Positions 1 to 64,000 of a stretch of DNA of 64,000 nt are shown piece by piece. A program made the translations under genes and the position numbers. Position 1 is the stretch's first letter; each line of letters starts with the position of its first letter. The stretch lies in the NCBI GenBank assembly GCA_905233135.1, contig CAJOCQ010000007.1:1-64000 (forward strand), written 5' to 3'. The DNA comes from an uncultured Selenomonadaceae bacterium (GTDB lineage: Bacteria > Bacillota > Negativicutes > Selenomonadales > Selenomonadaceae). The notes below the pieces were generated by a model that had not been told where the DNA came from, searched no databases, and saw nothing but the letters and a program-made list of their open reading frames with translations.

Positions 1-97
1 TGACAAAGATTTGGAGAAAACAATTTCTTCGCAAGAGGCTATGATTAAAATCTCACATATTCACACCCTTCTTAAACGCTTGTGAATACAGCTTCTC

Positions 98-522
98 AAT
101 AATATTTCATCGCGTCACCAATCTTTCTCTGAAAGAGGCTCGCCTTTCAATAATATTTCATCGCCTCACCAATCTTTCTCTGAAAGAGGCTCGCCTTTCA
201 ATAACATTTCATCGCGTCACCAATCTTTTCCTGAAAGAGGCTCCACTTTCAATAACATTTCAACACGTCATAAATCTTTCTCTGAAAGAGGCTCCACTTT
301 CAATAACATTTCATCGCGTCATAAATCTTTCTCTGAAAGAGGCTCCACTTTCAATAACATTTCAACGCCTCACCAATCTTTTTGCTAAAAGAGGCTCCAC
401 TTTCAATAATATTTCATCGCGTCATACATCTTTTTCTGAAAGAGGCTCCACTTTCAATAACATTTCATCGCCTCACCAATCTTTTCCTGAAAGAGGTTCC
501 ACTTTCAATAATATTTCAACAC
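98..522. repeat. 51-bp tandem repeat array (8 copies plus a partial)
   Basis: Eight direct repeats start at 98, 149, 200, 251, 302, 353, 405 and 456, and a truncated ninth starts at 507. All are 51 bp except the sixth, which is 52 bp. Every copy holds a short inverted repeat, TGAAAG ... CTTTCA around an 8-nt loop (imperfect in copy 6). The period is a multiple of three, so long stop-free stretches exist: one frame reads a 17-residue unit of the type NNISSRHQSFSERGSTF from 86 to a stop at 386, where the extra base of copy 6 shifts it. No convincing start codon or ribosome site precedes it. I read it as a non-coding hairpin array in the leader of the exporter operon; decayed coding repeats are the alternative. 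Confidence 0.85.
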
Positions 523-556
523 CATTCTAAAATTTTATTGCGAAAGGAGATTTCCT

Positions 557-1714
557 TTGAAAAAATTATATATTATCGCCCTCGTTCTTATACTTATCTG
601 CGCAGGCGCACTTATCGCTTACGGCACTTATTTAAATAAAGCCGGCGAACAACAAATTGCTACCAGGATGGCTACTCGCGCCGTTCCCGTCAACGCCGCT
701 CTTGCCAAAAACCGCAATATTTTCCCCGCTTTCAACCTTAGCACCGTTAATCTTACTTCCAACGATGTTGCCGACGCCGTTGCTCTTATCGACGGCAGGA
801 TTGACGCCGCCTTTGTTCAAAAAAATTCCCCCGTACGACAAGGACAAATTCTTTTCCAAATCGTTAATGAAGATATTCCCATTAAAATTAAAGCCGCTGA
901 CGCCGCCATTGCACGCGCGCAGGCTCAACTCTTTCAGGCTAATAATTCTTTCAACCGTTACCAACGCCTTAAGGATAAAAACGCTACTTCTCTTGAAAAG
1001 TACGATGAAGCCAGACTTAATTTCGAAGCCGCGCAGGCCGCTCTTAACGAGGCGCAGGCTAATAAGGCTCAATATCTTGTGCAATCTGACAGGCAAAACG
1101 TTACTTCGCCCATTGACGGTCAAATTTTAATCCTTTATAAACAAATCGGTTCTTTCGTTACCGCAGGTACGCCCGTGGCTCTTGTCGGCGATTTTTCTAC
1201 TCTTTACTTTTCTACAACTTTTAATGTTTCCCTTCAAAATATTCAAATCGGCGATATTTTCAACCTCAAGTTCCACAATTCCAATTTTACTAAGGCTTAC
1301 GATACTGATTTTGCCCCCGGCAATTTGGGCGATGAGCAAATTTTCCCCGCCGCTATTGCCGATATTTCGCCTCCTCTTAATCAGCCCGCTTCCTTGCGCA
1401 AAATTATTTTCAAAGTCGATAATTCCGCAGGTATCCTTGAACAGCAGTCTTATAATTCCGTTCAACTTGTTCGCAACAAGCCGCTTTACGCTTTAACTGT
1501 TCCGATTTCTGCCGTGCTTGACAATCAGGTTTTTGTTGTTGAAAATGATAAAATTTTCCGCCGCGCTGTTTCTACCGGTGCCAATGACGGCTCTTTTATT
1601 GAAGTTACTGCAGGCTTGCGCGAAGGCGAAATTGTTGTTACTTCCCCGCGCGATAATCTTTCCGATGGTTTAAATGTTTCTGTTTCTTTAGGCGGTGATT
1701 CTCTTGCAAAGTGA
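557..1714 (+). CDS. HlyD/RND-type periplasmic adaptor, first gene of the NHLM-type export operon
   Basis: A membrane-fusion adaptor that would bridge the inner-membrane ABC exporter to the outer envelope. It is 385 aa with one N-terminal membrane anchor (about residues 4-25), a biotinyl-lipoyl-like half motif (VRQGQILFQI), an Ala/Gln-rich coiled-coil hairpin (about 110-180), then a beta-barrel region and a C-terminal segment typical of HlyD/AcrA-family adaptors. The start is TTG at 557, with AAGGAG at 544-549. It overlaps the next adaptor gene. Codons here end strongly in pyrimidines. The family assignment is firm; its pairing with this particular exporter is inferred from operon position. 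Confidence 0.8.
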   Translation: MKKLYIIALVLILICAGALIAYGTYLNKAGEQQIATRMATRAVPVNAALAKNRNIFPAFNLSTVNLTSNDVADAVALIDGRIDAAFVQKNSPVRQGQILFQIVNEDIPIKIKAADAAIARAQAQLFQANNSFNRYQRLKDKNATSLEKYDEARLNFEAAQAALNEAQANKAQYLVQSDRQNVTSPIDGQILILYKQIGSFVTAGTPVALVGDFSTLYFSTTFNVSLQNIQIGDIFNLKFHNSNFTKAYDTDFAPGNLGDEQIFPAAIADISPPLNQPASLRKIIFKVDNSAGILEQQSYNSVQLVRNKPLYALTVPISAVLDNQVFVVENDKIFRRAVSTGANDGSFIEVTAGLREGEIVVTSPRDNLSDGLNVSVSLGGDSLAK

Positions 1715-2660
1715 TTCTATTTTTTCAAAAGAGGCTTTGGACAAATTACGTTCGCCCGAAAAGCTCGATACTATGTTAAAAATTACCACCCCTGTTACTT
1801 GGCTTGCTTTAATTGCTATTCTTGTACTGCTTTTTTCGGTTGTACTTTGGTCGATTTTCGGCGCGTTCACTACCAAGGCGCAGGGCGTCGGCTTAATTAT
1901 GGATTCGGCAGGCTTGCAGAATATTTCGCACGTTGCTACCGGCAAAATTGCCAAGCTTTTCGTTAAGCCCGGCACTGTCGTTAAACGCGGCACTCTTATT
2001 GCTCAATTGGTGCAAGCTGACCAAGCCGCCGATACTTCCCTTGCCAAATACGGCGTTGAGCTTGCTTCTTCCGACCGCGATGCTTTTAACCGCGCCTACC
2101 AACTTAATTCCAAAGAATATCAACTTGCCGTTGCTGAAAATGTTTTCAGTGATTTTGACGGCGTTATTTCTGAAGTTATGGTGGACGAGGGTTCTATTGT
2201 TCCTGCCGGAAATCCTATTTGCAGCGTCCGCATTACTCATAACATTGACGAACTTTCCGGCTTATTGTACATTTCTCTTGACAATGCCAAGCGCGTTGAA
2301 CCCGGTATGACCATTCAAATTGCTCCCAATGGCGTTGATACTTCTCAAAGCGGCTCGCTTCTTGGCGTTGTGCGCAGTATTTCCGATTATCCTATTTCTG
2401 CGCAGGGCATTTCCCAACATCTTGGTAACCAGCAGCTTGCTTCTTTTGTTCTTCAGCAGCTTAACGGCGCGGTTATGGAAGTGGCTTTTGACCTTGTCAA
2501 GGACGCTGATTCCCCCAGCGGTTACCTTTGGACTTCTGTTGTTGGCGAACATAAGCCTGTTTCGCCCGGTACTTTTTGCTCTGCTTCCATTATTGTTGAA
2601 CGCAAGCCGCCCATTCAGAAAGTTTTCTACAAATTTTCTCAATGGCTTAGGAGCAGATAA
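1704..2660 (+). CDS. NHLM bacteriocin system secretion protein (HlyD family)
   Basis: Second membrane-fusion protein of the operon, of the kind found in nitrile-hydratase-leader-type (NHLM) microcin export cassettes. The N-terminus (SKEALDKLRSPEKLD) followed by one transmembrane helix at about residues 30-52 is characteristic of that family; lipoyl-like halves and a beta-barrel follow. The coiled coil is very short compared with ordinary HlyD. A GTG at 1695 is possible, but TTG at 1704 has a better-spaced ribosome site (AGGCGG, 8 nt away), giving about 318 aa. The gene overlaps its upstream neighbour by 11 nt and is followed 2 nt later by the peptidase-exporter gene, so translation is probably coupled. 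Confidence 0.8.
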   Translation: MQSDSIFSKEALDKLRSPEKLDTMLKITTPVTWLALIAILVLLFSVVLWSIFGAFTTKAQGVGLIMDSAGLQNISHVATGKIAKLFVKPGTVVKRGTLIAQLVQADQAADTSLAKYGVELASSDRDAFNRAYQLNSKEYQLAVAENVFSDFDGVISEVMVDEGSIVPAGNPICSVRITHNIDELSGLLYISLDNAKRVEPGMTIQIAPNGVDTSQSGSLLGVVRSISDYPISAQGISQHLGNQQLASFVLQQLNGAVMEVAFDLVKDADSPSGYLWTSVVGEHKPVSPGTFCSASIIVERKPPIQKVFYKFSQWLRSR

Positions 2661-2662
2661 TT

Positions 2663-4840
2663 ATGCTTGATTTTATATTAAATTTTTTCAAAAACAAATA
2701 CCGCGTCAAGGTTCCTACTATTTTACAAATGGAGGCTACTGAATGCGGCGCAGCTTCTCTTTCTATGATTTTTGCTCATTACGGTTTATGGCTCCCGCTC
2801 GAAACTGTAAGAATTGAATGCGGCGTAAGCCGTGACGGCTCTAAGGCTAGTTTTATTTTACGCGCCGCGCGTCATCGCGGCTGCCAAGCCAACGGCTATA
2901 AATTTTCCGCCGACAGAATTAAAGAACTTAATATTTTCCCGCTGATTATTCACTGGGAATTTAATCATTTCGTTGTCCTTGAAGGGATTAAAGGCGACAC
3001 GGTTTATTTGAATGACCCCGCTACAGGCAGGCGCACTGTTCAATGGAAAGATTTTCGCACTTCGTATACGGGCGTTGCTTTGAATATTGTACCGGGCGAA
3101 AATTTTAAAAAGGAAGGCGCACGCTTCAACGTTTTTAAAGAAGTTGCCAAAAAACTTTTGCACGATAAGCCCGCGCTGGTTTTTATTTTGCTTTTAAATT
3201 TGGGTATGATAATTCCCGGCTTGGCGTCGCCTGTCTTCACTCAAATTTTTATGGACGATATTTTGACGAAAAAGCACCCCGATTGGTTTTTTAATTTTAT
3301 GTTGGCAATGACGGTATCGTTTATAGTTTGCGGGGTAATGTCATTTTTGCAGGCGGTAATTTTGACGCGGTGGCAACGCAAATTGACGCTTGCGGATTCG
3401 TCAAGTTTTTTTTGGCATTTGTTAAAACTGCCAATGCAATTTTTCCAGCAACGCTACGCGGCGGAAGTTGCAAGCCGCGTAACTTTCAATGAATCTGTTG
3501 CAGGCGTACTTTCGGGACCTGCCGCAACTGCAGTTTTAGATTTATTGGTTGCCGTATTTTATTTATTGTTGCTGTTGCAATATGACGTTACTTTAACATT
3601 AATCGGCGTAGCGTTCAGTGCGCTGGATCTTGTAGTATTTTTTGCACTGCGCCGACATTTGACTGATTTAAATATGAAGATTCAGCAAGACGCGGGCAAA
3701 TGTTACGGCGTTACTATGAATGGGCTTTCTATGATTGAGACTATTAAGGCTACTGGCGCGGAAGCGGATTTTTTTGCGAAGTGGGCGGGCTACAAAACCA
3801 AAGTGCTTGCCGCTTCGCAAGACGCCGCGCTATGGTCTATGACTGCTACTATCATTCCTACTCTTCTTGGCGGCATTAACGGCGCGCTGATTATGACGCT
3901 TGGCGGCTTTTCCATTATGGACGGCGCGCTTACTGCCGGTATGTTTATGGCTTTTCAATCGCTTATGGGCTCTTTCCAAGCTCCTGTCAATGCTCTTTTG
4001 GGCTTAGGCTCCACCTTGCAATCTACTGAAATGCAGATGCAACGCCTTAATGACGTTCTTAACTTCCCTGCCGAAAAGACTAATTCTACCGCCGACTTTA
4101 ACTCTCATTTAAAGGGCGAACTTCAACTCAAAGACATTACTTTCGGCTATTCCCCGTTGGACAAGCCGCTCATTACCGACTTCAATTTACACCTCAAGCC
4201 GGGTCGTTGGGTAGCTATTGTTGGTGCCAGCGGCAGCGGCAAGAGTACTGTTGCCAAGCTTGTTACCGGTTTATATAACATTTGGGCGGGCGACATCCTT
4301 TTTGACGGCAGACCTCGTACTGATTATGATCCTACTGCTTTTCATAATAGTATTGCTGCCGTTGACCAAGATATTTTCTTATTTAGCGGCGATGTCAATC
4401 ACAACATTTCGCTCTTTGACGATTCCATACCGAAGGCTGACATTATTCAAGCCGCTAAGGACGCCTGTATTTTTGACGACATTACCGCGCTTGATAAAGG
4501 CTTTGATTCTACTGTTTCTGAAGGCGGCTTTAATTTTAGTGGCGGTCAACGCCAACGTTTAGAGATTGCTCGCGCCTTGGCTGTTAATCCTTCACTTCTC
4601 ATTCTTGACGAGGCTACCAGTGCTCTTGACCCTGTTACTGAATTAAACATTCTTCAAAACATTCGCAGGCGCGGTTGCAGCTGTTTAATTGTTGCTCACC
4701 GCCTTAGCACTATTCGCGACGCTGATGAAATTATTGTTCTTCAACGCGGCAGGATTATTGAACGCGGTACTCACCAACAACTTATCGACTCACGCGGATA
4801 TTATTTTTCGCTGATACAGGAGCGTGATACTGATGAATAA
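2663..4840 (+). CDS. NHLM-type peptidase-containing ABC exporter (C39 peptidase/permease/ATPase)
   Basis: A 725-aa bacteriocin exporter that would cut leader peptides at a double-glycine-type site and export the core. Domains in order: C39 peptidase (about 1-140) with Gln22, catalytic Cys28 in ATECGAA, His in NHFVVLEG near residue 100 and Asp in LNDPATG; an ABC membrane domain (about 160-450); an ATPase domain with Walker A GASGSGKST near 520, signature FSGGQRQR near 630 and Walker B LLILDEATS. All catalytic residues are present. The start ATG has AGGAG upstream. The gene overlaps the next exporter gene by 8 nt. Codon use swings from pyrimidine-ending to purine-ending and back within the gene. 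Confidence 0.9.
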   Translation: MLDFILNFFKNKYRVKVPTILQMEATECGAASLSMIFAHYGLWLPLETVRIECGVSRDGSKASFILRAARHRGCQANGYKFSADRIKELNIFPLIIHWEFNHFVVLEGIKGDTVYLNDPATGRRTVQWKDFRTSYTGVALNIVPGENFKKEGARFNVFKEVAKKLLHDKPALVFILLLNLGMIIPGLASPVFTQIFMDDILTKKHPDWFFNFMLAMTVSFIVCGVMSFLQAVILTRWQRKLTLADSSSFFWHLLKLPMQFFQQRYAAEVASRVTFNESVAGVLSGPAATAVLDLLVAVFYLLLLLQYDVTLTLIGVAFSALDLVVFFALRRHLTDLNMKIQQDAGKCYGVTMNGLSMIETIKATGAEADFFAKWAGYKTKVLAASQDAALWSMTATIIPTLLGGINGALIMTLGGFSIMDGALTAGMFMAFQSLMGSFQAPVNALLGLGSTLQSTEMQMQRLNDVLNFPAEKTNSTADFNSHLKGELQLKDITFGYSPLDKPLITDFNLHLKPGRWVAIVGASGSGKSTVAKLVTGLYNIWAGDILFDGRPRTDYDPTAFHNSIAAVDQDIFLFSGDVNHNISLFDDSIPKADIIQAAKDACIFDDITALDKGFDSTVSEGGFNFSGGQRQRLEIARALAVNPSLLILDEATSALDPVTELNILQNIRRRGCSCLIVAHRLSTIRDADEIIVLQRGRIIERGTHQQLIDSRGYYFSLIQERDTDE

Positions 4841-7475
4841 GACTTTGCACGCGGGCGAACGCTTTATTTTTAATGAATACTATACTTTTTCTATACTTAC
4901 GCGCGGCTCTTTGGAAGTGTACGCGCTTGGCTCTTCCCGCAGAGAATTTTTAATTGAACTTAAAGCGGGCGGCGCGGTTTTTCCTTCGCTTGACGATTTT
5001 AAAGAGATTGAATTTGAAGTTTACGCAGTTGAAGACAGCGAATTGGAATTTTTTAATTGGAATGAGTTTGCTGAAGAAAAACTGCGCGAATTGATGTTAA
5101 ATTGGTTTTCGGAATTAGTAAAAATTGAATGGATTGAACTTTTACTGCTTAAAGGCGACGACACTTTAATAAAGTGGCAAGAAAGAACAATTTTTAATGA
5201 CGCGCCGCTTTTTGAAACTTTTCGAGACAATCAGGGAATATTATCAATGCTTTTGGGGACGCGCCTTAAAGCGGCTGACAAAAGATTTGAACGGCGGCTT
5301 AAACTTCGCAACACCAATGAAAATTTTTTGGTTGAAACGGGAATAAGCAACTTAATCGGCGAACAATTTACAGTTCCCGCAAATTCAGGCAAAGTCGAAG
5401 AAGTAACTTTCATTGTGCGTCAAGTTGCAAAGGCTCTTTCTATGCCGCAAGATAATATTAATATTTCTGTTGAAGTTTCGCGAAAATTAACCAAGCAAAA
5501 AATTATTGAACGCCTGCTTGAAAGGGGCGGAATGTTTTGGCGCAAAATCGAATTGGAGCCTGATTGGTACAAAAATGACAGCGGCGTTTTTATCGGCGAA
5601 TATAAAGAACACCTCGCTGCTTTTATTCCAAAAAATCCCGAATCTTACAAAGTTGTTACAGTCGAAGGCGAATTTGATATTGACGATGCACTCGCGCAGG
5701 ACTTAAACAAGAACGCTTTAATGTGTTACGGCGGTTTCACTTTGCCGAAAATGAAAATTTTAGATTTATTAAAATATATCATTCGGCAATGTTGGAAAGT
5801 AGATTATAAAACAGTTTTGTTAATCGGCGTCTTCAGCGGCTTAATCCCGCTCGTTATGCCCATTGTTACTGAAACAATTTTTGCTGATATAATCCCAATT
5901 TTAGACAGACAAGGATTGGCAACTGTTACGCAGGTAACGTTAATAACTTCCTTCACAATGGCAAGTTTGGGAATTGTACGAACAATAGCAGTAATGAGAA
6001 TAACAACGCGAATCGATATGTCGGCAGAGGCGGCACTTTGGGGGCGTCTTTTAAGATTGCCTACAGATTTTTTCAGAAAATTTACGGCGGGCGAATTAGC
6101 TTCAAGAATGGGCGGCTTAGGTGTTATCAAAGGCTTAGTAAGTCCTGAATTTATAGCGTCAGTCTTTTCGCTGCTGTTTTCATTTTGGAGCCTGTTTTTA
6201 ATGTGCTACTACAGCATAAAGCTGACGGCGGTAGCGGTAGTAGTGTGGTTGATATATTGCATAATCACGGCGTTTATATATAGGCGAGTGTTGAGTTACC
6301 AGCGGGAATTGATAAAAGCGACGAACGCAGAAGCTGGGCGAGTGCAACAGATATTTGCGGGACTGGGGAAGTTCAAAGAGCACGGTGCGGAAAAGACGGC
6401 GTACTGGTTATGGAGCGAAGTATTTGGAGAGACGTGGAAATGGAATTTAGCGTTGCGCTGGCAAGCGAATTACAATGGTATAATAGGTAGCATCCAACCG
6501 TTTATCTTAAATATGGCGTTATACTATTTTGCGGTGTACGGAATGGAAGAGATAGTGAATGGGCAGCGGGTGCAAGGTATAACGTACGCGCAATTCATAG
6601 CGTTTAGCGCGGCGTTTACGGCGTTTAACGGGACGCTGAATGGTTTTATCCCATTGGTAGGACAATATTTTGCGATACAACCGCAGTTGGAGAATATGAA
6701 GCCGATCTTGGAAGAGAAGCCAGAAGCGTACACAGAAAAGACGGAAGCGGGGCCGTTAAGCGGAGCGATAGAGTTTAGGGACGTGAAATTCAGCTACGAA
6801 AACGGTGTAGAAGTATTACACGGGATAAGTTTTAAAGTGAGAGCAGGGGAAAATTTAGCGATAGTGGGAAAAAGCGGAAGCGGAAAGAGTACGTTGGTGA
6901 GATTACTGCTGGGCTTTGAAAAGGCGCAAAAGGGAAGTATTTTTTACGACAGTTACGAAATGGGGGAAGTGAATTTACCGTCGATAAGGCGGCAGTTGGG
7001 AGTAGTGTTGCAGAACGGGCAATTAATGACGGGTGACATTTTTACAAACATAGTAGGGACAAGCAATTTGACGCAAGACGACGCTTGGCGCGCGGCGCAA
7101 ATGGCAGGAATTGCAGATGATATTTCAATGATGCCGATGGGTATGCAGACGGTCATTTCCGAAGGTTCAAGCAATATTTCAGGCGGGCAACGCCAAAGAA
7201 TTTTAATTGCGCGCGCCCTTGCCAATAACCCGTCAATCTTGATTTTCGACGAGGCAACCTCCGCGCTTGACAACCGCACTCAAGCTATTGTTACTAAAAG
7301 CCTTGAAAGTTTAAAAGCTACAAGAATTATCGTGGCGCACCGCCTTTCGACTATTCGCAACTGCGACAGAATTATTGTTATGGACAGCGGGCGAATTGTT
7401 GAAAGCGGCACTTTTGATGAACTCGTTGCAAAGGGCGGAATTTTTTATACACTTGTACAACGTCAAATGGCTTAA
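4833..7475 (+). CDS. NHLM-type ABC exporter, ATP-binding/permease without peptidase
   Basis: Second ABC exporter of the NHLM cassette, about 880 aa, presumably pairing with the peptidase-bearing exporter. The N-terminal ~320 residues form the large soluble domain typical of this subfamily and carry no C39 catalytic residues. A membrane domain spans about 330-610. The ATPase domain has Walker A GKSGSGKST near 677, signature ISGGQRQR and Walker B ILIFDEATSAL. ATG at 4833 is preferred over GTG at 4824 because AGGAG lies 10 nt before it. From about 6000 to 7080 synonymous codons are almost all purine-ending (GCG, ATA, GTA, AAG), unlike the gene's ends. The structured repeat at 7531 follows. Confidence 0.88.
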   Translation: MNKTLHAGERFIFNEYYTFSILTRGSLEVYALGSSRREFLIELKAGGAVFPSLDDFKEIEFEVYAVEDSELEFFNWNEFAEEKLRELMLNWFSELVKIEWIELLLLKGDDTLIKWQERTIFNDAPLFETFRDNQGILSMLLGTRLKAADKRFERRLKLRNTNENFLVETGISNLIGEQFTVPANSGKVEEVTFIVRQVAKALSMPQDNINISVEVSRKLTKQKIIERLLERGGMFWRKIELEPDWYKNDSGVFIGEYKEHLAAFIPKNPESYKVVTVEGEFDIDDALAQDLNKNALMCYGGFTLPKMKILDLLKYIIRQCWKVDYKTVLLIGVFSGLIPLVMPIVTETIFADIIPILDRQGLATVTQVTLITSFTMASLGIVRTIAVMRITTRIDMSAEAALWGRLLRLPTDFFRKFTAGELASRMGGLGVIKGLVSPEFIASVFSLLFSFWSLFLMCYYSIKLTAVAVVVWLIYCIITAFIYRRVLSYQRELIKATNAEAGRVQQIFAGLGKFKEHGAEKTAYWLWSEVFGETWKWNLALRWQANYNGIIGSIQPFILNMALYYFAVYGMEEIVNGQRVQGITYAQFIAFSAAFTAFNGTLNGFIPLVGQYFAIQPQLENMKPILEEKPEAYTEKTEAGPLSGAIEFRDVKFSYENGVEVLHGISFKVRAGENLAIVGKSGSGKSTLVRLLLGFEKAQKGSIFYDSYEMGEVNLPSIRRQLGVVLQNGQLMTGDIFTNIVGTSNLTQDDAWRAAQMAGIADDISMMPMGMQTVISEGSSNISGGQRQRILIARALANNPSILIFDEATSALDNRTQAIVTKSLESLKATRIIVAHRLSTIRNCDRIIVMDSGRIVESGTFDELVAKGGIFYTLVQRQMA

Positions 7476-7530
7476 ATTTTAGGTTTCAGGTATCAGGTTT
7501 CAGGTTTTAGGTTTTAGGGAACTGAAAAAA

Positions 7531-7707
7531 CCGCCCGTCACTAAAGCCGCCGCGCGCGGTAACTCAGATGCGTCAGAAAAATTAGAGGTCCCAAAGGGGA
7601 CCGCCTGTTACTAAGTGCGTACAGAAACCGAGCGGCCCTGACGGGCGGCGAGTTTTTTTCTTTTAGGTGGCTTTTCTTTTTTTACAAAAAAAGAAAAACC
7701 ACATTTA
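7531..7707 (+). repeat. Structured intergenic element, copy 1
   Basis: Terminal inverted repeats CCGCCCGTC (7531-7539) and GACGGGCGG (7640-7648) close a roughly 118-nt fold with an internal hairpin GGTCCC-AAAG-GGGACC (7587-7602), followed by a T tract. A second hairpin closed by GTGG/CCAC then ends in ACATTTA (to about 7707). A second copy lies at 21551-21726. Positions that differ between the copies keep base pairing. It may act as a large terminator for the export operon. Directly before it, 7480-7520 holds degenerate repeats of the TTAGGTTTCAGG type. Confidence 0.75.
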
Positions 7708-7774
7708 AAAAAATTTTTGCTTCGGAAAAAGAAAGTACATTTATAAATTTAATAATTTAAACATAAAAAAAATT

Positions 7775-7799
7775 ACCGTCGAAAATTCGGCGGTTTTTT
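7775..7799 (+). terminator. Rho-independent terminator
   Basis: Short stem CCGTCG / CGGCGG (with a wobble) around AAAATT followed by six T, lying between the export operon's repeat region and the sigma-factor gene. Confidence 0.55.
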
Positions 7800-7855
7800 G
7801 TTGCAGGAAAAAATTTATTGGCGGCGAAAATTTTTCTGTGAAATGAGGTAGATTT

Positions 7856-8416
7856 ATGGAAAAAAGTATGGCTTACTGGAATAACTTGGCGGTTGAATCC
7901 ATAACCGACGAAAACGCTTTTACCGAACTTTACAATCATTTTTTCCCGCGCGTGTACAAATTTCTTTTGGCTAAAACTGCCAACGCCGATATTGCAGACG
8001 AAATTGTCAGCAACACTTTTCTAAAAATGTATGAACACCTTAAAGAATACAATTCCAAAAGAGCGGCTTTTTCGACGTGGCTTTATCGTATCGCCGAAAA
8101 CGAATTAAAAATGTTTTGGCGTTCCAATTACCGTCGCACAGAACACGAAGAAGAATTTGACGAAGAATTTGACCCCGCTGCGCCCGAATTTCAAGAACCC
8201 GAAAATATTTTTTTGCAATCTGAAAGAGAAATTCAAATTCGCCGCGCTCTCGAAAAGCTCTCCGAACGCGAAAGAAAAATTATAGAAATGACTTATTGGC
8301 TCAATTATCCGCCGCGCAAAATTGCTGAAGTTTTGGATATGACGCCAAATCACGTTAGTGTTGTCCTTAAACGCGCAAAAGCAAATTTAAAAAATTTTCT
8401 TGACCCTGCCGCTTGA
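7856..8416 (+). CDS. ECF-like RNA polymerase sigma factor
   Basis: A 186-aa sigma-70 family protein. Region 2 is seen at about residues 22-65 (LYNHFFPRVYKFLLAKT ... IVSNTFLKMYEHL), then an acidic linker rich in Glu and Asp, then region 4 at about 120-180 with the helix-turn-helix segment IAEVLDMTPNHVSVVLKRAK. No anti-sigma gene is visible next to it. It sits between the bacteriocin export operon and the candidate precursor peptide, so control of one or both is plausible but not shown. The start is ATG with GAGGT upstream; an in-frame ATG four codons later is possible. Confidence 0.85.
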   Translation: MEKSMAYWNNLAVESITDENAFTELYNHFFPRVYKFLLAKTANADIADEIVSNTFLKMYEHLKEYNSKRAAFSTWLYRIAENELKMFWRSNYRRTEHEEEFDEEFDPAAPEFQEPENIFLQSEREIQIRRALEKLSERERKIIEMTYWLNYPPRKIAEVLDMTPNHVSVVLKRAKANLKNFLDPAA

Positions 8417-8493
8417 CTTTCAATAAAAATCTGTTAAAATGAAACTGAAAAAAATATGAAAGTTCATCGTAAAAAATTTAAAAATGCTAGTCT

Positions 8494-8575
8494 AGGGACA
8501 GTCTTAAAAGACGCCCTTTCTAAAAAATAACACTAACTGATCGTAGCTCGGCTGAAAAGTCGGGCATTTTATTTT
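8494..8575 (+). ncRNA. Possible small structured RNA ending in a terminator
   Basis: Two hairpins follow each other: AGGG...CCCT enclosing GTCTT/AAGAC (8494-8517), and GCTCGGC-TGAAAA-GTCGGGC (8546-8565) followed by a T-rich tail. The second is a plausible Rho-independent terminator for the sigma-factor transcript. The first, with the conserved-looking spacer between them, could belong to a small RNA. I could not match it to a known riboswitch class by eye. Confidence 0.4.
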
Positions 8576-8596
8576 GCAAAAAAATTTTTTTCAGGC

Positions 8597-8626
8597 TGTC
8601 ATAATTTTAATTTTGCGGCGTATAAT
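8597..8626 (+). promoter_or_regulatory. Putative promoter of the 86-aa peptide gene
   Basis: A perfect -10 box TATAAT at 8621-8626, preceded at about 18 nt by a weak -35-like TGTCAT at 8597-8602. It is 20-odd nt upstream of the peptide gene, so that gene probably has its own start of transcription. Confidence 0.5.
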
Positions 8627-8651
8627 ATAGCAGAAAGAAAATTTTAAGGAG

Positions 8652-8912
8652 TTGTTTGAAATGACTAATGATTATTTAGACAGAGAATTGGCGGCGGTGG
8701 ATTTTTCAAAGTTCAGCAAGGTTCGAGAAAGTTTACTTGAAACACTTTTGCAAAAACATCGTCAAGATAATTTAAAGGGCTTTAAATCTTTATCGCAGGA
8801 AATTTTTACAGAACGTATGACAGATGAAGAATTAGATTACGCGGTTGCAGCGGGCAACCCCGCAGTTATGAATAATCCCGAAAAAAATAATTATCCGCCA
8901 AAAAAATTTTAA
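8652..8912 (+). CDS. Small peptide with double-glycine-like leader end; candidate NHLM cargo
   Basis: An 86-aa (or 83-aa from the ATG at 8661) charged protein. Residues up to about 68 are Glu/Leu-rich and end in MTDEELDYAVAAG, which resembles the ELDxVAGG-type leader ends cut by C39 peptidases, although the last pair is Ala-Gly. The remaining tail is about 18 residues, rich in Asn, Pro and Lys and without Cys. AAGGAG lies at 8646-8651, which favours ATG at 8661 over TTG at 8652. A C39 exporter operon sits 1.2 kb upstream. That this is a secreted precursor is inferred from the leader motif and context; no maturation enzyme is clearly dedicated to it. Confidence 0.6.
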   Translation: MFEMTNDYLDRELAAVDFSKFSKVRESLLETLLQKHRQDNLKGFKSLSQEIFTERMTDEELDYAVAAGNPAVMNNPEKNNYPPKKF

Positions 8913-8923
8913 GCAAAAAAATT

Positions 8924-8949
8924 AAGCCGTCGCAAGGCGGCTTTTTTTA
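8924..8949 (+). terminator. Rho-independent terminator after the small peptide gene
   Basis: Stem AAGCCG (8924-8929) pairs with CGGCTT (8938-8943), followed by a T run. The rest of 8950-9117 holds degenerate short repeats (AGACTAAAGACTAGGG-like, and CCCTAACCCTTAG-like on the other side) and no gene. Confidence 0.75.
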
Positions 8950-9117
8950 TTGAAACCTGCGCGAAAATAAAGACTAAAGACTAGGGAATAGGGACTGTTG
9001 GCAAATTAATAAAATTTTGTTGGCACAAAAGAAAGAACATTTATTAAAATTATTTTCCCAAAAATATTTTATCAACAATCTCTAGGGAATAGTGGAAAAA
9101 TCCCTAACCCTTAGTCT

Positions 9118-9756
9118 TTAATTATCTTCGTAAGGGCGGACGCGCAAAGTTAAGCCGCGCACTTCGCAAATTTTTTTGCACTGCTCAATTTCGGCGGGCG
9201 GCGTAACTTTGTCAACAATCGTTAAAACAACGCGCGGCACAAAATTTTTAATGTTTTCTGCGAAAGTCAACATTGCGCCAAAAGCTTGCAAGCCGAATTT
9301 GGAGCGCGTAATTTGCAGATAACGTTCAGCCGTTGCCGCGTTCAAGCTGATTGAAGCAGTATCTAAAATATTTTTAAAATCCTGTTCAATGTTTCGCCCG
9401 TGTTCCAAGTTGCCGAGCCCGTTAGTGTTTAGGCGCGTTGGAATTTGCGGGCGAATTTTTTTTATATATTTCAAAAGTTCCAAAAGTGCGTCAAGCCTTA
9501 TGGTAGGTTCGCCGAAGCCGCAAAAAACAATTTCTGTTACAATGTCAAGCGGCGCGGCGGCAAGTTCTTTTTTAACTTCGTCAACAGTCGGTTCACGTTC
9601 AAGCCATAGTGAATTTTCGGGCGTCATAACTTTTTTTTGGCGCAGGCAAAAAGGACAATCATTGTTGCAACGATTAGTTAAATTAATGTACAAGCCGCGC
9701 GGCTTTTCGGCGTTCACGGGAAAATATTTTCCGCCTTCAGTCATATAAATTATCAT
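9118..9756 (-). CDS. Radical SAM protein of the TatD-associated family
   Basis: A 212-aa radical SAM domain protein. The [4Fe-4S]-binding Cys motif CNNDCPFC lies near residues 30-37 and a Gly-rich SAM-binding motif FCGFGEPT near 80. Size and sequence resemble the short radical SAM proteins often linked to TatD nucleases (TIGR04038 type); no tatD gene is adjacent here. There is no SPASM or RiPP-recognition extension, so a role in maturing the nearby small peptide is not supported by domain content. A strong GGAGGT site precedes the start. It is convergent with the small-peptide gene. Confidence 0.8.
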   Translation of the reverse strand: MIIYMTEGGKYFPVNAEKPRGLYINLTNRCNNDCPFCLRQKKVMTPENSLWLEREPTVDEVKKELAAAPLDIVTEIVFCGFGEPTIRLDALLELLKYIKKIRPQIPTRLNTNGLGNLEHGRNIEQDFKNILDTASISLNAATAERYLQITRSKFGLQAFGAMLTFAENIKNFVPRVVLTIVDKVTPPAEIEQCKKICEVRGLTLRVRPYEDN

Positions 9757-9790
9757 TGAAATTACCTCCGCAGATATTTTAGCGCAAAAT

Positions 9791-9819
9791 TTGATAAATT
9801 CAATTCAAAGTGCTACACT
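9791..9819 (+). promoter_or_regulatory. Promoter of the restriction-modification cassette
   Basis: TTGATA (9791-9796) and TACACT (9814-9819) are separated by exactly 17 nt, directly upstream of the restriction endonuclease gene. Confidence 0.5.
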
Positions 9820-9837
9820 GATAAAAATTTTCAAGGA

Positions 9838-10611
9838 GTGATTCAAATTAATTATGAAGATTTAATGTTCAAAATTCCTGTAGAATCTGAAACGTATACC
9901 AACGATTCAAATTTTGTAATAAGCAAAATAACTTCAATTCTTGACGAAAGAAAAAATATCGGTGATAACAAAATTATACTCAATACAAATTTAAAATTAG
10001 GCTTGCCGTTGGAAAATATTAATAAAATTGCAGGTCCTATGATTGAGGCGTGGGCTGTAGAAGTTTTTTCGGGAATACGTGACAATTTAAATAATGCTTA
10101 TAATTTGATTAATGTTGAGGCGCAAGAAAGACTCGGAATGGCTGATATAATTTTACAATTTAGAAAAAACGCACAAATTATCACGGGAAATGTTGACGTC
10201 AAGGCAACTTCAGATGATATTCCAAAAAGCGGCAGAAGTCCCAATATAACTTCATTTTCTCGAATAAGAACAGCTTATGTAAAAAATCCGGATTTTATGT
10301 TTATCGTTCTTTCTATAAAGCATAAAGTTTATTCAGAAAGAAATTCTGCAACGGGATTGATTGACGGAATTATGGAAATTGTAAGCTATAATGCTTACGA
10401 TTTAAAATTTATCAGCGACGAAGATTTGAGTTACAACCCAGCCTTAGGTACGGGGCAAATTCAAATTAAAGATATTCATTATGTAAATTATCAGTACCGT
10501 ACAACTTGGGAAATGTGCCAACTTTTGGATAAAAAATATTTAAGCAGCAAGCGGCGAACTTTTGAGGATTTTTACAGGGAAGCGAAGAAAAATCAATGGA
10601 TAAAGAATTGA
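9838..10611 (+). CDS. Probable type II restriction endonuclease
   Basis: About 250 aa, lying directly upstream of and overlapping a DNA methyltransferase gene, the usual arrangement of a restriction-modification pair. A PD-(D/E)xK-like core is visible: Glu in MIEAWAVEVFS, Asp in GMADIILQF and the VDVKA strand with Lys. I do not recognise the specificity. The start is uncertain: GTG at 9838 overlaps the AAGGAG site, ATT at 9847 has ideal spacing, and the first in-frame ATG is at 9865. Base composition is more A/T-rich than its neighbours, which fits horizontal acquisition. Confidence 0.7.
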   Translation: MIQINYEDLMFKIPVESETYTNDSNFVISKITSILDERKNIGDNKIILNTNLKLGLPLENINKIAGPMIEAWAVEVFSGIRDNLNNAYNLINVEAQERLGMADIILQFRKNAQIITGNVDVKATSDDIPKSGRSPNITSFSRIRTAYVKNPDFMFIVLSIKHKVYSERNSATGLIDGIMEIVSYNAYDLKFISDEDLSYNPALGTGQIQIKDIHYVNYQYRTTWEMCQLLDKKYLSSKRRTFEDFYREAKKNQWIKN

Positions 10612-11378
10612 AAATTATTTGCGGCGATGCTGTATCTGAAATGGCAAAACTCCCAACTGCAAGCGTCAATTTGATAGTTACCGACCCGCCGTATAATTTG
10701 AATAAAAATTACGGCGTCTTTCAAGATAATTTATCTTTCAATGAGTATATGGATTTTTCAAGAAATTGGCTGCGCGAGGCAGTGCGCCTGCTTACTGCTG
10801 ACGGTTCAATTTATGTTTTTATGGGAACACGTTATATTTCTTATCTTTATGTAATGTTGGAACAAGAATTTAAACTTTTTTTCAATTCGTGGATAACGTG
10901 GTTTTACACTCAAGGAATTGGCAAAGTTAAAGGTTTTTCGCCGCGTCACGATGATATTTTATTTTTTACCAAACACGCAAAAATTTTTACTTTCAACTTG
11001 GATAATATCAGAGTACCGCAAAAATTTTACCGCGCCGTAAACAATATGCGCGGCGCAAATCCCGGAAACGTTTGGGAATTTTCTCATACTCATTATTGCC
11101 ACAAAAACAGAAAAAATCATCCTACACAAAAACCTGAAGCTCTATTTGAAAGAATAATTTTGGCGTCGTCAAATGAAGGCGATTTAGTTTTAGACCCGTT
11201 TATGGGCAGCGGTACTGCAATTCGTGTTTGTCAACAACTCAACAGAAATTGCATTGGAATTGATATAAATCCTGAGTATGTTGAAATGACTGAAAAAAGA
11301 TTGTCTGAGCCATTCGCAGGTTTCGACAGCATAGACGAAAGAATGTTGCGAACTCCCAAAGGCTTAAAAAATTTATAG
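10596..11378 (+). CDS. DNA adenine/cytosine-N4 methyltransferase of the type II system
   Basis: A 260-aa beta-class amino-methyltransferase (catalytic motif before the SAM motif). The catalytic motif VTDPPYN is near residue 28 and the SAM-binding motif LDPFMGSGTA near 205, followed by GIDINPEYVEM. The central region is typical of site-specific N6-adenine or N4-cytosine enzymes. It would protect host DNA from the endonuclease encoded just upstream. The two genes overlap by 16 nt, so they are co-transcribed and probably translationally coupled. The recognition sequence cannot be read from the protein. Confidence 0.9.
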   Translation: MDKELKIICGDAVSEMAKLPTASVNLIVTDPPYNLNKNYGVFQDNLSFNEYMDFSRNWLREAVRLLTADGSIYVFMGTRYISYLYVMLEQEFKLFFNSWITWFYTQGIGKVKGFSPRHDDILFFTKHAKIFTFNLDNIRVPQKFYRAVNNMRGANPGNVWEFSHTHYCHKNRKNHPTQKPEALFERIILASSNEGDLVLDPFMGSGTAIRVCQQLNRNCIGIDINPEYVEMTEKRLSEPFAGFDSIDERMLRTPKGLKNL

Positions 11379-11405
11379 ACAAATTTATTTTAGGAGGTTT
11401 TTGGA

Positions 11406-11624
11406 ATGAAGAAAAATTACAAAATCGAAGTTGACTGCGCCAACTGCGCAAATTTAATGGAAGAGGCAACGAAAAAAACTCAGGGCGTTAAAAACGCAGT
11501 TGTAAATTTTATGACGCTGAAAATGCAAGTCGAATTTGAAGACGGCGCGGACGCCAAAGAAGTTATGCCGCGCGTTCTTGAAACTTGCAGAAAAATCGAG
11601 CCTGACTGCGAAATTTATTTTTAA
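11406..11624 (+). CDS. Heavy-metal-associated (HMA) domain protein
   Basis: A 72-aa ferredoxin-fold metal-binding protein. The metal site is CANC near residues 14-17 (reading ECANC-like VDCANCANL). Proteins like this deliver soft metals to, or act as a detached N-terminal domain of, P1B-type ATPases; the Zn/Cd ATPase encoded immediately downstream lacks its own N-terminal HMA domain, which supports that pairing. The start ATG is preceded by AGGAGG. A hairpin between the two genes may lower read-through into the ATPase gene. Confidence 0.88.
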   Translation: MKKNYKIEVDCANCANLMEEATKKTQGVKNAVVNFMTLKMQVEFEDGADAKEVMPRVLETCRKIEPDCEIYF

Positions 11625-11653
11625 GCTAAAAATTATATCTATAAAAAAATTAG

Positions 11654-11690
11654 CGGCGTTGAAAATTTTTTGACGCCGTTAAAAAATTTT
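11654..11690 (+). terminator. Partial terminator or attenuator between the HMA and ATPase genes
   Basis: Stem CGGCGT (11654-11659) pairs with ACGCCG (11673-11678), followed by A/T-rich sequence with a T run. It would leave the ATPase gene partly independent of the HMA gene. Confidence 0.45.
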
Positions 11691-11705
11691 TGGGAAGGTA
11701 ATTTA

Positions 11706-13580
11706 ATGAACCGTAAGCAAAGAAAAAATCTTTTCAGAATAATTGCCGCCGCAATTTTAATGACAGCGTTACACTTTGTCGAAGTCGAAGGAGCGGCGCG
11801 TTTTTGCCTGTATATGGTGCCGTATCTAATCGTTGGCTACGATATTTTACTAAAGGCGGCGCAGGGTATAAAAAATTTGCGCGCCCTTGACGAAAATTTT
11901 TTAATGACGGTTGCAACGCTCGGCGCAATAATTTTGGCGGTGTACAGCGGCAGCGGCGATTATACCGAAGCCGTTGCAGTTATGCTTTTTTATCAAATTG
12001 GCGAATGGTTCCAAAGTTACGCCATTGGCAAAAGTCGCCAAAATATTTCTGATTTAATGGACATTCGCCCCGATTACGCCAACGTTGAAAATCTCGGCAA
12101 GCTTGAACAAATTGACCCTTCCGAAGTTGAAATTGGTACAGAAATAATTATTCAAGCGGGCGAAAAAATTCCAATCGACGGCGTGATAGTTGAGGGAAAT
12201 TCGACGCTTAATACAAGCGCGTTGACTGGCGAAAGTCTGCCGCGCAATGTTAATGTTGGCGATGAAGTCATTAGCGGTTGCATAAATATTAACGGCGTTT
12301 TGAAAGTTCGCACCACGAAACTTTTTGAAGATTCTACCGCATCAAAAATTCTTGACCTTGTAGAAAATGCAAGCTCCAGAAAATCTAAATCCGAAAATTT
12401 TATTACGAAGTTTGCAAGAATTTACACGCCTGCAGTTGTAGGCGCGGCGGTTGCACTTTTTATAATTCCTTCAATCGTGACGGGCGATTTTTCAACGTGG
12501 CTTTACCGCGCGTTAATATTTTTGGTTATCAGTTGTCCTTGCGCGTTGGTTATCAGCATACCGCTTACATTTTTTGCGGGATTGGGCGGCGCGTCTCGCG
12601 CAGGAATTTTAATTAAGGGCTCAAATTTTTTGGAAACACTTTCAAAAGTTCGTACAGTTGTAATGGATAAAACGGGAACATTGACGCGCGGGATTTTTGA
12701 AGTTGACGCGGTACACCCTATCAGCACAAATTGCATTTCGGAAAATCCTACGGAGGCTCGGCAACTTTTGCACTATTCGGCGCACGTCGAAAAATATTCA
12801 ACGCACCCGATAGCAACTTCTTTGAAAAAAGCTTATCCTGCGGAAAATGACGGCTGCACGGTTGAGAACGTCGAAGAGTTGGCGGGCTTGGGGATTCGCG
12901 CAGAAGTCAACGGCAATGTTATTCACGTAGGCAACGAAAAACTTATGGAAAAAATTGGCGCGGCGTGGAAACCTTGCAGCCGCGTCGGTACAATTATTCA
13001 CGTGGCTTTAAACGGCAATTACGCAGGGCATATCATTGTTGCAGACAAACTTAAACCGCACGCCAAAAAAGCTGTAGAAAAACTTTATGCAAGCGGCGTC
13101 AATCGAATTGTAATGTTGACGGGCGATATTAAAAAAGTTGCAGAAAAAATTGCAGGCGATTTGGGGATTAAAGAATTTTACAGCGAACTTTTGCCCGCGC
13201 AGAAAGTTGAACACCTTGAAAAAATTTTGGCGGAAAAATCTTTTGCGGTTGCATTTGTAGGGGACGGGATTAACGACGCGCCTGTTTTGGCGCGCGCAGA
13301 TATTGGAATTGCAATGGGCGCAATGGGCGCGGACGCGGCGATTGAGGCGGCGGACGTTGTTTTAATGGATGACGACCCGCTGAAAATTTACAAGGCTATT
13401 GACATTGCCAAAAAAACTTTGTCGATTGTCAAGGAAAATATTTATTTCGCCGTTGGGATAAAATTATTGTGCCTGATACTCGGCGCGGCGGGCGTTGCCA
13501 ATATGTGGTTCGCAATTTTCGCAGATGTCGGCGTTATGGTAATTGCGGTGTTAAATGCCCTGCGTGCGCTGTCAAATTAA
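11706..13580 (+). CDS. cadA: P1B-type Zn/Cd/Pb-exporting ATPase
   Basis: A 624-aa heavy-metal pump of the inner membrane. Diagnostic elements: actuator motif TGES, the transmembrane metal site SCPCALV typical of the Zn/Cd/Pb subgroup, phosphorylation motif DKTGTLT, HP motif, TGD and the hinge GDGINDAPVLARADIGIAMG. The C-terminal helix ending NALRALS is also typical of the ZntA/CadA group. It has no N-terminal HMA domain; one is encoded separately upstream. ATG at 11706 is chosen because it follows a GGGAAGG site at a good distance. It exports the metal using ATP, giving tolerance to excess zinc or cadmium. Confidence 0.92.
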   Translation: MNRKQRKNLFRIIAAAILMTALHFVEVEGAARFCLYMVPYLIVGYDILLKAAQGIKNLRALDENFLMTVATLGAIILAVYSGSGDYTEAVAVMLFYQIGEWFQSYAIGKSRQNISDLMDIRPDYANVENLGKLEQIDPSEVEIGTEIIIQAGEKIPIDGVIVEGNSTLNTSALTGESLPRNVNVGDEVISGCININGVLKVRTTKLFEDSTASKILDLVENASSRKSKSENFITKFARIYTPAVVGAAVALFIIPSIVTGDFSTWLYRALIFLVISCPCALVISIPLTFFAGLGGASRAGILIKGSNFLETLSKVRTVVMDKTGTLTRGIFEVDAVHPISTNCISENPTEARQLLHYSAHVEKYSTHPIATSLKKAYPAENDGCTVENVEELAGLGIRAEVNGNVIHVGNEKLMEKIGAAWKPCSRVGTIIHVALNGNYAGHIIVADKLKPHAKKAVEKLYASGVNRIVMLTGDIKKVAEKIAGDLGIKEFYSELLPAQKVEHLEKILAEKSFAVAFVGDGINDAPVLARADIGIAMGAMGADAAIEAADVVLMDDDPLKIYKAIDIAKKTLSIVKENIYFAVGIKLLCLILGAAGVANMWFAIFADVGVMVIAVLNALRALSN

Positions 13581-13600
13581 ATTAAGGAGTTGAAATTTTT

Positions 13601-14365
13601 ATGGTCAGTGCAGATTTAAATGGAAAGGTTATTGTAATTTCGGGCGGTACAAAAGGCGTAGGACGCGCGGCGGCTGAAGAATTTTCACGTTGCGGCGCGG
13701 CTGTAGTTATTGGCGACAAGGATAAAGTTGCAGCGGAAGAAGTTTTAAAAAATCTTGGCGACGGGCTTTTTGTTTATACCGAATTGCATAACGTGGAAAA
13801 TTGCAAAAATCTTTTTGAAAAAGCGTACGAAAAATATAAACACATTGACGGATTTTTTAATTATGCGGGAATTACGCCCGTTTCGCCGCTGGATACTTGC
13901 GACGAAGAAACTTTTGACGACGTTATGACGGTGAATTTTAAAGCGTGTTTTTTCTGCTGTCAGCAGGCAATAAAATATATGCGGCTTAACGGCAAAAACG
14001 GCGGCTCAATAGTTTTGACGGGTTCGGCGCACGCTTGGGGCGGGCAAAAAGACAGAGCCGCTTATGCTTGTTCAAAGGGCGTTCTGCTTACGCTTATGGA
14101 ACACATTGCGCACAATTACGCAAGCGAACATATACGTTGCAACTATTTGACGCTCGGCTGGACGCCTACCGAAGGCGAAGTTGCTTTGCGCAATTCTCAA
14201 GGCGAATCAGTCGAACAACTAAAAAAACGCGCCGCCTCAATTCTTCCAATGGGCAGAATGTTGGAATATCAAGATTATTTAGCCGCGTTGAGTTATTTAA
14301 TGTCTGACAATTCCGCAATGATGACGGGAAGTATTTTCCGTATCACTGCAGGCGAATATATTTAA
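13601..14365 (+). CDS. SDR-family oxidoreductase
   Basis: A 254-aa short-chain dehydrogenase/reductase. It has the cofactor-binding glycine motif GGTKGVG near residue 13, the NYAG motif near 87, and catalytic Ser and YxxxK (YACSK) near 150-160. An acidic residue after beta-2 (GDKD) suggests NAD preference. The substrate is unknown. The gene follows the metal ATPase by 20 nt, with AAGGAG before its ATG, and ends at a strong terminator, so it may be the last gene of that transcript. Confidence 0.88.
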   Translation: MVSADLNGKVIVISGGTKGVGRAAAEEFSRCGAAVVIGDKDKVAAEEVLKNLGDGLFVYTELHNVENCKNLFEKAYEKYKHIDGFFNYAGITPVSPLDTCDEETFDDVMTVNFKACFFCCQQAIKYMRLNGKNGGSIVLTGSAHAWGGQKDRAAYACSKGVLLTLMEHIAHNYASEHIRCNYLTLGWTPTEGEVALRNSQGESVEQLKKRAASILPMGRMLEYQDYLAALSYLMSDNSAMMTGSIFRITAGEYI

Positions 14366-14390
14366 AGACTTAGAAATTTTTGCAAAATAA

Positions 14391-14426
14391 AAAAAGACAC
14401 CTCCTGCGCGAAGGTGTCTTTTTTTG
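14391..14426. terminator. Bidirectional Rho-independent terminator
   Basis: Perfect stem AAAAAGACACCT / AGGTGTCTTTTT with a short loop and T runs on both strands. It serves the SDR gene on the plus strand and the DUF1810 pseudogene on the minus strand. Confidence 0.9.
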
Positions 14427-14438
14427 TAGAAAAATTTT

Positions 14439-14861
14439 TCAATCGACTTTGCACAAATCAACCGTTGTTTTATCTGATTCTCCACCGAAATATTTTTCAA
14501 GCACATTAATAAAAATTTCGCAATTCGGCTCCGCCAAATGAAACAGCGTCATTGACGACTGCAATTTCAATTTGTCAATCGAACTGCCCATAATATATTG
14601 AATGTCATTATTTTCAAGTTGCAACAACGCGCTGCTTATTTCCAACAAACGCGCACGCAGAATTTCATTTTGCAAATATTCTTTTGCCTCGTCAAGATTT
14701 TCAATGCCGTAAAATTACGCACGCCCGCTCCGTCCCAACGCTTTTAATTGCGGGAAAATATACCATATCCAATGAGAAGTTTTGCGCCCGCGTTTAATTT
14801 CGGCAAGCGCAATTTTATAATCCTCTTCTTGCGCGTCAAGAAATTTTTTAAAATCGTACAC
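14439..14861 (-). pseudogene. DUF1810 family gene broken by one in-frame nonsense codon
   Basis: Read from GTG at 14861, the minus strand encodes a complete DUF1810-like protein of about 140 residues, including the segments KTSHWIWYIFPQ and LRSSMTLF-like LKLQSSMTLFHLAEPN. Codon 49 (14717-14715) is TAA where the family has a Glu-like position before FYGIENLDEA. No frameshift is needed to continue, so a single base change inactivates an otherwise intact gene. An AAGGCGG site precedes the start. Downstream it ends at the strong terminator. The 78-aa C-terminal part is open on its own from 14675, but is unlikely to be made. Confidence 0.8.
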
Positions 14862-14873
14862 ATTAACACCGCC

Positions 14874-15491
14874 TTAATTATCTGAATGCATCGCCGCCAA
14901 TAATCTTTTGACGGGCAAAATTTTTAAAAGTATAAGGCAAATTATTAAATTCGGCAATATCAGCAATCCGTTGACTGTCAGTGAATAAATTATTGCCGAA
15001 GTTCCTTCAGGCGCATACGACGCAAAAAATATTATTCCCGATATAAAATGACAAATAAATTTTCCCGCAAATGCTAAAATTGTTCCCCAAAAAATTTTTT
15101 CCCTGAAAATTCCTGCTAAGCCAACCGCCATATACGGGAGCGGATAATCAAACAAAACTTGCACGGGGTGCACTATGAACGGGTCTTGAATTATAGTAAT
15201 TAAGCCGAAAATAAATCCCGCCAATGTTCCGACGCCCGCGCCGTATCTGAACGAAATTAATAAAAGCGGCAACATTCCGCCCAAATTTATCGAGCCGCCT
15301 TGCGGGAAGTGGTACAACCGAATTTGACTTAATAAAATTGCAAGTGCAATCATCAGCGACATATTTATTAATGTGCGCGTGGTAAGTTTTATTTTTCTTG
15401 CGTACAAGCCGAAAAATATCAGCAGTAAAACTCCCAACAGTGCAAATGACACGGCGGGATTTTCTAAAACTGTAAAAATATTTTCTAACAA
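14874..15491 (-). CDS. thiT: Thiamine-specific S component of an ECF transporter
   Basis: An integral membrane protein of about 205 aa with six predicted helices that binds thiamine for energy-coupling-factor uptake. The stretch GGSINLGGMLPLLLISFRYG is characteristic of ThiT, and a TPP riboswitch with terminator precedes the gene. The shared ECF ATPase and T subunits are not in this window. A GTG at 15500 overlaps the GGAG site, so TTG at 15491, seven nt after GGAG, is the more likely start. The gene would be expressed when TPP is low. Confidence 0.92.
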   Translation of the reverse strand: MLENIFTVLENPAVSFALLGVLLLIFFGLYARKIKLTTRTLINMSLMIALAILLSQIRLYHFPQGGSINLGGMLPLLLISFRYGAGVGTLAGFIFGLITIIQDPFIVHPVQVLFDYPLPYMAVGLAGIFREKIFWGTILAFAGKFICHFISGIIFFASYAPEGTSAIIYSLTVNGLLILPNLIICLILLKILPVKRLLAAMHSDN

Positions 15492-15501
15492 ATTAATCAC
15501 T

Positions 15502-15543
15502 CCAAAAAAAATTGGCGAAAAATTCCGCGCGGAAAATTTCGCC
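15502..15543 (-). terminator. Terminator of the TPP riboswitch
   Basis: Reading the minus strand, GGCGAAA ... TTTCGCC (15543-15514) forms a long stem with a CGCG centre, followed by eight U (about 15511-15504). It lies between the aptamer and thiT, the standard place for transcriptional attenuation. Confidence 0.8.
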
Positions 15544-15557
15544 TTTTTTTTATAAAA

Positions 15558-15640
15558 TTTCCTACGTCGGCATTATCCGAATCAGGTATAGCGGTCGAAG
15601 TTCCAAACTTCCTCTCAGCCTGTTTACAAGCTCCCAAAAA
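15558..15640 (-). ncRNA. TPP (THI-box) riboswitch
   Basis: On the minus strand the conserved aptamer elements appear in order: GGCTGAGAGG, then TACCTGAT, then GGATAATGCC and ACGTAGGAA. These are the diagnostic thiamine-pyrophosphate-binding segments. The downstream terminator and thiT gene complete a classic OFF switch. It begins about 15 nt beyond the 3' end of the tannase gene. Confidence 0.95.
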
Positions 15641-15655
15641 TATTCAGTTGTCAAT

Positions 15656-17233
15656 TTATTTGCAAATGCTGTCAATCCAATCAAAAAGTTGTTCCAAGTC
15701 ATAATCGCCCGCGTGCCCTCTTCCCCAAGGGCTGAAAAAATTCACGTCAACGCCGCTGTTTTGAAGTTTTAACGCAAGAATTGCGGGAATTGCTAACGCC
15801 GTATCTCTGTCAACTGCGCCATGACGAATACGAAAATGTTCAGCCGTTGTAACATCAGCGCGCCCGATAAAATTCAGCGGATTCATAATTTTAATTAAAT
15901 CAGCGTCAGCCATTTCGCCTCCGAAATTTTTCTGAACAATTTCGTTGAAGTGTCGCGGCGAATTTTTTTCTGTAGCAAATTCGTCATTTTCAGCCGAGCT
16001 TAAATCAATTTTATCAAAGGCGGGCGCGGCTTTCATACGAGTTGCGGCGGCGGGATATTTTTTCAAATCGACGTCAACAACTTTACCGTTTTTAATTTTT
16101 ACCCAAGTAACGCCGCTTAAATCAATTCCCAAATTCAAGGCGTCCTGCGCGGATTCAATATATTTGCGCTTGATATAATCTTTGAAAGAGCCGTTGCCGT
16201 TTTTATCGAGCGTCAAAAGTTTTCCCGTTTCGTCGCGCAGATTTAAACTATTTAAATAATTTGGAAAGGCGTCGCGCAGGATTTTAGAAATTTTAATTTC
16301 GTCTTTAGTCATATCGACTGCGGAAGTTGACGCTGTAGGATTATTTGCGCTGTTTGAATAGACTTTAATTTTTTTATCGCCGCGCCGCGCTTGAATATCT
16401 TGCAGTTGCCACATTGCGGGATAATATTTATTTTCGCCGTAAAAAATCCATTCGTACGCTTTATCGGCGTTTTCAAGATTGGTAATAGGGCAATAAACGC
16501 TTGCCGCAAAAATTTCGTCGCTTGCGTCAGCCGCGCCAATTTCTTCAAGGTAAGGTTCAAATTCGGGCGCGTTGCCTGTAATTCCCAACGCGGCAGAAAG
16601 TGCGCCGCCCGCCGAAGTGCCGTTTGAAATAATTTTGTCAATTTTGCCGGCGGGGATTCTGTTAATATTGTGGCGAATGTAGCGAACGGCGGCTTTATAA
16701 TCGACAATCAGCGCGGGAGCTTTTCCAACGTATTCGCCGTCAGTTATAGTTGTGCGCCCGCGAATTGCAGGCGAAACTACTACCAAGCCGCGCGAAAGTG
16801 CAACAAGTGAAGCGTTTGGTTTTTTGGTAAAAGTATCAGATTCTGTAGGAACTTGAATGTTGCCGGGCATATAGCCGCCGACGCCGTTCGGCATAAAAAT
16901 TGGCGCAGTTTTCGCAGCATAGCCGTTAATCACTCCGCCGTGCAAATACGCCGCAGGAATGTAAATACTAAGTTTTTGAGATTCGGCGTTTTTGGGATTT
17001 TTGACATAAACAATATTTTCGTAGGCAATAAAATCAATTTCTTTGCCGTTGCACATTAAAGATTTTTCAACGCCCTTTGAAGCGTCAAAAGTTAAATCGT
17101 ACATTGGAGCAATTTTTTCTTCCATAATCCTTGCCTCGCAAAAATTAATATTGTCAAAAATCGGTACAGCCGCTGTTAAAATCCCCGCGCTTAAAACTGC
17201 CGCCAAAGTTTTTGCAAGAAATTTTTTCCGCAT
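15656..17233 (-). CDS. Subtype B tannase (secreted tannin acylhydrolase)
   Basis: A 525-aa alpha/beta-hydrolase with an N-terminal signal peptide (residues 1 to about 25), predicted to split galloyl esters of tannins. Catalytic elements of bacterial subtype-B tannases are present: nucleophile Ser in GTSAGGA (near residue 208), Asp in the HGAVDRDTA segment and His in GRGHAGDYD near the C-terminus. Export would put it in the periplasm or outside the cell, where a gut bacterium meets plant polyphenols. The upstream spacer holds CCTTAAT-type short repeats. No gallate decarboxylase gene is visible nearby. Confidence 0.88.
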   Translation of the reverse strand: MRKKFLAKTLAAVLSAGILTAAVPIFDNINFCEARIMEEKIAPMYDLTFDASKGVEKSLMCNGKEIDFIAYENIVYVKNPKNAESQKLSIYIPAAYLHGGVINGYAAKTAPIFMPNGVGGYMPGNIQVPTESDTFTKKPNASLVALSRGLVVVSPAIRGRTTITDGEYVGKAPALIVDYKAAVRYIRHNINRIPAGKIDKIISNGTSAGGALSAALGITGNAPEFEPYLEEIGAADASDEIFAASVYCPITNLENADKAYEWIFYGENKYYPAMWQLQDIQARRGDKKIKVYSNSANNPTASTSAVDMTKDEIKISKILRDAFPNYLNSLNLRDETGKLLTLDKNGNGSFKDYIKRKYIESAQDALNLGIDLSGVTWVKIKNGKVVDVDLKKYPAAATRMKAAPAFDKIDLSSAENDEFATEKNSPRHFNEIVQKNFGGEMADADLIKIMNPLNFIGRADVTTAEHFRIRHGAVDRDTALAIPAILALKLQNSGVDVNFFSPWGRGHAGDYDLEQLFDWIDSICK

Positions 17234-17277
17234 AAAAAATCCTTATCCCTTAATCCTTAATCCTTAATCCTTAATCC

Positions 17278-18381
17278 TTATTTAATTTCGTTCAATCTTT
17301 CAGCCAAAGTATAGGCGTCCTCGTCGCCTGCGGCGGGTGTCATAATCGGTTGGTCGTCAAGGTAAACAGTGCCGTTGTAAACAGTAGCGGTTGCAGAATT
17401 TTTGCCGTTATGATACGCTTTCGCCAAATTTCCCAAAACAAAATAAGAGCGTTCAGGTGAAGACATTGAATTTGCAGCCGCAACAGTTGTAAAAGTTTTG
17501 CCGTTGATTGTAACAACGCCGTCTTTTGCGGTAGCGTGTTTGCCGCTGTATTCGTAAAGTTTTTTAACGTAATTATCGCGGCGTTTATCTGTATTCGGGT
17601 GATTGGAGGGATTTAAAATAGCCTCAAATTTATTTCTTTCCTTGCCGCCGTAAAGTTCAGAAAGTCTTTGCATAACTGCGGCGGTTGCGCCCAAATTGTA
17701 ATCCGTGTTCAACATATATTCCCAAGCTAAATTGTCGGCTTCAGTTTCAAGTTTTTTGTTACCGTGTTGAATGGAATTGTTGGCAGTAACTGAAATTAAC
17801 GCGGAAGTAATTGCATTGGTGTTGAGAGCCGCCGAGCCTATTTGTGCAATAACCGCTTTGTTAAGTGCACTTTTATTTCCCTTAACAACGTGATTTTTTT
17901 GCCCGTGTCCCATTTCGTGTCCGACAATCGCCGCTATTTCGTCATCAGTAGAAAGATAATTAAACGCGCCAAGATTTACAACCATAACGTGCCCCAACGA
18001 GCAAAAAGCATTTAGTTCTTTATTGTTGGAAACAAAATATTTGTAAGGTTTTTCGTGAATTGAAGGATCAACCTGCGCGACGGCGTTTGTTAAATTCTCC
18101 ATAATTCTGTCCATACGTGCGTTAATTGCGTAATCTGTACAGACGCCTTCTTTTTCGCGGTACTGTTGGTAAAGTTGCTCTCTTCCTTCTTCGGTATCGT
18201 TCAAGGCTTTGAATTGTTGATTCATTTGACTGTAGGCTTGACTTGCAGAAATAGCTGTGCCTAGCACGCCAACCCAATCAGGTCCCGCTTCAGCAGTTGC
18301 GGGCGCGTAAAAAGTTAAAGATAAACCCAACGCCGCCGCAGTAATTCCTGCGGTTACTTTTTTGGAAAACTTTTTTAACAT
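17278..18381 (-). CDS. M48-family zinc metalloprotease, exported
   Basis: A 367-aa protein with a signal peptide (about residues 1-32) and an M48 peptidase domain. The zinc motif HEMGH is in GHEMGHGQKNH near residue 155, and a downstream Glu (ETEADNLAWEY) supplies the third ligand. This is the periplasmic LoiP/BepA-like class implicated in envelope quality control rather than membrane-embedded HtpX. The start ATG has a GGAGG-type site before it. The TAA stop lies in a run of CCTTAAT-type repeats on the plus strand. Confidence 0.88.
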   Translation of the reverse strand: MLKKFSKKVTAGITAAALGLSLTFYAPATAEAGPDWVGVLGTAISASQAYSQMNQQFKALNDTEEGREQLYQQYREKEGVCTDYAINARMDRIMENLTNAVAQVDPSIHEKPYKYFVSNNKELNAFCSLGHVMVVNLGAFNYLSTDDEIAAIVGHEMGHGQKNHVVKGNKSALNKAVIAQIGSAALNTNAITSALISVTANNSIQHGNKKLETEADNLAWEYMLNTDYNLGATAAVMQRLSELYGGKERNKFEAILNPSNHPNTDKRRDNYVKKLYEYSGKHATAKDGVVTINGKTFTTVAAANSMSSPERSYFVLGNLAKAYHNGKNSATATVYNGTVYLDDQPIMTPAAGDEDAYTLAERLNEIK

Positions 18382-18456
18382 AATGATTGCCTCCTTTGTT
18401 AAGTTTGTCGATTATTTTTTCAACTTTGTTAAAAATTTTAAATAATAGGATTTATT

Positions 18457-18600
18457 TTAAATGTACTTTCTTTTGAGCCGCCAAAGGAAAGTACCAAAGG
18501 AGCAATGCTCTTACTCATCGCATTGCAAGCTCGCCGCGCTGGAAGCGCATCCTTGCGCTTCGGGCGCGGCAGGGGCGGTCATCCTTGACCGCCTTTTTTA
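18457..18600. repeat. Intergenic multi-hairpin element, including a terminator
   Basis: Four hairpins in series: GTACTTTC ... GAAAGTAC near 18460-18490; GCAATG ... CATTGC at about 18502-18527; GCCGCGC enclosing GAAGCGC-ATCCTT-GCGCTTC at about 18533-18570; and GGCGGTC-ATCCTT-GACCGCC (18574-18593) followed by T7. Two hairpins share the same ATCCTT loop. The first hairpin has the same GTAC...GTACATTTA end as the hairpins closing the repeats at 7.66 and 21.68 kb. The T run after the last stem reads as a plus-strand terminator; on the minus strand, A-rich DNA precedes it. Confidence 0.65.
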
Positions 18601-18616
18601 TTTTTATTTTAGAAAA

Positions 18617-19783
18617 TTATTTTAATTTAGTTAAAAAATGTTCGATACGATTTAACGCCTCAGAAATTTTTTCAATGCTTGTAGCGTAGGAGCAACGAAC
18701 GTGTCCCGCGCCGCTTTTACCGAACGCCGTACCCGGTACAAGTGCAACGTGTTCAGCCATTATTAATTTTTCAGCGAATTCTTCGGCAGTTAAACCCGTT
18801 GAAGTAATGTTAGGGAAAATGTAAAACGCGCCGCGCGGCTCAAAACTTTCCAGCCCCAATTTTTTCAAGCCGTCAAAAATTAATTTCCTGCGCCTGTCAT
18901 ATTCGGCAACCATTTTCTTCATATATTTTTCGCCGCGCTTTAAAGCCTCAATCGCCGCCATTTGCGCAGTTATCGGAGCACAAAGCATAGTGTACTGATG
19001 AATTTTAGTCATTGCGCCAATAAAATCAGCATTGCCGAGCGCGTAACCAATTCGCCAGCCCGTCATTGCATAAGCCTTGCTGAAGCCGTTCAATAAAATC
19101 GTACGGTCTTTCATTTTCGGCAACGCGGCAAAACATTCGTGTACGCCGTTATAAGTCAAATCGCCGTAAATTTCGTCGCTGATAACTATCAAATCGTGCT
19201 TTTCGGCGAAGTCCGCAATTTTTAATAAATCTGCGCGTTCCATAATTGCGCCCGTAGGATTGTTGGGATAACCTATCAGCAAAATTTTTGTTTTCGGCGT
19301 TATGTAAGGTTCCAATTCTTCGGGCGTGATTCTAAATTCATTTTCGATTTTCGCAGGAACTGAAACAGGTACACCGCCCGCCAAAGTTGTACAAGCTTGA
19401 TAAGAAACATAACACGGCTCGGGAATTAAAATTTCATCGCCGGGATTTGTAACCGCCCTAATCGCTAAATCCATTGCCTCGCTTACGCCGACTGTAACCA
19501 AAACTTCTTTATCGCTGTTGTAGTCAAGGTTGTAACGCTTTTTGAAATGGTTGGCAATTTCTGCGCGAAGTTCAGGCATACCACGATTGGCGGTGTAGCT
19601 GGTGTAGCCGCGCTCCAAGCCGTAAACGCAACTTTCACGAATTGTCCAAGGGGTAACAAAATCCGGTTCCCCTACGCCCAATGAAATAACGTCCTTCATT
19701 TGCGCCGCTATGTCAAAAAATTTTCTGATACCACTTGGCGCGATTGATTGAACAGAATTTGAAAGTTTGTCGCTCCAATTCAC
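18617..19783 (-). CDS. PLP-dependent class I aminotransferase
   Basis: A 388-aa fold-type I aminotransferase. It has the N-terminal LGVGEPDF motif, the substrate/PLP-binding segment GYPNNPTGA, the Lys that binds PLP in LNGFSKAYAMTGWRIGYALG and an Arg in the C-terminal RCSYA segment. It resembles the PatA/AspC-like group with broad aspartate, aromatic or alanine activity; the exact substrate cannot be assigned. Its start overlaps the stop of the Lrp-type regulator gene (ATGA), so the two are translated together and the regulator probably responds to an amino acid handled by this enzyme. Confidence 0.88.
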   Translation of the reverse strand: MNWSDKLSNSVQSIAPSGIRKFFDIAAQMKDVISLGVGEPDFVTPWTIRESCVYGLERGYTSYTANRGMPELRAEIANHFKKRYNLDYNSDKEVLVTVGVSEAMDLAIRAVTNPGDEILIPEPCYVSYQACTTLAGGVPVSVPAKIENEFRITPEELEPYITPKTKILLIGYPNNPTGAIMERADLLKIADFAEKHDLIVISDEIYGDLTYNGVHECFAALPKMKDRTILLNGFSKAYAMTGWRIGYALGNADFIGAMTKIHQYTMLCAPITAQMAAIEALKRGEKYMKKMVAEYDRRRKLIFDGLKKLGLESFEPRGAFYIFPNITSTGLTAEEFAEKLIMAEHVALVPGTAFGKSGAGHVRCSYATSIEKISEALNRIEHFLTKLK

Positions 19784-20259
19784 GGCGAAACCACCAGCCT
19801 TCTATCCTGTTCTTCGTCGTCAATAATAACGCCGTCTTTTTTGTACGGCTTCAACATAAAATGACTACGTGTTTGAGTTACGCCTTCGATTGTTGAAAGG
19901 CGTGTTGCTACGAAATTTGCAACGTCTTTCAAAGATTTCCCCTCAATGATAACAAGCAAATCAAAATTGCCGCTCATAAGGTAAACAGTGCGCACTTCGT
20001 CAAAGCGGTAAATTCTTTCGGCTATTGCGTCAAAACCAACTTCGCGCTGAGGCGTCAAATTAATTTCAATAACCGCAGTAACTGTATCATCGCCGTAACG
20101 TTCCCAATTTATCAGCGCACCGTACGACAAAATTATTTTTTCGCGCTCAAGGCGGGCAATTTCTTTTTCAATTTCGTATTCGGATTTCTGCAACATTGAG
20201 GCAAGCTCGCTGACTGAAACCCTTGAATTTTTTTCAAGTACTTCAAGCAATTCTCTCAT
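19780..20259 (-). CDS. Lrp/AsnC-family transcriptional regulator
   Basis: A 159-aa regulator with an N-terminal winged helix-turn-helix (about residues 1-55, SVSELASMLQKSEYEIEKEIARLE) and a C-terminal ligand-sensing RAM domain (about 65-145), as usual for Lrp/AsnC proteins. The reading frame is open further upstream to 20343, but ATG at 20259 has a GGAG site and fits family length. It overlaps the aminotransferase gene by 4 nt. It likely controls that gene in response to an amino acid. Confidence 0.88.
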   Translation of the reverse strand: MRELLEVLEKNSRVSVSELASMLQKSEYEIEKEIARLEREKIILSYGALINWERYGDDTVTAVIEINLTPQREVGFDAIAERIYRFDEVRTVYLMSGNFDLLVIIEGKSLKDVANFVATRLSTIEGVTQTRSHFMLKPYKKDGVIIDDEEQDRRLVVSP

Positions 20260-20402
20260 TAAAAAAGCTCCATTCAATAAAAAATTTTTTTGCAGTATAA
20301 CACAAAAATTTTTAAAAGTCGAATAGCATAAACTAATTGCCAATTTTTTTATGACGTGATAAAATGAAGAAAATCTGAAAATAATTGAAGGGGGCGATGA
20401 AG

Positions 20403-21524
20403 TTGAAAGTAATTCATACGGCGGATTGGCATTTGGGCAAAAGTTTAAAGAATCAGCCTTTGATTGACGACCAAAATTATATCTTGCAGGAATTTTTGAA
20501 ATTGATTGACGCGGAAAAGCCCGACGCCATAATAATTGCGGGCGATATTTATGACAGAAGTATTCCGCCGGTTGACGCGGTAAATTTGTTTGACGAAATT
20601 ATTTTTAAGATTGTGGAGAAAAAAATTCCCGTGCTTAGCATTTCGGGAAATCACGACGGCGCGGCGCGGCTGAATTTCGGCAGCAGAATTTTTGCGCGTT
20701 CCAACTTTTTTATTGAAACAAAGCCGAATGATAATCCAAAAAATATTATTCTGAATGATAAATTTGGCGAAGTGTATTTTTCTCTGATACCGTTTTTTGA
20801 ACCTGCAGAAATTGAAAATAAAATCGACGCCGAAGAAAAAATTGACGCGGACGCCGCCAATAAAATTTACATTGCGGAGGCGCGGAAAAATATTCCGGCA
20901 AATAAACGCAGTGTTGCAGTTGCACATTTGTTCGTTACGGGCGGCGCAGTTTCGGAATCGGAAAGAAAATTTGTAGGGGCGGTTGAAAATGTCAGCGCGG
21001 CGAATTTTTCTGCGTACAACTATACGGCGTTGGGACATTTGCACAAGCCGCAAACTATGAAGAAAAGCGGCTACATTGTGCGTTACAGCGGCTCATTATT
21101 AAAATATTCTTTCGACGAAGTAAATTATTCAAAGGGCGTAACAATTTTTGAAATTGGCGCGGGCGGTGAAACTTTTTTTAATCATATAAATTTAATTCCG
21201 CGCCGCGATGTTCGAGTTGTCGAAGGAAACTTTGACGAGTTGCTGAAATCTGCGCGAAGTGAAGATTATATCCACGCCAATTTGACAGACAAAAACCACG
21301 TCCTTAACGCGATGGATAAATTGCGCAATGCTGCCTTCCCGAATCTTTTGAGTATAAAATTTGTAAATCTTGAACGGGAAATTGAAAACGCCAACGCTTT
21401 AAATCTGCGCGAAGAAATTTCAGTGTTGGAACAATTCGCAGATTTTTTTGAGTACTCGACGGGCGAAAAATTTGAGGGCGAATATAAAACGGCAATGGAA
21501 AAACTTTTGAACGAAATTAAATAG
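20403..21524 (+). CDS. sbcD: Nuclease SbcCD subunit D
   Basis: A Mre11-like metallophosphoesterase of about 374 aa that, with SbcC, cuts DNA hairpins and ends. Metal-binding motifs in order: HTADWHLG, AGDIYDR, SGNHD, and the later VAHLF and TALGHLHKPQ. TTG at 20403, eight nt after AGGGGG, gives the canonical N-terminus MKVIHTADWH; ATG at 20397 sits too close to the site. No sbcC follows: the gene is followed by a structured repeat and tolC. SbcC may be elsewhere, so function of this copy alone is uncertain. Confidence 0.88.
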   Translation: MKVIHTADWHLGKSLKNQPLIDDQNYILQEFLKLIDAEKPDAIIIAGDIYDRSIPPVDAVNLFDEIIFKIVEKKIPVLSISGNHDGAARLNFGSRIFARSNFFIETKPNDNPKNIILNDKFGEVYFSLIPFFEPAEIENKIDAEEKIDADAANKIYIAEARKNIPANKRSVAVAHLFVTGGAVSESERKFVGAVENVSAANFSAYNYTALGHLHKPQTMKKSGYIVRYSGSLLKYSFDEVNYSKGVTIFEIGAGGETFFNHINLIPRRDVRVVEGNFDELLKSARSEDYIHANLTDKNHVLNAMDKLRNAAFPNLLSIKFVNLEREIENANALNLREEISVLEQFADFFEYSTGEKFEGEYKTAMEKLLNEIK

Positions 21525-21550
21525 GTGCTAGGTGTCAGGTATTGAGAAAC

Positions 21551-21726
21551 CCGCCCGTCTCTCAGCCGCAGCGCGCGGTAATGTTGGAGCGTTAGAAAAA
21601 GTAGAGGCCCCAAAGGGGGCCGCGAGTTACTAAGGGCGTATCGGAACCGAGCGGCCCTGACGGGCGGGGAGTTTTTCTTTCTTTGGTACTTTTTTTCTTT
21701 TTCCAAAAAGAAAGAAAGTACATTTA
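21551..21726 (+). repeat. Structured intergenic element, copy 2
   Basis: CCGCCCGTC (21551-21559) pairs with GACGGGCGG (21659-21667); the inner hairpin is GGCCCC-AAAG-GGGGCC (21606-21621). A T-rich tract and a hairpin closed by GGTAC/GTACC-like arms ending in ACATTTA follow, to about 21726. It aligns with 7531-7707 throughout. The gene before it, sbcD, ends in TAGGTGCTAGGTGTCAGG-type short repeats. Confidence 0.75.
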
Positions 21727-21784
21727 AATAAATAAAAAAAATTTTTAAAATAAAAACGGAAAACCATTTTGCGGGGGAAATATT

Positions 21785-23032
21785 ATGAAAAAATTTTTAA
21801 CGGCATTGCTGCTATTAACACTACCGACGACTGCAAGCGCGGTAACTTTGGAAGAAGCAGCAAGAATTGCGCTGGAAAATAATCCCGGTCTCCAAAATAC
21901 AAGCCGCTCCATCGAACTTGCAGAGAAAAATTTTAAAATTGCGCAGGGCAGCAAAGGACTTACAATAACTGCAAGCAGCAACGCCAACGCCGCAAAAACC
22001 GAAGGACAATCAGATACTGAAAGCATTAATGCAAGACTGCGCGGGGCAATACCTTTGTATTCGGGCAATAAGCTTGAATCGCAAATCGAATCCGCAAAAG
22101 TCGGGATTGACATTTCAAAGTTGGAATATCGGCAGGCGCAGGAAGATTTAATTTACAGCGTTGCAAAAGCTTATATTGACGCACTGGAAAATTACGAAAA
22201 TACGCAGGTTTATTTGCAGACCGAACAAAATTACGCCGACCACGAAAAAAATATCGGCGCAATGTTTGACGCAGGCTCAAAGGCGAAAATTGATTTACTG
22301 CGTGCGCAGGTTGAAACTTCCAACGCTCAACAAGACACCGCAAAATCTCACGCCGCTTACGAAGTCTCTTTAACAAATTTGGCAACGCTTATGGCTATTG
22401 ATACAATTTCAACTTTGTCCGTCGAACACGTTGCAACTTCGCTTGACGTCAACGAAATTGAAAGTTACCTCGAACAGGCGAACGATAATCGCGCAGATTT
22501 ACAAGCTGACGCCTTGAGAATCGAGCAAGGCGAATATGCGCTTGAAGTTGCACGCTCCGGCAGACGCCCTACTCTTTCGGCGGAAGTCGGCGCGGGAATT
22601 GGGGCAAGTCGCGGCTCGGGACGCGCTAAGCCCGACGCCTCTGCAGGTATTTCTGCAAGCTGGAATATTTTCGACAGTCACGTTACAGAAAACGAAATTA
22701 AAAAAGCCGAAATCGAATTGGAACAATTTGAACTAAAAATGAAAAATGACGCAAATTCTGTTTACGAAGAAGTTGTTACCGCGTACAAAAATTTGAAAAT
22801 CGCTTTAACTCGTCTTCGCACTACAAAAAAAGCTGTCGAACTTGCCGAAGAAGAACGCAAAATTTCTGTTGAACGCTACCGCGCGGGCGAAGGGATTTTA
22901 TTGGACGTTTTAGATTCTGAAGTTTCACTTGTAACGGCGAAAAAAAATCACGTCAGCGCAACTTATGACGTTGCAAGATATAAATTCGATTTATCGCACG
23001 CCATAGGCGACACTTTGGGTGCTCTTCACTAA
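21785..23032 (+). CDS. tolC: TolC-family outer membrane efflux protein
   Basis: A 415-aa protein with a signal peptide (residues 1 to about 19, cleaved near TASAV) and two repeats of long alpha-helical segments typical of outer-membrane efflux proteins (first about 25-200, second about 215-410). It would form the outer-membrane channel for a tripartite pump. It proves a diderm envelope. A MacA-like adaptor gene lies 2.9 kb further on but is separated by a helicase-nuclease gene and an unknown gene. The start ATG at 21785 follows a GGGG-type site. Confidence 0.9.
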   Translation: MKKFLTALLLLTLPTTASAVTLEEAARIALENNPGLQNTSRSIELAEKNFKIAQGSKGLTITASSNANAAKTEGQSDTESINARLRGAIPLYSGNKLESQIESAKVGIDISKLEYRQAQEDLIYSVAKAYIDALENYENTQVYLQTEQNYADHEKNIGAMFDAGSKAKIDLLRAQVETSNAQQDTAKSHAAYEVSLTNLATLMAIDTISTLSVEHVATSLDVNEIESYLEQANDNRADLQADALRIEQGEYALEVARSGRRPTLSAEVGAGIGASRGSGRAKPDASAGISASWNIFDSHVTENEIKKAEIELEQFELKMKNDANSVYEEVVTAYKNLKIALTRLRTTKKAVELAEEERKISVERYRAGEGILLDVLDSEVSLVTAKKNHVSATYDVARYKFDLSHAIGDTLGALH

Positions 23033-23055
23033 ATTTTTTCAACGGAGAAATTTTA

Positions 23056-25317
23056 ATGAATGCAGATTATATTGAAACAAAGGCGGCAGGCACGGTTAAG
23101 CCGAAAATCGGCGAAAATCCGCGCCTGCCTTATATTCATCAACGTGCCGCAATTAAAGCACTTGACAATTTAAATAAAAATTTTTCGGCGTACAGTACAC
23201 TCCTTGTACTGCCGACGGGCGGCGGTAAAACTTACACCGCGTCAACGTGGCTTTTACAAAATGCACTCGACAAAGGCAAAAAAATTCTTTGGCTTGCACA
23301 TCGCCAATTACTTTTGGAACAGGCTGCGGAGTCTTTTCAAAAATACGCTTTCGCTACTCAAACGCCGCATATTTCGTCATTCAACTACAGAATTATTTCC
23401 GGCGCGTCTTCGCACGAACGCACGATTGACATTAAGCCTTCAGATAACCTTTTGATAATCAGCAAAGACAGTATCGGGCGCAATCTGAATCGACTTGATA
23501 ATTGGCTGGCGGGCGAAAACGAAATTTTTTTTGTCATTGACGAGGCGCACCATTCCACCGCCAAAACTTACAGAAAAGTTATCGACTACGTTAAAAACCG
23601 TGTAAAAAATTTAAAACTTATCGGCTTGACTGCTACGCCTTTTCGCACTGCTGAAAGTGAGCAAGGGCTTTTGTCAAAAATTTTTACTGACGGCACTCGT
23701 GCAGGTCAATCTGTTAAAAATGATGTCGGCATTGTTTATCAAATCGGCTTAAAAGATTTAATCAACGCCCGAATTTTATCAACGCCAAAATTTGAAACTT
23801 ATTTCACTGACGAAGATTACGGCGCAGATTTAGGTTTGAAAGCGTTGGAAAGTATTCAACACCTTGACCAACTGCCCGATGACGTTTCAGAAAAAATTGC
23901 AAAAAGCGCGGTCAGAAATAAATTGATTGTCGAAACTTTCAAGAAAAAAGCCGCCGAATACGGGCAAACTATAATTTTTGTTGTCAGCATAAATCACGCC
24001 ATTGCTTTAACGAAACTTTTTAATGACGCAGGAATTAAAGCAGAATACATTGTTTCAAGCATTAAAGACAGTGCAACGGGCGTAACTTTGAGCCGCGAAG
24101 ATAACGAAAGAAAAATTGAATCCTACCGCGCGGGCAATATTCAAGTTCTTGTTAATGTAAATATTTTAACTGAAGGCGTTGACTTGCCGCAGACAAAAAC
24201 AGTTTTTTTGACGCGCCCGACGGTTTCAACAGTTTTAATGACACAAATGGTTGGGCGGGCTCTGCGCGGTGAACTTGCCAAAGGTACTGCAACCGCTTAT
24301 ATTGTTTCATTCGTCGATAATTGGAACGATAAAATTGCTTGGGTAAATCCCGACACGCTTTTTACCGGCGCAAATGATTTCGATGATAAAGATTTTGAAT
24401 ATCAGCAGCGCGTAATTCGTTTAATTTCCATTGCGAAAATTGAAGAATTTGCGGCGATTATGAACAATAACATTGACACAACAAAATTGGAAGCCGTGCC
24501 TTTTATTCAAAGGATACCGCTCGGAATGTACGCCTTTCAATACATCAACGAAGACGGCATAGATTTTTCATATCAAGTTATGGTTTACGATAGCACCAAA
24601 AACGCCTACGAAAATTTTTTGGCGGCGTTGCCGAATTTTACAGAATTAAATTCTGCTGAAGAATATTTGCCTGAAGAAACTTTAAATAATTTGGTTGAAA
24701 CTTGCAGAGAAAAATTTTTTAACGCTGAAATGATTCCGCCATATGACGCGCGGGATATTCAACACATTTTAAAATATTTCGCGCAGAAGGGCGAACGCCC
24801 CAATTTTTATACTTTTGAAAGTATCGACAGAGAAAAATTGGACGTTGCGAAAATTGCGCAAAAAATTTGGGAAGAAGATTTTGGCGAAAAAAAGAAAACC
24901 GCTTACCTCAATGAAATTTGGGAAAACGGCGACGATAATATTTTGAGACTTTTTTTCGGCAAGAAAATATATTTTCGGCGTATGGTTGATATTGAACTTG
25001 CGAAAATTTCTGACCCCGAAATTTACGGCTTGCAAGAAAATAACATTACTTACGACAAAAAAATTTTGGAAAAGTTGCCGCTTTACGAAATTGAAAAAGT
25101 TAATCCCGCGCTTGCAAAAAATCTGCGCGAAGAAACTTTCAACAAGGCAAAAGTTGACGGCGGCTACAAGTGCGCAATTTGCGGGAAAATTTTTTCTGAC
25201 AAAAGATTTTTGCAGGTTGATCACATAAAGGCGTTGAATAACGGCGGCTTGACTGTCCCGGAAAATTTGCAAATTCTTTGCCGCTCCTGCAATGCCAAAA
25301 AAAGTGACAGCGTATGA
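23056..25317 (+). CDS. DEAD/DEAH-type helicase fused to a C-terminal HNH nuclease
   Basis: A 753-aa single-chain helicase-nuclease. The superfamily 2 helicase part carries motif I PTGGGKT near residue 56, motif II DEAH near 164, motif III GLTATPF near 196, and motif VI QMVGRALRG near 400. After an uncharacterised middle (about 450-690) the C-terminus is an HNH domain: CAICGK, then LQVDHIKALNNGG and CRSCN. The layout resembles restriction or anti-phage enzymes that translocate on DNA and cut it, but no methylase is attached. It overlaps the next gene by 4 nt (ATGA). A defence role is inferred. Confidence 0.85.
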   Translation: MNADYIETKAAGTVKPKIGENPRLPYIHQRAAIKALDNLNKNFSAYSTLLVLPTGGGKTYTASTWLLQNALDKGKKILWLAHRQLLLEQAAESFQKYAFATQTPHISSFNYRIISGASSHERTIDIKPSDNLLIISKDSIGRNLNRLDNWLAGENEIFFVIDEAHHSTAKTYRKVIDYVKNRVKNLKLIGLTATPFRTAESEQGLLSKIFTDGTRAGQSVKNDVGIVYQIGLKDLINARILSTPKFETYFTDEDYGADLGLKALESIQHLDQLPDDVSEKIAKSAVRNKLIVETFKKKAAEYGQTIIFVVSINHAIALTKLFNDAGIKAEYIVSSIKDSATGVTLSREDNERKIESYRAGNIQVLVNVNILTEGVDLPQTKTVFLTRPTVSTVLMTQMVGRALRGELAKGTATAYIVSFVDNWNDKIAWVNPDTLFTGANDFDDKDFEYQQRVIRLISIAKIEEFAAIMNNNIDTTKLEAVPFIQRIPLGMYAFQYINEDGIDFSYQVMVYDSTKNAYENFLAALPNFTELNSAEEYLPEETLNNLVETCREKFFNAEMIPPYDARDIQHILKYFAQKGERPNFYTFESIDREKLDVAKIAQKIWEEDFGEKKKTAYLNEIWENGDDNILRLFFGKKIYFRRMVDIELAKISDPEIYGLQENNITYDKKILEKLPLYEIEKVNPALAKNLREETFNKAKVDGGYKCAICGKIFSDKRFLQVDHIKALNNGGLTVPENLQILCRSCNAKKSDSV

Positions 25318-25835
25318 ACGAATTATTTTATACCGCGCTTGATGTAGCTTGCATAATTAATGACTTTGAATTGACTGTAAAAAGTTCCGCCGAATTAATC
25401 AGAAAAATTTTTTACCAAGAAAATTTTCTCCTCGCGCAGGACTATAAAAATAATTATCGCCAATGGCTTCTTGATATTCGGTATTGGGAAGGTTACATTT
25501 ACGACAAAGTAACTTTCGATAAAGAATTTTCGGCGATAAAAAAAGACTGCGGCGGCTTGTTGGCGGCTGAAAATTTCGTGGCAGATAATTTTAATTTTAA
25601 TTTATTTTTCAAGACGCTCCGTATAAAAATTTTGTATATCGACGAAAAAAATTATTCCCGAATGAAATTGCGCACTTTGCTTGCGACGTACGGTTATAAG
25701 CGGCGTTCAAAAGATTTTATCGATTATGTAAAAAAATGTTTGGCGTTTTATAAAATTCAAACTTTTTTTCGCGGGGAAATTTGCGACGTTGCAGAAATAA
25801 ATTTGGACGCTATGATAACATTTCGCATAATTTAA
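25314..25835 (+). CDS. Unknown protein translationally coupled to the helicase-HNH gene
   Basis: A 173-aa protein I do not recognise. It is rich in aromatic and charged residues (for example YRQWLLDIRYWEGYIYDK) and has no signal peptide or membrane helix. The C-terminal half (YGYKRRSKDFIDYVKKCL ... FYKIQTFFRGEICDV) has a basic helix-like stretch. Its start overlaps the stop of the helicase-HNH gene by 4 nt, so the two are made together; it may be an accessory subunit or an immunity/regulatory partner. A function cannot be assigned from sequence alone. Confidence 0.75.
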   Translation: MNELFYTALDVACIINDFELTVKSSAELIRKIFYQENFLLAQDYKNNYRQWLLDIRYWEGYIYDKVTFDKEFSAIKKDCGGLLAAENFVADNFNFNLFFKTLRIKILYIDEKNYSRMKLRTLLATYGYKRRSKDFIDYVKKCLAFYKIQTFFRGEICDVAEINLDAMITFRII

Positions 25836-25903
25836 ATTTTGGTTGAATATCGGCGCGGTTATCAGTTATAATTATGCCTATTCTTAAATAGGTGGTGTTA
25901 TTT

Positions 25904-27043
25904 TTGAAATGGAAAATTTTGATTGCCGCCGCTTTGATAATCGGCGCGGCAGTCGGCTATAAATTTTATTCTGATACAGTCGAAGAGGCAGCCGCTCCAA
26001 CTTACGAAACTGAAAAAGTTGTGCGAATGGATTTAACAAAAACCGTTTCTGCAACAGGTACGATTCAACCAAAAAACAGCGTCGAAGTCTCCAGCAAAAT
26101 TACCGCGCGCGTTAAAGAAATTCTCGTCGAAGAAAATCAGCAAGTTACAGCAGGGCAAGTTGTAGCAATTTTGGACGGGCGCGATTTTGAAGCTACGCGC
26201 GACCAAGCGCAATTTACATTGACAAATTACGCGCAGAAATTAAAACGTATCGAACGCCTTTATAACATCGGCGCAAAATCTAAAGAAGAACTCGAAGAAG
26301 CGCAATATAATTACGACCGCGCAAAATCCGAACTTGAAAAAGCTGAATCAAATGTCAATGAAACTGTCATAACTGCGCCAATGGACGGCGTGGTTGTCGG
26401 TGAACCAATTTCGGCGGGAAGTATGGCTGTTCAAGGCAACAGCAACCCTACAGTTATTTTGCGAATTGCAGATTTAAGCGAAAAGCTTGTTAAGGCAAAA
26501 GTTGACGAAACTGATATTGGCAGTATCAGAGTTGGCGAACGCGCAAATTTTACGGTTGACGCCTTCCCTGACGAAAAATTTTCTGCAACCGTCAACAAAA
26601 TTTCTCAAACTGATACAAATAATTCTTGGGATTCAAGCAATTCCAGCAATTCAAATTCAAGCAGTAGCAGTTCAAATTCTGTAATTTATTACTATGTGAC
26701 TTTCCACGCGCCCGACCCGAAGAATTTATTGTTGCCGGCAATGACTGCGCGCCTTGATATTATCGTTGGACAGGCGCAAAACGCCCTTTGCGTTCCAATC
26801 GAAGCAATTAAAACTGACGCGCAAGGCTCCTACGTTGAAAAAATTACAAAGGACGAGCGCGGCAAAGATACCGCCGAAAAAGTTTATTTAACTGTCGGAA
26901 TGTACGGCGAAGAATACGTTCAAGTTACAACTGATAAACTTAAAGCGGGCGATGATATTTCTGTTACATATCAAGCGGCGAAAACTTCCACGCAAAGTGG
27001 AAATCGCGGCGGCGGTATGGGCAGACCTCCGCGTATGTTTTAA
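25904..27043 (+). CDS. MacA-like periplasmic adaptor
   Basis: About 379 aa, a membrane-fusion protein of tripartite efflux pumps. It has an N-terminal membrane anchor (residues about 4-20), the lipoyl halves (KTVSATGTIQPKNSVEV and VTAPMDGVV-like ITAPMDGVVVG) flanking a coiled coil, then beta-barrel and membrane-proximal domains. An unusual Ser/Asn-rich insert (near residues 245-265) interrupts the beta-barrel region. TTG at 25904 follows AGGTGG by 8 nt and is preferred to GTG at 25892. No MacB ABC permease follows; a terminator does. Confidence 0.85.
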   Translation: MKWKILIAAALIIGAAVGYKFYSDTVEEAAAPTYETEKVVRMDLTKTVSATGTIQPKNSVEVSSKITARVKEILVEENQQVTAGQVVAILDGRDFEATRDQAQFTLTNYAQKLKRIERLYNIGAKSKEELEEAQYNYDRAKSELEKAESNVNETVITAPMDGVVVGEPISAGSMAVQGNSNPTVILRIADLSEKLVKAKVDETDIGSIRVGERANFTVDAFPDEKFSATVNKISQTDTNNSWDSSNSSNSNSSSSSSNSVIYYYVTFHAPDPKNLLLPAMTARLDIIVGQAQNALCVPIEAIKTDAQGSYVEKITKDERGKDTAEKVYLTVGMYGEEYVQVTTDKLKAGDDISVTYQAAKTSTQSGNRGGGMGRPPRMF

Positions 27044-27066
27044 CTAAAAATTTTTCAAACTAAAAA

Positions 27067-27095
27067 AGCCGCTGATTCAAGCGGCTAATTTTTTT
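27067..27095. terminator. Terminator shared by the macA-like gene and purA
   Basis: Stem AGCCGCT / AGCGGCT around GATTCA, with T-rich sequence after it on the plus strand and T run after it on the minus strand. It separates the convergent genes. Confidence 0.8.
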
Positions 27096-27108
27096 GCTAA
27101 TTTAAATT

Positions 27109-28398
27109 TTAAAAAATGCTGTCGTCAACAACAATAGTTTGGTCTCTGTTGGGACCAACTGAAATAATTCCAATTTTCGTACCTGTAACTTCAGCCATAC
27201 GTTCAAGATATTTTTTGGCGTTGGCGGGCAAATCTGCATAGTTGCGAATTTTTGAAGTATCGCATTTCCAGCCTTCAAAAGTTTCATAAACCGGCTCAAC
27301 CTGCGCGAAAACTTTTAAACTTGCAGGAATTTCATTAATAATTTTGCCGTTGAGTTTGTAAGCAACGCACATTTTAATTTCGTCGAAAGTGTCAAAAATA
27401 TCCATTTTGGTAACGCCCAAATAATCAATCCCCGAAATTTGCCCCGCATATTTTACAACGCAAGCGTCAAGCCAACCCGTACGGCGCGGACGCCCCGTCA
27501 CAGTTCCAAATTCGTGCCCTTCCTTGCGTAAACGTTCGCCAATTTCATTAAGCTGTTCAGTTGGAAAAGGACCTTCGCCGACGCGCGTTGTATAAGCTTT
27601 AACGACGCCGATAACCGTATTAATTTTTTTCGGCGCAATTCCCGCGCCGACGCAAACGCCGCCTGCAACAGGATGACTCGCCGTAACGTAAGGATAAGTT
27701 CCGTAGTCTATGTCAAGCATTGTAGCCTGTGCGCCTTCAAAGAGAATTTTTTTGCCCGCGTCAAGCTCTTCGTTAAGCAAAGTTATCGTGTCGCAAACAT
27801 ACGGGCGCAACCTGTCAGCGTAACCTTCATATTCGCGCAGAATCTCTTCATAGTTCAAAGGCGGCTGATTGTAAATTTTTTGCAGAATAATATTTTTTTG
27901 TTCAAGTGCAATTTTCAACTTCGCCGCAAATTCTTCCCTGTCAATAAAATCACAAACGCGAATGCCGATTCTGTCAGCTTTATCAATGTAGCAGGGCGAA
28001 ATTCCGCGCCCCGTCGTACCAATTTTTTTATCGCCGCGTGATTGTTCGGAAAGTTTATCCAACATTTGATGATACGGCAAAACAACGTGCGCACGATTTG
28101 ACAGGCGAATTTTTGAAACGTCAATCCCTCGCGCAGAAAGTGAATCCATTTCCTCAAGCAAAACTTTCGGGTCTACTACAACGCCGTTACCAATCACGCA
28201 AAGTTTATCCTTGCACAAAATCCCCGAAGGTACAAGCCGCAATTTATATTCAACATTATCAATGCTCAAAGTATGCCCGGCGTTGGAGCCGCCCGCAACT
28301 CTTGAAATTACGTCTGCCTTTTGCGCGTAGTAGTCAACAAATTTGCCTTTGCCTTCATCGCCCCACGAACTGCCGAGTATTACCAGTGTTTTTCCCAT
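27109..28398 (-). CDS. purA: Adenylosuccinate synthetase
   Basis: A 429-aa enzyme that joins aspartate to IMP with GTP, the first step of AMP synthesis. The N-terminal GTP-binding segment GSSWGDEGKGK, the GSNAGHT motif and the later TTRVGEGPFPTE and TGRPRRTGW segments are all diagnostic and intact. ATG at 28398 is chosen over the upstream in-frame ATG at 28416 because it gives the standard N-terminus and has AGGTG before it. It is a housekeeping cytoplasmic enzyme; purB is not in the window. Confidence 0.95.
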   Translation of the reverse strand: MGKTLVILGSSWGDEGKGKFVDYYAQKADVISRVAGGSNAGHTLSIDNVEYKLRLVPSGILCKDKLCVIGNGVVVDPKVLLEEMDSLSARGIDVSKIRLSNRAHVVLPYHQMLDKLSEQSRGDKKIGTTGRGISPCYIDKADRIGIRVCDFIDREEFAAKLKIALEQKNIILQKIYNQPPLNYEEILREYEGYADRLRPYVCDTITLLNEELDAGKKILFEGAQATMLDIDYGTYPYVTASHPVAGGVCVGAGIAPKKINTVIGVVKAYTTRVGEGPFPTEQLNEIGERLRKEGHEFGTVTGRPRRTGWLDACVVKYAGQISGIDYLGVTKMDIFDTFDEIKMCVAYKLNGKIINEIPASLKVFAQVEPVYETFEGWKCDTSKIRNYADLPANAKKYLERMAEVTGTKIGIISVGPNRDQTIVVDDSIF

Positions 28399-28477
28399 TT
28401 TACTATTACACCTCATCGATTAAAAACCAAAAACAATATCTGCGCTAAAATTTTATCACTGCGCCGCCTTACTGTCA

Positions 28478-28512
28478 ATTTTAGGTGTTAGGTGCTAGGC
28501 ATTAGGTGTTAG
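28478..28512. repeat. Degenerate heptamer-type short repeat
   Basis: Tandem units of the form TTAGGTG with variants (TTAGGTG, CTAGGCA). Similar arrays abut gene ends at 7480, 17238, 21525, 29820 and 58488. A spacer with related TTCCCTGGAACC-type sequence continues to the ychF ribosome site. Confidence 0.55.
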
Positions 28513-28645
28513 GGAAGTTTGACAAATTAAAGGCAGTTACTTAAAATATTTTGATTATTAAAGATTTTAGAGTTATAGTGAAAATCACTAATTCCTGTTC
28601 CCTGGAACCTTGGAACCCTAAAATCGACCGAAGGGAGATTTTAAC

Positions 28646-29740
28646 TTGGAAGTTGGAATAGTAGGGCTGCCGAATGTCGGCAAGTCAACACTTTTTAACG
28701 CAATTACAAAAGCAGGCGCGGAGGCGGCGAATTATCCTTTTTGTACGATTGAGCCGAATGTTGGAATTGTTGCAGTTCCTGACGAAAGGCTGAACGTTTT
28801 AACAAAAATGTACAACTCAAAAAAAACTACGCCCGCTACAGTTCGATTTGTTGACATTGCGGGACTTGTCAAAGGTGCATCGAAGGGCGAAGGACTCGGC
28901 AATAAATTTTTGGAGCACATTCGCCAAGTTGACGCAATAGCGCACGTTGTACGCTGTTTTGAAGACGAAAATATTACGCACGTTGCAAACACGATTGACC
29001 CGTTGCGCGATATTGATACAATTCAAACTGAACTTTGTTTAGCAGATTTGGAAATTATTGACAAAAGATTGGAACGCTTGACGCGCGTTTTGAAATCAGG
29101 CAACAAAGAAGCCAAGCTTGAAACAGAAATTCTTAACAAAATAAAAACGGCACTTGACGCGGCAAAACCTGCGCGAAGTGTCGAATTGACTGACGAAGAA
29201 ATTTTTTTGATACGCGAAACAAATTTGTTGACGCTCAAGCCGAATTTATATGTTGCAAATGTTTCTGAAGACGAAGCCGCCGATTATTCCGAAAATCCGC
29301 ACGTTAAAAAAGTTATCGAACTTGCGAAAAGCGAAGGCGCGCAGGTTGTGGTTATCTGCGCAAAAGTTGAATCCGAAATTGCCGAACTCGACGACGAAGA
29401 GGCAAAGGAATTTTTGGCTGATATAGGATTGAAAAACAGCGGGCTTGAAAGATTAATTCACGCGGCGTTTGACTTGTTGGGGCTTATGACATTTTTAACG
29501 GCAGGTCCCGACGAGTGCCGCGCGTGGACGATAAAAAAAGGTACGCCCGCAGTTAAAGCCGCAGGCAAAATTCACAGCGATATTGAACGCGGCTTTATTC
29601 GCGCAGAAATTGTAAACTACAACGATTTGGTAAAGCTCGGCTCTGTTACCGCCGCCCGCGATAAGGGATTGGTTCGCCTCGAAGGCAAAGAATATATTAT
29701 GCAAGACGGCGACGTTACTTACTTTAGATTTAATGTATAA
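28646..29740 (+). CDS. ychF: Redox-regulated ATPase/GTPase YchF (Obg family)
   Basis: A 364-aa P-loop NTPase of the Obg/YchF group, associated with ribosomes and oxidative stress response. It has G1 GLPNVGKSTLFN near residue 7, the switch region, DIAGLVKGAS (G3) near 70, a coiled-coil insertion, and a C-terminal TGS-like domain that ends in the conserved GKEYIMQDGDVTYFRFNV. The start is TTG at 28646 with a GGGAG site upstream. A long imperfect-hairpin terminator follows. Confidence 0.93.
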   Translation: MEVGIVGLPNVGKSTLFNAITKAGAEAANYPFCTIEPNVGIVAVPDERLNVLTKMYNSKKTTPATVRFVDIAGLVKGASKGEGLGNKFLEHIRQVDAIAHVVRCFEDENITHVANTIDPLRDIDTIQTELCLADLEIIDKRLERLTRVLKSGNKEAKLETEILNKIKTALDAAKPARSVELTDEEIFLIRETNLLTLKPNLYVANVSEDEAADYSENPHVKKVIELAKSEGAQVVVICAKVESEIAELDDEEAKEFLADIGLKNSGLERLIHAAFDLLGLMTFLTAGPDECRAWTIKKGTPAVKAAGKIHSDIERGFIRAEIVNYNDLVKLGSVTAARDKGLVRLEGKEYIMQDGDVTYFRFNV

Positions 29741-29763
29741 AAATTTTTTCCGCAATAAAAATT

Positions 29764-29817
29764 GCCGTCCTGCAACTGCGACAAGTCGTAGCAGTTGCTT
29801 TTGGACGGCTTTTTTTA
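29764..29817 (+). terminator. Long Rho-independent terminator of ychF
   Basis: GCCGTCC (29764-29770) pairs with GGACGGC (29803-29809), with an inner stem GCAACTGC / GCAGTTGC, followed by a T run. The long stem is unusually extended for this window. Confidence 0.88.
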
Positions 29818-29843
29818 TTTCCCTAACACCTAATCCCTAACAC

Positions 29844-30431
29844 CTATTTAACGGCGTTATCAAAATCAGCTTGCGGAATCAGCGTAACCAATCCCATAAT
29901 CGCCAAAATTTGTTCCAACGCAACGCGCGGCGACGCCGTATTTTTTACAACAAAATTAACGTCCTTCCACTGTTCAAATTCTTTGTTGCTGTCGGCGTAT
30001 TCGACATAATATTTAATTTCGTCATTGGAGCAACCCGCGCGCAACATTCGTTCGATAAAAACTTCTTCGTTAATCATCAAAAAAATTGTTACCAAGTCTT
30101 GATTAATAAATTTCGTCAACTGTTTAATGCCGTCAGAATTCATCATCATCATAATACTAATTTTGTGCTGTTGGTAAGAGTCTAGCACGTCAGTTTTTCG
30201 CAAGCCGAACGCGCTGCCTTGATATTGGCTGTTGACGATTAATTTTTCTTGTTCATAAGCGTCGGGTTTCATAATGTTAAAGAGTTTGCGCTTGTAGGCG
30301 TACCTGTCGTCAAAAAATTTTGTTGTAACAGACGGGATATAATGCAAGCCCATTGAAATAAGTTGAGAGACCATTGAGGATTTGCCCGAACTGTGCGGAC
30401 CGAGAAAAGCATATACTTTATTTTGAGCCAT
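29844..30431 (-). CDS. P-loop NTPase, guanylate-kinase-like
   Basis: A 195-aa cytoplasmic protein with a Walker A motif GPHSSGKSS near residue 11, followed by HYIPSVTTK, which matches the guanylate-kinase substrate loop. The remainder is diverged from true guanylate kinase, and the GMP-binding Arg/Tyr pattern is not fully clear, so nucleotide kinase activity is not certain. The stop codon TAG falls within a TTAGGTG-type repeat. Its start has AAGGAG. It lies alone between ychF and the rubrerythrin-type fusion gene. Confidence 0.75.
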   Translation of the reverse strand: MAQNKVYAFLGPHSSGKSSMVSQLISMGLHYIPSVTTKFFDDRYAYKRKLFNIMKPDAYEQEKLIVNSQYQGSAFGLRKTDVLDSYQQHKISIMMMMNSDGIKQLTKFINQDLVTIFLMINEEVFIERMLRAGCSNDEIKYYVEYADSNKEFEQWKDVNFVVKNTASPRVALEQILAIMGLVTLIPQADFDNAVK

Positions 30432-30524
30432 TTAAAATCTCCTTTCAGTCGGTTTTTAGGGTTCAAGGGTTCCAGTGAAGAGGGATTTGCACTGGTTCCC
30501 TATATCCCTTTATCCCTATATCCC

Positions 30525-31697
30525 TTAATAATTTTCCGCGTTAATTTCAAAATAACTTTGCGGGTGATTGCAAACAGGGCAAATATCTGGCGCGGCAGTT
30601 CCAACAACAATATGCCCGCAATTTCTGCATTCCCAAATTTGAACGCCCGCCTTTTTGAAGACGCTTTGCATTTCAACATTTTTCAAAAGTTTGCGGTAAC
30701 GTTCTTCGTGGTGTTTTTCGATAGCGGCAACGCCCCTGAACTGTTCCGCCAATTCGGTAAAGCCTTCCTCATCGGCTTCGCGCGCCATTCTTGCATACAT
30801 ATCTGTCCACTCAAAATTTTCGCCTTCAGCCGCGTGCAAAAGATTTTCTTCAGTGGTTCCCAATTCGCCCAACGCCTTAAACCAAAGTTTAGCGTGTTCT
30901 TTTTCGTTTTCGGCGGTTTTCAAGAAAAGTGCTGCAATTTGTTCGTAGCCGTTTTTCTTTGCAACGGAGGCGTAATAAGTATATTTATTGCGCGCTTGAG
31001 ATTCGCCTGCAAACGCCTCGCGCAGATTCTTTTCAGTTTTTGTACCGGCAAGAGATTTTTTATCAGATTTTTTGACGGGAACAATTTTTTCAAAATCGCT
31101 TGCGGGGTGTTTACAAATCGGGCAAATAAAATCTGCGGGCAATTCTTCGCCAACGTATTCATAACCGCAAATTGTGCAACGCCAAATAGTTTTGCCGTCA
31201 TCAGTTTTTCCGACGGGCGCGGGTTTCGGCTTAATATTTTTCTGATAGTAATTGTAAGTTGTTGACGGAATGTCATTAAATTTCGCCATATCGACAACAT
31301 CAGCAATAAAAATTGTATGCGTGCCTGCGTCAACCGAATTAATTACATTGCCGCTGATAAAAGAATTTGTGCCTTCGGTAATTGCAAGTGTGCCGTTTTC
31401 GGTGCGTTGAACTTTGTCGAAATTTGCGAACTTGTCAACATTTTTGCCGCTTTGAAAACCGAAATGTTTAAAGAGTTCAAAATTCGCCGCTTCGCTGATA
31501 ATCGACACGGTAAATTTTTTTGACGCCGCTATTAAATCGTGCGTGTAGTTGAGTTTGTTTACGGCGATTGAAATTCGCTCGGGATTCGCCGTAACTTGCG
31601 TAACGGTGTTAATAATGCAAGCGTTATCCTTCGTTTCATTTTTTGAACTCAAAACAAAAAGCCCGTACTGAATGTTAAATAAAACCTTGCTGTCCAT
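30525..31697 (-). CDS. Flavin reductase-rubredoxin-rubrerythrin fusion
   Basis: A 390-aa multidomain protein for removing oxygen or peroxide in anaerobes. Order: N-terminal flavin-reductase-like (Hrb-type) domain (about 1-150), a rubredoxin-like Cys4 domain ([14 protein letters not shown] ... CPICKHP, near 175-205), then a rubrerythrin di-iron domain ([43 protein letters not shown]) and a second rubredoxin-like Cys4 domain at the C-terminus ([10 protein letters not shown] ... CPVCNHP). It would pass electrons from NAD(P)H through flavin and iron to peroxide. ATG at 31697 follows GGAGGG; the frame upstream is not needed. Confidence 0.9.
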
Positions 31698-31856
31698 TTT
31701 TTGCCCTCCAAAAAAAATTTTTTTTACCTTTGCTGATATTATAGCGGTTTCATAATTTCTTGTAAATGTCAAGACTACCAATAAAATTTTTACTTTGATA
31801 AAATATGCAAGCCACGATATTAACTGGAAAATTTTTTAGAAAGGAGAGTTACGAAA

Positions 31857-32363
31857 ATGAAACTGAAAACGGTTATAAAGCGTTCGGGAAATCCCGTTGA
31901 GTACGACCGAGAAAAAATTTTTAATGCAATAGCCGGCGCAAATAACGACGCTACAACGGCGGCTGACAAATTGCGGCAAGCTGACATTGAAAAAGTTGCA
32001 AATGCAGTTGAACTTGAAATTTCGGAGCGCGAAAGTATCAGCGTCGAAGAAATTCAGGACGAAGTGGAGAAGGCTTTAATGGCGAACGGCTTTTTTGATG
32101 TGGCGAAACAATTTATAGTTTACCGCCAAAAACATTCTCAACGCAGAATTGCGCAGAAAAAGTTAATGGACACTTACAAAGATATTTTCTTTGCGGATTC
32201 TGTAAGCGTTGACTTGAAACGCGATAACGCCAACATTAACACCGATGCTTCAATGGGGATAATGTTAAAACTCGGCGCGGAAGGCGCAAAGCATTTTGTT
32301 GATAATTACGTTTTGCCTGAAGAATTTGCAACAGCAGACAAAGAAAACTGGATTCATATCCAT
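31857..32363 (+). CDS. nrdD: Anaerobic ribonucleoside-triphosphate reductase, exon 1
   Basis: The first 169 codons of class III ribonucleotide reductase, which makes deoxyribonucleotides under anaerobic conditions. It contains the ATP-cone domain (about residues 1-90: VIKRSGNPVEYDREKIFNAI ... ) and the start of the catalytic domain, ending in WIHIH at 32363. Reading straight on gives a stop within six codons, but joining to 32647 restores the family sequence, so this is an exon. Spliced length is 169 + 56 + 503 codons, giving 727 aa, the usual size. Start ATG at 31857 follows AAAGGAGAG. Confidence 0.9.
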
Positions 32364-32646
32364 GAAAAAGTTGTGGCGTAACGTGGCGACACGTTATGGA
32401 AAATCGGGTGAACTCAAAAATTTGAGGTGTCTTGCCGACGCTTTTTTGGCGGAATTGCAGGAAATGGCAATTTGCGGCAAGGCTGACAGGGAATGCTTTT
32501 TTAGAGAATCCTGTGCTAAGACTTTTAAAAAAAGTAAAGTTAATCGACTATCGAAAGCTGAAAAGCAAGTAGAGTAGGTTTTTGGCGAAATTCCAAATTC
32601 CGAAGTGCCCGAAGTCTCTTTGAGATTATGATATAGTCAGAATTAG
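32364..32646 (+). ncRNA. Group I intron 1 in nrdD (283 nt)
   Basis: Core elements of a group I self-splicing intron are seen in order: P AATTGCAGGAAA (32453-32464), Q AATCCTGTGCTAAG (32507-32520), R GACTAT (32546-32551) and S ATAGTC (32633-32638), R and S being complementary (P7). The 5' exon ends in U and GTGG within the first 20 intron nt can pair with its CCAU end (P1 with U-G). The intron ends in G. It has no homing endonuclease gene. Removing it joins HIH to DKDFS in frame. Confidence 0.88.
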
Positions 32647-32814
32647 GACAAAGATTTCAGTTTAATAACTTTGAATTGCTGTCAAATTGATTTGTTGAAA
32701 CTTTTTCACGGCGGCTTTTCGACGGGACACGGTTTCCTGCGCGAGCCAAATTCAATTCGTTCGTATGCTTCTTTAGCGTGTATCGCAATACAAAGCAATC
32801 AAAATGATATGTTT
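32647..32814 (+). CDS. nrdD: Anaerobic ribonucleoside-triphosphate reductase, exon 2
   Basis: Fifty-six codons lying between the two introns. They read DKDFSLITLNCCQIDL ... GFSTGHGFLREPNSIRSYAS ... IQSNQNDMF, all conserved catalytic-domain sequence of NrdD. The exon begins with GAC at 32647 and ends with TTT at 32814; both junctions leave the reading phase intact (168 nt). Neither flanking end is a translation start, so this stretch is coding only after splicing. Confidence 0.88.
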
Positions 32815-33211
32815 CATAGCGGGACACTTTTGCAGTGATGCAAATGCACAAACTCTCCTTTAACCGCTTGCCGGCGGGTGTCTCCTTTTGGAGGCTAACA
32901 GGGAAGGTCAAATATTTTGTAGTGTGATAGTGTAATAGTTTGATAGTTTTTACTATTCCACTATCCAACTATACCACTATCCAACTACAATGAACGCCGT
33001 ATTTGAATAATCCTGTGCCACGTTTTTTACAAAAACAGGTCAACAGACTAGAGAAAGGATATCGACCGCATAAGGGTTTCAGCTTTATCAACTGATTAAT
33101 CGAAAATAACCGAGTATCGTAGCGGCACTATTGGCACGCGCCGCGAAAATGGAGCGTCTCATTTTTGAACACTTGAGACGGAGATATAGTCGGCTCAGAA
33201 ATTTCTGAACG
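32815..33211 (+). ncRNA. Group I intron 2 in nrdD (397 nt)
   Basis: A second group I intron with Q AATCCTGTGCCACG (33009-33022), R GACTA (33046-33050) and S TAGTC (33187-33191, within GATATAGTC). GGGACA early in the intron can pair with the exon end UGUUU (P1). The last base is G. Removing it joins NDMF to GGQSINAFDYAMAEG in frame. Peripheral sequence at about 32927-32987 is an added inverted repeat of GTAGTGTGATAGT-like units. No ORF is present. The Q/R/S elements match intron 1, so the two share ancestry. Confidence 0.87.
32927..32987. repeat. Short-repeat hairpin inside nrdD intron 2
   Basis: Tandem GATAGTGTAATAGT-like units on one arm and ACTATCCAACTATACC-like units on the other form a long imperfect inverted repeat around TTTTT. 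It lies outside the group I core elements, so splicing need not be harmed. Confidence 0.65.
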
Positions 33212-34720
33212 GGCGGGCAAAGCATAAACGCTTTTGATTATGCTATGGCCGAAGGCGTCAGGAAATCTTTTAAAAAAATCATAAAGGCGGAACTTTTGCG
33301 GGCTTGCGAATTTTGCGACATTACCCCCGCCGCCGATATTGATTTTAATATTTGTACTTATTCGGAAGGTGATAATATTGCAGCCGTTGAAAATTTAACT
33401 ACGGTTGTAGGTTCAAAAAAATTGGCAGAAAAAATTTATCGTCAAGCTTGCAAGGACGTTGAAGAGGAAACTCATCAAGCTATGGAGGCGTTGATTCATA
33501 ATTTTAACACTTTGCACAGCCGCGCAGGAGCGCAAGTTCCCTTCAGCTCAATAAATTATGGAATGGATACAAGCGCAGAAGGACGCCTTGCAACGCGCGA
33601 AGTTCTTAACGCAATAGAAGCAGGGCTCGGCAACGGCGAAACTCCAATTTTTCCAATTTCTGTTTTCCAACTTAAAGCGGGAGTTAATTATAATGTTGGC
33701 GATAAAAATTATGATTTATTTCGGCAAGCTTGCCGCGTCAGCGCAAAAAGACTTTTCCCAAATTTTGTAAATCTTGACGCGCCGTATAATCTGCAATATT
33801 ACAAACCGGGCGATTATAACAGCTACGTTGCAACGATGGGGTGCCGTACGCGCGTTATGTCAAATGTAAACGGCGCGGAACAATCCGGCTCGCGCGGCAA
33901 TTTTTCTTTCGTAACAATTAACTTGCCGAAACTTGCACTTGAGGCGAAGGGCAGCATTGACGAATTTTTCAAGCTTTACGACAAATATATTACAATTTGC
34001 CACGATTATTTATTGTTCCGCCTTAAAACCATTGAAGAAAAGCACGTTTATAATTTCCCGTTTTTAATGGGACAAGGCGTTTGGATGGATTCAGATAAAC
34101 TTAAACCAACAGATAAAATTAAGGAAGTTTTAAAGCACGCCTCCTACTCAATCGGTTTTTGCGGGCTTGCAGAATGTTTGGTTGCGTTAATCGGCGAACA
34201 TCACGGGCAAAGCGAAAAGGCTCAAGAACTCGGCTTGAAGATTGTTAAACACCTGCGCGAACGTACCGATGAATATACCAAGCTTGAAAAAAGAAATTGG
34301 ACAACTTTTGGCACGCCCGCAGAATCTACCGCCGGGCAATTCCAGCGCGCCAATCGTAAACAGTACGGAATTATTAAAGGCGTCACAAGCCGCGATTATA
34401 TGACTAATTCAAGTCACGTACCTGTTTACTTCCCAATTACCGCGCATAAAAAAATTCAGATTGAGGCACCGTACCACGCCCTTTGCAACGCGGGACATAT
34501 TGCATATATCGAAATGGACGGCGACCCTACAAAAAATCTTTCGGCATTTGAAGCGATTGTCCGCGCTATGCACGACGCAAATATGGGCTATTTTTCAATC
34601 AATCATCCTGTTGACCGCGACCCTGTTTGCGGCTACACGGGGATTATTGCCAACGAATGCCCGCACTGTCACAGAAAGGAAATTGAGCGCGGCACTTTCC
34701 ATATTGCGCGGATTTTATAA
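33212..34720 (+). CDS. nrdD: Anaerobic ribonucleoside-triphosphate reductase, exon 3
   Basis: The last 503 codons of NrdD, from GGQSINAFDY to the end. It carries the bulk of the catalytic barrel and, near the C-terminus, the glycyl-radical segment DPVCGYTG followed by a Cys-rich metal-binding motif (CPHCHR). An ATG at 33245 is not the real start: the frame begins at the splice junction and continues from exon 2. The activating enzyme NrdG is not encoded directly downstream. The gene ends at a strong hairpin terminator. Confidence 0.92.
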   Translation, partial: GGQSINAFDYAMAEGVRKSFKKIIKAELLRACEFCDITPAADIDFNICTYSEGDNIAAVENLTTVVGSKKLAEKIYRQACKDVEEETHQAMEALIHNFNTLHSRAGAQVPFSSINYGMDTSAEGRLATREVLNAIEAGLGNGETPIFPISVFQLKAGVNYNVGDKNYDLFRQACRVSAKRLFPNFVNLDAPYNLQYYKPGDYNSYVATMGCRTRVMSNVNGAEQSGSRGNFSFVTINLPKLALEAKGSIDEFFKLYDKYITICHDYLLFRLKTIEEKHVYNFPFLMGQGVWMDSDKLKPTDKIKEVLKHASYSIGFCGLAECLVALIGEHHGQSEKAQELGLKIVKHLRERTDEYTKLEKRNWTTFGTPAESTAGQFQRANRKQYGIIKGVTSRDYMTNSSHVPVYFPITAHKKIQIEAPYHALCNAGHIAYIEMDGDPTKNLSAFEAIVRAMHDANMGYFSINHPVDRDPVCGYTGIIANECPHCHRKEIERGTFHIARIL

Positions 34721-34726
34721 TAATTA

Positions 34727-34765
34727 GAGACTAAGGATTAAAAATTTTTCCTTAGTCTTTTTTTG
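34727..34765 (+). terminator. Terminator of nrdD
   Basis: AGACTAAGGA (34728-34737) pairs with TCCTTAGTCT (34749-34758), followed by T7. The sequence resembles the GACTAAGG-type short repeats scattered between genes. Confidence 0.8.
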
Positions 34766-34882
34766 CGGCTTATTTTAGAAATTTTGCAGGGGTATACTTT
34801 TATACCAAAAATATGTTGGAGGCAACGTAGCGTTGAAATTTGACGCTTTTAAATCGGTTTTAAATGTTGAATCTTAAAAATA

Positions 34883-34911
34883 TTGACAGCGAAAATTTTT
34901 TATGATATTCT
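34883..34911 (+). promoter_or_regulatory. Promoter of the rplU operon
   Basis: Consensus TTGACA (34883-34888) and TATTCT (34906-34911) with a 17-nt spacer. Transcription would begin about 34918, giving a leader of about 115 nt. From 34766 to 34880 I see only a small GGTATA/TATACC hairpin. Confidence 0.75.
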
Positions 34912-34917
34912 TCAACC

Positions 34918-35028
34918 CGTTACTTCATAATATTTTGCTGAAGTAAAATTTACCGCTCGAATAAGGTTCGAAATTCGGAAAGTTCCGGTGCCGAAATCGG
35001 CGAGTTCATCTTTTTTGGAGGTGTTTAT
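34918..35028 (+). ncRNA. Probable L21 ribosomal-protein leader
   Basis: Between the promoter and rplU lie stems ACTTC/GAAGT, CGAAT/ATTCG and CCG/CGG followed by a T run just before the GGAGG site, which is the layout of an L21-type autoregulatory leader in Firmicutes. The assignment rests on position and stems; I have not aligned it to the family. Confidence 0.5.
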
Positions 35029-35032
35029 TTTA

Positions 35033-35344
35033 ATGTATGCTATTATTAAAACAGGCGGCAAACAATACAAAGTTTCTGAAGGCGACGAAATTATTGTTGA
35101 AAAATTGGAAGTCGAAGAAAATTCTTCCGTAACTTTTGAGGAAGTTTTGGGGATTTTCGACGGCGAAAACGTCAAAGTCGGTAAACCCGTTATCGAAGGC
35201 GCAAAAGTTACTGCAACCGTTGTCAAAAACGGTAAAGGTCCCAAAATTCGTATCTTCAAATACAAACATAAAACAAATTACCGCCGCCGCGCAGGGCATC
35301 GCCAACCGTTTACCAAAGTTAAAATCGAAAAAATCGAGGGCTGA
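35033..35344 (+). CDS. rplU: 50S ribosomal protein L21
   Basis: A 103-aa ribosomal protein with the typical N-terminus [14 protein letters not shown] and the C-terminal [22 protein letters not shown] segment that binds 23S rRNA. ATG at 35033 follows GGAGGTG. It is the first gene of the conserved L21-Prp-L27 operon and is followed 3 nt later by prp. It may control its own leader. Confidence 0.97.
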
Positions 35345-35347
35345 TTT

Positions 35348-35659
35348 ATGATTAACGCGGAGATTTACAGGCACGAAGGTGGCAGAATTACCGGCTTTTT
35401 GATTGACGGGCACGCCAACACCGCACCGCACGGTCAGGATATTTACTGCGCGGGAGTTTCTACCGTTACGCAGTCCGCCTACCTTTGTATTGTCCAACAT
35501 TTGAACCGCGATATTGAAGGCGAATCTTCCAGCGGGCGTTTAATGTTAAAGTTAAAAACGCCGCCCGATGATTTAACTGAAGCCGTCTTTCAAACAATGC
35601 TTATAGGTCTGCGCGAAATTGAAAAATTAGCTCCGCAAGCTCTCAAAGTTATTGAATAG
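35348..35659 (+). CDS. prp: Ribosomal-processing cysteine protease Prp
   Basis: A 103-aa cysteine protease that removes the N-terminal extension of L27 in Firmicutes. The catalytic residues are in GHANTAPHGQDIYCAGVS (His in GHA and Cys in YCAGVS). It is sandwiched between rplU and rpmA, and the L27 here carries the matching cleavage site, so the whole processing pair is present. Small spacing suggests one transcript. Confidence 0.93.
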   Translation: MINAEIYRHEGGRITGFLIDGHANTAPHGQDIYCAGVSTVTQSAYLCIVQHLNRDIEGESSSGRLMLKLKTPPDDLTEAVFQTMLIGLREIEKLAPQALKVIE

Positions 35660-35671
35660 AGGTGAATTTTA

Positions 35672-35980
35672 ATGTTGCAATTTGATTTACAACTTTTCGC
35701 ACATAAAAAGGGCGTCAGCTCCACTCGTAACGGGCGCGACAGCGAATCCAAACGCTTGGGCGTCAAGGAACAAGCAGGCACCGTTGTTACTGCAGGAAGT
35801 ATTTTGGTTCGTCAACGCGGCACTCATTTTCACGCAGGCTTGAATGTCGGGCGCGGTAATGATGATACTCTCTACGCAAAAATTGACGGCAAGGTTGCTT
35901 TTGAACGCAAAGGCAAATTCCAACGCAAAATCAGCGTTTATGCAGTTGAAAAACCTGCTGCAGTTTCTGTCGCAAAATAA
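35672..35980 (+). CDS. rpmA: 50S ribosomal protein L27 with cleavable N-terminus
   Basis: A 102-aa L27 with the Firmicute-type extension MLQFDLQLF preceding the mature [15 protein letters not shown] start. Prp cleaves after Phe, exposing the N-terminus that reaches the peptidyl-transferase centre. The conserved [10 protein letters not shown] and RGNDDTL segments are present. The ATG has GAGGTG. Two terminators follow. Confidence 0.97.
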
Positions 35981-36000
35981 TTTCATAAAAATAAAAAAAG

Positions 36001-36087
36001 AACACGGCACGCTAAATTTAATTTGGCAGTTGCCGCGTTTTTTTTGCAAATAAAAAAGCCCGCCGAGTTTTTCGACGGGCAATTTTT
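36001..36087. terminator. Two consecutive terminators after rpmA
   Basis: First: AACACGGCA (36001-36009) pairs with TGCCGCGTT (36030-36038), then T8. Second: GCCCG (36058-36062) pairs with CGGGC (36076-36080), then a T run. Confidence 0.8.
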
Positions 36088-36189
36088 TTGCGCCTTTCGC
36101 GCAGATTTAAATTTTATTTTTTATTTTCTCCGTAAGTTAAGAATGTTGAATCTTGCGCGAGATTTTTATTGTATAATTTTAAATTTCGA

Positions 36190-37290
36190 TAACTGCGAAT
36201 TTTTGTTCGGTGATTGAATCCAAATTTGTATCGTCAGTCATAAAGTTGTTATCGTAAGCAAATCGAGCGTCCCGGAATAAGTTTAAATGCTGCCGCGTTT
36301 ACTTTGGTTACGTCGACATAATCTGCAAGGTCAATTTCTTTACCTTTAAAAGAACTTGTTGCAGTTAAAGTTGCGCCCTTGACAGAAATACTTTCGTCAT
36401 TTGCAAAAATTCGCCGTCGGAATCAATAACGTTAATTTGTTTGTATTTTCCGCCTTTGACAGTGATAAAGCAGTTGGAAGTTTACAAAATAATATCAGAA
36501 CCTGAAATTGAAGAGTCGGCAATTTCGCCGTTGCTGATTTGAATTTTATCTGCGCCGGGCGTGTAGTCGGTAATATAATAGCCGTTTGCAATGTGAACCA
36601 AAATATTATTGCCCGCGTCGCCCGTCAAGGTATCATTGCATAGCCGCTTGAAATTGCATCGTTACCAATATTGCCTGAAACAGTATTTGTGCCTTTGCCC
36701 GCGCTGATTGAATTTACCGCCGTGTTGACGATAATCATAATGTCATTTGTAACGGCGGAGGCATTAACTTTCGTAACTGTTGAAGAATAGCTCTTCAAGT
36801 CAATCATATTGTCATCAAAATTTTTGTCAGCTGTCAAAACTGCACCGTTAATTGTTAGGCGGCCGTTGAGTTGTAACATTTTTGCTTGAGGCTTTGTTAC
36901 TGTTTGAAATAGTTCCTTCCATATTGTTTGAATTTGCGGCAGAGGCATTTTCTGAAGCTTGTTTGGCAAGATAGCGCAGGAACATATAATCAAGCTGCCG
37001 TTTTCGGGAACGATTGAATTTGCAGTTTTAGTGGCAGTGTCGCTCGCGTCCGCGCCGCTGATTGTGCCCGTATCTTAAATTAATTTCGCAGTAATTGGTT
37101 AAGAAATTACTTGCACCGTCTGTATTTGACAATCAAGAATCATTTGATAAATAACCGCTTAAAGTATCGTTGCAGCCGCCGTAACTTGTGCAGTGATACC
37201 GCCTGTTGTTGATTGTATCATTGCCCGAAGTCAAATACGTTGCCAAATGTTGAATTTCAAAATTTAACGCCTGCATCTCAAACGCTCTTT
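36190..37290 (-). pseudogene. Decayed RTX-like repetitive surface-protein gene
   Basis: The minus strand carries fragments in several frames, with stops and frameshifts between them, of a protein with RTX-like calcium-binding repeats: SGNDTINN-like, GKGTNTVSGNIGNDAISSGY, DTLTGDAGNN followed by DYTPGADKIQI and similar. The longest open fragments are 36625-36993 and 36397-36591. No intact gene can be assembled. Such repeats are common in large exported proteins of Negativicutes; this is the worn remainder of one, or of several. Nothing else is seen between about 36090 and 37380. Confidence 0.7.
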
Positions 37291-37388
37291 TCAAAAAATA
37301 ACAAAATTAACTTTTCCGAAATATTCTTGGAAATTTTAACATTTGCAAATTGGCGCGTCAATTTTTCTAATTAAATTTTCAGAAACAA

Positions 37389-37416
37389 AAAAGCTCGACC
37401 TTTCAGCCGAGCTTAC
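37389..37416 (-). terminator. Terminator of the leuCD operon
   Basis: AAGCTCG (37391-37397) pairs with CGAGCTT (37408-37414), with a T run on the minus strand just past the stop of leuD. Confidence 0.75.
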
Positions 37417-37426
37417 AAAAAATTTT

Positions 37427-37927
37427 TTACGCAGATAAAGTGCCTTTTTCCTTGACGAAATTAATTAAGCCGCCGGTCTGCGCTATTCCCTGTACGAAGG
37501 GCGGCAACGGGTGCGCTTTAAAAGTTTCGCCCGTTGTAACATTTTCAATAGTGCCTGTATCAGTATCGATTTTCAAAATATCATTGGCGGAGATTTTTTC
37601 TACCGCGTCGCCAATTTCCAAAAGCGGCAAGCCGATATTTATTCCGTTACGATAAAAAATTCTTGCGAAGGACGCCGCAATTACAACGGGGATGCCGCTT
37701 GCCTTAATTGCAACGGGAGCATGCTCGCGGCTTGAACCGCAGCCGAAATTTTTTCCGCCAACCATTATATCGCCCGCCTTGACATTCGCCGCAAATGTTT
37801 CGTCAATGTCAACCATACAATGTTTCGCCAATTCCGCCGGGTCAAATGTATTCAAATAGCGCGCGGGTATGATAACATCAGTATCAATGTTATCGCCGTA
37901 ACGCCAAACTTTGCCTTCAACTTTCAT
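37427..37927 (-). CDS. leuD: 3-isopropylmalate dehydratase small subunit
   Basis: A 166-aa small subunit that completes the isopropylmalate isomerase of leucine biosynthesis. It shows the typical start [26 protein letters not shown] and the swivelling-domain segment [15 protein letters not shown]. It directly abuts leuC with no spacer, so the two are translated together. The length and motifs match the LeuD subtype of Firmicutes and archaea. Confidence 0.92.
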
Positions 37928-39175
37928 TTAAATCACTCCAATTTTGCCTAAAACTGCAGAGCAAGCTGCAACGTACGGACCCGCCAAATAAACTTCGCTG
38001 TCAACGTGTCCCATACGCCCTCTAAAATTCCTGTTGGTAGTTGAAACGCAACGTTCGCCCGCCGCCAAAATTCCCATATAGCCGCCTAAACACGGTCCGC
38101 AAGTAGGACAACTTACCACGCAGCCCGCGTCAATAAAAATATCAATCCACTTGCAACGAATCGCTTCCTTGTAAATTTCTTGACTGCCGGGAATGACTAT
38201 GCAGCGCACGTCGGGATGAATTTTTCTACCCTTCAAAATCCCCGCCGCAATTTGTAAATCTTCAAGCCGCCCGTTCGTGCAAGAACCAATTACAACTTGA
38301 TTAATTTTTATTTCGCCGAGTTCGTCGACCGCTTTAACATTTTCTGGCAAATGCGGCAACGCTACGACAGGTTTTAATTCGCTCAAATTAATTTCTACAG
38401 TTTGACAATATTTCGCGCCTTCGTCGGCGTTGGTCGGCGTGTAGGGATAATTCACGCGGCAACCAATATAAAATTGCGTAATTTCGTCAAAGGGGAAAAT
38501 TCCCGCCTTGCCGCCCGCCTCAATCGCCATATTTGAAATTGTCAGCCTGTCAGTCATTGTAAGTTCTTTGACGCCTTCGCCGCTGAATTCCAAAGTTTTA
38601 TATAACGCGCCGTCAACGCCAATTTTTCCAATCAATGTTAAAATAACGTCCTTGCCGCTGATATTTTTCGGCTTTTTGCCAGTCAGTTTAACGTTGATAC
38701 TTTCGGGAACTTTAAACCACGCTTTGCCCGTCGCAAGTCCAACAGCCAAATCAGTTGTACCTACGCCCGTTGAAAAAGCATTAACCGCGCCGTAAGTGCA
38801 AGTATGAGAATCCGCACCAATGATTAACATACCCGGTGCAACAATTCCAAATTCAGGCAAGATAACGTGTTCAATCCCTACGCGCCCCGCCTCGTAGTAA
38901 TGTTTAATTTTATTTTTTTTGGCGAAGTCGCGCATAATTTTTGCAAGTTCGGAGCTTTTAATATCTTTTGCGGGTTGGAAGTGGTCGGGGATTAACGCAA
39001 TTTTATTTGCGTTAAAAACGGGCTTGCCGATTTTTTCAAATTCTTTGATTGAAGGCGGGCCCGTTACGTCATTTGCCATAACCAAATCTAAATCACAAAT
39101 GACAAGTTGCCCCGCTTCGACTTCTGCCAAGCCCGCGTGCCGCGCAATTATTTTTTCGCTAATCGTCATTGCCAT
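37928..39175 (-). CDS. leuC: 3-isopropylmalate dehydratase large subunit
   Basis: A 415-aa aconitase-superfamily subunit holding the [4Fe-4S] cluster. Visible motifs: [11 protein letters not shown] (substrate/cluster region), VIGSCTNGR with one cluster Cys, and CPTCGPC-type [12 protein letters not shown] with the other two. With LeuD it isomerises 2- to 3-isopropylmalate. Homoaconitase activity is the alternative for this subtype. Starts at MAMTISEK with GGGAG upstream; an ATG two codons later is also possible. No other leu genes lie in the window. Confidence 0.92.
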
Positions 39176-39202
39176 TTTATCACTCTCCCAAAAAAATTTT
39201 TT

Positions 39203-40505
39203 CTAAAATTGCCCGATTGTATTCGGCGCGTAGCGTTTTTGAATGTCCCTGAAAACAGAATCTTTTTTCTGCAAATCCAGCGGGATTTTATAACCCAACT
39301 TGAATAAGAAAGTATCTTTTAAAAATTTATCGTACTGAAAATCTTTGTAGGGCAGATTCAACCTTTCAAACAAATCCAGCACAAAAATATTGTTGACTGG
39401 CAATTCATCCATTTCCTTTTTGACGAATGGAATGTTATCGTACGCAATGTCAATAGTATAATCCAACAACAGATATTCAATCAGTTCGTTAAATTCCTGC
39501 CAATACTCGTTAAAAAGTTTTTTCGCAAAGGCAAAAAGCGGATTATGCAAAATCGCCGTGCCTTGAATAAAGCCCGCCCATCTGCCGTAAGACGCAAGAA
39601 AAGCGCACATACCGAAATTGTCTTTTTCCTTGTAAAATCTTTGCGTGAAAAAATCCATTTTCAAAAAGCGTTTATAATTTTCAAGCGGCTTGGTAACTAA
39701 AACTGTAGCGTCAAGCCACAAGCCGCCGAATTTCTCTAACAAATTTACTCTGATAATATCTGAAAAATGCGTTCTTGTTATACTCCCCCCTTGAACTTTT
39801 CAATTACATATTCTGGAAGTGTAACATAATCAGAAAAATTATTTTCGTCGATAAAGCAAATTTTGTAGGAGCCGGCGTTCTTTTTCAAATTTCGTAACAG
39901 ACGCGGGCGAGTGGAATTAAATTTTCTTCGCCCTGAAACCAACAGTACCAAATTTTAAAATCCTTCGGCGCAACTTTCGGGCAATTTGTATTTTTGATTG
40001 AAACGGCGGAATATTTTTCTTGCAGGAAATTTTTAATATGTAAATTGCGGCGAATGTTGGCGCGCGTGTTTAAATTTAAATTTTTCAGCTTATTAAAGCT
40101 GTTAAACTTTTCAAAGTCTTCGCGCAGATTCTGCGACCATAAATCTTGATTGACGCGCGCTTGAAAATTTTCAACATCGCCGAACAAAAGAAACGTCAAT
40201 GCAAAATATTGTTGCTGAATCGGATTTTTATGAGCGTCTGCGAATTGCTTAATTTACAAGCACATATTTTTAACTTGTTCGGGCGGCACGTTCAAATATT
40301 GAAAAATATATGCCAGTTTCCAATATTCGGTGTACCAATCTTGCAAATGAAGTTCAGAAATTTTTTCAGGCGGAAAATTAAGCAAGCGATTGGTTATCAG
40401 AATGAATTGCTCCGAAAAATCGGCTTCGGTTTCTTGAATAATTTCTTGCCCGAAAGTTTCTAAATCGGGGATAATTTTTTCTGCCAAAACAAACGCTCCC
40501 TTCAA
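39203..40505 (-). pseudogene. Frameshifted copy of the capsular-polysaccharide-type glycosyltransferase
   Basis: Three open fragments (40505-40254, 40199-39885, 39742-39203) in different frames together match the intact 432-aa protein encoded just upstream: LLNFPPEKISELHLQDWY, LWSQNLREDFEKFNSFNKL and FGGLWLDATVLVTKPLENY. Frameshifts fall near 40255, near 39895 and at a run of six C at 39785-39790 (six G on the coding strand; seven would keep the frame). So this is a duplicate that has decayed; it is unlikely to make a product. Confidence 0.85.
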
Positions 40506-40511
40506 AAATTT

Positions 40512-41810
40512 TTATTGGACGCCGTAACGTTTTTTTATTGCATCGAACACCGTACCGGGAGCTTGCAAATCTATATTCGCCTTCCAATTCAATTTATTTA
40601 AAAAATTGCCCTTAAAAATTTTTTCGTAGGGATATTGCGAATAGGGCAAATTTAAAATCTTGAGCAAACTCCAAACGCGGTTATTGTTAATCGGCACATC
40701 GTCAAGAAATTTTTTAACTACGGGAATATTTTCATACGCCATATCAATCATATAATCCATTAAAACATAATCTATAACGTCATCGTAATCCCGCCAATAT
40801 TCGTTGTAAAATTCCTTCATAAAGGCGAAAAGCGGGTTATGCAAAATCGCCGCGCCTTGAATAAAGCCCGCCCATCTGCCGTAAGAAGGCGTTGTAATGT
40901 AAGGGCAGAAGCTGCTTTTTTCTTGGAAAAATTTTTGCGTATAGAAAGGCATTTTCCAAAATTCTTTGTAATTTTCCAGCGGTTCTGTAACCAAAACAGT
41001 TGAATCAAGCCATAAGCCGCCATATTGTTCCAGCAAATTTATTCTGATAATATCTGAAAAATGCGCACGCGAAATTTTGCCTTCGGAAAATTTTTTTAAA
41101 ATATGTTCAGGCAATGTAACATAATCTGCAAAATTTTTTTCGTCAATGAAAACGATTTTGTATTTGCCCGCGTTAAATTTCAAGCTGTTGTAGCAACATT
41201 GAATAACGGGCGGGAGATTTTCTTCGCCCTGCAACCAACAAAAATAAATTTGATAATGTTTGGGCGAAACTTTCGGGCAAGTTTTGTCATTAACTTTTGA
41301 ATCTGCGTATTTTTTTATTAAGTCGGCGTATTTGTTGAACAGGAAATTTTTAATTTGTTGGTTGCGGCGGACGTTCGCTCTTATTCGCAAATCTGCGGCA
41401 AGCCCCGTCAACTTATTAAAATTAAAAAATGTATCGAAGTCCTCGCGCAGATTTTTTGACCAAAGATTTTTGTTGATAAGCGCGTTAAATTCTTTAATTT
41501 TGCCGCAAATCAAAAGCGCAAATGCAATATATTGACGCTTTACGGGATTTTGTTCACGGTTGGCAACTTCGATTAATTGTTTTGCCAAATTTTCTCGATT
41601 CTGCGGCGGCTCGTTTATGTACTGCACAAAATCTAAAATTTTCCAATACGCTCCGTACCAATCCTGCAAATGCAATTCAGAAATTTTTTCGGGCGAAAAA
41701 TTAATTAAACGCTCGGTAAGTTTTGCGCGTTGCACAGGTAAACTTTCTTTTAATTCTTTATTAATTTCCTGCGCAAAAAATTCTACATCAGGGATAATTT
41801 TTTCTTCCAA
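40512..41810 (-). CDS. Capsular polysaccharide synthesis-type glycosyltransferase
   Basis: A 432-aa protein. The C-terminal half matches the Caps_synth glycosyltransferase family: HYQIYFCWLQGEENLPP, then RAHFSDIIRINLLEQYGGLWLDSTVLVTEPL with a DxT/DxD-like metal/sugar-binding segment, and GRWAGFIQGAAILHNPLF. The N-terminal ~160 residues are helical and unique. It would transfer a sugar in cell-surface polysaccharide synthesis; donor and acceptor are unknown. The ATG has AAAGGAG. Next to it lies a broken copy, so the locus arose by tandem duplication. Confidence 0.83.
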   Translation of the reverse strand: MEEKIIPDVEFFAQEINKELKESLPVQRAKLTERLINFSPEKISELHLQDWYGAYWKILDFVQYINEPPQNRENLAKQLIEVANREQNPVKRQYIAFALLICGKIKEFNALINKNLWSKNLREDFDTFFNFNKLTGLAADLRIRANVRRNQQIKNFLFNKYADLIKKYADSKVNDKTCPKVSPKHYQIYFCWLQGEENLPPVIQCCYNSLKFNAGKYKIVFIDEKNFADYVTLPEHILKKFSEGKISRAHFSDIIRINLLEQYGGLWLDSTVLVTEPLENYKEFWKMPFYTQKFFQEKSSFCPYITTPSYGRWAGFIQGAAILHNPLFAFMKEFYNEYWRDYDDVIDYVLMDYMIDMAYENIPVVKKFLDDVPINNNRVWSLLKILNLPYSQYPYEKIFKGNFLNKLNWKANIDLQAPGTVFDAIKKRYGVQ

Positions 41811-41907
41811 AATAAATTCTCCTTTCCAAAATATAACGCGCCAATTATAGCACTGTTTTATAAATTAGGGCAAATTTGTATTTTACATTTTAATTTAATT
41901 TAAATTT

Positions 41908-44082
41908 TTAATTTGTGGTAAGCGGGTCAAAATCAATTTGAACATTCGGCGAAATTTGCAAATTGTGTAGGCGCAAAAAGCCGCGCACAATTTCCAAATC
42001 CGCAGTCTTTATCAGTACGACAAATCTAAATTCGCCGCGCAAATTTTCAATCGCCGCCGGGATTGGTCCAAAAATTTCTTGCCGCGTTGCAGAATTTGTT
42101 GCAACTTCCAACTTGAAACTGTTGACGATTCTTTCTGCCGCGTCAAAAATTTTTTCTTTGTTCTTCGACGTGAAAATTAATTTGACGAGGCGCGAAAACG
42201 GCGGGAAAAATAAAAATTCACGCTTTGAAATTTCGGCGTCGTAAAAAGATTTAAAATCTTGTTGGCAGGCGAATTTAACTGCGTCGGCTTCAGTGTTGTA
42301 AGTTTGTACAATGACTTTTCCCGGCAAATCGCCGCGCCCTGCGCGCCCTGCCGCTTGCGTTATCAAGTCAAAACACTCTTCAGCCGCGCGAAAGTCGGGA
42401 AAATTTAAAACAGAATCCGCGCTCAAAATTCCAACCGCCGTGACGTTCGGAATATCGTGCCCTTTCGCAACCATTTTTGTACCAAACAAAATATCAAAAT
42501 CGCCGCGCCGAAATGATTCTAAAATTTCATCATACGCAAATTTTTTGGCGGTAGTGTCTCTGTCCATTCGCAAAATTTTCGCTTGCGGCAATTCCTCGCT
42601 TAAAATTTCCTCAAGCTTTTGTGTACCCGTGCCGAAATATTTAATTCGCTTGCTGCCGCACTTCGGACAAATTTTCGGCGGAATTTTTTCAACTTCGCAG
42701 TAATGACATTTCAAAGTTTTGTCGGTAATGTGATAATGCATAGGGAGCCCGCATTCTGGACATCGAACAGTTTCGCCGCAATCCCTGCACATTACAAAAG
42801 TTGAATAGCCGCGCTTGTTCAAAAGTAAAATTGCCTGCTGCTGATTTTTCAAAGTTTCTTCCAACAAATTTTTCAGCGCAAAACTTAAAACACTTTTATT
42901 GCCGGCTTTTAATTCAACGCGCATATCAACGCATTCAACCTGCGGCAAAGGATTATTTGAAATCCTGTGCGAAAATTCAAGATAAAAAAGCTTGCCGCTT
43001 TTTGCGCGGTAATAAGTTTCAAAGCTCGGCGTAGCACTGCCGAAAATTATTACCGCGTTTTGAATTTTGGCGAACTGTTCCGCGATAATTTTTGCGTGGT
43101 AGAAAGGCGGCGCGTCCTGCTTGTAGGAGCTGTCCTGTTCTTCGTCAACAACAATCAAGCCGATATTGTCAAGCGGCGTAAAAAGCGCGGAGCGCGCTCC
43201 AATTACAATTCCAACTTCGCCCTTGCGAATTTTATAAAAAATATCATTGCGCTCGGCGATACTCAAGCCGCTGTGAATAACCGTAACTTCCGAAAAGTGC
43301 GCTTTGAAACTTTTGACAATTTGCCCCGTCAAAGAAATTTCCGGCACCAAAATTAAAGCACTTCTGCCGAGTTGCCGCGCAATTTTTGTAAGTTCAATAT
43401 AAACCTGCGTTTTGCCGCTGCCCGTTACGCCGTGCAGTAAAAAGCCCGCGTGCATTTTCGATTTTATAAAAAGTTGTACCGTGTCAACTGCTTTTTTTTG
43501 TTCGGCAGTAAGCGTAATATTTTTTTGTACGGCGTCAACATTTGCGTAACTGTCGCGCAGGATTCGGCGACTTTCCTTGACGATTAAATTTTTTTCCAGC
43601 AATTTTTTTATTATGGAAGAACTTTTAATTTCTTTTAACGGAATTTCGCCGCGTTCGCGCAGATTCTGCAAAAAATTTTCTTGCGTCTTTGTAAGTTTTG
43701 TTTCAGAAAAAATTTCTGCAGGCTTTATAAAAATTTCGGTTTTCGGCGGAATTTTTTTGCTGTGAGTGCCCGCCATAAAAAGTGCCATTGCCTGCGAGAG
43801 CGGGCATAAATAAAAATCCGCTATCCAACTTGCCATTGCGAACATTGGAGGCGTAAACCAAATTTCATTATCTACAACGTCAAAAATTTCTTTCAGCTCA
43901 AAGTCAAATTTTTTGTCCGTGTCTTTGACTTCCATAATAAAGCCGTCAACAATTTTTGCGCCAAATGGTACTATGACGCGCCAACCTTTTTTCAGGAAAG
44001 AAAATTTTTGCGGCACGACGTAAGTATAAACTTGAAAAATATTTTTCGCGGCAAGATTTACGCAAATTTCAGCAGTCAGCAT
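41908..44082 (-). CDS. priA: Primosomal protein N' (replication restart helicase)
   Basis: A 724-aa superfamily 2 helicase that reloads the replisome at stalled forks. It has the DNA-binding N-terminal domain, Walker A GVTGSGKT near residue 217, DEEQD (motif II), and GSATPS (motif III). The Cys-rich zinc insertion is intact (CRDCGETVRCPECG ... CHYCEVEK ... CPKCGSKRI). Near the C-terminus GTKMVAKGHD and QAAGRAGRG helicase motifs are present. ATG follows GAGGTGG. This is a housekeeping enzyme; the gene stands alone. Confidence 0.95.
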   Translation of the reverse strand: MLTAEICVNLAAKNIFQVYTYVVPQKFSFLKKGWRVIVPFGAKIVDGFIMEVKDTDKKFDFELKEIFDVVDNEIWFTPPMFAMASWIADFYLCPLSQAMALFMAGTHSKKIPPKTEIFIKPAEIFSETKLTKTQENFLQNLRERGEIPLKEIKSSSIIKKLLEKNLIVKESRRILRDSYANVDAVQKNITLTAEQKKAVDTVQLFIKSKMHAGFLLHGVTGSGKTQVYIELTKIARQLGRSALILVPEISLTGQIVKSFKAHFSEVTVIHSGLSIAERNDIFYKIRKGEVGIVIGARSALFTPLDNIGLIVVDEEQDSSYKQDAPPFYHAKIIAEQFAKIQNAVIIFGSATPSFETYYRAKSGKLFYLEFSHRISNNPLPQVECVDMRVELKAGNKSVLSFALKNLLEETLKNQQQAILLLNKRGYSTFVMCRDCGETVRCPECGLPMHYHITDKTLKCHYCEVEKIPPKICPKCGSKRIKYFGTGTQKLEEILSEELPQAKILRMDRDTTAKKFAYDEILESFRRGDFDILFGTKMVAKGHDIPNVTAVGILSADSVLNFPDFRAAEECFDLITQAAGRAGRGDLPGKVIVQTYNTEADAVKFACQQDFKSFYDAEISKREFLFFPPFSRLVKLIFTSKNKEKIFDAAERIVNSFKLEVATNSATRQEIFGPIPAAIENLRGEFRFVVLIKTADLEIVRGFLRLHNLQISPNVQIDFDPLTTN

Positions 44083-44207
44083 TTTACCACCTCAAATGGA
44101 AATGCATTTTAACATTTATAAATTTCGCTTGCAAATTTTCTACAGAATGTTAAAAAAGAACGAAAGAATTTATATAAAAATAAGCATTTTGAGAAATAAA
44201 AAAATTA

Positions 44208-44237
44208 TTGTTGCGACTATAGAAAATATGATATAAT
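44208..44237 (+). promoter_or_regulatory. Possible promoter of the TAXI gene
   Basis: Perfect -10 TATAAT (44232-44237) with a weak -35 TTGTTG (44208-44213) at 18 nt. Confidence 0.5.
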
Positions 44238-44265
44238 TTTAAAAAATTTTTAAGGAGTGTTAATA

Positions 44266-45237
44266 ATGAAGTTGCCAAAAATTTTTAAAAGCATTTTGAC
44301 GGCGGGGCTTGCAGTGGCAATGGCTGTAGGCGTTGCAGGTTGCGGCACTAACAGCGACCAAAGTGAAAACTTTTTAAACATTGCAACGGGCGGCACTGCG
44401 GGAACTTATTACCCGATTGGCGGAGCTATTGCCGAAATTGTCAACAAAGACGTTCAAGGCGTCAATGCAAGCGCGCAAAGTACGGGGGCTTCAGTTGCCA
44501 ATATCAATATGTTGCAAGACGGGCAAGTTGAAATGGCGATTGTCCAAAATGACATTACCTATTACGCCGTAAACGGTTTAAATATGTTCGACGGCAAAAA
44601 GGTTGAAAATCTGCGCGGCGTTGCTTCGCTTTATCCCGAAACTTGCCAATTTGTAACTTTGGTTGATTCTGGAATTATGTCAATAGCTGATTTGAAGGGC
44701 AAAAGAGTTGCAGTCGGCGCGGCAGGCAGCGGCGTTGAAGCAAACGTTAAACAAATTCTTCAAGCATACGGTTTAACTTACGATGACATTGAAGAGCAAT
44801 TTTTATCCTTCGCTGAAGGCGCGAACGCTTTAAAAAACGGCACTGTTGATGTTGCTTGCGTAACTGCAGGTTATCCTACCGCCTCAATTCAAGACGTTGC
44901 CTCGCAAAGAAAAATTCGACTTATCCCGCTTGACGAAGAAAAAATTACCGCGCTTACTATCGATTATCCTTTCTACACAAGGACAGTTATTCCCGGCGGA
45001 ATTTATCAAGGCTTTGAAAACGAAGTACCCGCTGTCAGCGTAATGGCAATTCTTGTTGCAACTGACAAAATGGACGATAAAACAGGCTACAACGTAACAA
45101 AGGCTATTTTCTCAAATACCGATAAACTCGTTGCGGCGCATTCGGCGGCTAAATCCATTGAAAAGAAAACTGCGCTTGCAGGTATGGGCTTTATCAAAAT
45201 GAATGACGGCGCAGAAAAATTCCTCAAAGAACAATGA
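44266..45237 (+). CDS. TAXI-family TRAP transporter solute-binding lipoprotein
   Basis: A 323-aa lipoprotein: signal peptide with lipobox VAGC (cleaved at the Cys near residue 25), then a substrate-binding domain of the TAXI type (ATGGTAGTYYPIGGAIA). It would capture a small organic acid or amino acid at the inner membrane for a TRAP permease. No TRAP permease subunit is encoded next to it, so the gene is an orphan or uses a distant partner. ATG follows AAGGAG. A strong terminator follows. Confidence 0.9.
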   Translation: MKLPKIFKSILTAGLAVAMAVGVAGCGTNSDQSENFLNIATGGTAGTYYPIGGAIAEIVNKDVQGVNASAQSTGASVANINMLQDGQVEMAIVQNDITYYAVNGLNMFDGKKVENLRGVASLYPETCQFVTLVDSGIMSIADLKGKRVAVGAAGSGVEANVKQILQAYGLTYDDIEEQFLSFAEGANALKNGTVDVACVTAGYPTASIQDVASQRKIRLIPLDEEKITALTIDYPFYTRTVIPGGIYQGFENEVPAVSVMAILVATDKMDDKTGYNVTKAIFSNTDKLVAAHSAAKSIEKKTALAGMGFIKMNDGAEKFLKEQ

Positions 45238-45266
45238 TACTTAATAGTTAGCAGTTAATAGTAAAA

Positions 45267-45312
45267 AACTCCTGCCGGAATTTTAAAAATTCTCAAGCGG
45301 GAGTTTTTTTAT
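45267..45312. terminator. Terminator shared by the TAXI and HNH genes
   Basis: AACTCCTGC (45267-45275) pairs with GCGGGAGTT (45297-45305) and is flanked by A and T runs. A similar hairpin stands at 46761. Confidence 0.8.
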
Positions 45313-45593
45313 TTTAATTTTTTTTTGAGATTATCCAAAACTTTGTTGGCGGCGCGTTTAAGATTATGCTTGACGAAATTACTCGGCACGCCCTTTAACT
45401 TAGCCTGCTTGGAGCGGTTGCAATGCTTGCACATACATTGCAAATTATAAAGTTCATCGCTGCCGCCGTATTTTTGCGGGATAATGTGGTCAATGTCAAT
45501 ATCAGCCTTGTGAAATTTTTTGCCGCATTTCGCGCAGGTGTACCAACCGTGATCTGATTTGTTCGCTGCAAAATATTTTTCTCGATAATTCAT
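45309..45593 (-). CDS. Small HNH endonuclease
   Basis: A 94-aa HNH nuclease with two CxxC metal motifs (CAKCGK and CKHCNRSK) around the catalytic DIDHIIPQKYGG, then a basic tail (KHNLKRAANKVLDNLKKKLK). Free-standing HNH proteins of this size occur in phages, mobile introns and defence loci; nothing nearby fixes the role. ATG at 45593 gives a compact domain; the frame extends to 45611. It lies 10.6 kb from the nrdD introns, which lack endonuclease genes of their own, but a link is only speculation. Confidence 0.82.
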   Translation of the reverse strand: MNYREKYFAANKSDHGWYTCAKCGKKFHKADIDIDHIIPQKYGGSDELYNLQCMCKHCNRSKQAKLKGVPSNFVKHNLKRAANKVLDNLKKKLK

Positions 45594-45729
45594 AAAATCA
45601 CCACGTCCCAAATTTTTTTAACTATATAACATTTTCAGAAAAAATTCAATTCCCTAAATTTGACGGGGAATTTTTTTATTGTGTAAAATTTTTTTTGAAA
45701 AATAAAACAAAGGAGGTTAATAAAAAAAT

Positions 45730-45972
45730 ATGAAGAAAGCTTTATTGCTGTGCGCCACTCATAATGATTTATGATTAATGAAGGCGTTGATAAAATTGGG
45801 CTTTGATGTGACAGTTACGGGAAATGTCAACGACTTGCCGGGCGAAAGATTTTCCGATAAACATATATTGGCGGATTTTTCAGACAAAGATTTAATTTTA
45901 AAAATTGCTCAACAAGAAAAGTTTCAAAAGCTAAAATGTATTCTAAAGTTCTTGAAAAACTTGAACAGCTGA
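45730..45972 (+). pseudogene. N-terminal remnant of an ATP-grasp-type gene
   Basis: From ATG at 45730 the frame reads MKKALLLCATHNDL, then TGA at 45772-45774 in place of a residue, then LMKALIKLGFDVTVTGN ... ILADFSDKDLILKIA. This matches the N-terminal part of ATP-grasp carboxylate-amine ligase-like proteins, with one nonsense codon and loss of the rest: after about 45925 the sequence becomes part of an oxidoreductase remnant. It is clearly not functional. The ribosome site AAAGGAGGT before it is intact. Confidence 0.65.
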
Positions 45973-46723
45973 AAAATATTGTTTCACATTCCGATAAAAA
46001 ATTTATGTACGCAGAAAATTTTGTTTACGCGCCTGCAGTTATCAAGGCGGCTGAAATTTTGCACAGAAAAAAAGTAAAATTCTTTTTGCAAAAGGCGAAG
46101 AAAGTTTAAAAGGCTCCAGTTCGCACGTTGCGGGCGAATGGGATAAAAACGGCGGCGGAACTTTTATGCGCGTCGGAAGTCATCCGCTGTCGGCAATTTT
46201 ATGGCTTAAACAACAATAAGCACTTGCACGCAACGAAAAAATTTTTGTTACAGAAGTTTTGGCGGATATGAGCCAAATTACGCCGCGCCTTTCAGAATAT
46301 GAACACAGGCACATTGCCGCGCGCCCGAATGACGTTGAAGATTGCGGAATTGCGGTTATAACTTTTTCGGACGGCACGAAGGCTGTTATTTTGGCAACTG
46401 ATACACTTTTGGGCGGCAGTAAAAATTATATCGAACTTTATTGCAACGACGCGGCGATTAATTGTCAAATAACTATGTCAGATTTAATGAGCACTTATTT
46501 TTTGGACGAAGACAATTTGCAGGACGTTTATATTTCTGAAATGTTGCCGAGCAAATTGGGCTGGAATAAACCTTTTTTGGCAGATGAAATAATTCGCGGC
46601 TACGTTGACGAAATGCGGTATTTTGTCGAAAGTGTTTATTACAATCGTGAACCTAAGGCGGGTTTTGAATTGGCGTACGATACCACGAAATTTATTTATT
46701 CCGCTTATTTGTCTTCGGAATAA
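45930..46723 (+). pseudogene. Decayed Gfo/Idh/MocA-type oxidoreductase gene
   Basis: C-terminal two-thirds of an NAD(P)-dependent sugar-type oxidoreductase in several frames: EKLEQLKNIV ... KKFMYAENFVYAPAV, then after a slip in an A run KSKILFAKGEESLKGSSSH ... MRVGSHPLSAILWLKQQ, a TAA near 46217, then the open stretch 46259-46723 with ADMSQITPRLSEYEHRHIAARPNDVEDCGIAVITF. The NAD-binding N-terminus is missing, replaced by the ATP-grasp remnant. The last 154 codons are open but lack a complete domain. Confidence 0.7.
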
Positions 46724-46760
46724 AAAAAGCTGTAGCGTTTTGATAAAAAAATTTTTTTGT

Positions 46761-46789
46761 AACTCCTGCCGCGCGGCGGGAGTTTTTTT
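46761..46789 (+). terminator. Rho-independent terminator
   Basis: Strong stem AACTCCTGCCGC / GCGGCGGGAGTT followed by T8. Confidence 0.88.
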
Positions 46790-46806
46790 GTTTGCCTGTA
46801 AAAAAA

Positions 46807-46835
46807 TTGACAATAATAACGCAGAATTATAAAAT
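46807..46835 (+). promoter_or_regulatory. Promoter of the 1397-aa activase fusion gene
   Basis: Consensus TTGACA (46807-46812) and TAAAAT (46830-46835) separated by 17 nt, ending about 20 nt before the start codon. Confidence 0.72.
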
Positions 46836-46855
46836 TATATTGAGGTGAAAAATTT

Positions 46856-49800
46856 ATGAAAGTCGGAATTGACATCGGCTCCACGACTATTAAATATGTT
46901 GTCATGGACGGCAAAGAAAAAATAATTCATAAAGACTATTCGCGGCACTTTTCAGAAATTGGTACTGCGCTTACAAATACTTTATCGACGCTGAAAAATA
47001 TCGTTGGCGAAACGAAATTTAAAATTGCATTGGCGGGCTCGGCGGGTATGGGAATTGCAAAAAAAATTTCCCTGCCATTTGTGCAAGAAGTTATTGCTTG
47101 TCAAACTGCGGTTGAAAAATTTATTCCAAAAACTGATACGGTTATTGAACTCGGCGGCGAAGACGCAAAAATTATTTATTTGAAAGGCGCACCCGAAGTG
47201 CGAATGAACGGCGTTTGCGCGGGCGGCACGGGTTCATTTATTGACCATATGGCAAGCTTGCTTTCAACCGACGCGCTCGGCTTAAATTCTCTCGCCGAAA
47301 AGGGCAAACAAATTTATACAATCGCTTCAAGGTGCGGCGTTTTCGCAAAAACTGACATTCAAGCATTGATGAATGACGGCGCAAAAAAAGCTGATATTGC
47401 GCTATCGATTTTTCAAGCGGTTGTTAATCAGACGATTGGAAACCTCGCGCAGGGCAGACCTGTTGAAGGCGTTGTAGCGTTTTTGGGCGGACCTTTGCAC
47501 TTTCTGCCGGAATTGAAAAAGCGTTTTATTGAAACGCTGAAACTTTCGCCCGAGCAAGTTGTCAATACCGATGACGGAAATTTTTTTGTAGCGGCGGGCG
47601 CGGCTCTTTCTGAAGACGCCAAAGATTTTTCTATTGAAGAATTGGAAGAATCTATTAAAAGCAGCAGGGAAGAGGCAAAAGTCAAAAGTAATTTGCACGC
47701 CCTTTTCAAAAACAATGACGATTATAAAAATTTTCGTACGCGCCACGATTCGGCAAAAGTCAAGCGCGGCGATTTAAAAAATTATGTTGGAAAAATTTTT
47801 CTTGGAATTGACGCGGGCTCAACTACAACCAAAATCTGCGCGATTGGCAAAAATCGTGAAGTCCTTTACACCGATTATAAATCGAACGGCGGCTCGCCCT
47901 TAAAAACTGTCGTCAGTCAAATTCAGGAACTTTATAAAAATATTCCTGCAACTGCCGAAATTGCAAAAGTTTTTACTACAGGTTACGGCGAACAAATTGT
48001 TAAAGCGGCGTTGCACGCGGACGGCTCCGAAGTTGAAACATTCGCGCACCTTTGCGCCGCGCAGGAATTTTGCCCTGAAGTTTCTTTCGTACTTGATATT
48101 GGCGGGCAGGATATGAAATGCTTTTTCGTCAAGGACAGCACGATTGGAAATATAACTTTGAATGAGGCTTGCAGCGCGGGTTGCGGCAGTTTCATTCAAA
48201 ATTTCGCGCAGGGTTTAAATATGGAAGTCGGCGAATTTGCCAAAAAGGCGTTGACTTCAAACGCGCCCGTTGATTTGGGGACGCGCTGTACAGTTTTTAT
48301 GAACTCGAAAGTTAAACAGGCGCAAAAGGAAGGCGCAAGCGTCAGCGATATTTCGGCGGGCATTGCACTTTCAGTAATTAAAAACGCGCTGTTTAAAGTT
48401 ATGCAACTTCGCAACGTTGAAGATTTGGGCGAAAATATTGTTGTACAGGGCGGCACTTTTTACAATGACGCGGTTTTGAGGGCGATTGAAGAAATTTTAA
48501 ACAAGAAAGTTATTCGCCCCGACATTGCGGGATTAATGGGAGCGTACGGCGCGGCGATTCTTGCTCTTGAAAGTGACAACGGCGAAACTTCAAAAATTTT
48601 AAGCGCGGCTGAACTTACCAATTTTGAAGTTGTAACAAAGTCCTACCGCTGCGGGCGTTGCGGCAATAATTGTTTGATAACTATGCAAAAATTTCCTGAC
48701 GGCGGCAAATATTTTACAGGCAACCGTTGCGAACGCGGAATTGGCGGCAAGCCTAAAACTTCTGAAGAAATTCCCAACGCTTACGCTTACAAGTACAAAA
48801 GAGTTTTCGACTACAAGCCGCTTGAAAATCCTGCGCGAGGCGTGATTGGAATACCGCGCGTTTTAAATATTTATGAAGATTATCCTTTTTGGTACACGTT
48901 TTTTACAAAACTTGGCTACCGCGTCGAACTTTCGGGCAAATCCAACGCCGAACTTTTTTATAAGGGAATGGCGACAATTCCGAGCGATTCACTTTGCTAC
49001 CCTGCGAAGTTGGCGCACGGGCACATTATGGATTTAATTCAGCGCGGCGTTGAAAAAATTTTTTATCCCTGCGAACCGTACAATTTCGACACGCGCTCCG
49101 ATAATTTTTACAACTGCCCTATCGTTGCAAGTTATCCCGAAAATATTCGCGGCAATATGGATATTCTGCGCGAAAAAAATATTAAATTTATTCAGCCGTT
49201 TTTGCCCGTCCACGATATGAAGAAACTTAAAAAACGCCTTGCCGAAGAATTAAAATCTGAAAATATTTCCGAAAAAGAAATTTCGGCGGCAGTTGACGCG
49301 GCAGAATCTGAACTTGAAAATTACCGCAATGACGTTAAAAAATTCGGCGAAGAAATTTTAAAGCGCATTGAACGCACGGGCGAACAGGCAATTTTGCTGG
49401 TAGGCAGACCTTACCACATTGACCCGGAAATTAATCACGGTATTTCAGAAATGATTCAATCCTATAACCTGCCGATAATTTCCGAAGATATGATTTCACA
49501 CCTGCCTACAAAGTCAAATGAAATTTCGCTTGTCAATCAGTGGAGCTACCACGCGCGCCTGTATCACGCCGCGCACTTCGCAACCGAACACCAAAATATT
49601 ACACTGATTCAGTTGAGTTCGTTTGGCTGCGGTCTTGACGCCTTGACGACGGAACAGGTTAAGGAAATTTTGGAAAGTCACGGCAGAATTTACACAATGA
49701 TTAAGCTTGACGAAGTTTCAAATTTGGGCGCGGCGCGTATTCGCTTACGTTCACTGCTTGCCGCGTTGAAAAGAAAAATCCCCGTTGCTTACCAAGAAAT

Positions 49801-51049
49801 TAAATTGCAACCGCGCCCGCGTTTTACTGCCGATTGCAAAAAAACTCATACGATTTTGGCTCCGCAAATGGCACCGATTCACTTTGAATTAATTCAAGCC
49901 GTGTTAAATAAATACGGCTACCGCGTGGAAATTCCGCCGTTGCCTGACAAAGCCGCAATAGATTTAGGCTTGAGGTACGTCAATAACGATATGTGCTACC
50001 CTGCGATTGTGGTTATTGGGCAGTTGATTAGCGCGTTGAAGTCGGGCGATTACGACGCGGATAATACTTCAATAGTGCTTTTTCAAACTTGCGGCGCGTG
50101 TCGAGCCACGAATTATATTTCAGTTTTGCGCCGTGCGTTGAAATTTGCGGGATTCGGGCAAGTTCCCGTTTTCGCCTGTTACGGACTTGAAACTGACGAT
50201 TTTGTTTTGAGCAATGATTGTTTGATGGACACGATTAAAGCGGCGATTTACGGCGATTTATTAATGAATGTTTCAAACAGAATGCGCCCTTATGAAATTC
50301 GGCGCGGTGAAACTGACAAACTTTTTAAAGAATGTATGACGCTTGCGAAGGCGGATTTAGTCAACGGCAATTATTTTAGTTTTCGGCGCAATGTTAAAAA
50401 ATTCGTCGCGCAGTTTGATTCGATTCAGATTGACGAAACTTTGGAAAAGCCGAAAGTTGGAATTGTCGGCGAAATTTTGGTTAAATATCACCCCGTTGCA
50501 AATAATCAGCTGGAAAAAATTTTGGCGGCGGAAGGCGCAGAAGTTGTAATGCCTGACTTGTTGGACTTTTTCTTATATTCTGCGTACGACGAAATTTCAC
50601 GGCAAAAACTTTTGGGCGGCAGTCGCAAAAATAAAATCTTTGGCGAAATGTTTATTAAGTTTATGGAATTTTTCCGCCACCCTATGAAAAACGCGCTGAA
50701 GGATTCAGTTCATTTCCGCGCGCCCTATTCGATTAAAGAAACTGCCGCGCTTGCAAGCCGTCACGTTTCTATTGGAAATATGGCGGGCGAAGGTTGGTTT
50801 TTAACGGGCGAAATGGTCAAGCTGATTGAGGAGGGCGTCAACAATATTGTTTGCCTTCAACCTTTCGGCTGCCTGCCCAATCACATTACAGGCAAAGGCG
50901 TTATGCACAATCTGCGCGAAAGTTACGACGGCGCAAATATCGTGGCGATTGACTGCGACGCCGGCTCTTCCGAAGTTAATCAGCTCAACCGAATTAAATT
51001 AATGCTTGCCGTTGCTAAAAAATCTTTGACGAAAAATCAAGCAAGTTAA
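46856..51049 (+). CDS. Acyl-CoA dehydratase activase-type fusion (BcrAD/BadFG ATPase, duplicated)
   Basis: A 1397-aa protein. It has two ASKHA ATPase domains: the first at about 1-270 with GIDIGSTTIKYVV and CAGGTGSFIDHM, the second at about 315-580 with GIDAGSTTTKICA and NEACSAGCGSFIQ. A Cys-rich segment (RCGRCGNNCLI) follows at about 600, then a long C-terminal part with conserved Cys-containing motifs like those of 2-hydroxyglutaryl-CoA dehydratase (FQTCGACRATNY). Known relatives of this length are annotated as activase-related proteins in Clostridia and Negativicutes; they presumably use ATP to drive low-potential electron transfer. The substrate enzyme is not in the window. A sharp promoter precedes it. 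Confidence 0.88.
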   Translation: MKVGIDIGSTTIKYVVMDGKEKIIHKDYSRHFSEIGTALTNTLSTLKNIVGETKFKIALAGSAGMGIAKKISLPFVQEVIACQTAVEKFIPKTDTVIELGGEDAKIIYLKGAPEVRMNGVCAGGTGSFIDHMASLLSTDALGLNSLAEKGKQIYTIASRCGVFAKTDIQALMNDGAKKADIALSIFQAVVNQTIGNLAQGRPVEGVVAFLGGPLHFLPELKKRFIETLKLSPEQVVNTDDGNFFVAAGAALSEDAKDFSIEELEESIKSSREEAKVKSNLHALFKNNDDYKNFRTRHDSAKVKRGDLKNYVGKIFLGIDAGSTTTKICAIGKNREVLYTDYKSNGGSPLKTVVSQIQELYKNIPATAEIAKVFTTGYGEQIVKAALHADGSEVETFAHLCAAQEFCPEVSFVLDIGGQDMKCFFVKDSTIGNITLNEACSAGCGSFIQNFAQGLNMEVGEFAKKALTSNAPVDLGTRCTVFMNSKVKQAQKEGASVSDISAGIALSVIKNALFKVMQLRNVEDLGENIVVQGGTFYNDAVLRAIEEILNKKVIRPDIAGLMGAYGAAILALESDNGETSKILSAAELTNFEVVTKSYRCGRCGNNCLITMQKFPDGGKYFTGNRCERGIGGKPKTSEEIPNAYAYKYKRVFDYKPLENPARGVIGIPRVLNIYEDYPFWYTFFTKLGYRVELSGKSNAELFYKGMATIPSDSLCYPAKLAHGHIMDLIQRGVEKIFYPCEPYNFDTRSDNFYNCPIVASYPENIRGNMDILREKNIKFIQPFLPVHDMKKLKKRLAEELKSENISEKEISAAVDAAESELENYRNDVKKFGEEILKRIERTGEQAILLVGRPYHIDPEINHGISEMIQSYNLPIISEDMISHLPTKSNEISLVNQWSYHARLYHAAHFATEHQNITLIQLSSFGCGLDALTTEQVKEILESHGRIYTMIKLDEVSNLGAARIRLRSLLAALKRKIPVAYQEIKLQPRPRFTADCKKTHTILAPQMAPIHFELIQAVLNKYGYRVEIPPLPDKAAIDLGLRYVNNDMCYPAIVVIGQLISALKSGDYDADNTSIVLFQTCGACRATNYISVLRRALKFAGFGQVPVFACYGLETDDFVLSNDCLMDTIKAAIYGDLLMNVSNRMRPYEIRRGETDKLFKECMTLAKADLVNGNYFSFRRNVKKFVAQFDSIQIDETLEKPKVGIVGEILVKYHPVANNQLEKILAAEGAEVVMPDLLDFFLYSAYDEISRQKLLGGSRKNKIFGEMFIKFMEFFRHPMKNALKDSVHFRAPYSIKETAALASRHVSIGNMAGEGWFLTGEMVKLIEEGVNNIVCLQPFGCLPNHITGKGVMHNLRESYDGANIVAIDCDAGSSEVNQLNRIKLMLAVAKKSLTKNQAS

Positions 51050-51065
51050 AGGAGTTTGACAAATT

Positions 51066-51521
51066 ATGTTGAAAAAGATTTTAATATTTATCGGAATTTT
51101 GATAGTTTTGTTGGCAATTTTGGGAATTGGCGGAATGAAGTTTTTGGAAAATAAAATTGAAACTAAAATTGCAGAAAAAGAGCCCGAATTTCGCCAATAT
51201 GTCACAATGACTACCGAAGAACAAAACGCCTATGTTGAAAAAAATTTTTTTGAATTTTTTGGTGCCGTAACGGATTACAGCACAAGGGAAGAACAGGCTA
51301 AAGCCGCATTTGAACAAATAAAGGCGGATCCAGAAGCACTTCAAGCCGCAGTTAATATGGGGCGTTCGATGATTGCAGAATTAATTTTGAAAAACGAAAA
51401 TATTTTAAAGGATTTAAGCGCGGACGTTCATAACAAATTGAAAGCTGAAGCTGACGAAGGAAACAGCCGCGCCGAAAAATTTAAAACTTATTTAGATAAA
51501 TATCTTCCACCGGAAAATTAA
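51066..51521 (+). CDS. Small membrane-anchored protein, paralogue A
   Basis: A 151-aa protein with one N-terminal membrane helix (residues about 4-24), then a charged, helical domain. I do not recognise a family. Residues in EKEPEFRQYVTMTTEEQNAYVEKN are nearly identical with the next gene, whereas the rest is diverged. It follows the activase fusion by 16 nt, so it may be cotranscribed, but a functional link is not shown. Start ATG with AAAGGAG upstream. Confidence 0.75.
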   Translation: MLKKILIFIGILIVLLAILGIGGMKFLENKIETKIAEKEPEFRQYVTMTTEEQNAYVEKNFFEFFGAVTDYSTREEQAKAAFEQIKADPEALQAAVNMGRSMIAELILKNENILKDLSADVHNKLKAEADEGNSRAEKFKTYLDKYLPPEN

Positions 51522-51537
51522 TCTTAAGGTGTAAAAA

Positions 51538-51954
51538 ATGCTGAAAAAAATTTTAATAGGCGCGGGCGTTTTGGCGTTGATTGTGGTTTTGGGATTCGGT
51601 TTTCTTGCGAACAAAATTAATTCAAAGTTGCAGGAAAAAGAGCCCGAATTTCGCCAATATGTCACAATGTCAACCGAAGAGCAAAACGCCTATGTTGAAA
51701 AAAATATTTCCGAACTCGCACAAATTATAATGCACGACGCCAACTCAAATACACTGCCACAAAATCCCGAAGTTAAGGCGGCAGAAATTCAATTTGGGCG
51801 TTCGGTGGTTGCAGGGCTGATTTTATCTTCAGAAAATATTGTCAAAGATTTAAGCGAAAATGTTAAAGCGCAATTCAAATCTGAAGCCGATGAATTGGAC
51901 GCCCGCAGCCACAAATATACCGAGCTTATAAAAAAATATTCTAACCAAAAATAA
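51538..51954 (+). CDS. Small membrane-anchored protein, paralogue B
   Basis: A 138-aa protein with the same design as its neighbour: an N-terminal membrane helix (about 4-24), then the conserved KEPEFRQYVTMSTEEQNAYVEKN block, then a variable helical tail (LSENVKAQFKSEADELDARSHKY). The two probably arose by tandem duplication. Their role is unknown. It is separated from the first by 16 nt, with a weak AAGG-type site. Confidence 0.75.
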   Translation: MLKKILIGAGVLALIVVLGFGFLANKINSKLQEKEPEFRQYVTMSTEEQNAYVEKNISELAQIIMHDANSNTLPQNPEVKAAEIQFGRSVVAGLILSSENIVKDLSENVKAQFKSEADELDARSHKYTELIKKYSNQK

Positions 51955-51972
51955 TTTTAAGGAGTGTTTCAC

Positions 51973-52320
51973 TTGAAAAAAGGCGATATTATTGAACTCG
52001 CAAAAAAAATGATTGCCGCGCCGAGTTGTTGTGCGCCGCTTAAAAAAATTGGGCAAGAATGGCTTGACGCAGTTGGAACTGCGGGCGAAAAGGAAGCCGC
52101 CCAAAAACTTATTGCCGAACTCGAAGGCGATGTTACAGATATTGATTCGCTCGTTGCGTTCGCACATTCTGAAACCGCCGCCAAAATTTTCGGCGAAGGC
52201 GCAAAAGGTTTTGCGGCGCACGCGGACGAACTCAAGGCAAGCGGTGCGAAATTCTGCGACTGCGGAGCTTGTGCGCCCGGTTTGCAGATTCTTCAAAATA
52301 AATCTTTGATTCTTGACTAA
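51973..52320 (+). CDS. Small Cys-containing protein of unknown function
   Basis: About 115 aa, cytoplasmic, with Cys near both ends (AAPSCCAPLKKIG and FCDCGACAPGLQILQ). The C-terminal CDCGAC could bind metal or form a disulfide. The middle is a helical, acidic domain. I do not assign a family with confidence. TTG at 51973 follows AAGGAG at a good distance; the frame opens from 51964. It is the last gene of the run begun by the activase fusion, before a terminator. Confidence 0.72.
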   Translation: MKKGDIIELAKKMIAAPSCCAPLKKIGQEWLDAVGTAGEKEAAQKLIAELEGDVTDIDSLVAFAHSETAAKIFGEGAKGFAAHADELKASGAKFCDCGACAPGLQILQNKSLILD

Positions 52321-52344
52321 AAAATTTTTCTGCAAAATAAAAAA

Positions 52345-52377
52345 ACGTCGGAAAATTAATTCCGGCGTCTTTTTTTA
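52345..52377. terminator. Bidirectional terminator
   Basis: ACGTCGGAA (52345-52353) pairs with TTCCGGCGT (52360-52368), with A and T runs either side. Confidence 0.75.
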
Positions 52378-53340
52378 TCTGCGCCAATTTTTGTCGTCCT
52401 TAATGTACTGCTCATAAAAATCTTCAACGGGCATAAATAAATAGCGAATACCTTCAATAAAACTAATCCACGTCGGCAAAGTTGTCCAGAAAAGCAAAAG
52501 GTATAGCACGCCCTGCAAAGTTTTGCCCTGATAAAATTTGTGCGCACCGAGCGAGCCCAAAAATATTGCAAGCGCAGATTGTATCAATTTTCGCTGGATA
52601 ATTTGCGGGCGTTCATTTTCGGGAAAAGTTTGCATGCTGTCAATTTCATAACTGCGCCGCCGCCCGCGCGGACTTCGTACACTCGGCACAGAACCGACGG
52701 GCAAATTTTTTATTTCGACGCCGCCGAGCGGTTGGTTTAATAAATCTTTATCAATCCTAACGTTGCCGTATTCGTCAACTTCGCCAACATCGACAGTCTT
52801 TTTTTTAATTCCTTCGGCGTCAAGTTGTTGTTGCATAACTTTCAATTCGGCGTCCGCAGAAATTATTTGGTCGTTCAAAACGTGTTCAAATTGGTCGGCG
52901 TAGGCACCATCAAGCGCGGCAAGCGTAGTTTTCATTTTGTACTTTAAATCGCGCACGCGCTCGGTTGAAAGTTCAGTTTCTTCCAATTCTTGGTACTGCT
53001 TGACGATTTTAACCGCGCGGTCTTGATAATAATCAATAAACTTGTAGGCAAGCGGGATTCTTTCGGGATTTTTTTCAAGATTAGCCAAAAGTTTTTTGGC
53101 AACGCGCTGCATTTTTGCAAGTTGCGTTGAAACTTCTCTGTCAGAAATATTTTTGCGCGCCTCTTCGATATATTTAAAATCGTCCATAGCCTTGTCAAAA
53201 TTTTCCTGCAGATATTCCGCCCTGTCCTCCTCAAGCTCTTCTAAATCGAGTTGGGGAGTTCTATTTTTTTTCCAATCCCAAAACGCCTTGCCGCCGAATA
53301 TTACCGCAACCGTAGCCAACATTACTAACAGATAATCCAT
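52375..53340 (-). CDS. XpaC-like protein with C-terminal TM2 domain
   Basis: A 321-aa membrane protein: one N-terminal helix (residues about 3-20), a long helical region (about 30-170) resembling the 5-bromo-4-chloroindolyl phosphate hydrolysis/XpaC family, a linker with basic PRGRRR, and at the C-terminus a TM2 domain with two helices (ALAIFLGSLGAHKFYQGKTLQG then WISFIEGIRYL). Biochemical function is not known. It is the last gene of the minus-strand cluster. Confidence 0.78.
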   Translation of the reverse strand: MDYLLVMLATVAVIFGGKAFWDWKKNRTPQLDLEELEEDRAEYLQENFDKAMDDFKYIEEARKNISDREVSTQLAKMQRVAKKLLANLEKNPERIPLAYKFIDYYQDRAVKIVKQYQELEETELSTERVRDLKYKMKTTLAALDGAYADQFEHVLNDQIISADAELKVMQQQLDAEGIKKKTVDVGEVDEYGNVRIDKDLLNQPLGGVEIKNLPVGSVPSVRSPRGRRRSYEIDSMQTFPENERPQIIQRKLIQSALAIFLGSLGAHKFYQGKTLQGVLYLLLFWTTLPTWISFIEGIRYLFMPVEDFYEQYIKDDKNWRR

Positions 53341-53360
53341 TGAAAAAGCTCCCTTCGATT

Positions 53361-54101
53361 TTAAGGGCTAAAGATTTTTAATCCTAAACTTTCGACAAAG
53401 TTTAAAGTAACGTCGAAATTTGCGCCTACAGCGTCCACAGCGTGGGCGTCAGAGCCAATCGTGATAAATTCCCCGCCCAAATCTTTGTAACGCTTGTAGA
53501 CCGCCTCAAGCCCATTTAAAGCGATTTTACTTTTTAGCCGCCTTGTGTTGAGTTCCAAAATTTTTTTACGCTCAACCAAAATTTTTAAAACTTCGTCAAT
53601 TTCCCGCCTAAAAATTTCGTATTCAATTTCGGCGTTTTCATAGGGCGCAACGCGGCAAATATAATCAATGTGCCCCAACACGTCAAAATTTTCTGCGGCG
53701 GCTTCTTCAGCCATTACATTAAAATATTTTCGATACGCAGTCAATTTATCCTTGCCTTCAAAATATTTTTGGTTGTAAATGTCAATATCTTCGACAACGT
53801 GAATTGAGCCAATTATTAAATCAAAATTCCCAAGCGCCAAAAAATTTTTGTTAGCCTCTCGCGCAGATTTACGCAAGCCGACTTCAACGCCGAGCTTAAC
53901 TTTATCACTGCGAAATTTTTTGTATTCGTTAAAATATTCTGCCGCGTCAAAAGTAAAATCGACTTCGCCCGGTAATTTATAATCATAGTGTTCAGTGAAA
54001 ATTATTCCGAGCCCTAAACTTTCTGCGCGGTTAATTGCGGCGGCGGCGTCCATTTCCGAATCTGCAGAAAATTTTGTATGTGTATGACTGTCAAAAATCA
54101 T
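53361..54101 (-). CDS. PHP-domain phosphatase, histidinol-phosphatase-like
   Basis: A 246-aa PHP-superfamily phosphoesterase. The metal-binding motifs are intact: DSHTHTKFS, EHYDY, GSIHVVED and HIDYICR, plus GSDAHAVDAVG near the C-terminus. It matches HisJ-type histidinol-phosphatases, though general phosphoesterase function cannot be excluded as no other his genes are near. The start ATG directly abuts the stop of the phase-variable glycosyltransferase gene, whose last codons carry the GGAGGG ribosome site, so its translation may depend on that gene's reading frame. Confidence 0.83.
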   Translation of the reverse strand: MIFDSHTHTKFSADSEMDAAAAINRAESLGLGIIFTEHYDYKLPGEVDFTFDAAEYFNEYKKFRSDKVKLGVEVGLRKSAREANKNFLALGNFDLIIGSIHVVEDIDIYNQKYFEGKDKLTAYRKYFNVMAEEAAAENFDVLGHIDYICRVAPYENAEIEYEIFRREIDEVLKILVERKKILELNTRRLKSKIALNGLEAVYKRYKDLGGEFITIGSDAHAVDAVGANFDVTLNFVESLGLKIFSP

Positions 54102-55344
54102 TTAATCCCTCCAATCTGCTAAACGCTTAATATATTCCCTTGCTAAAATTTGTTGGTTATTCCTGTACAAAACATCTGTAAAATTAATCAGCATACTTTT
54201 GACGAAAAATTTAAACGACGAATTAACGCATTTAAAATTTTCAGCCTGTATAAATAAATTATAAATTTTTTCCATTTGATTAATATCAATATTCGAGCTA
54301 AAGGCAATAGCCAAAGTTGTTTGAGCCGCCGAAAATAAAATTTCTGCGTCGGGGTTGTAGCGTTGCAAAATGAATTGTGCAAGCTTTAAAAGTTTTTCGC
54401 TGTAAGAATTTAAATCTTCTGCGTAGAAAACATAATCAATAAAAAATTTTGTAGCTGTGCTCCAATTTTGACGTTGCACTAAACAAAAAACTTGGTCAAG
54501 CGCACTTTGAATATCTGTAAAATTTTCGTCCGCTTGAAAAATTTTTTCACGGTAAAGATTATCGACGAGCTGAACTAATTGCTGGTGCCTGTCGTACTGG
54601 TGAACAACCGCAGGAACTCCGCCATCTCCGCGCAAAATCATATTATTTTTTACTTGAATTGGATTTAAAACGTTAAAAAGATATGAAGTAAATATTGCGC
54701 CTGTAGTGCAGTCAATTTCTATTAAATTTTCAATCGGCAAAAGATTATTATAAAAAATGTATTGATGAGTTGCTTGATCTACGCCGTGAGTTTTATGGTT
54801 TCCTTTATATTGCCAAAGTTTTTCAATATAAATTTTTATTTCTTCAGGTGTTCCAATAACGGTACCGCAACAAATTATCGGTTTATCCGCCAATTTATCA
54901 GCTTCAGATTTTCCGAAAACCTCATTAATCCATATATAATTGATATAGATTCCGGCTTTTTCTCCGCGAATATTATCGCCTTCAATAGTATTTCCGAGAT
55001 AATGATTATATTTTGTAAAATATTTGAATACGTCGTCTTGAAAAATTACGTCACGAGTATCTGATATTAAAATTTGATTGTAATCTGAACCGTGCTTGTT
55101 GACATAATCTAAAAATAATTTCCAACGATTTACAGCAGGAGCGGCACCTTTTATTTTTTCAGGAAAAGGTTCGAGCTTTACGCGCCCCCCCCCCGTTCAG
55201 CTTATTTTCAGTAAATCTTGAAATGTTGCTGACAAATAAAACTAAATCTGTATTTTCGGAAGAATTTTTCAAGAATGAATTAACAAACGGTTCAAAGGTA
55301 TACCAATCATAGCCGTTGCCTGTTCCCATAACTAAATTTTTCAA
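54102..55344 (-). CDS. Glycosyltransferase interrupted at a G10 tract; probably phase-variable
   Basis: From TTG at 55344 (GAGGAGG site inside the end of rpe) the frame reads MKNLVMGTGNGYDWYTFEPF ... LVLFVSN ... ENKLN and enters a run of ten G (plus strand C at 55185-55194), then stops near 55159. With nine G it continues without stop: VKLEPFPEKIKGAAPAVNRW ... YNQILISDTRDVIFQD ... ADKPIICCGTVIGTPEE ... to the TAA at 54102, a 413-aa protein. DTRDVIF is a metal/sugar-binding DxD-like motif. The 263-aa ORF from 54893 is its C-terminal part. As sequenced the gene is OFF. Confidence 0.82.
55185..55194 (-). repeat. Homopolymeric tract (10 C / 10 G) controlling reading frame
   Basis: Ten consecutive C on the plus strand. 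Loss of one base restores the full glycosyltransferase frame; G12 would also do so. Such tracts change length by slipped-strand mispairing. Confidence 0.9.
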
Positions 55345-55348
55345 AAAT

Positions 55349-56035
55349 TTAATCCTCCTCTTCGTGGTGGTGATGGTGATGAATTTCATTGCCGCGAATA
55401 TCTTTAACGGCTTGTGCAATGTCAGCCGCGCCGAAAATCGCACTGCCTGCAACCAAAATATTTGCGCCGGCTTCACGTACAAGCACGGAAGTTTCAGCGT
55501 TAATCCCGCCGTCAACTTGAATATCGCATTCAGTCTCCATTTCTGCAACCATATGATAAAGCATATGAATTTTGCCCAACATTGAATCAATAAATTTTTG
55601 CCCCGCGTATCCGGGATTTACCGTCATAACCAAAATCATATCGGCGTCTTCAACAAGTTCTTCAACCATTGAAAGGGAAGTACCGGGATTCAGAGCAACG
55701 CCCGCCTTGCAGCCGAGTTCGTGAATCTGCTGTAAAATTCTGTGCGGATGTTTCGCCGCTTCGACGTGGAAAGTTATAATATCTGCGCCCGCATCTGCAA
55801 AAGATTTTATTTGCGTTTCAGGGTGTTCAACCATTAAATGCACGTCAAAAACTATATCAGAAATTTTTCTTAAAGATTTTACGACGCCCGCGCCAATCGT
55901 TATTTCGGGAACAAAAGTTCCGTCCATAACGTCAATATGCAGATATTCTGCGCCCGCCGCCTCAACTTTTTTTAATTCGTCCGCCAAATGTGCGAAATCC
56001 GCCGAAAGTATCGACGGTGCAATTTTTGCTTTCAT
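55349..56035 (-). CDS. rpe: Ribulose-phosphate 3-epimerase with natural His6 tail
   Basis: A 228-aa TIM-barrel epimerase of the pentose phosphate pathway. The start MKAKIAPSILSADFAHL, VHLMVEHPE, VNPGYAGQKF and DGGI segments are diagnostic; the catalytic Asp pair and metal His are present. After the usual last helix it ends in EIHHHHHHEEED, six His followed by acidic residues. This extension is unusual for Rpe. Its last codons form the ribosome site of the glycosyltransferase gene, coupling the two. Confidence 0.95.
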   Translation of the reverse strand: MKAKIAPSILSADFAHLADELKKVEAAGAEYLHIDVMDGTFVPEITIGAGVVKSLRKISDIVFDVHLMVEHPETQIKSFADAGADIITFHVEAAKHPHRILQQIHELGCKAGVALNPGTSLSMVEELVEDADMILVMTVNPGYAGQKFIDSMLGKIHMLYHMVAEMETECDIQVDGGINAETSVLVREAGANILVAGSAIFGAADIAQAVKDIRGNEIHHHHHHEEED

Positions 56036-56094
56036 TGTTTTAACTCCTTTAATTTTTAAAAAATTTTATTTCACTAATCCCTAGTCTTTAGTCT

Positions 56095-57456
56095 TTATCC
56101 CCTAACTTGGGAAGGGGTGCCCGAAATGTTGTCAATTTCTTCAAGTGATTTTTGTTTACTTTCAATTCCCAAACTCAATACAACTATCGAAATTATTACA
56201 AACACCGACGCGAACATTGCAAAAATTATATGCATTGGCGCGCCGTTCGCCAAAAGTACGCCTACCAACATTGGAGCCAACATTCCGCCGATTCTGCCGA
56301 ATCCTGCCGCCCAACCCGAGCCTAACGCTCTTATCGAAGTCGGGTACATCTCTGGCGTATATGTGTAAATGACGCCCCACGCGCCCAAATTGAAGAAACT
56401 CATTGCCGCGCCCCACATTAATAAAGTTGTAGGTTCTGCCGCGTTGCCGAAAAAGTAACTGCATACGCCAGAAAGTAACAGGAACAATGACAAAGTATAT
56501 TTTCTGCCGATTATGTCAACAAGCCACGCCGCCGCGTAATAGCCCGGCAACTGCGCGAGCGTCATTACCAAAACGTATTCAAAACTTTTTACAACCGCGA
56601 AGCCCTGCGCGAAGACTATCGAAGGCAGCCACATAAAAATTCCGTAGTAGCTGTAAACTATTCCGAACCACGCAAGCCATAACATAATTGTTCTTGTGCG
56701 AAATTGCGGCGTCCATAATGTGGAAAATTTTGGTTGCGCTGTATGTTCAGTGCCCAATTCTGCCGCGCTTAATTTTTCGGCGAAAGGTTCGCTTGCAACG
56801 TCCAATTTTTTCTCAAGCGTCAAAATTATTTCTTTTGCCTCGTCGATTTTGTTTTTGGAAATTAAATAGCGTATCGATTCAGGCATATGCAGGCGGATTA
56901 AGAAAACGTAAACCGCAGGAATTGCGCCTATCCAAAATGCAATTTTCCAGCCAAATTCGGGAATTAACAAATAGGAAATGCAAGCCGCCACTAGCCAGCC
57001 CAATCCCCAAAAACTTTCAAGCAATACAATAAATCTGCCGCGCAAATGTGCGGGCGCGTATTCGCTCATTAAAGTTGCTGCAACGGGCAATTCGCCGCCC
57101 AAGCCGAATCCTACCAAAAACCTAAAGAATAATAAACTTTCGTAACTCCAAGCCACCGCGCAAAGTCCAGTTGATACGCTGTACAAAATTACAGTTGCCG
57201 CGAAAACTTTTTTGCGCCCCAATCTGTCAGCAATAGTTCCTGCAAGTACCGCGCCGAGTGCCATTCCTATTAATCCAATGCTGCCAATCCAGCCGACTTG
57301 TTCCGGCGTCAAGCCCCATTCTTTCGCCAAAACGGGCAATACAAATGATATTAATCCCGTGTCCATTGAGTCAAACAACCAGCCCAAGCCCGTAACGATT
57401 AGCAATTTGTAATGAAATGAACCGACGGGCAATTTTTCAAGCCGCTCCAATATCAA
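56095..57456 (-). CDS. MFS transporter, sugar/organic-acid porter type
   Basis: A 453-aa major-facilitator transporter with twelve predicted helices. MFS motif A is seen in GTIADRLGRKKVF (loop 2-3) and the sugar-porter PESxRY motif in HMPESIRYLISK (loop 6-7). The protein resembles NiaP/benzoate/sugar porters; the substrate is not assigned. The C-terminus QVRG and stop lie in a TAGGGG-type repeat (GTTAGGGG). It is upstream of rpe with a 60-nt gap. Confidence 0.88.
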   Translation of the reverse strand: MILERLEKLPVGSFHYKLLIVTGLGWLFDSMDTGLISFVLPVLAKEWGLTPEQVGWIGSIGLIGMALGAVLAGTIADRLGRKKVFAATVILYSVSTGLCAVAWSYESLLFFRFLVGFGLGGELPVAATLMSEYAPAHLRGRFIVLLESFWGLGWLVAACISYLLIPEFGWKIAFWIGAIPAVYVFLIRLHMPESIRYLISKNKIDEAKEIILTLEKKLDVASEPFAEKLSAAELGTEHTAQPKFSTLWTPQFRTRTIMLWLAWFGIVYSYYGIFMWLPSIVFAQGFAVVKSFEYVLVMTLAQLPGYYAAAWLVDIIGRKYTLSLFLLLSGVCSYFFGNAAEPTTLLMWGAAMSFFNLGAWGVIYTYTPEMYPTSIRALGSGWAAGFGRIGGMLAPMLVGVLLANGAPMHIIFAMFASVFVIISIVVLSLGIESKQKSLEEIDNISGTPSQVRG

Positions 57457-57589
57457 TTTCTTTCAGCTCCTTAATTATAACTTCGCCGTTGTTTTATATC
57501 AAATCTTGTTGAATTAGTCAATAAATGCTAAAATTGTATACGCTGATTTTATATTAAAAAATCCCTAACCTTTAAAAAGAGGTGATTTT

Positions 57590-58501
57590 ATGCCGTTGAA
57601 AGGCGAAACCAAAACCAAAAAAGTTGAGGAAGAAAATATTTTCATACCCGAAGAGCCGCGCTATTCTTTGGACGATATTATTTTGACGCAAGCCACCAAA
57701 GACCAAATTTTGGACGTTGCAACCTACGCCGAAAATTCGCAGTTGGTTTTTGACATATGGGGCTTTAACAAAACGCACAAATATTCAAAGCGCGTCGGAA
57801 TAAATTTATACGGCGCACCGGGTACGGGTAAAACTATGGCGGCGCACGCTATAGCTAAAAAGCTCGGCAAAAAAATTTTAATCGTCAACTACGCGGATAT
57901 TGAATCAAAGTACGTTGGCGAAACGCCTAAAAATATTCGCAAAGTTTTTGAGGCGGCGAAAAATTCGGGCAGCATTTTATTTTTCGATGAAGCGGACGCA
58001 ATTTTGAGCAAGCGCGTTACAAATATGACACAAGCCGTTGACGTCAGCGTGAATCAAACGCGCTCCGTTATGCTTATGCTGATGAACGAATATCAAGATT
58101 TTATAATTTTCGCCACGAATTTTATTTCAAACTTTGACCCCGCGTTTATGCGCCGAATTTCGGTACACGTCAAATTTGAACTGCCTGATTTTGAATGCAG
58201 GAAAAAACTTTGGCAAATGTACATTCCCGCCGAATTTGCGGAGCAGTTTGAAAATCTTGACATTGACGAACTTGCAGGGAAATTTGAAGGTTTAAGCGGC
58301 AGTGATATTTCTAACGCGGTACTTAACGCCGCCTTCAAAGCCGCGCGCCTTGTCCCCGACGGCAACGTTACAAATGCCGCGCTGAAGGCAAGGTATAAAG
58401 CCTCGTACACCAATTCAAACAAACTCGATAAGCAAATTTTATTTGACGCGGTGGAAAATATTTTGGAAAGTAAGCGGGCAAATTCAGGTGTCAGGGATTA
58501 G
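57590..58501 (+). CDS. AAA+ ATPase (SpoVK/Vps4-like)
   Basis: A 303-aa single-domain AAA+ ATPase. Walker A GAPGTGKT near residue 84, Walker B ILFFDEADAI near 132, sensor 1 in FATNFIS and arginine finger in DPAFMRRI are present. The C-terminal alpha subdomain ends FDAVENILESK. It has no protease domain and no transmembrane segment, so it likely remodels a protein partner. Start ATG with AGAGGTG. Its last codons and stop merge into TCAGGTGTCAGG repeats. Confidence 0.85.
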   Translation: MPLKGETKTKKVEEENIFIPEEPRYSLDDIILTQATKDQILDVATYAENSQLVFDIWGFNKTHKYSKRVGINLYGAPGTGKTMAAHAIAKKLGKKILIVNYADIESKYVGETPKNIRKVFEAAKNSGSILFFDEADAILSKRVTNMTQAVDVSVNQTRSVMLMLMNEYQDFIIFATNFISNFDPAFMRRISVHVKFELPDFECRKKLWQMYIPAEFAEQFENLDIDELAGKFEGLSGSDISNAVLNAAFKAARLVPDGNVTNAALKARYKASYTNSNKLDKQILFDAVENILESKRANSGVRD

Positions 58502-58516
58502 GTGTCAGGTGTCAGG
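58488..58516. repeat. TTAGGTGTCAGG-type short repeats at the end of the AAA gene
   Basis: Four GGTGTCAGG-like units that also provide the last codons and the TAG stop of the AAA gene. Confidence 0.6.
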
Positions 58517-58550
58517 AAATTCAAATATGTAAAAATTTTTTCAAAAAGAA

Positions 58551-58832
58551 ATGAAGGCGCAGATTTTGGAAAAATTTAAATGCGATTGTTGCGGCTTGTG
58601 TTGCAGAAATATTCGGCGCAGTGAATTTTCAAAAAATCTTGACAGAGGCGACGGCGTTTGCAAATTTTTAAACACTTCAAACAATCTTTGCACGATTTAC
58701 GATAACCGCCCAGATTTTTGCAATGTCGAAAAAGGATATAAAAAATATTTCGCCGAAACTTACAGCGAAGAAGAATATTTGCGGCTGAATTATTTGGCTT
58801 GTCAAAATTTGAAGGAGGAATTTTTCAAATGA
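58551..58832 (+). CDS. YkgJ-type Cys-cluster (zinc/iron-chelatase-like) protein
   Basis: A 93-aa protein with the cluster CDCCGLCC near residues 10-17, and CKFL ... CTIYDNRPDFC, as in the YkgJ family predicted to bind zinc or an iron-sulfur centre. Function in vivo is unknown. It overlaps the DJ-1 gene by 4 nt (ATGA), so the two are translated together. Confidence 0.85.
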   Translation: MKAQILEKFKCDCCGLCCRNIRRSEFSKNLDRGDGVCKFLNTSNNLCTIYDNRPDFCNVEKGYKKYFAETYSEEEYLRLNYLACQNLKEEFFK

Positions 58833-59395
58833 AAGTAGCAATATTATTGGCGAACGGCTTTGAAGAGGCGGAGGCACTTGTTACGATTGACATTTTGCGA
58901 CGCGCAGGAATTGAAATTGATTCGTTTTCGCTTGCAGAAGAATTTGTAACAAGCAGCCGAAAAATTACAGTCAAGGCGGACAAAATTTTGGGCGAAAATA
59001 ATTTGTCCGAATACGATATGGTAATTTTGCCGGGCGGGCAACCGGGCTCAACCACTCTTTCAAAAGATAAGCGCGTTTTAAATATCGTCAAAAATTTTAT
59101 CGGCAATGACAAAAAATTTGTTGCTGCAATTTGCGCCGCGCCGATGGTTTTAAAATCAGCGGGCGTAAGCGCGGGCAAAACTTTAACTTCATTCCCTTCC
59201 GACGAATTAAAGGCAATGTTCACTGACGCAAATTATATTGACGATAAATTGGTTGTGCAGGACGGCAATTTAATTACAAGTCGCGGCGCGGGAACTGTAA
59301 TGCCTTTTGCGTACAAAATAGTTGACGTTTTGGGCGGCAATTCCGAACCAATTCAAAAAACTATGCTGTATGACAGACTTTTGGCGGGCAAATGA
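58829..59395 (+). CDS. DJ-1/PfpI family protein
   Basis: A 188-aa DJ-1-superfamily protein of the YajL/ThiJ type. The N-terminus MKVAILLANGFEEAEAL, the nucleophile-elbow Cys in AAICAAPMVL near residue 100 and the conserved SRGAGTVMPFAYKIV segment are present. Proteins of this group act on glyoxal-type damage or as redox sensors. ATG at 58829 follows AAGGAGG. It overlaps the next gene (TIGR04076) by 4 nt as well. Confidence 0.92.
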   Translation: MKVAILLANGFEEAEALVTIDILRRAGIEIDSFSLAEEFVTSSRKITVKADKILGENNLSEYDMVILPGGQPGSTTLSKDKRVLNIVKNFIGNDKKFVAAICAAPMVLKSAGVSAGKTLTSFPSDELKAMFTDANYIDDKLVVQDGNLITSRGAGTVMPFAYKIVDVLGGNSEPIQKTMLYDRLLAGK

Positions 59396-59694
59396 ATAAA
59401 ATTAAAATTACCGTAATGAAAAAAATTTCGCACGCGGATTTAATCGAAAAATACGAAAACCCTTTGGAAAATCCCTGCGATATGGAAGTTAGGCAAATTT
59501 TTATTTCGGACGGTTGGGAAAAACCTGAGGGCTTGTGTCAAAGTGCTTGGGAAAGTATGTCAAGTTTTGTCAGGGGACTTTCGCACGGCGCGGAAAATTT
59601 TTATAACGGCTGGATGAAAAACAAAAAAGCCGTCATGATTTCCTGCAATGACGGCTTCAGACCTGTAAGTTTTTTGATTGAAGTTATTGACTGA
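59392..59694 (+). CDS. TIGR04076 family protein
   Basis: A 100-aa small protein with the features of TIGR04076: a KIKITVMKK start, two conserved Cys regions (NPCDMEV and GLCQSAWES), and the C-terminal SCNDGFRPVSFLIE. Its role is unknown. It overlaps the DJ-1 gene by 4 nt, forming a three-gene unit with the Cys-cluster protein. A short T-rich hairpin follows. Confidence 0.82.
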   Translation: MNKIKITVMKKISHADLIEKYENPLENPCDMEVRQIFISDGWEKPEGLCQSAWESMSSFVRGLSHGAENFYNGWMKNKKAVMISCNDGFRPVSFLIEVID

Positions 59695-59760
59695 ATGGCG
59701 GCAAATTCAGCCGCTTTTTTTATTTTTATAAATTATCAAATAAAAATTTATCAACACGCG

Positions 59761-60201
59761 CTAACTTTCAAGCGCAGAAATTTTTGCAATTCGGCGGTTG
59801 TGCCTTTCATCGCCTGAAAAATCAGTAGTCAACCACGCGCGCACAATTTCGCCTGCTACGCCAATCCCCAAAACGCGCCCACCCATTGCCAAAACATTTG
59901 CGTTGTTATGTTCGCGGCTCATCTTCGCCGAAAAAACGTCATTGCAAAGGGCGCAACGAATACCTTTAATTTTGTTGGCGGCTATAGAAATTCCAATGCC
60001 CGTGCCGCAAAGAACAATTCCGCGTTCAGCGTTGCCGCTGACAACTTCCGCGCAAACTTTTTCGGCAATATCGGGATAATCTGCCGCGTCATTGCCGAAA
60101 GTGCCAACGTCATTAATTTCAACGTCAAATTCTGCCAAAACTTTTTTAACGGCGTCCTTGAGTTCAACCGCGCCGTGATCGCTGCCAATCGTAATTTTCA
60201 T
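59761..60201 (-). CDS. rpiB: Ribose-5-phosphate isomerase B
   Basis: A 146-aa isomerase of the pentose phosphate pathway. It starts MKITIGSDHGAVELK and has the active-site segment GIVLCGTGIGISIAANK (Cys), plus ALCNDVFSAKMSREHNNANV. It would interconvert ribose- and ribulose-5-phosphate, working in the same pathway as rpe found 4 kb away. Start ATG has a GGAG site. It is convergent with the TIGR04076 gene. Confidence 0.95.
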   Translation of the reverse strand: MKITIGSDHGAVELKDAVKKVLAEFDVEINDVGTFGNDAADYPDIAEKVCAEVVSGNAERGIVLCGTGIGISIAANKIKGIRCALCNDVFSAKMSREHNNANVLAMGGRVLGIGVAGEIVRAWLTTDFSGDERHNRRIAKISALES

Positions 60202-60367
60202 TTTTTCAGCTCCTCTGCTTTTTTTCGATTTTATAATTATTTATTTTTGCAGTCAATATTTTAATTTGAAATTAGAAAAACTTATTTTATTTTGCCAAAA
60301 AAATATTGAATCAATTAAAAATTTTTCTTAAAATGTCAACAGAAAATTTTGAAGGGAAGGTTAAAAA

Positions 60368-61312
60368 ATGGCGGAAATTATTCAAGCTCCCGTTATCGGC
60401 AGCAAAAATGTTACAGGCACAAATTATACAGGCTCGGCGGCGAAAGTTTATTTCACTAAAAAAATTGACGCCGAACACCTTATTAAACTTTACAAGCTGA
60501 TTAATGAAAATATTTTCGGCAAAGTTGCAATTAAACTTCATACGGGCGAACAGCACGGACCGAATATTTTGCCGCGTGATATGGTAAAAGCTTTTCAGGC
60601 GCAAATTCCCAATTCAAAAATCGTTGAATGCAACACGCTTTATCACGGCGACAGATTCACTACTGAAGGGCACCGCGAAACTTTAAAGGTAAACGGCTGG
60701 ACTTTCTGCGACGTTGATATTATGGACGAAGACGATAAAGTTGTTAATTTCCCCGTCAAAAACGGTTTCCATTTGAAAGAAGTTGCAATGGGCGCACATT
60801 TGGCGGATTATGATTCGCTGATAGTTTTGACGCACTTCAAAGGTCACGCAATGGGCGGATTCGGCGGCTCAATGAAAAATATCGGTATCGGCAACGCAAG
60901 CGGGCATTTGGGCAAGGCGCAAGTTCACGGCGTTGACCCGAATAATGTTCCCTCAAATTATCTTGAATGGCCTATGAAAGAATACTTTATGGAGCTTATG
61001 TGCGACAGTGCAAACGCTACTTGCAACCACTTCGGCAAAAATATTATTTTTATAAATGTAATGCGGCGAATGAGTGTTGATTGTGACTGCGCGGGCGTTA
61101 CAGCCGCCGAGCCTACAATGGCTGACATTGGAATTTGTGCAAGCACAGATATTTTGGCGGTTGACCAAGCTTGCGCGGATATGGTTTACGCCGCGCACGA
61201 CAGCCACGATTTGAAAGAAAGAATTGAAACTCGCGCAGGACTGCGCCAACTTTCTGCAATGGCTGAAGCTAAGCTCGGCAACCCGCAATATGAAATTATT
61301 GAAATTGACTAA
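60368..61312 (+). CDS. DUF362-family protein
   Basis: A 314-aa protein of the DUF362 family (often linked to iron-sulfur proteins). The conserved HTGEQHGPN, LTHFKGHAMGGFGGSMKNIGIG and GHLGK segments are present. No ferredoxin Cys motifs are visible at either end, so this is the short form of the family. Function is not known. ATG follows GAAGG. Its final codons overlap the start of the next gene. Confidence 0.85.
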   Translation: MAEIIQAPVIGSKNVTGTNYTGSAAKVYFTKKIDAEHLIKLYKLINENIFGKVAIKLHTGEQHGPNILPRDMVKAFQAQIPNSKIVECNTLYHGDRFTTEGHRETLKVNGWTFCDVDIMDEDDKVVNFPVKNGFHLKEVAMGAHLADYDSLIVLTHFKGHAMGGFGGSMKNIGIGNASGHLGKAQVHGVDPNNVPSNYLEWPMKEYFMELMCDSANATCNHFGKNIIFINVMRRMSVDCDCAGVTAAEPTMADIGICASTDILAVDQACADMVYAAHDSHDLKERIETRAGLRQLSAMAEAKLGNPQYEIIEID

Positions 61313-61775
61313 AAAACTTCCTTTTGCAGTCGCCGCCGTATTAATTTTAGCGGCGGGGCTGCTTTTTTTTGAAAAAATTTCTGCGGAGGAAAAATTTTCA
61401 ATGAGCGTACCATACACGGACGAACAGCAATTAAAAGATTTGTATAACGAAATGTGGCAAGCATTGTTGGCAAAAGATATTTCGACGCTGGAAAAAATTC
61501 ACGCGGACGAATTTATTTTGGTACATATGACAGGAATGCAACAGCCGAAAAAAGAATATTTGCGCTGCGTACGTGACGGCGAATTAAATTATTTTTCGGC
61601 GCGCGCAGAAAATATTTTTGTCGATACAGGCGCGGGAAAATTAATCGGGCAGTCGAAAGTTGAAGCGGCAGTTTTCGGCGGCAATAAGCATACTTGGAAT
61701 TTGCAACTTGCATTTGACGTTGAAAAGCGCGGCGGCAGTTGGATTTTGATTTTTGGCAGAGCGTCAACTTATTAA
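61290..61775 (+). CDS. Exported NTF2/SnoaL-like protein
   Basis: A 161-aa protein with an N-terminal hydrophobic segment (residues about 12-29, signal peptide or anchor) and an NTF2-like fold (about 40-160: YNEMWQALLAKDISTLEKIHADEFILVHMTG). Such folds bind small molecules or act as isomerases. ATG at 61290 lies within the end of DUF362 and gives the signal segment; an ATG at 61401 gives only the soluble domain. Part of a gene series of DUF362, NTF2-like, SDR, acetyltransferase and NTF2-like. Confidence 0.72.
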   Translation: MKLLKLTKKLPFAVAAVLILAAGLLFFEKISAEEKFSMSVPYTDEQQLKDLYNEMWQALLAKDISTLEKIHADEFILVHMTGMQQPKKEYLRCVRDGELNYFSARAENIFVDTGAGKLIGQSKVEAAVFGGNKHTWNLQLAFDVEKRGGSWILIFGRASTY

Positions 61776-61787
61776 GGAGGTAACAAA

Positions 61788-62621
61788 ATGAAAGAAGTTG
61801 CAGTGCTGATAGGCAGCGGCAGCATAGGGCAGGCAATAGCGCGGCGCGTCGGCGCAGGCAAGCACGTGGTTTTGGGCGATTTAAAAATTGAGGCGGCGAA
61901 CAAGGCGGCTGAAATTTTGGAAAACGCGGGCTTTGAAACTTCAACGGTTGCAGTTGACATTTCAAGCCGCGATTCAATTTTAAATTTGGTTGAACACGCG
62001 CAAAAATTCGGCGCGGTTAAAAATTTGATTAACGCGGCGGGCGTTTCGCCTTCGCAAGCTCCCGTTTCTGCAATTTTGAAAGTTGATTTGTACGGGACGG
62101 CGGTTTTGCTTGAAGAATTTGGAAAAATAATTTCTGACGGCGGCTCGGGCGTTATAATTTCTTCGCAAAGCGGACACAGGCTCGGCGCAATTCCTGAAGA
62201 ACAAAATACCGCGCTTGCAACTTCGCCGACCGAAAAACTTTTGGAACTTGATTTTCTTAAAGCAATTACAGACACTTTGAAGGCGTACCAATATTCAAAG
62301 CGTTGTAATGTTTTGCGCGTAATGTACGAGGCTACACGTTGGGGCAAACGCGGCGCAACTGTTAATTCAATCAGTCCCGGAATAATTATTACGCCGCTTG
62401 CCGCTGACGAATTGAAAGGTCCGCGCGGCGAAGGTTATCGAAATATGCTTAAGGCAAGTCCTGCAGGGCGCGCAGGTACGCCCGATGAAGTCGGCGATTT
62501 GGCAGAATTTTTAATGTCAAGCAGAGGAAAATTTATCAGCGGCGCAGATTTTCTCATTGACGGCGGCACCACTGCAAGTTATTGGTACGGCGATTTACAA
62601 TATTTGAAAAAAACTCATTGA
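61788..62621 (+). CDS. SDR-family oxidoreductase
   Basis: A 277-aa short-chain dehydrogenase with the NAD-binding GSGSIGQAIA near residue 9, NAAGVSPS near 85, catalytic Ser (SSQSG) near 125, and a Tyr-x-x-x-Lys-like region replaced by a longer insert (YQYSKRCN). The C-terminal DGGTT segment is also typical. An atypical long insertion around 140-160 sets it apart. The ATG follows AAGGAGG. It ends 9 nt before the acetyltransferase gene. Confidence 0.85.
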   Translation: MKEVAVLIGSGSIGQAIARRVGAGKHVVLGDLKIEAANKAAEILENAGFETSTVAVDISSRDSILNLVEHAQKFGAVKNLINAAGVSPSQAPVSAILKVDLYGTAVLLEEFGKIISDGGSGVIISSQSGHRLGAIPEEQNTALATSPTEKLLELDFLKAITDTLKAYQYSKRCNVLRVMYEATRWGKRGATVNSISPGIIITPLAADELKGPRGEGYRNMLKASPAGRAGTPDEVGDLAEFLMSSRGKFISGADFLIDGGTTASYWYGDLQYLKKTH

Positions 62622-62630
62622 GGCGATAAT

Positions 62631-63185
62631 ATGAATGTTTTTGAAAACCTGCGCGAAGGCAAGCACTACCACATTTTGGACGAAGATTATAAACGCGAGG
62701 CACATACAGAATTTGCACGTTGTGCGCACATTTGCCATTTGATTAACGCTGCAGATCCTGTCGATACAGAAAAAATTTTGCAACTTGAAAAAGAATTGTT
62801 TAACGGCAATTTGCCCGAAAATACTTTTTTAACGCCGCCCTTTCAAATTGACGCGGCTTGCAGAGTTTTTTTAGGCAAAAATGTTTTCGTCAACCACAAT
62901 TTAACGGTAATGTCAGTCGGTACAGTTACGATTGAAGACGGCGTAATGATTGCGCCTGAAGTCGGGCTTTTTACAGTCAACCACGAGCCGAAAAATATTC
63001 GCATCATTATGACTAAAGAAATTTTGATTAAGAAAAATGCTTGGATTGGCGCGCGGGTAAATATTCTGCCGGGCGTAACGATTGGCGAAAATGCAATTAT
63101 AGGCACGGCGTCAGTTGTTACAAAAGATATTCCCGATAACGCCGTTGCAGTCGGCAACCCTGCGCGAGTGATTAAATTTATTTAG
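62631..63185 (+). CDS. Sugar O-acetyltransferase (hexapeptide repeat)
   Basis: A 184-aa left-handed beta-helix acetyltransferase, maltose/galactoside acetyltransferase-like. The N-terminal MAC-domain (about 5-60), then hexapeptide repeats (VFVNHNLTVMSVGTVTIEDGVMIAPEVG), His in FTVNHEP and the late GARVNILPGVTIGENAIIGTASVV are present. It would acetylate a sugar using acetyl-CoA. Cotranscribed with the SDR gene. Confidence 0.9.
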   Translation: MNVFENLREGKHYHILDEDYKREAHTEFARCAHICHLINAADPVDTEKILQLEKELFNGNLPENTFLTPPFQIDAACRVFLGKNVFVNHNLTVMSVGTVTIEDGVMIAPEVGLFTVNHEPKNIRIIMTKEILIKKNAWIGARVNILPGVTIGENAIIGTASVVTKDIPDNAVAVGNPARVIKFI

Positions 63186-63197
63186 GAGAGTTGTACA

Positions 63198-63614
63198 ATG
63201 AATAAAATTGAACGTAACAAAAAAACTATGGAACGTTTTCAAACTTGTATCAATACCTGCGATAAAAATTTGGCTGAAGAATTGATTGACGCCAAGGCGG
63301 AATTTGCAAGCTTAATTTCTGATGAAAAACTTTACGGCGGCGCGGGCTATTTGTCGGTTGTCGAATTTATGCGCAAAAGTTTTTCTGATATTCATTGGGA
63401 AATTGTCGATACTGCGGTTGAAGAAAATAAAGTTGCAGTAAGCTGGATTTGTTCCGGTACGCACGACGGCGAATTTATGAATTTCCCGCCAAGCGGCAAA
63501 AAATTTTCTTTCAGCTGTATGAATTTTTATTATTTCAATGACGACGGCAAAATTATTAAAGACGTTGCCGCGCAGGGTATGATGGGGCTTTTTCAATCTT
63601 TAGGTTTAAAATAA
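63198..63614 (+). CDS. SnoaL-like (NTF2-fold) protein
   Basis: A 138-aa ester cyclase/SnoaL-like polyketide cyclase-fold protein, with ERFQTCINTCDKNLAEELI and WICSGTHDGEFMNFPPSGKKFSF. These proteins bind a small hydrophobic ligand and may catalyse simple isomerisation. No signal peptide, unlike the related gene at 61290. Start ATG follows AGGAGAG. It lies between an acetyltransferase and an aldo/keto reductase gene. Confidence 0.82.
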   Translation: MNKIERNKKTMERFQTCINTCDKNLAEELIDAKAEFASLISDEKLYGGAGYLSVVEFMRKSFSDIHWEIVDTAVEENKVAVSWICSGTHDGEFMNFPPSGKKFSFSCMNFYYFNDDGKIIKDVAAQGMMGLFQSLGLK

Positions 63615-63630
63615 ATTGGAGGTATTTTAA

Positions 63631-64000
63631 ATGCAGTATGTAAAATTTGGCAATACCGGTATGGACGTTTCAAAAATTTGTCTCGGTATGATGAGTTTCG
63701 GTAAACCCGGCAAAGAAAACGGCGTTTTTCCGTGGGCGAAAACTTACGACGAAGGCAAAGATATGTTTAAAAAAGCCGTCGAACTCGGAATTAATTATTT
63801 TGATACGGCGAACGTTTATCAAATGGGCTCCAGTGAAGAAATTACCGGACGCTTTATTAAAGATTTTGGGCTTGACCGTGATGAAATTGTTGTTGCAACA
63901 AAAGTAAATTTTGAAATGAGAATCGGACGCCCCAACGGCAAAGGTTGCTCCCGTAAAAATATTATGGCGGAAATTGACCACAGTTTGAAACGCTTGCAAA
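63631..64000 (+). CDS. Aldo/keto reductase, cut by the window end
   Basis: The first 123 codons of an aldo/keto reductase. MQYVKFGNTGMDVSKICLGMMSFG is the usual N-terminus, with the catalytic Asp-Tyr in INYFDTANVYQMGSSEE and the next conserved segment VATKVNFEMR. The enzyme would reduce an aldehyde or ketone with NADPH. It is the last gene of the series starting at 60368 that can be seen; the rest lies beyond the window. ATG follows TGGAGG. Confidence 0.9.
   Translation, partial: MQYVKFGNTGMDVSKICLGMMSFGKPGKENGVFPWAKTYDEGKDMFKKAVELGINYFDTANVYQMGSSEEITGRFIKDFGLDRDEIVVATKVNFEMRIGRPNGKGCSRKNIMAEIDHSLKRLQ

Follow-up and report, generated by a model that had tools for sequence, protein, structure and literature searches.

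The chromosomal nrdD gene of an uncultured relative of rumen bacteria very probably carries two independent group IA-like introns, both lacking an open reading frame (ORF), whose self-splicing would restore NrdD and which would descend from mobile, site-specific lineages. The gene lies in the 64,000-nucleotide stretch of a draft genome that was analyzed here (the window), where it occupies positions 31857-34720 and is interrupted by two inserts of 283 and 397 nt. This reading draws on the coordinates and frames of the inserts, on their structure and its covariation, on introns at the same sites in related genomes, on empty sites and a patchy distribution among those genomes, and on selection acting on the exons.

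The uninterrupted NrdD of Quinella sp. 1Q7 (L056) served as reference for a junction search that spanned both gaps. For the first insert, the junction 32363|32647 at codon 169 (site A) was one of three near-ties and was picked by the rule that the upstream exon ends in T and the insert in G; for the second, 32814|33212 at codon 225 (site B), there was no tie. At both junctions the upstream exon ends in T and both inserts end in G, and the joined sequences IHIH|DKDF and QNDMF|GGQS agree with the Quinella protein. Joining the three exons (Table 1) gives 2184 nt, that is, 727 amino acids plus a stop, with no internal stop codon. A preliminary description of this DNA had proposed two group I introns in a chromosomal nrdD and an intact spliced protein of 727 residues; the junction search reproduced its coordinates to the base, and the joined exons gave the protein it had described. 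Read-through from exon 1 reaches a TAA at 32379 and from exon 2 a TGA at 32836, and an intein reading of the inserts was rejected, as no open frame runs through them.

The source genome (G000) is a 2.45-Mb draft, 86% complete, and is placed in the same genus as G043, a genome with an nrdD identical (100%) to the one in Quinella sp. 1Q7. A Pfam NRDD search of the draft returned this locus only, as three separate matches. A contiguous nrdD elsewhere, which would have made the present copy look like a dead fragment, was not found in the 86% of the genome that is covered, and a profile search of the same draft gave no match to a class I or class II ribonucleotide reductase (RNR) large subunit. The gene is apparently the sole RNR gene of the cell; at 86% completeness, another nrd gene could be missing from the draft. 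Automatic gene calling will tend to render such an nrdD as fragments, as illustrated by the single NRDD gene that appears here as three matches. Elsewhere in the window, a TPP riboswitch at 15542-15647 on the minus strand scored 61.2 bits, above its Rfam cut-off.

Table 1. Positions of the nrdD exons, the two inserts and their predicted RNA elements in the window
Feature	Position	Strand	Details
nrdD exon 1	31857-32363	+	169 codons, ends ...IHIH; pN/pS 0.17-0.21 against three relatives
Intron 1 (site A, codon 169)	32364-32646	+	283 nt, after ...IHIH; probable ORF-less group I intron; RF00028 27.3 bits over model positions 1-253; covariation; 9 further genomes of the genus have an intron at this site
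P1 of intron 1	32360-32376	+	exon CCAU + G (32360-32364) with UGUGG (32372-32376); U.G at splice site, in 5 of 5 sequences
P3 of intron 1	32404-32612	+	UCGGGUG (32404-32410) with UGCCCGA (32606-32612); two-sided changes in 2 of 7 pairs
P4 of intron 1	32486-32514	+	ACAGG (32486-32490) with CCUGU (32510-32514); P/Q region; invariant in 5 sequences
P7 of intron 1	32546-32638	+	GACUAU (32546-32551, R) with AUAGUC (32633-32638, S)
P7.1 and P7.2 hairpins of intron 1	32557-32601	+	between P7 and the P3 3' strand
P8 of intron 1	32613-32627	+	
nrdD exon 2	32647-32814	+	56 codons, DKDFS...QNDMF; pN/pS 0.06-0.08 against three relatives
Intron 2 (site B, codon 225)	32815-33211	+	397 nt, after ...NDMF; probable ORF-less group I intron; match to the site-A model with filters off; helix counts over site-B introns
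P1 of intron 2	32810-32826	+	exon UGUUU (32810-32814) with GGACA (32822-32826); U.G at splice site; 29 of 30 cells paired, 6 sequences
Shortened hairpin of intron 2	32880-32895	+	GUCUCC/GGAGGC; between P3 and P4
P5-like hairpin of intron 2	32908-32914 / 33000-33006 (arms)	+	loop holds the 71-nt palindrome
Palindromic repeat	32919-32989	+	octamer arms; occupies the P5-like hairpin loop
P7 of intron 2	33046-33191	+	GACUA (33046-33050) with UAGUC (33187-33191)
P3 3' strand of intron 2	33151-33154	+	
P8 of intron 2	33156-33179	+	
P9 of intron 2	33195-33208	+	
nrdD exon 3	33212-34720	+	GGQS... to stop; Pfam NRDD PF13597, E 4e-136; pN/pS 0.12-0.13

The general Rfam model RF00028 matched intron 1 over its full length, with 27.3 bits (E 1.2e-4) against a curated cut-off of 50, and intron 2 over only part of the model, at 11 bits (E 4.5). 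The RF00028 check suggested in the preliminary description gave a match to intron 1, though under the cut-off, and a lower score still for intron 2. The gathering threshold of this model is a limit of detection and not a feature of the ribozyme, and Rfam was rejected as the sole test, as intron 2 would have been missed. A custom covariance model, R1, was built from five site-A introns, with intron 1 among the five and intron 2 outside. It gave 347.4 bits for intron 1, one of its own five sequences. With default filters R1 missed intron 2; with filters off it matched 32811-33191 at 32.0 bits (E 3.7e-11), the next best match being 2.4 bits. Seven other site-B introns scored 42.0-80.8 bits, including one truncated at the end of its contig. 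No further intron copy was found in the source genome by a filtered R1 search, which also missed intron 2 (best other match 13.8 bits, E 0.12). The group II model RF00029 had no match at E 1 in 32200-33400, and the same model was positive in another nrdD locus of the genus (L164). Both inserts possess the group I core helices P3, P4, P6, P7 and P8, with P7 formed from R and S, and the P1, Q and R/S elements and the terminal G noted at the outset were found in both. With the Rfam scores below the cut-off, the relatives decide: helices covary among introns at the same sites, and both inserts can be assigned to group I. They are probably self-splicing and would belong to a group IA-like family.

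The site-A structure was counted on five site-A introns without a long ORF and comprises P1-P4, P6-P8, P7.1, P7.2 and three extra hairpins between P3 and P4. Among its 71 pairs, 98.3% of 348 cells were paired and 15 pairs showed two-sided changes; shuffled controls had a mean of 5.0, with none of 500 reaching 15, and slid controls gave 0-3. Two-sided changes were present in P3, in P6 and in three of the seven pairs of P7.2, and P4 and P7 were invariant in the five sequences. The site-A and site-B structures were partly drawn by eye on the very sequences counted, and P1, P4 and P7, which hardly vary, say little. Subgroup IA (IA2) is defined by P7.1 and P7.2 lying between P7 and P3, and this arrangement is predicted for intron 1.

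Counts over five or six site-B sequences gave these paired cells: P2 (30 of 30, two-sided changes in 5 of 5 pairs), P3 (20 of 20; 2 of 4 pairs), P5 (40 of 42; 6 of 7 pairs) and P6 (30 of 30; 5 of 5 pairs). P4 and P7 were invariant, P8 was read by eye, and the U.G pair at the splice site occurs in all six site-B sequences. All five of the site-B introns compared with intron 2 have a second hairpin with a AGGAAAUG-type loop, and intron 2 lacks it. The palindrome of intron 2 is absent from the site-B intron of G011, and nine other places are listed for it in the source genome. The dispersed palindrome, whose arms consist of degenerate 8-base repeats (TAGTGTGA-like), is also frequent in two further genomes (G064 and G050). 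Matches to mir-8536 at 32914-32993, below the cut-off and on both strands, were taken to mark the dispersed palindrome and not a microRNA.

A rival explanation is that the inserts are group I introns by origin that now splice poorly and that nrdD is a decaying pseudogene. Besides the hairpin lost and the 71-nt palindrome gained by intron 2, the missing endonucleases of both introns and the weak scores with RF00028 would fit this explanation. However, the changes in intron 2 keep its helices paired and lie in peripheral loops, and the 727 joined codons contain neither frameshift nor stop. Furthermore, all three exons are under purifying selection (pN/pS 0.06-0.21 against three relatives), and no other RNR was found in the genome. 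Decay of the gene is very improbable.

The preliminary description had also supposed that one of the two introns probably arose from the other, and the comparison of the introns does not support this part. Transposition of intron 1 within this nrdD to give intron 2, or the reverse, would be in keeping with the presence of one intron family at both sites, as R1 matches the site-B introns including intron 2 of the window, and with the 85 bits that intron 1 shares with the site-B intron of G011. In ORF-masked blastn, however, intron 1 came closest to introns that other members of the genus have at site A (226-311 bits), intron 2 came closest to site-B introns (110-378 bits for four), and the two introns shared only 27 bits with each other. 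Both site lineages also coexist in a single phage contig (L202, described below). Transposition within the gene is very improbable. The two introns appear, from these similarities, to be members of one family that parted before meeting in this gene.

Sixty-six genomes of the genus were examined, of which 65 had an nrdD match; in several, the end of a contig truncates the match. The window genome included, a site-A intron was present in 10 of the 66 and a site-B intron in 6; these counts leave out one of the 11 site-A candidate genomes (G011) and four of the ten site-B candidates (G050, G064, G066 and G020), in which only a piece of another intron or the repeat had been matched. As first described, both window introns are ORF-less, with no ORF of at least 80 amino acids starting from ATG in either. 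The accompanying claim that they have no endonuclease of their own held for the window copies and does not extend to their same-site relatives. Of the ten site-A introns, five have lengths of 738-898 nt and contain ORFs of 166-237 amino acids, with an HNH_3 domain (34.2 bits) in the one tested. Two of the five complete site-B introns have ORFs of 215 and 177 amino acids (HNH_3 at 21.3 and 19.2 bits against a cut-off of 24.8), and a third complete one is equally long and has no ATG ORF of 80 amino acids. Because same-site relatives carry HNH-type ORFs, loss of the endonuclease is the likely reason why the window introns are ORF-less.

Introns are not confined to these two sites. Intron-type inserts were present in at least 20 of the 65 genomes with nrdD, at ten sites (codons 136, 169, 217, 225, 326, 334, 408, 434, 435 and 653), and the single nrdD of G023 (L164) holds five of them. 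The codon-136 site, a group II intron, and the codon-326 site both come from G023. In this locus, the codon-136 insert of 2.2 kb has a group II intron domain at its end (RF00029, 52.8 bits, 3636-3720 minus in stored coordinates); the gene also has an intron at site A, another of site-A-like type near codon 326 (55.6 bits, oriented 4095-4428) and inserts at codons 334 and 435. By an R1 match combined with reading, its 657-nt insert near codon 334 consists of two introns with a short exon between them. At codon 333.67 there are inserts in L171 (2024-2315), L174, L175, L176, L177 and L179, and the second part of the L164 insert also belongs here. In these inserts the last base is G, the preceding exon closes with U, and a P1 of CAGGU/GCCUG may form, as judged by eye. 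Three of them have long ORFs, with LAGLIDADG in the one tested. They had no Rfam match at E 0.05 and no convincing R1 match, the lone match of 16.9 bits lying in the codon-434 intron of L174.

Inserts of an intein kind were tallied in the nrdD of 13 genomes, at codon 327 or 435. They comprise L182-L189, L168, L169 and L180 at codon 434.67 and L190 and L191 at codon ~327. One insert from each site was searched for intein domains, and the other 11 were assigned by size, site and frame. The codon-327 insert tested scored 56.1 bits, over the Pfam intein-splicing cut-off; the codon-435 insert tested scored 22.4 bits against a cut-off of 35.8, with LAGLIDADG_3 and Hom_end above theirs. The insert in G061 (L191) has a stop codon.

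On a quick tree of the nrdD 3' exon (67 rows, leaving out G078 and the second G056 copy, both too short, and G077), presence of the site-A intron required 8 changes for 8 carriers and that of the site-B intron 5 for 5. The codon-334 insert required 5 changes for 7 carriers and the codon-435 intein type 10 for 11. G011, with three introns, shows little nrdD difference from its well-supported sister G002, with none. The distribution of inserts in the genus points to recurrent gain and loss. Eight genomes (G007, G015, G016, G021, G051, G053, G055 and G056) have two different nrdD copies, and in G015, G016, G051 and G053 one copy is uninterrupted and the other interrupted.

A NrdD scan of IMG/VR yielded ten contigs, two of which have an interrupted nrdD: L201 (281,186 bases), with an in-frame insert at codon 327 besides four introns, at codons 169, 373, 408 and 434, and L202 (238,219 bases), with introns at codons 169, 225, 434 and 653. 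Every one of these introns ends in G after an exon T, with junctions set by eye. Both contigs have terminase large-subunit genes, and L202 also has a phage RNA polymerase subunit; phrog_2 (terminase large subunit) was found in three of four viral records, and PF03237 (2 records) and PF04984 (4 records) had no match in the viral contigs. The site at codon 327 in L201 is one used by the intein-kind inserts of the genus. RF00028 matched two L202 introns, at codons 653 (33.8 bits) and 434 (31.6 bits), and at E 0.05 had no match to the phage introns at sites A and B; R1 gave 80.8 bits for the site-B intron of L202.

A second viral search returned 24 contigs, among them L262 (12.8 kb), which has an ORF-bearing insert at site B, and others that are interrupted near codons 333 and 435. 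L263 has an intron close to site B; by reading, its position is two codons upstream of that site, and it was not counted as same-site. A viral query with the L201 NrdD returned only its own contig. Blastn of both window introns against phages gave short core matches only, in 7 records. A scan of the viral contigs for the site-A endonuclease found no relative, and its comparison with named phages gave only distant HNH matches (27 records, all below 60% identity). A short core pattern occurred in 51 stretches of the viral contigs, none with other core elements, and these were set aside as chance matches.

The introns shared between the genus and the phages could have been inserted separately at the most conserved codons, without any exchange. 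The sites sit in conserved NrdD motifs, and the phage introns resemble their best same-site match in the genus only moderately (25-124 bits). Moreover, the L202 introns at codons 434 and 653 find their best genus match at another site (653 by 1 bit), and one same-site case, at codon 408, leads by only 2 bits. On the other hand, for five of the seven phage introns the best genus match is at the same site, and the two phage site-A introns score 121.2 and 107.4 bits with R1, more than any intron located at a different site. The genus and the phages have five intron sites in common, to the base: 169, 225, 408, 434 and 653. Separate insertion seems to us rather unlikely. The broader proposal is that a single site-specific intron pool, together with an intein-type insert, is common to the chromosomal nrdD of the genus and to that of large phages and moves between the two by homing, and that the apparently sole RNR gene hence depends on splicing elements traded with phages; on this our judgment is evenly divided. 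The nrdD gene looks like a meeting point for the mobile introns of bacteria and viruses.

The steps that we infer, namely splicing, self-catalysis, homing with its direction and loss of endonucleases, would run as follows. The nrdD mRNA would be transcribed whole, and translation from each upstream exon would halt a few codons into the intron (at 32379 and 32836), before the core. A review describes the same halt of translation inside the intron, before the core, for many group I introns (PMC3984707). Each intron would then fold, and guanosine-initiated self-splicing would join exons 1, 2 and 3 to give a 727-residue class III RNR. Both introns may come from mobile, endonuclease-carrying lineages specific to HIH|DKD and DMF|GGQ, which homing would have spread through the nrdD of related bacteria and through that of large phages, where they occupy identical sites. 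Both copies in the window would have lost the endonuclease gene, and intron 2 would additionally have gained the genome-dispersed palindrome in a peripheral loop.

Exchange of introns between bacteria and phages has so far been argued from subtype distribution and from the likeness of some introns. For example, more than half of viral introns are reported to be IA2, otherwise significant only in bacteria, and transfer was suggested (PMC11835236). In the present genus, a single gene provides many same-site introns, some with an endonuclease and some without, alongside empty sites in close kin and related introns at matching codons of large phage contigs. As these occur together, transfer, loss and homing become directly testable.

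Group I introns in RNR genes of phages and of some chromosomes are well known. The T4 nrdD gene (sunY), likewise of class III, resembles the present case in its group I intron, for which the annotation gives group 1A, and the link to T4-like phages that had been drawn at first was borne out by R1, which matches the T4 nrdD intron (L321:3158-3362, minus strand) at 31.0 bits. However, T4 nrdD is a phage gene, its intron has a GIY-YIG endonuclease, I-TevII, and the intron lies between aligned exons ending at reference codon 254 and resuming at 320, not at 169 or 225. Lazarevic reportedly described, in 1998 and 2001, introns and an intein in RNR genes of Bacillus phages and prophages. These are similar in the gathering of introns and an intein in RNR genes and differ in being phage or prophage genes. 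Other cases concern nrdE and nrdF of Bacillus and nrdE of cyanobacteria, which we take to be class I RNR genes. Group I introns occur in these genes and in Bacillus recA; those in the RNR genes share with the window introns a chromosomal RNR location, some resemble phage introns, and the passages available from this source name no chromosomal nrdD among the intron-bearing RNR genes (PMC3984707). No description of introns in a chromosomal nrdD was recognized in the literature searched, which comprised titles, abstract starts and passages, with most subscription journals outside. In the Jug group of huge gut phages, nrdD is fragmented in 95 of 104 genomes by group I introns, endonucleases and intein-type inserts, and 37 of 76 predicted introns of three genomes were supported as spliced by metatranscriptome reads (PMC12393476). 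Compared to the window, these are phage genomes, with Bacteroides/Phocaeicola as predicted hosts (PMC12393476). Splicing of the window introns is predicted from their anatomy and their relatives, and the nearest experimental support comes from the split genes of these phages, which include nrdD. The present case is unusual in the dense spacing of sites within a single essential chromosomal gene and in its site-by-site match with phage nrdD.
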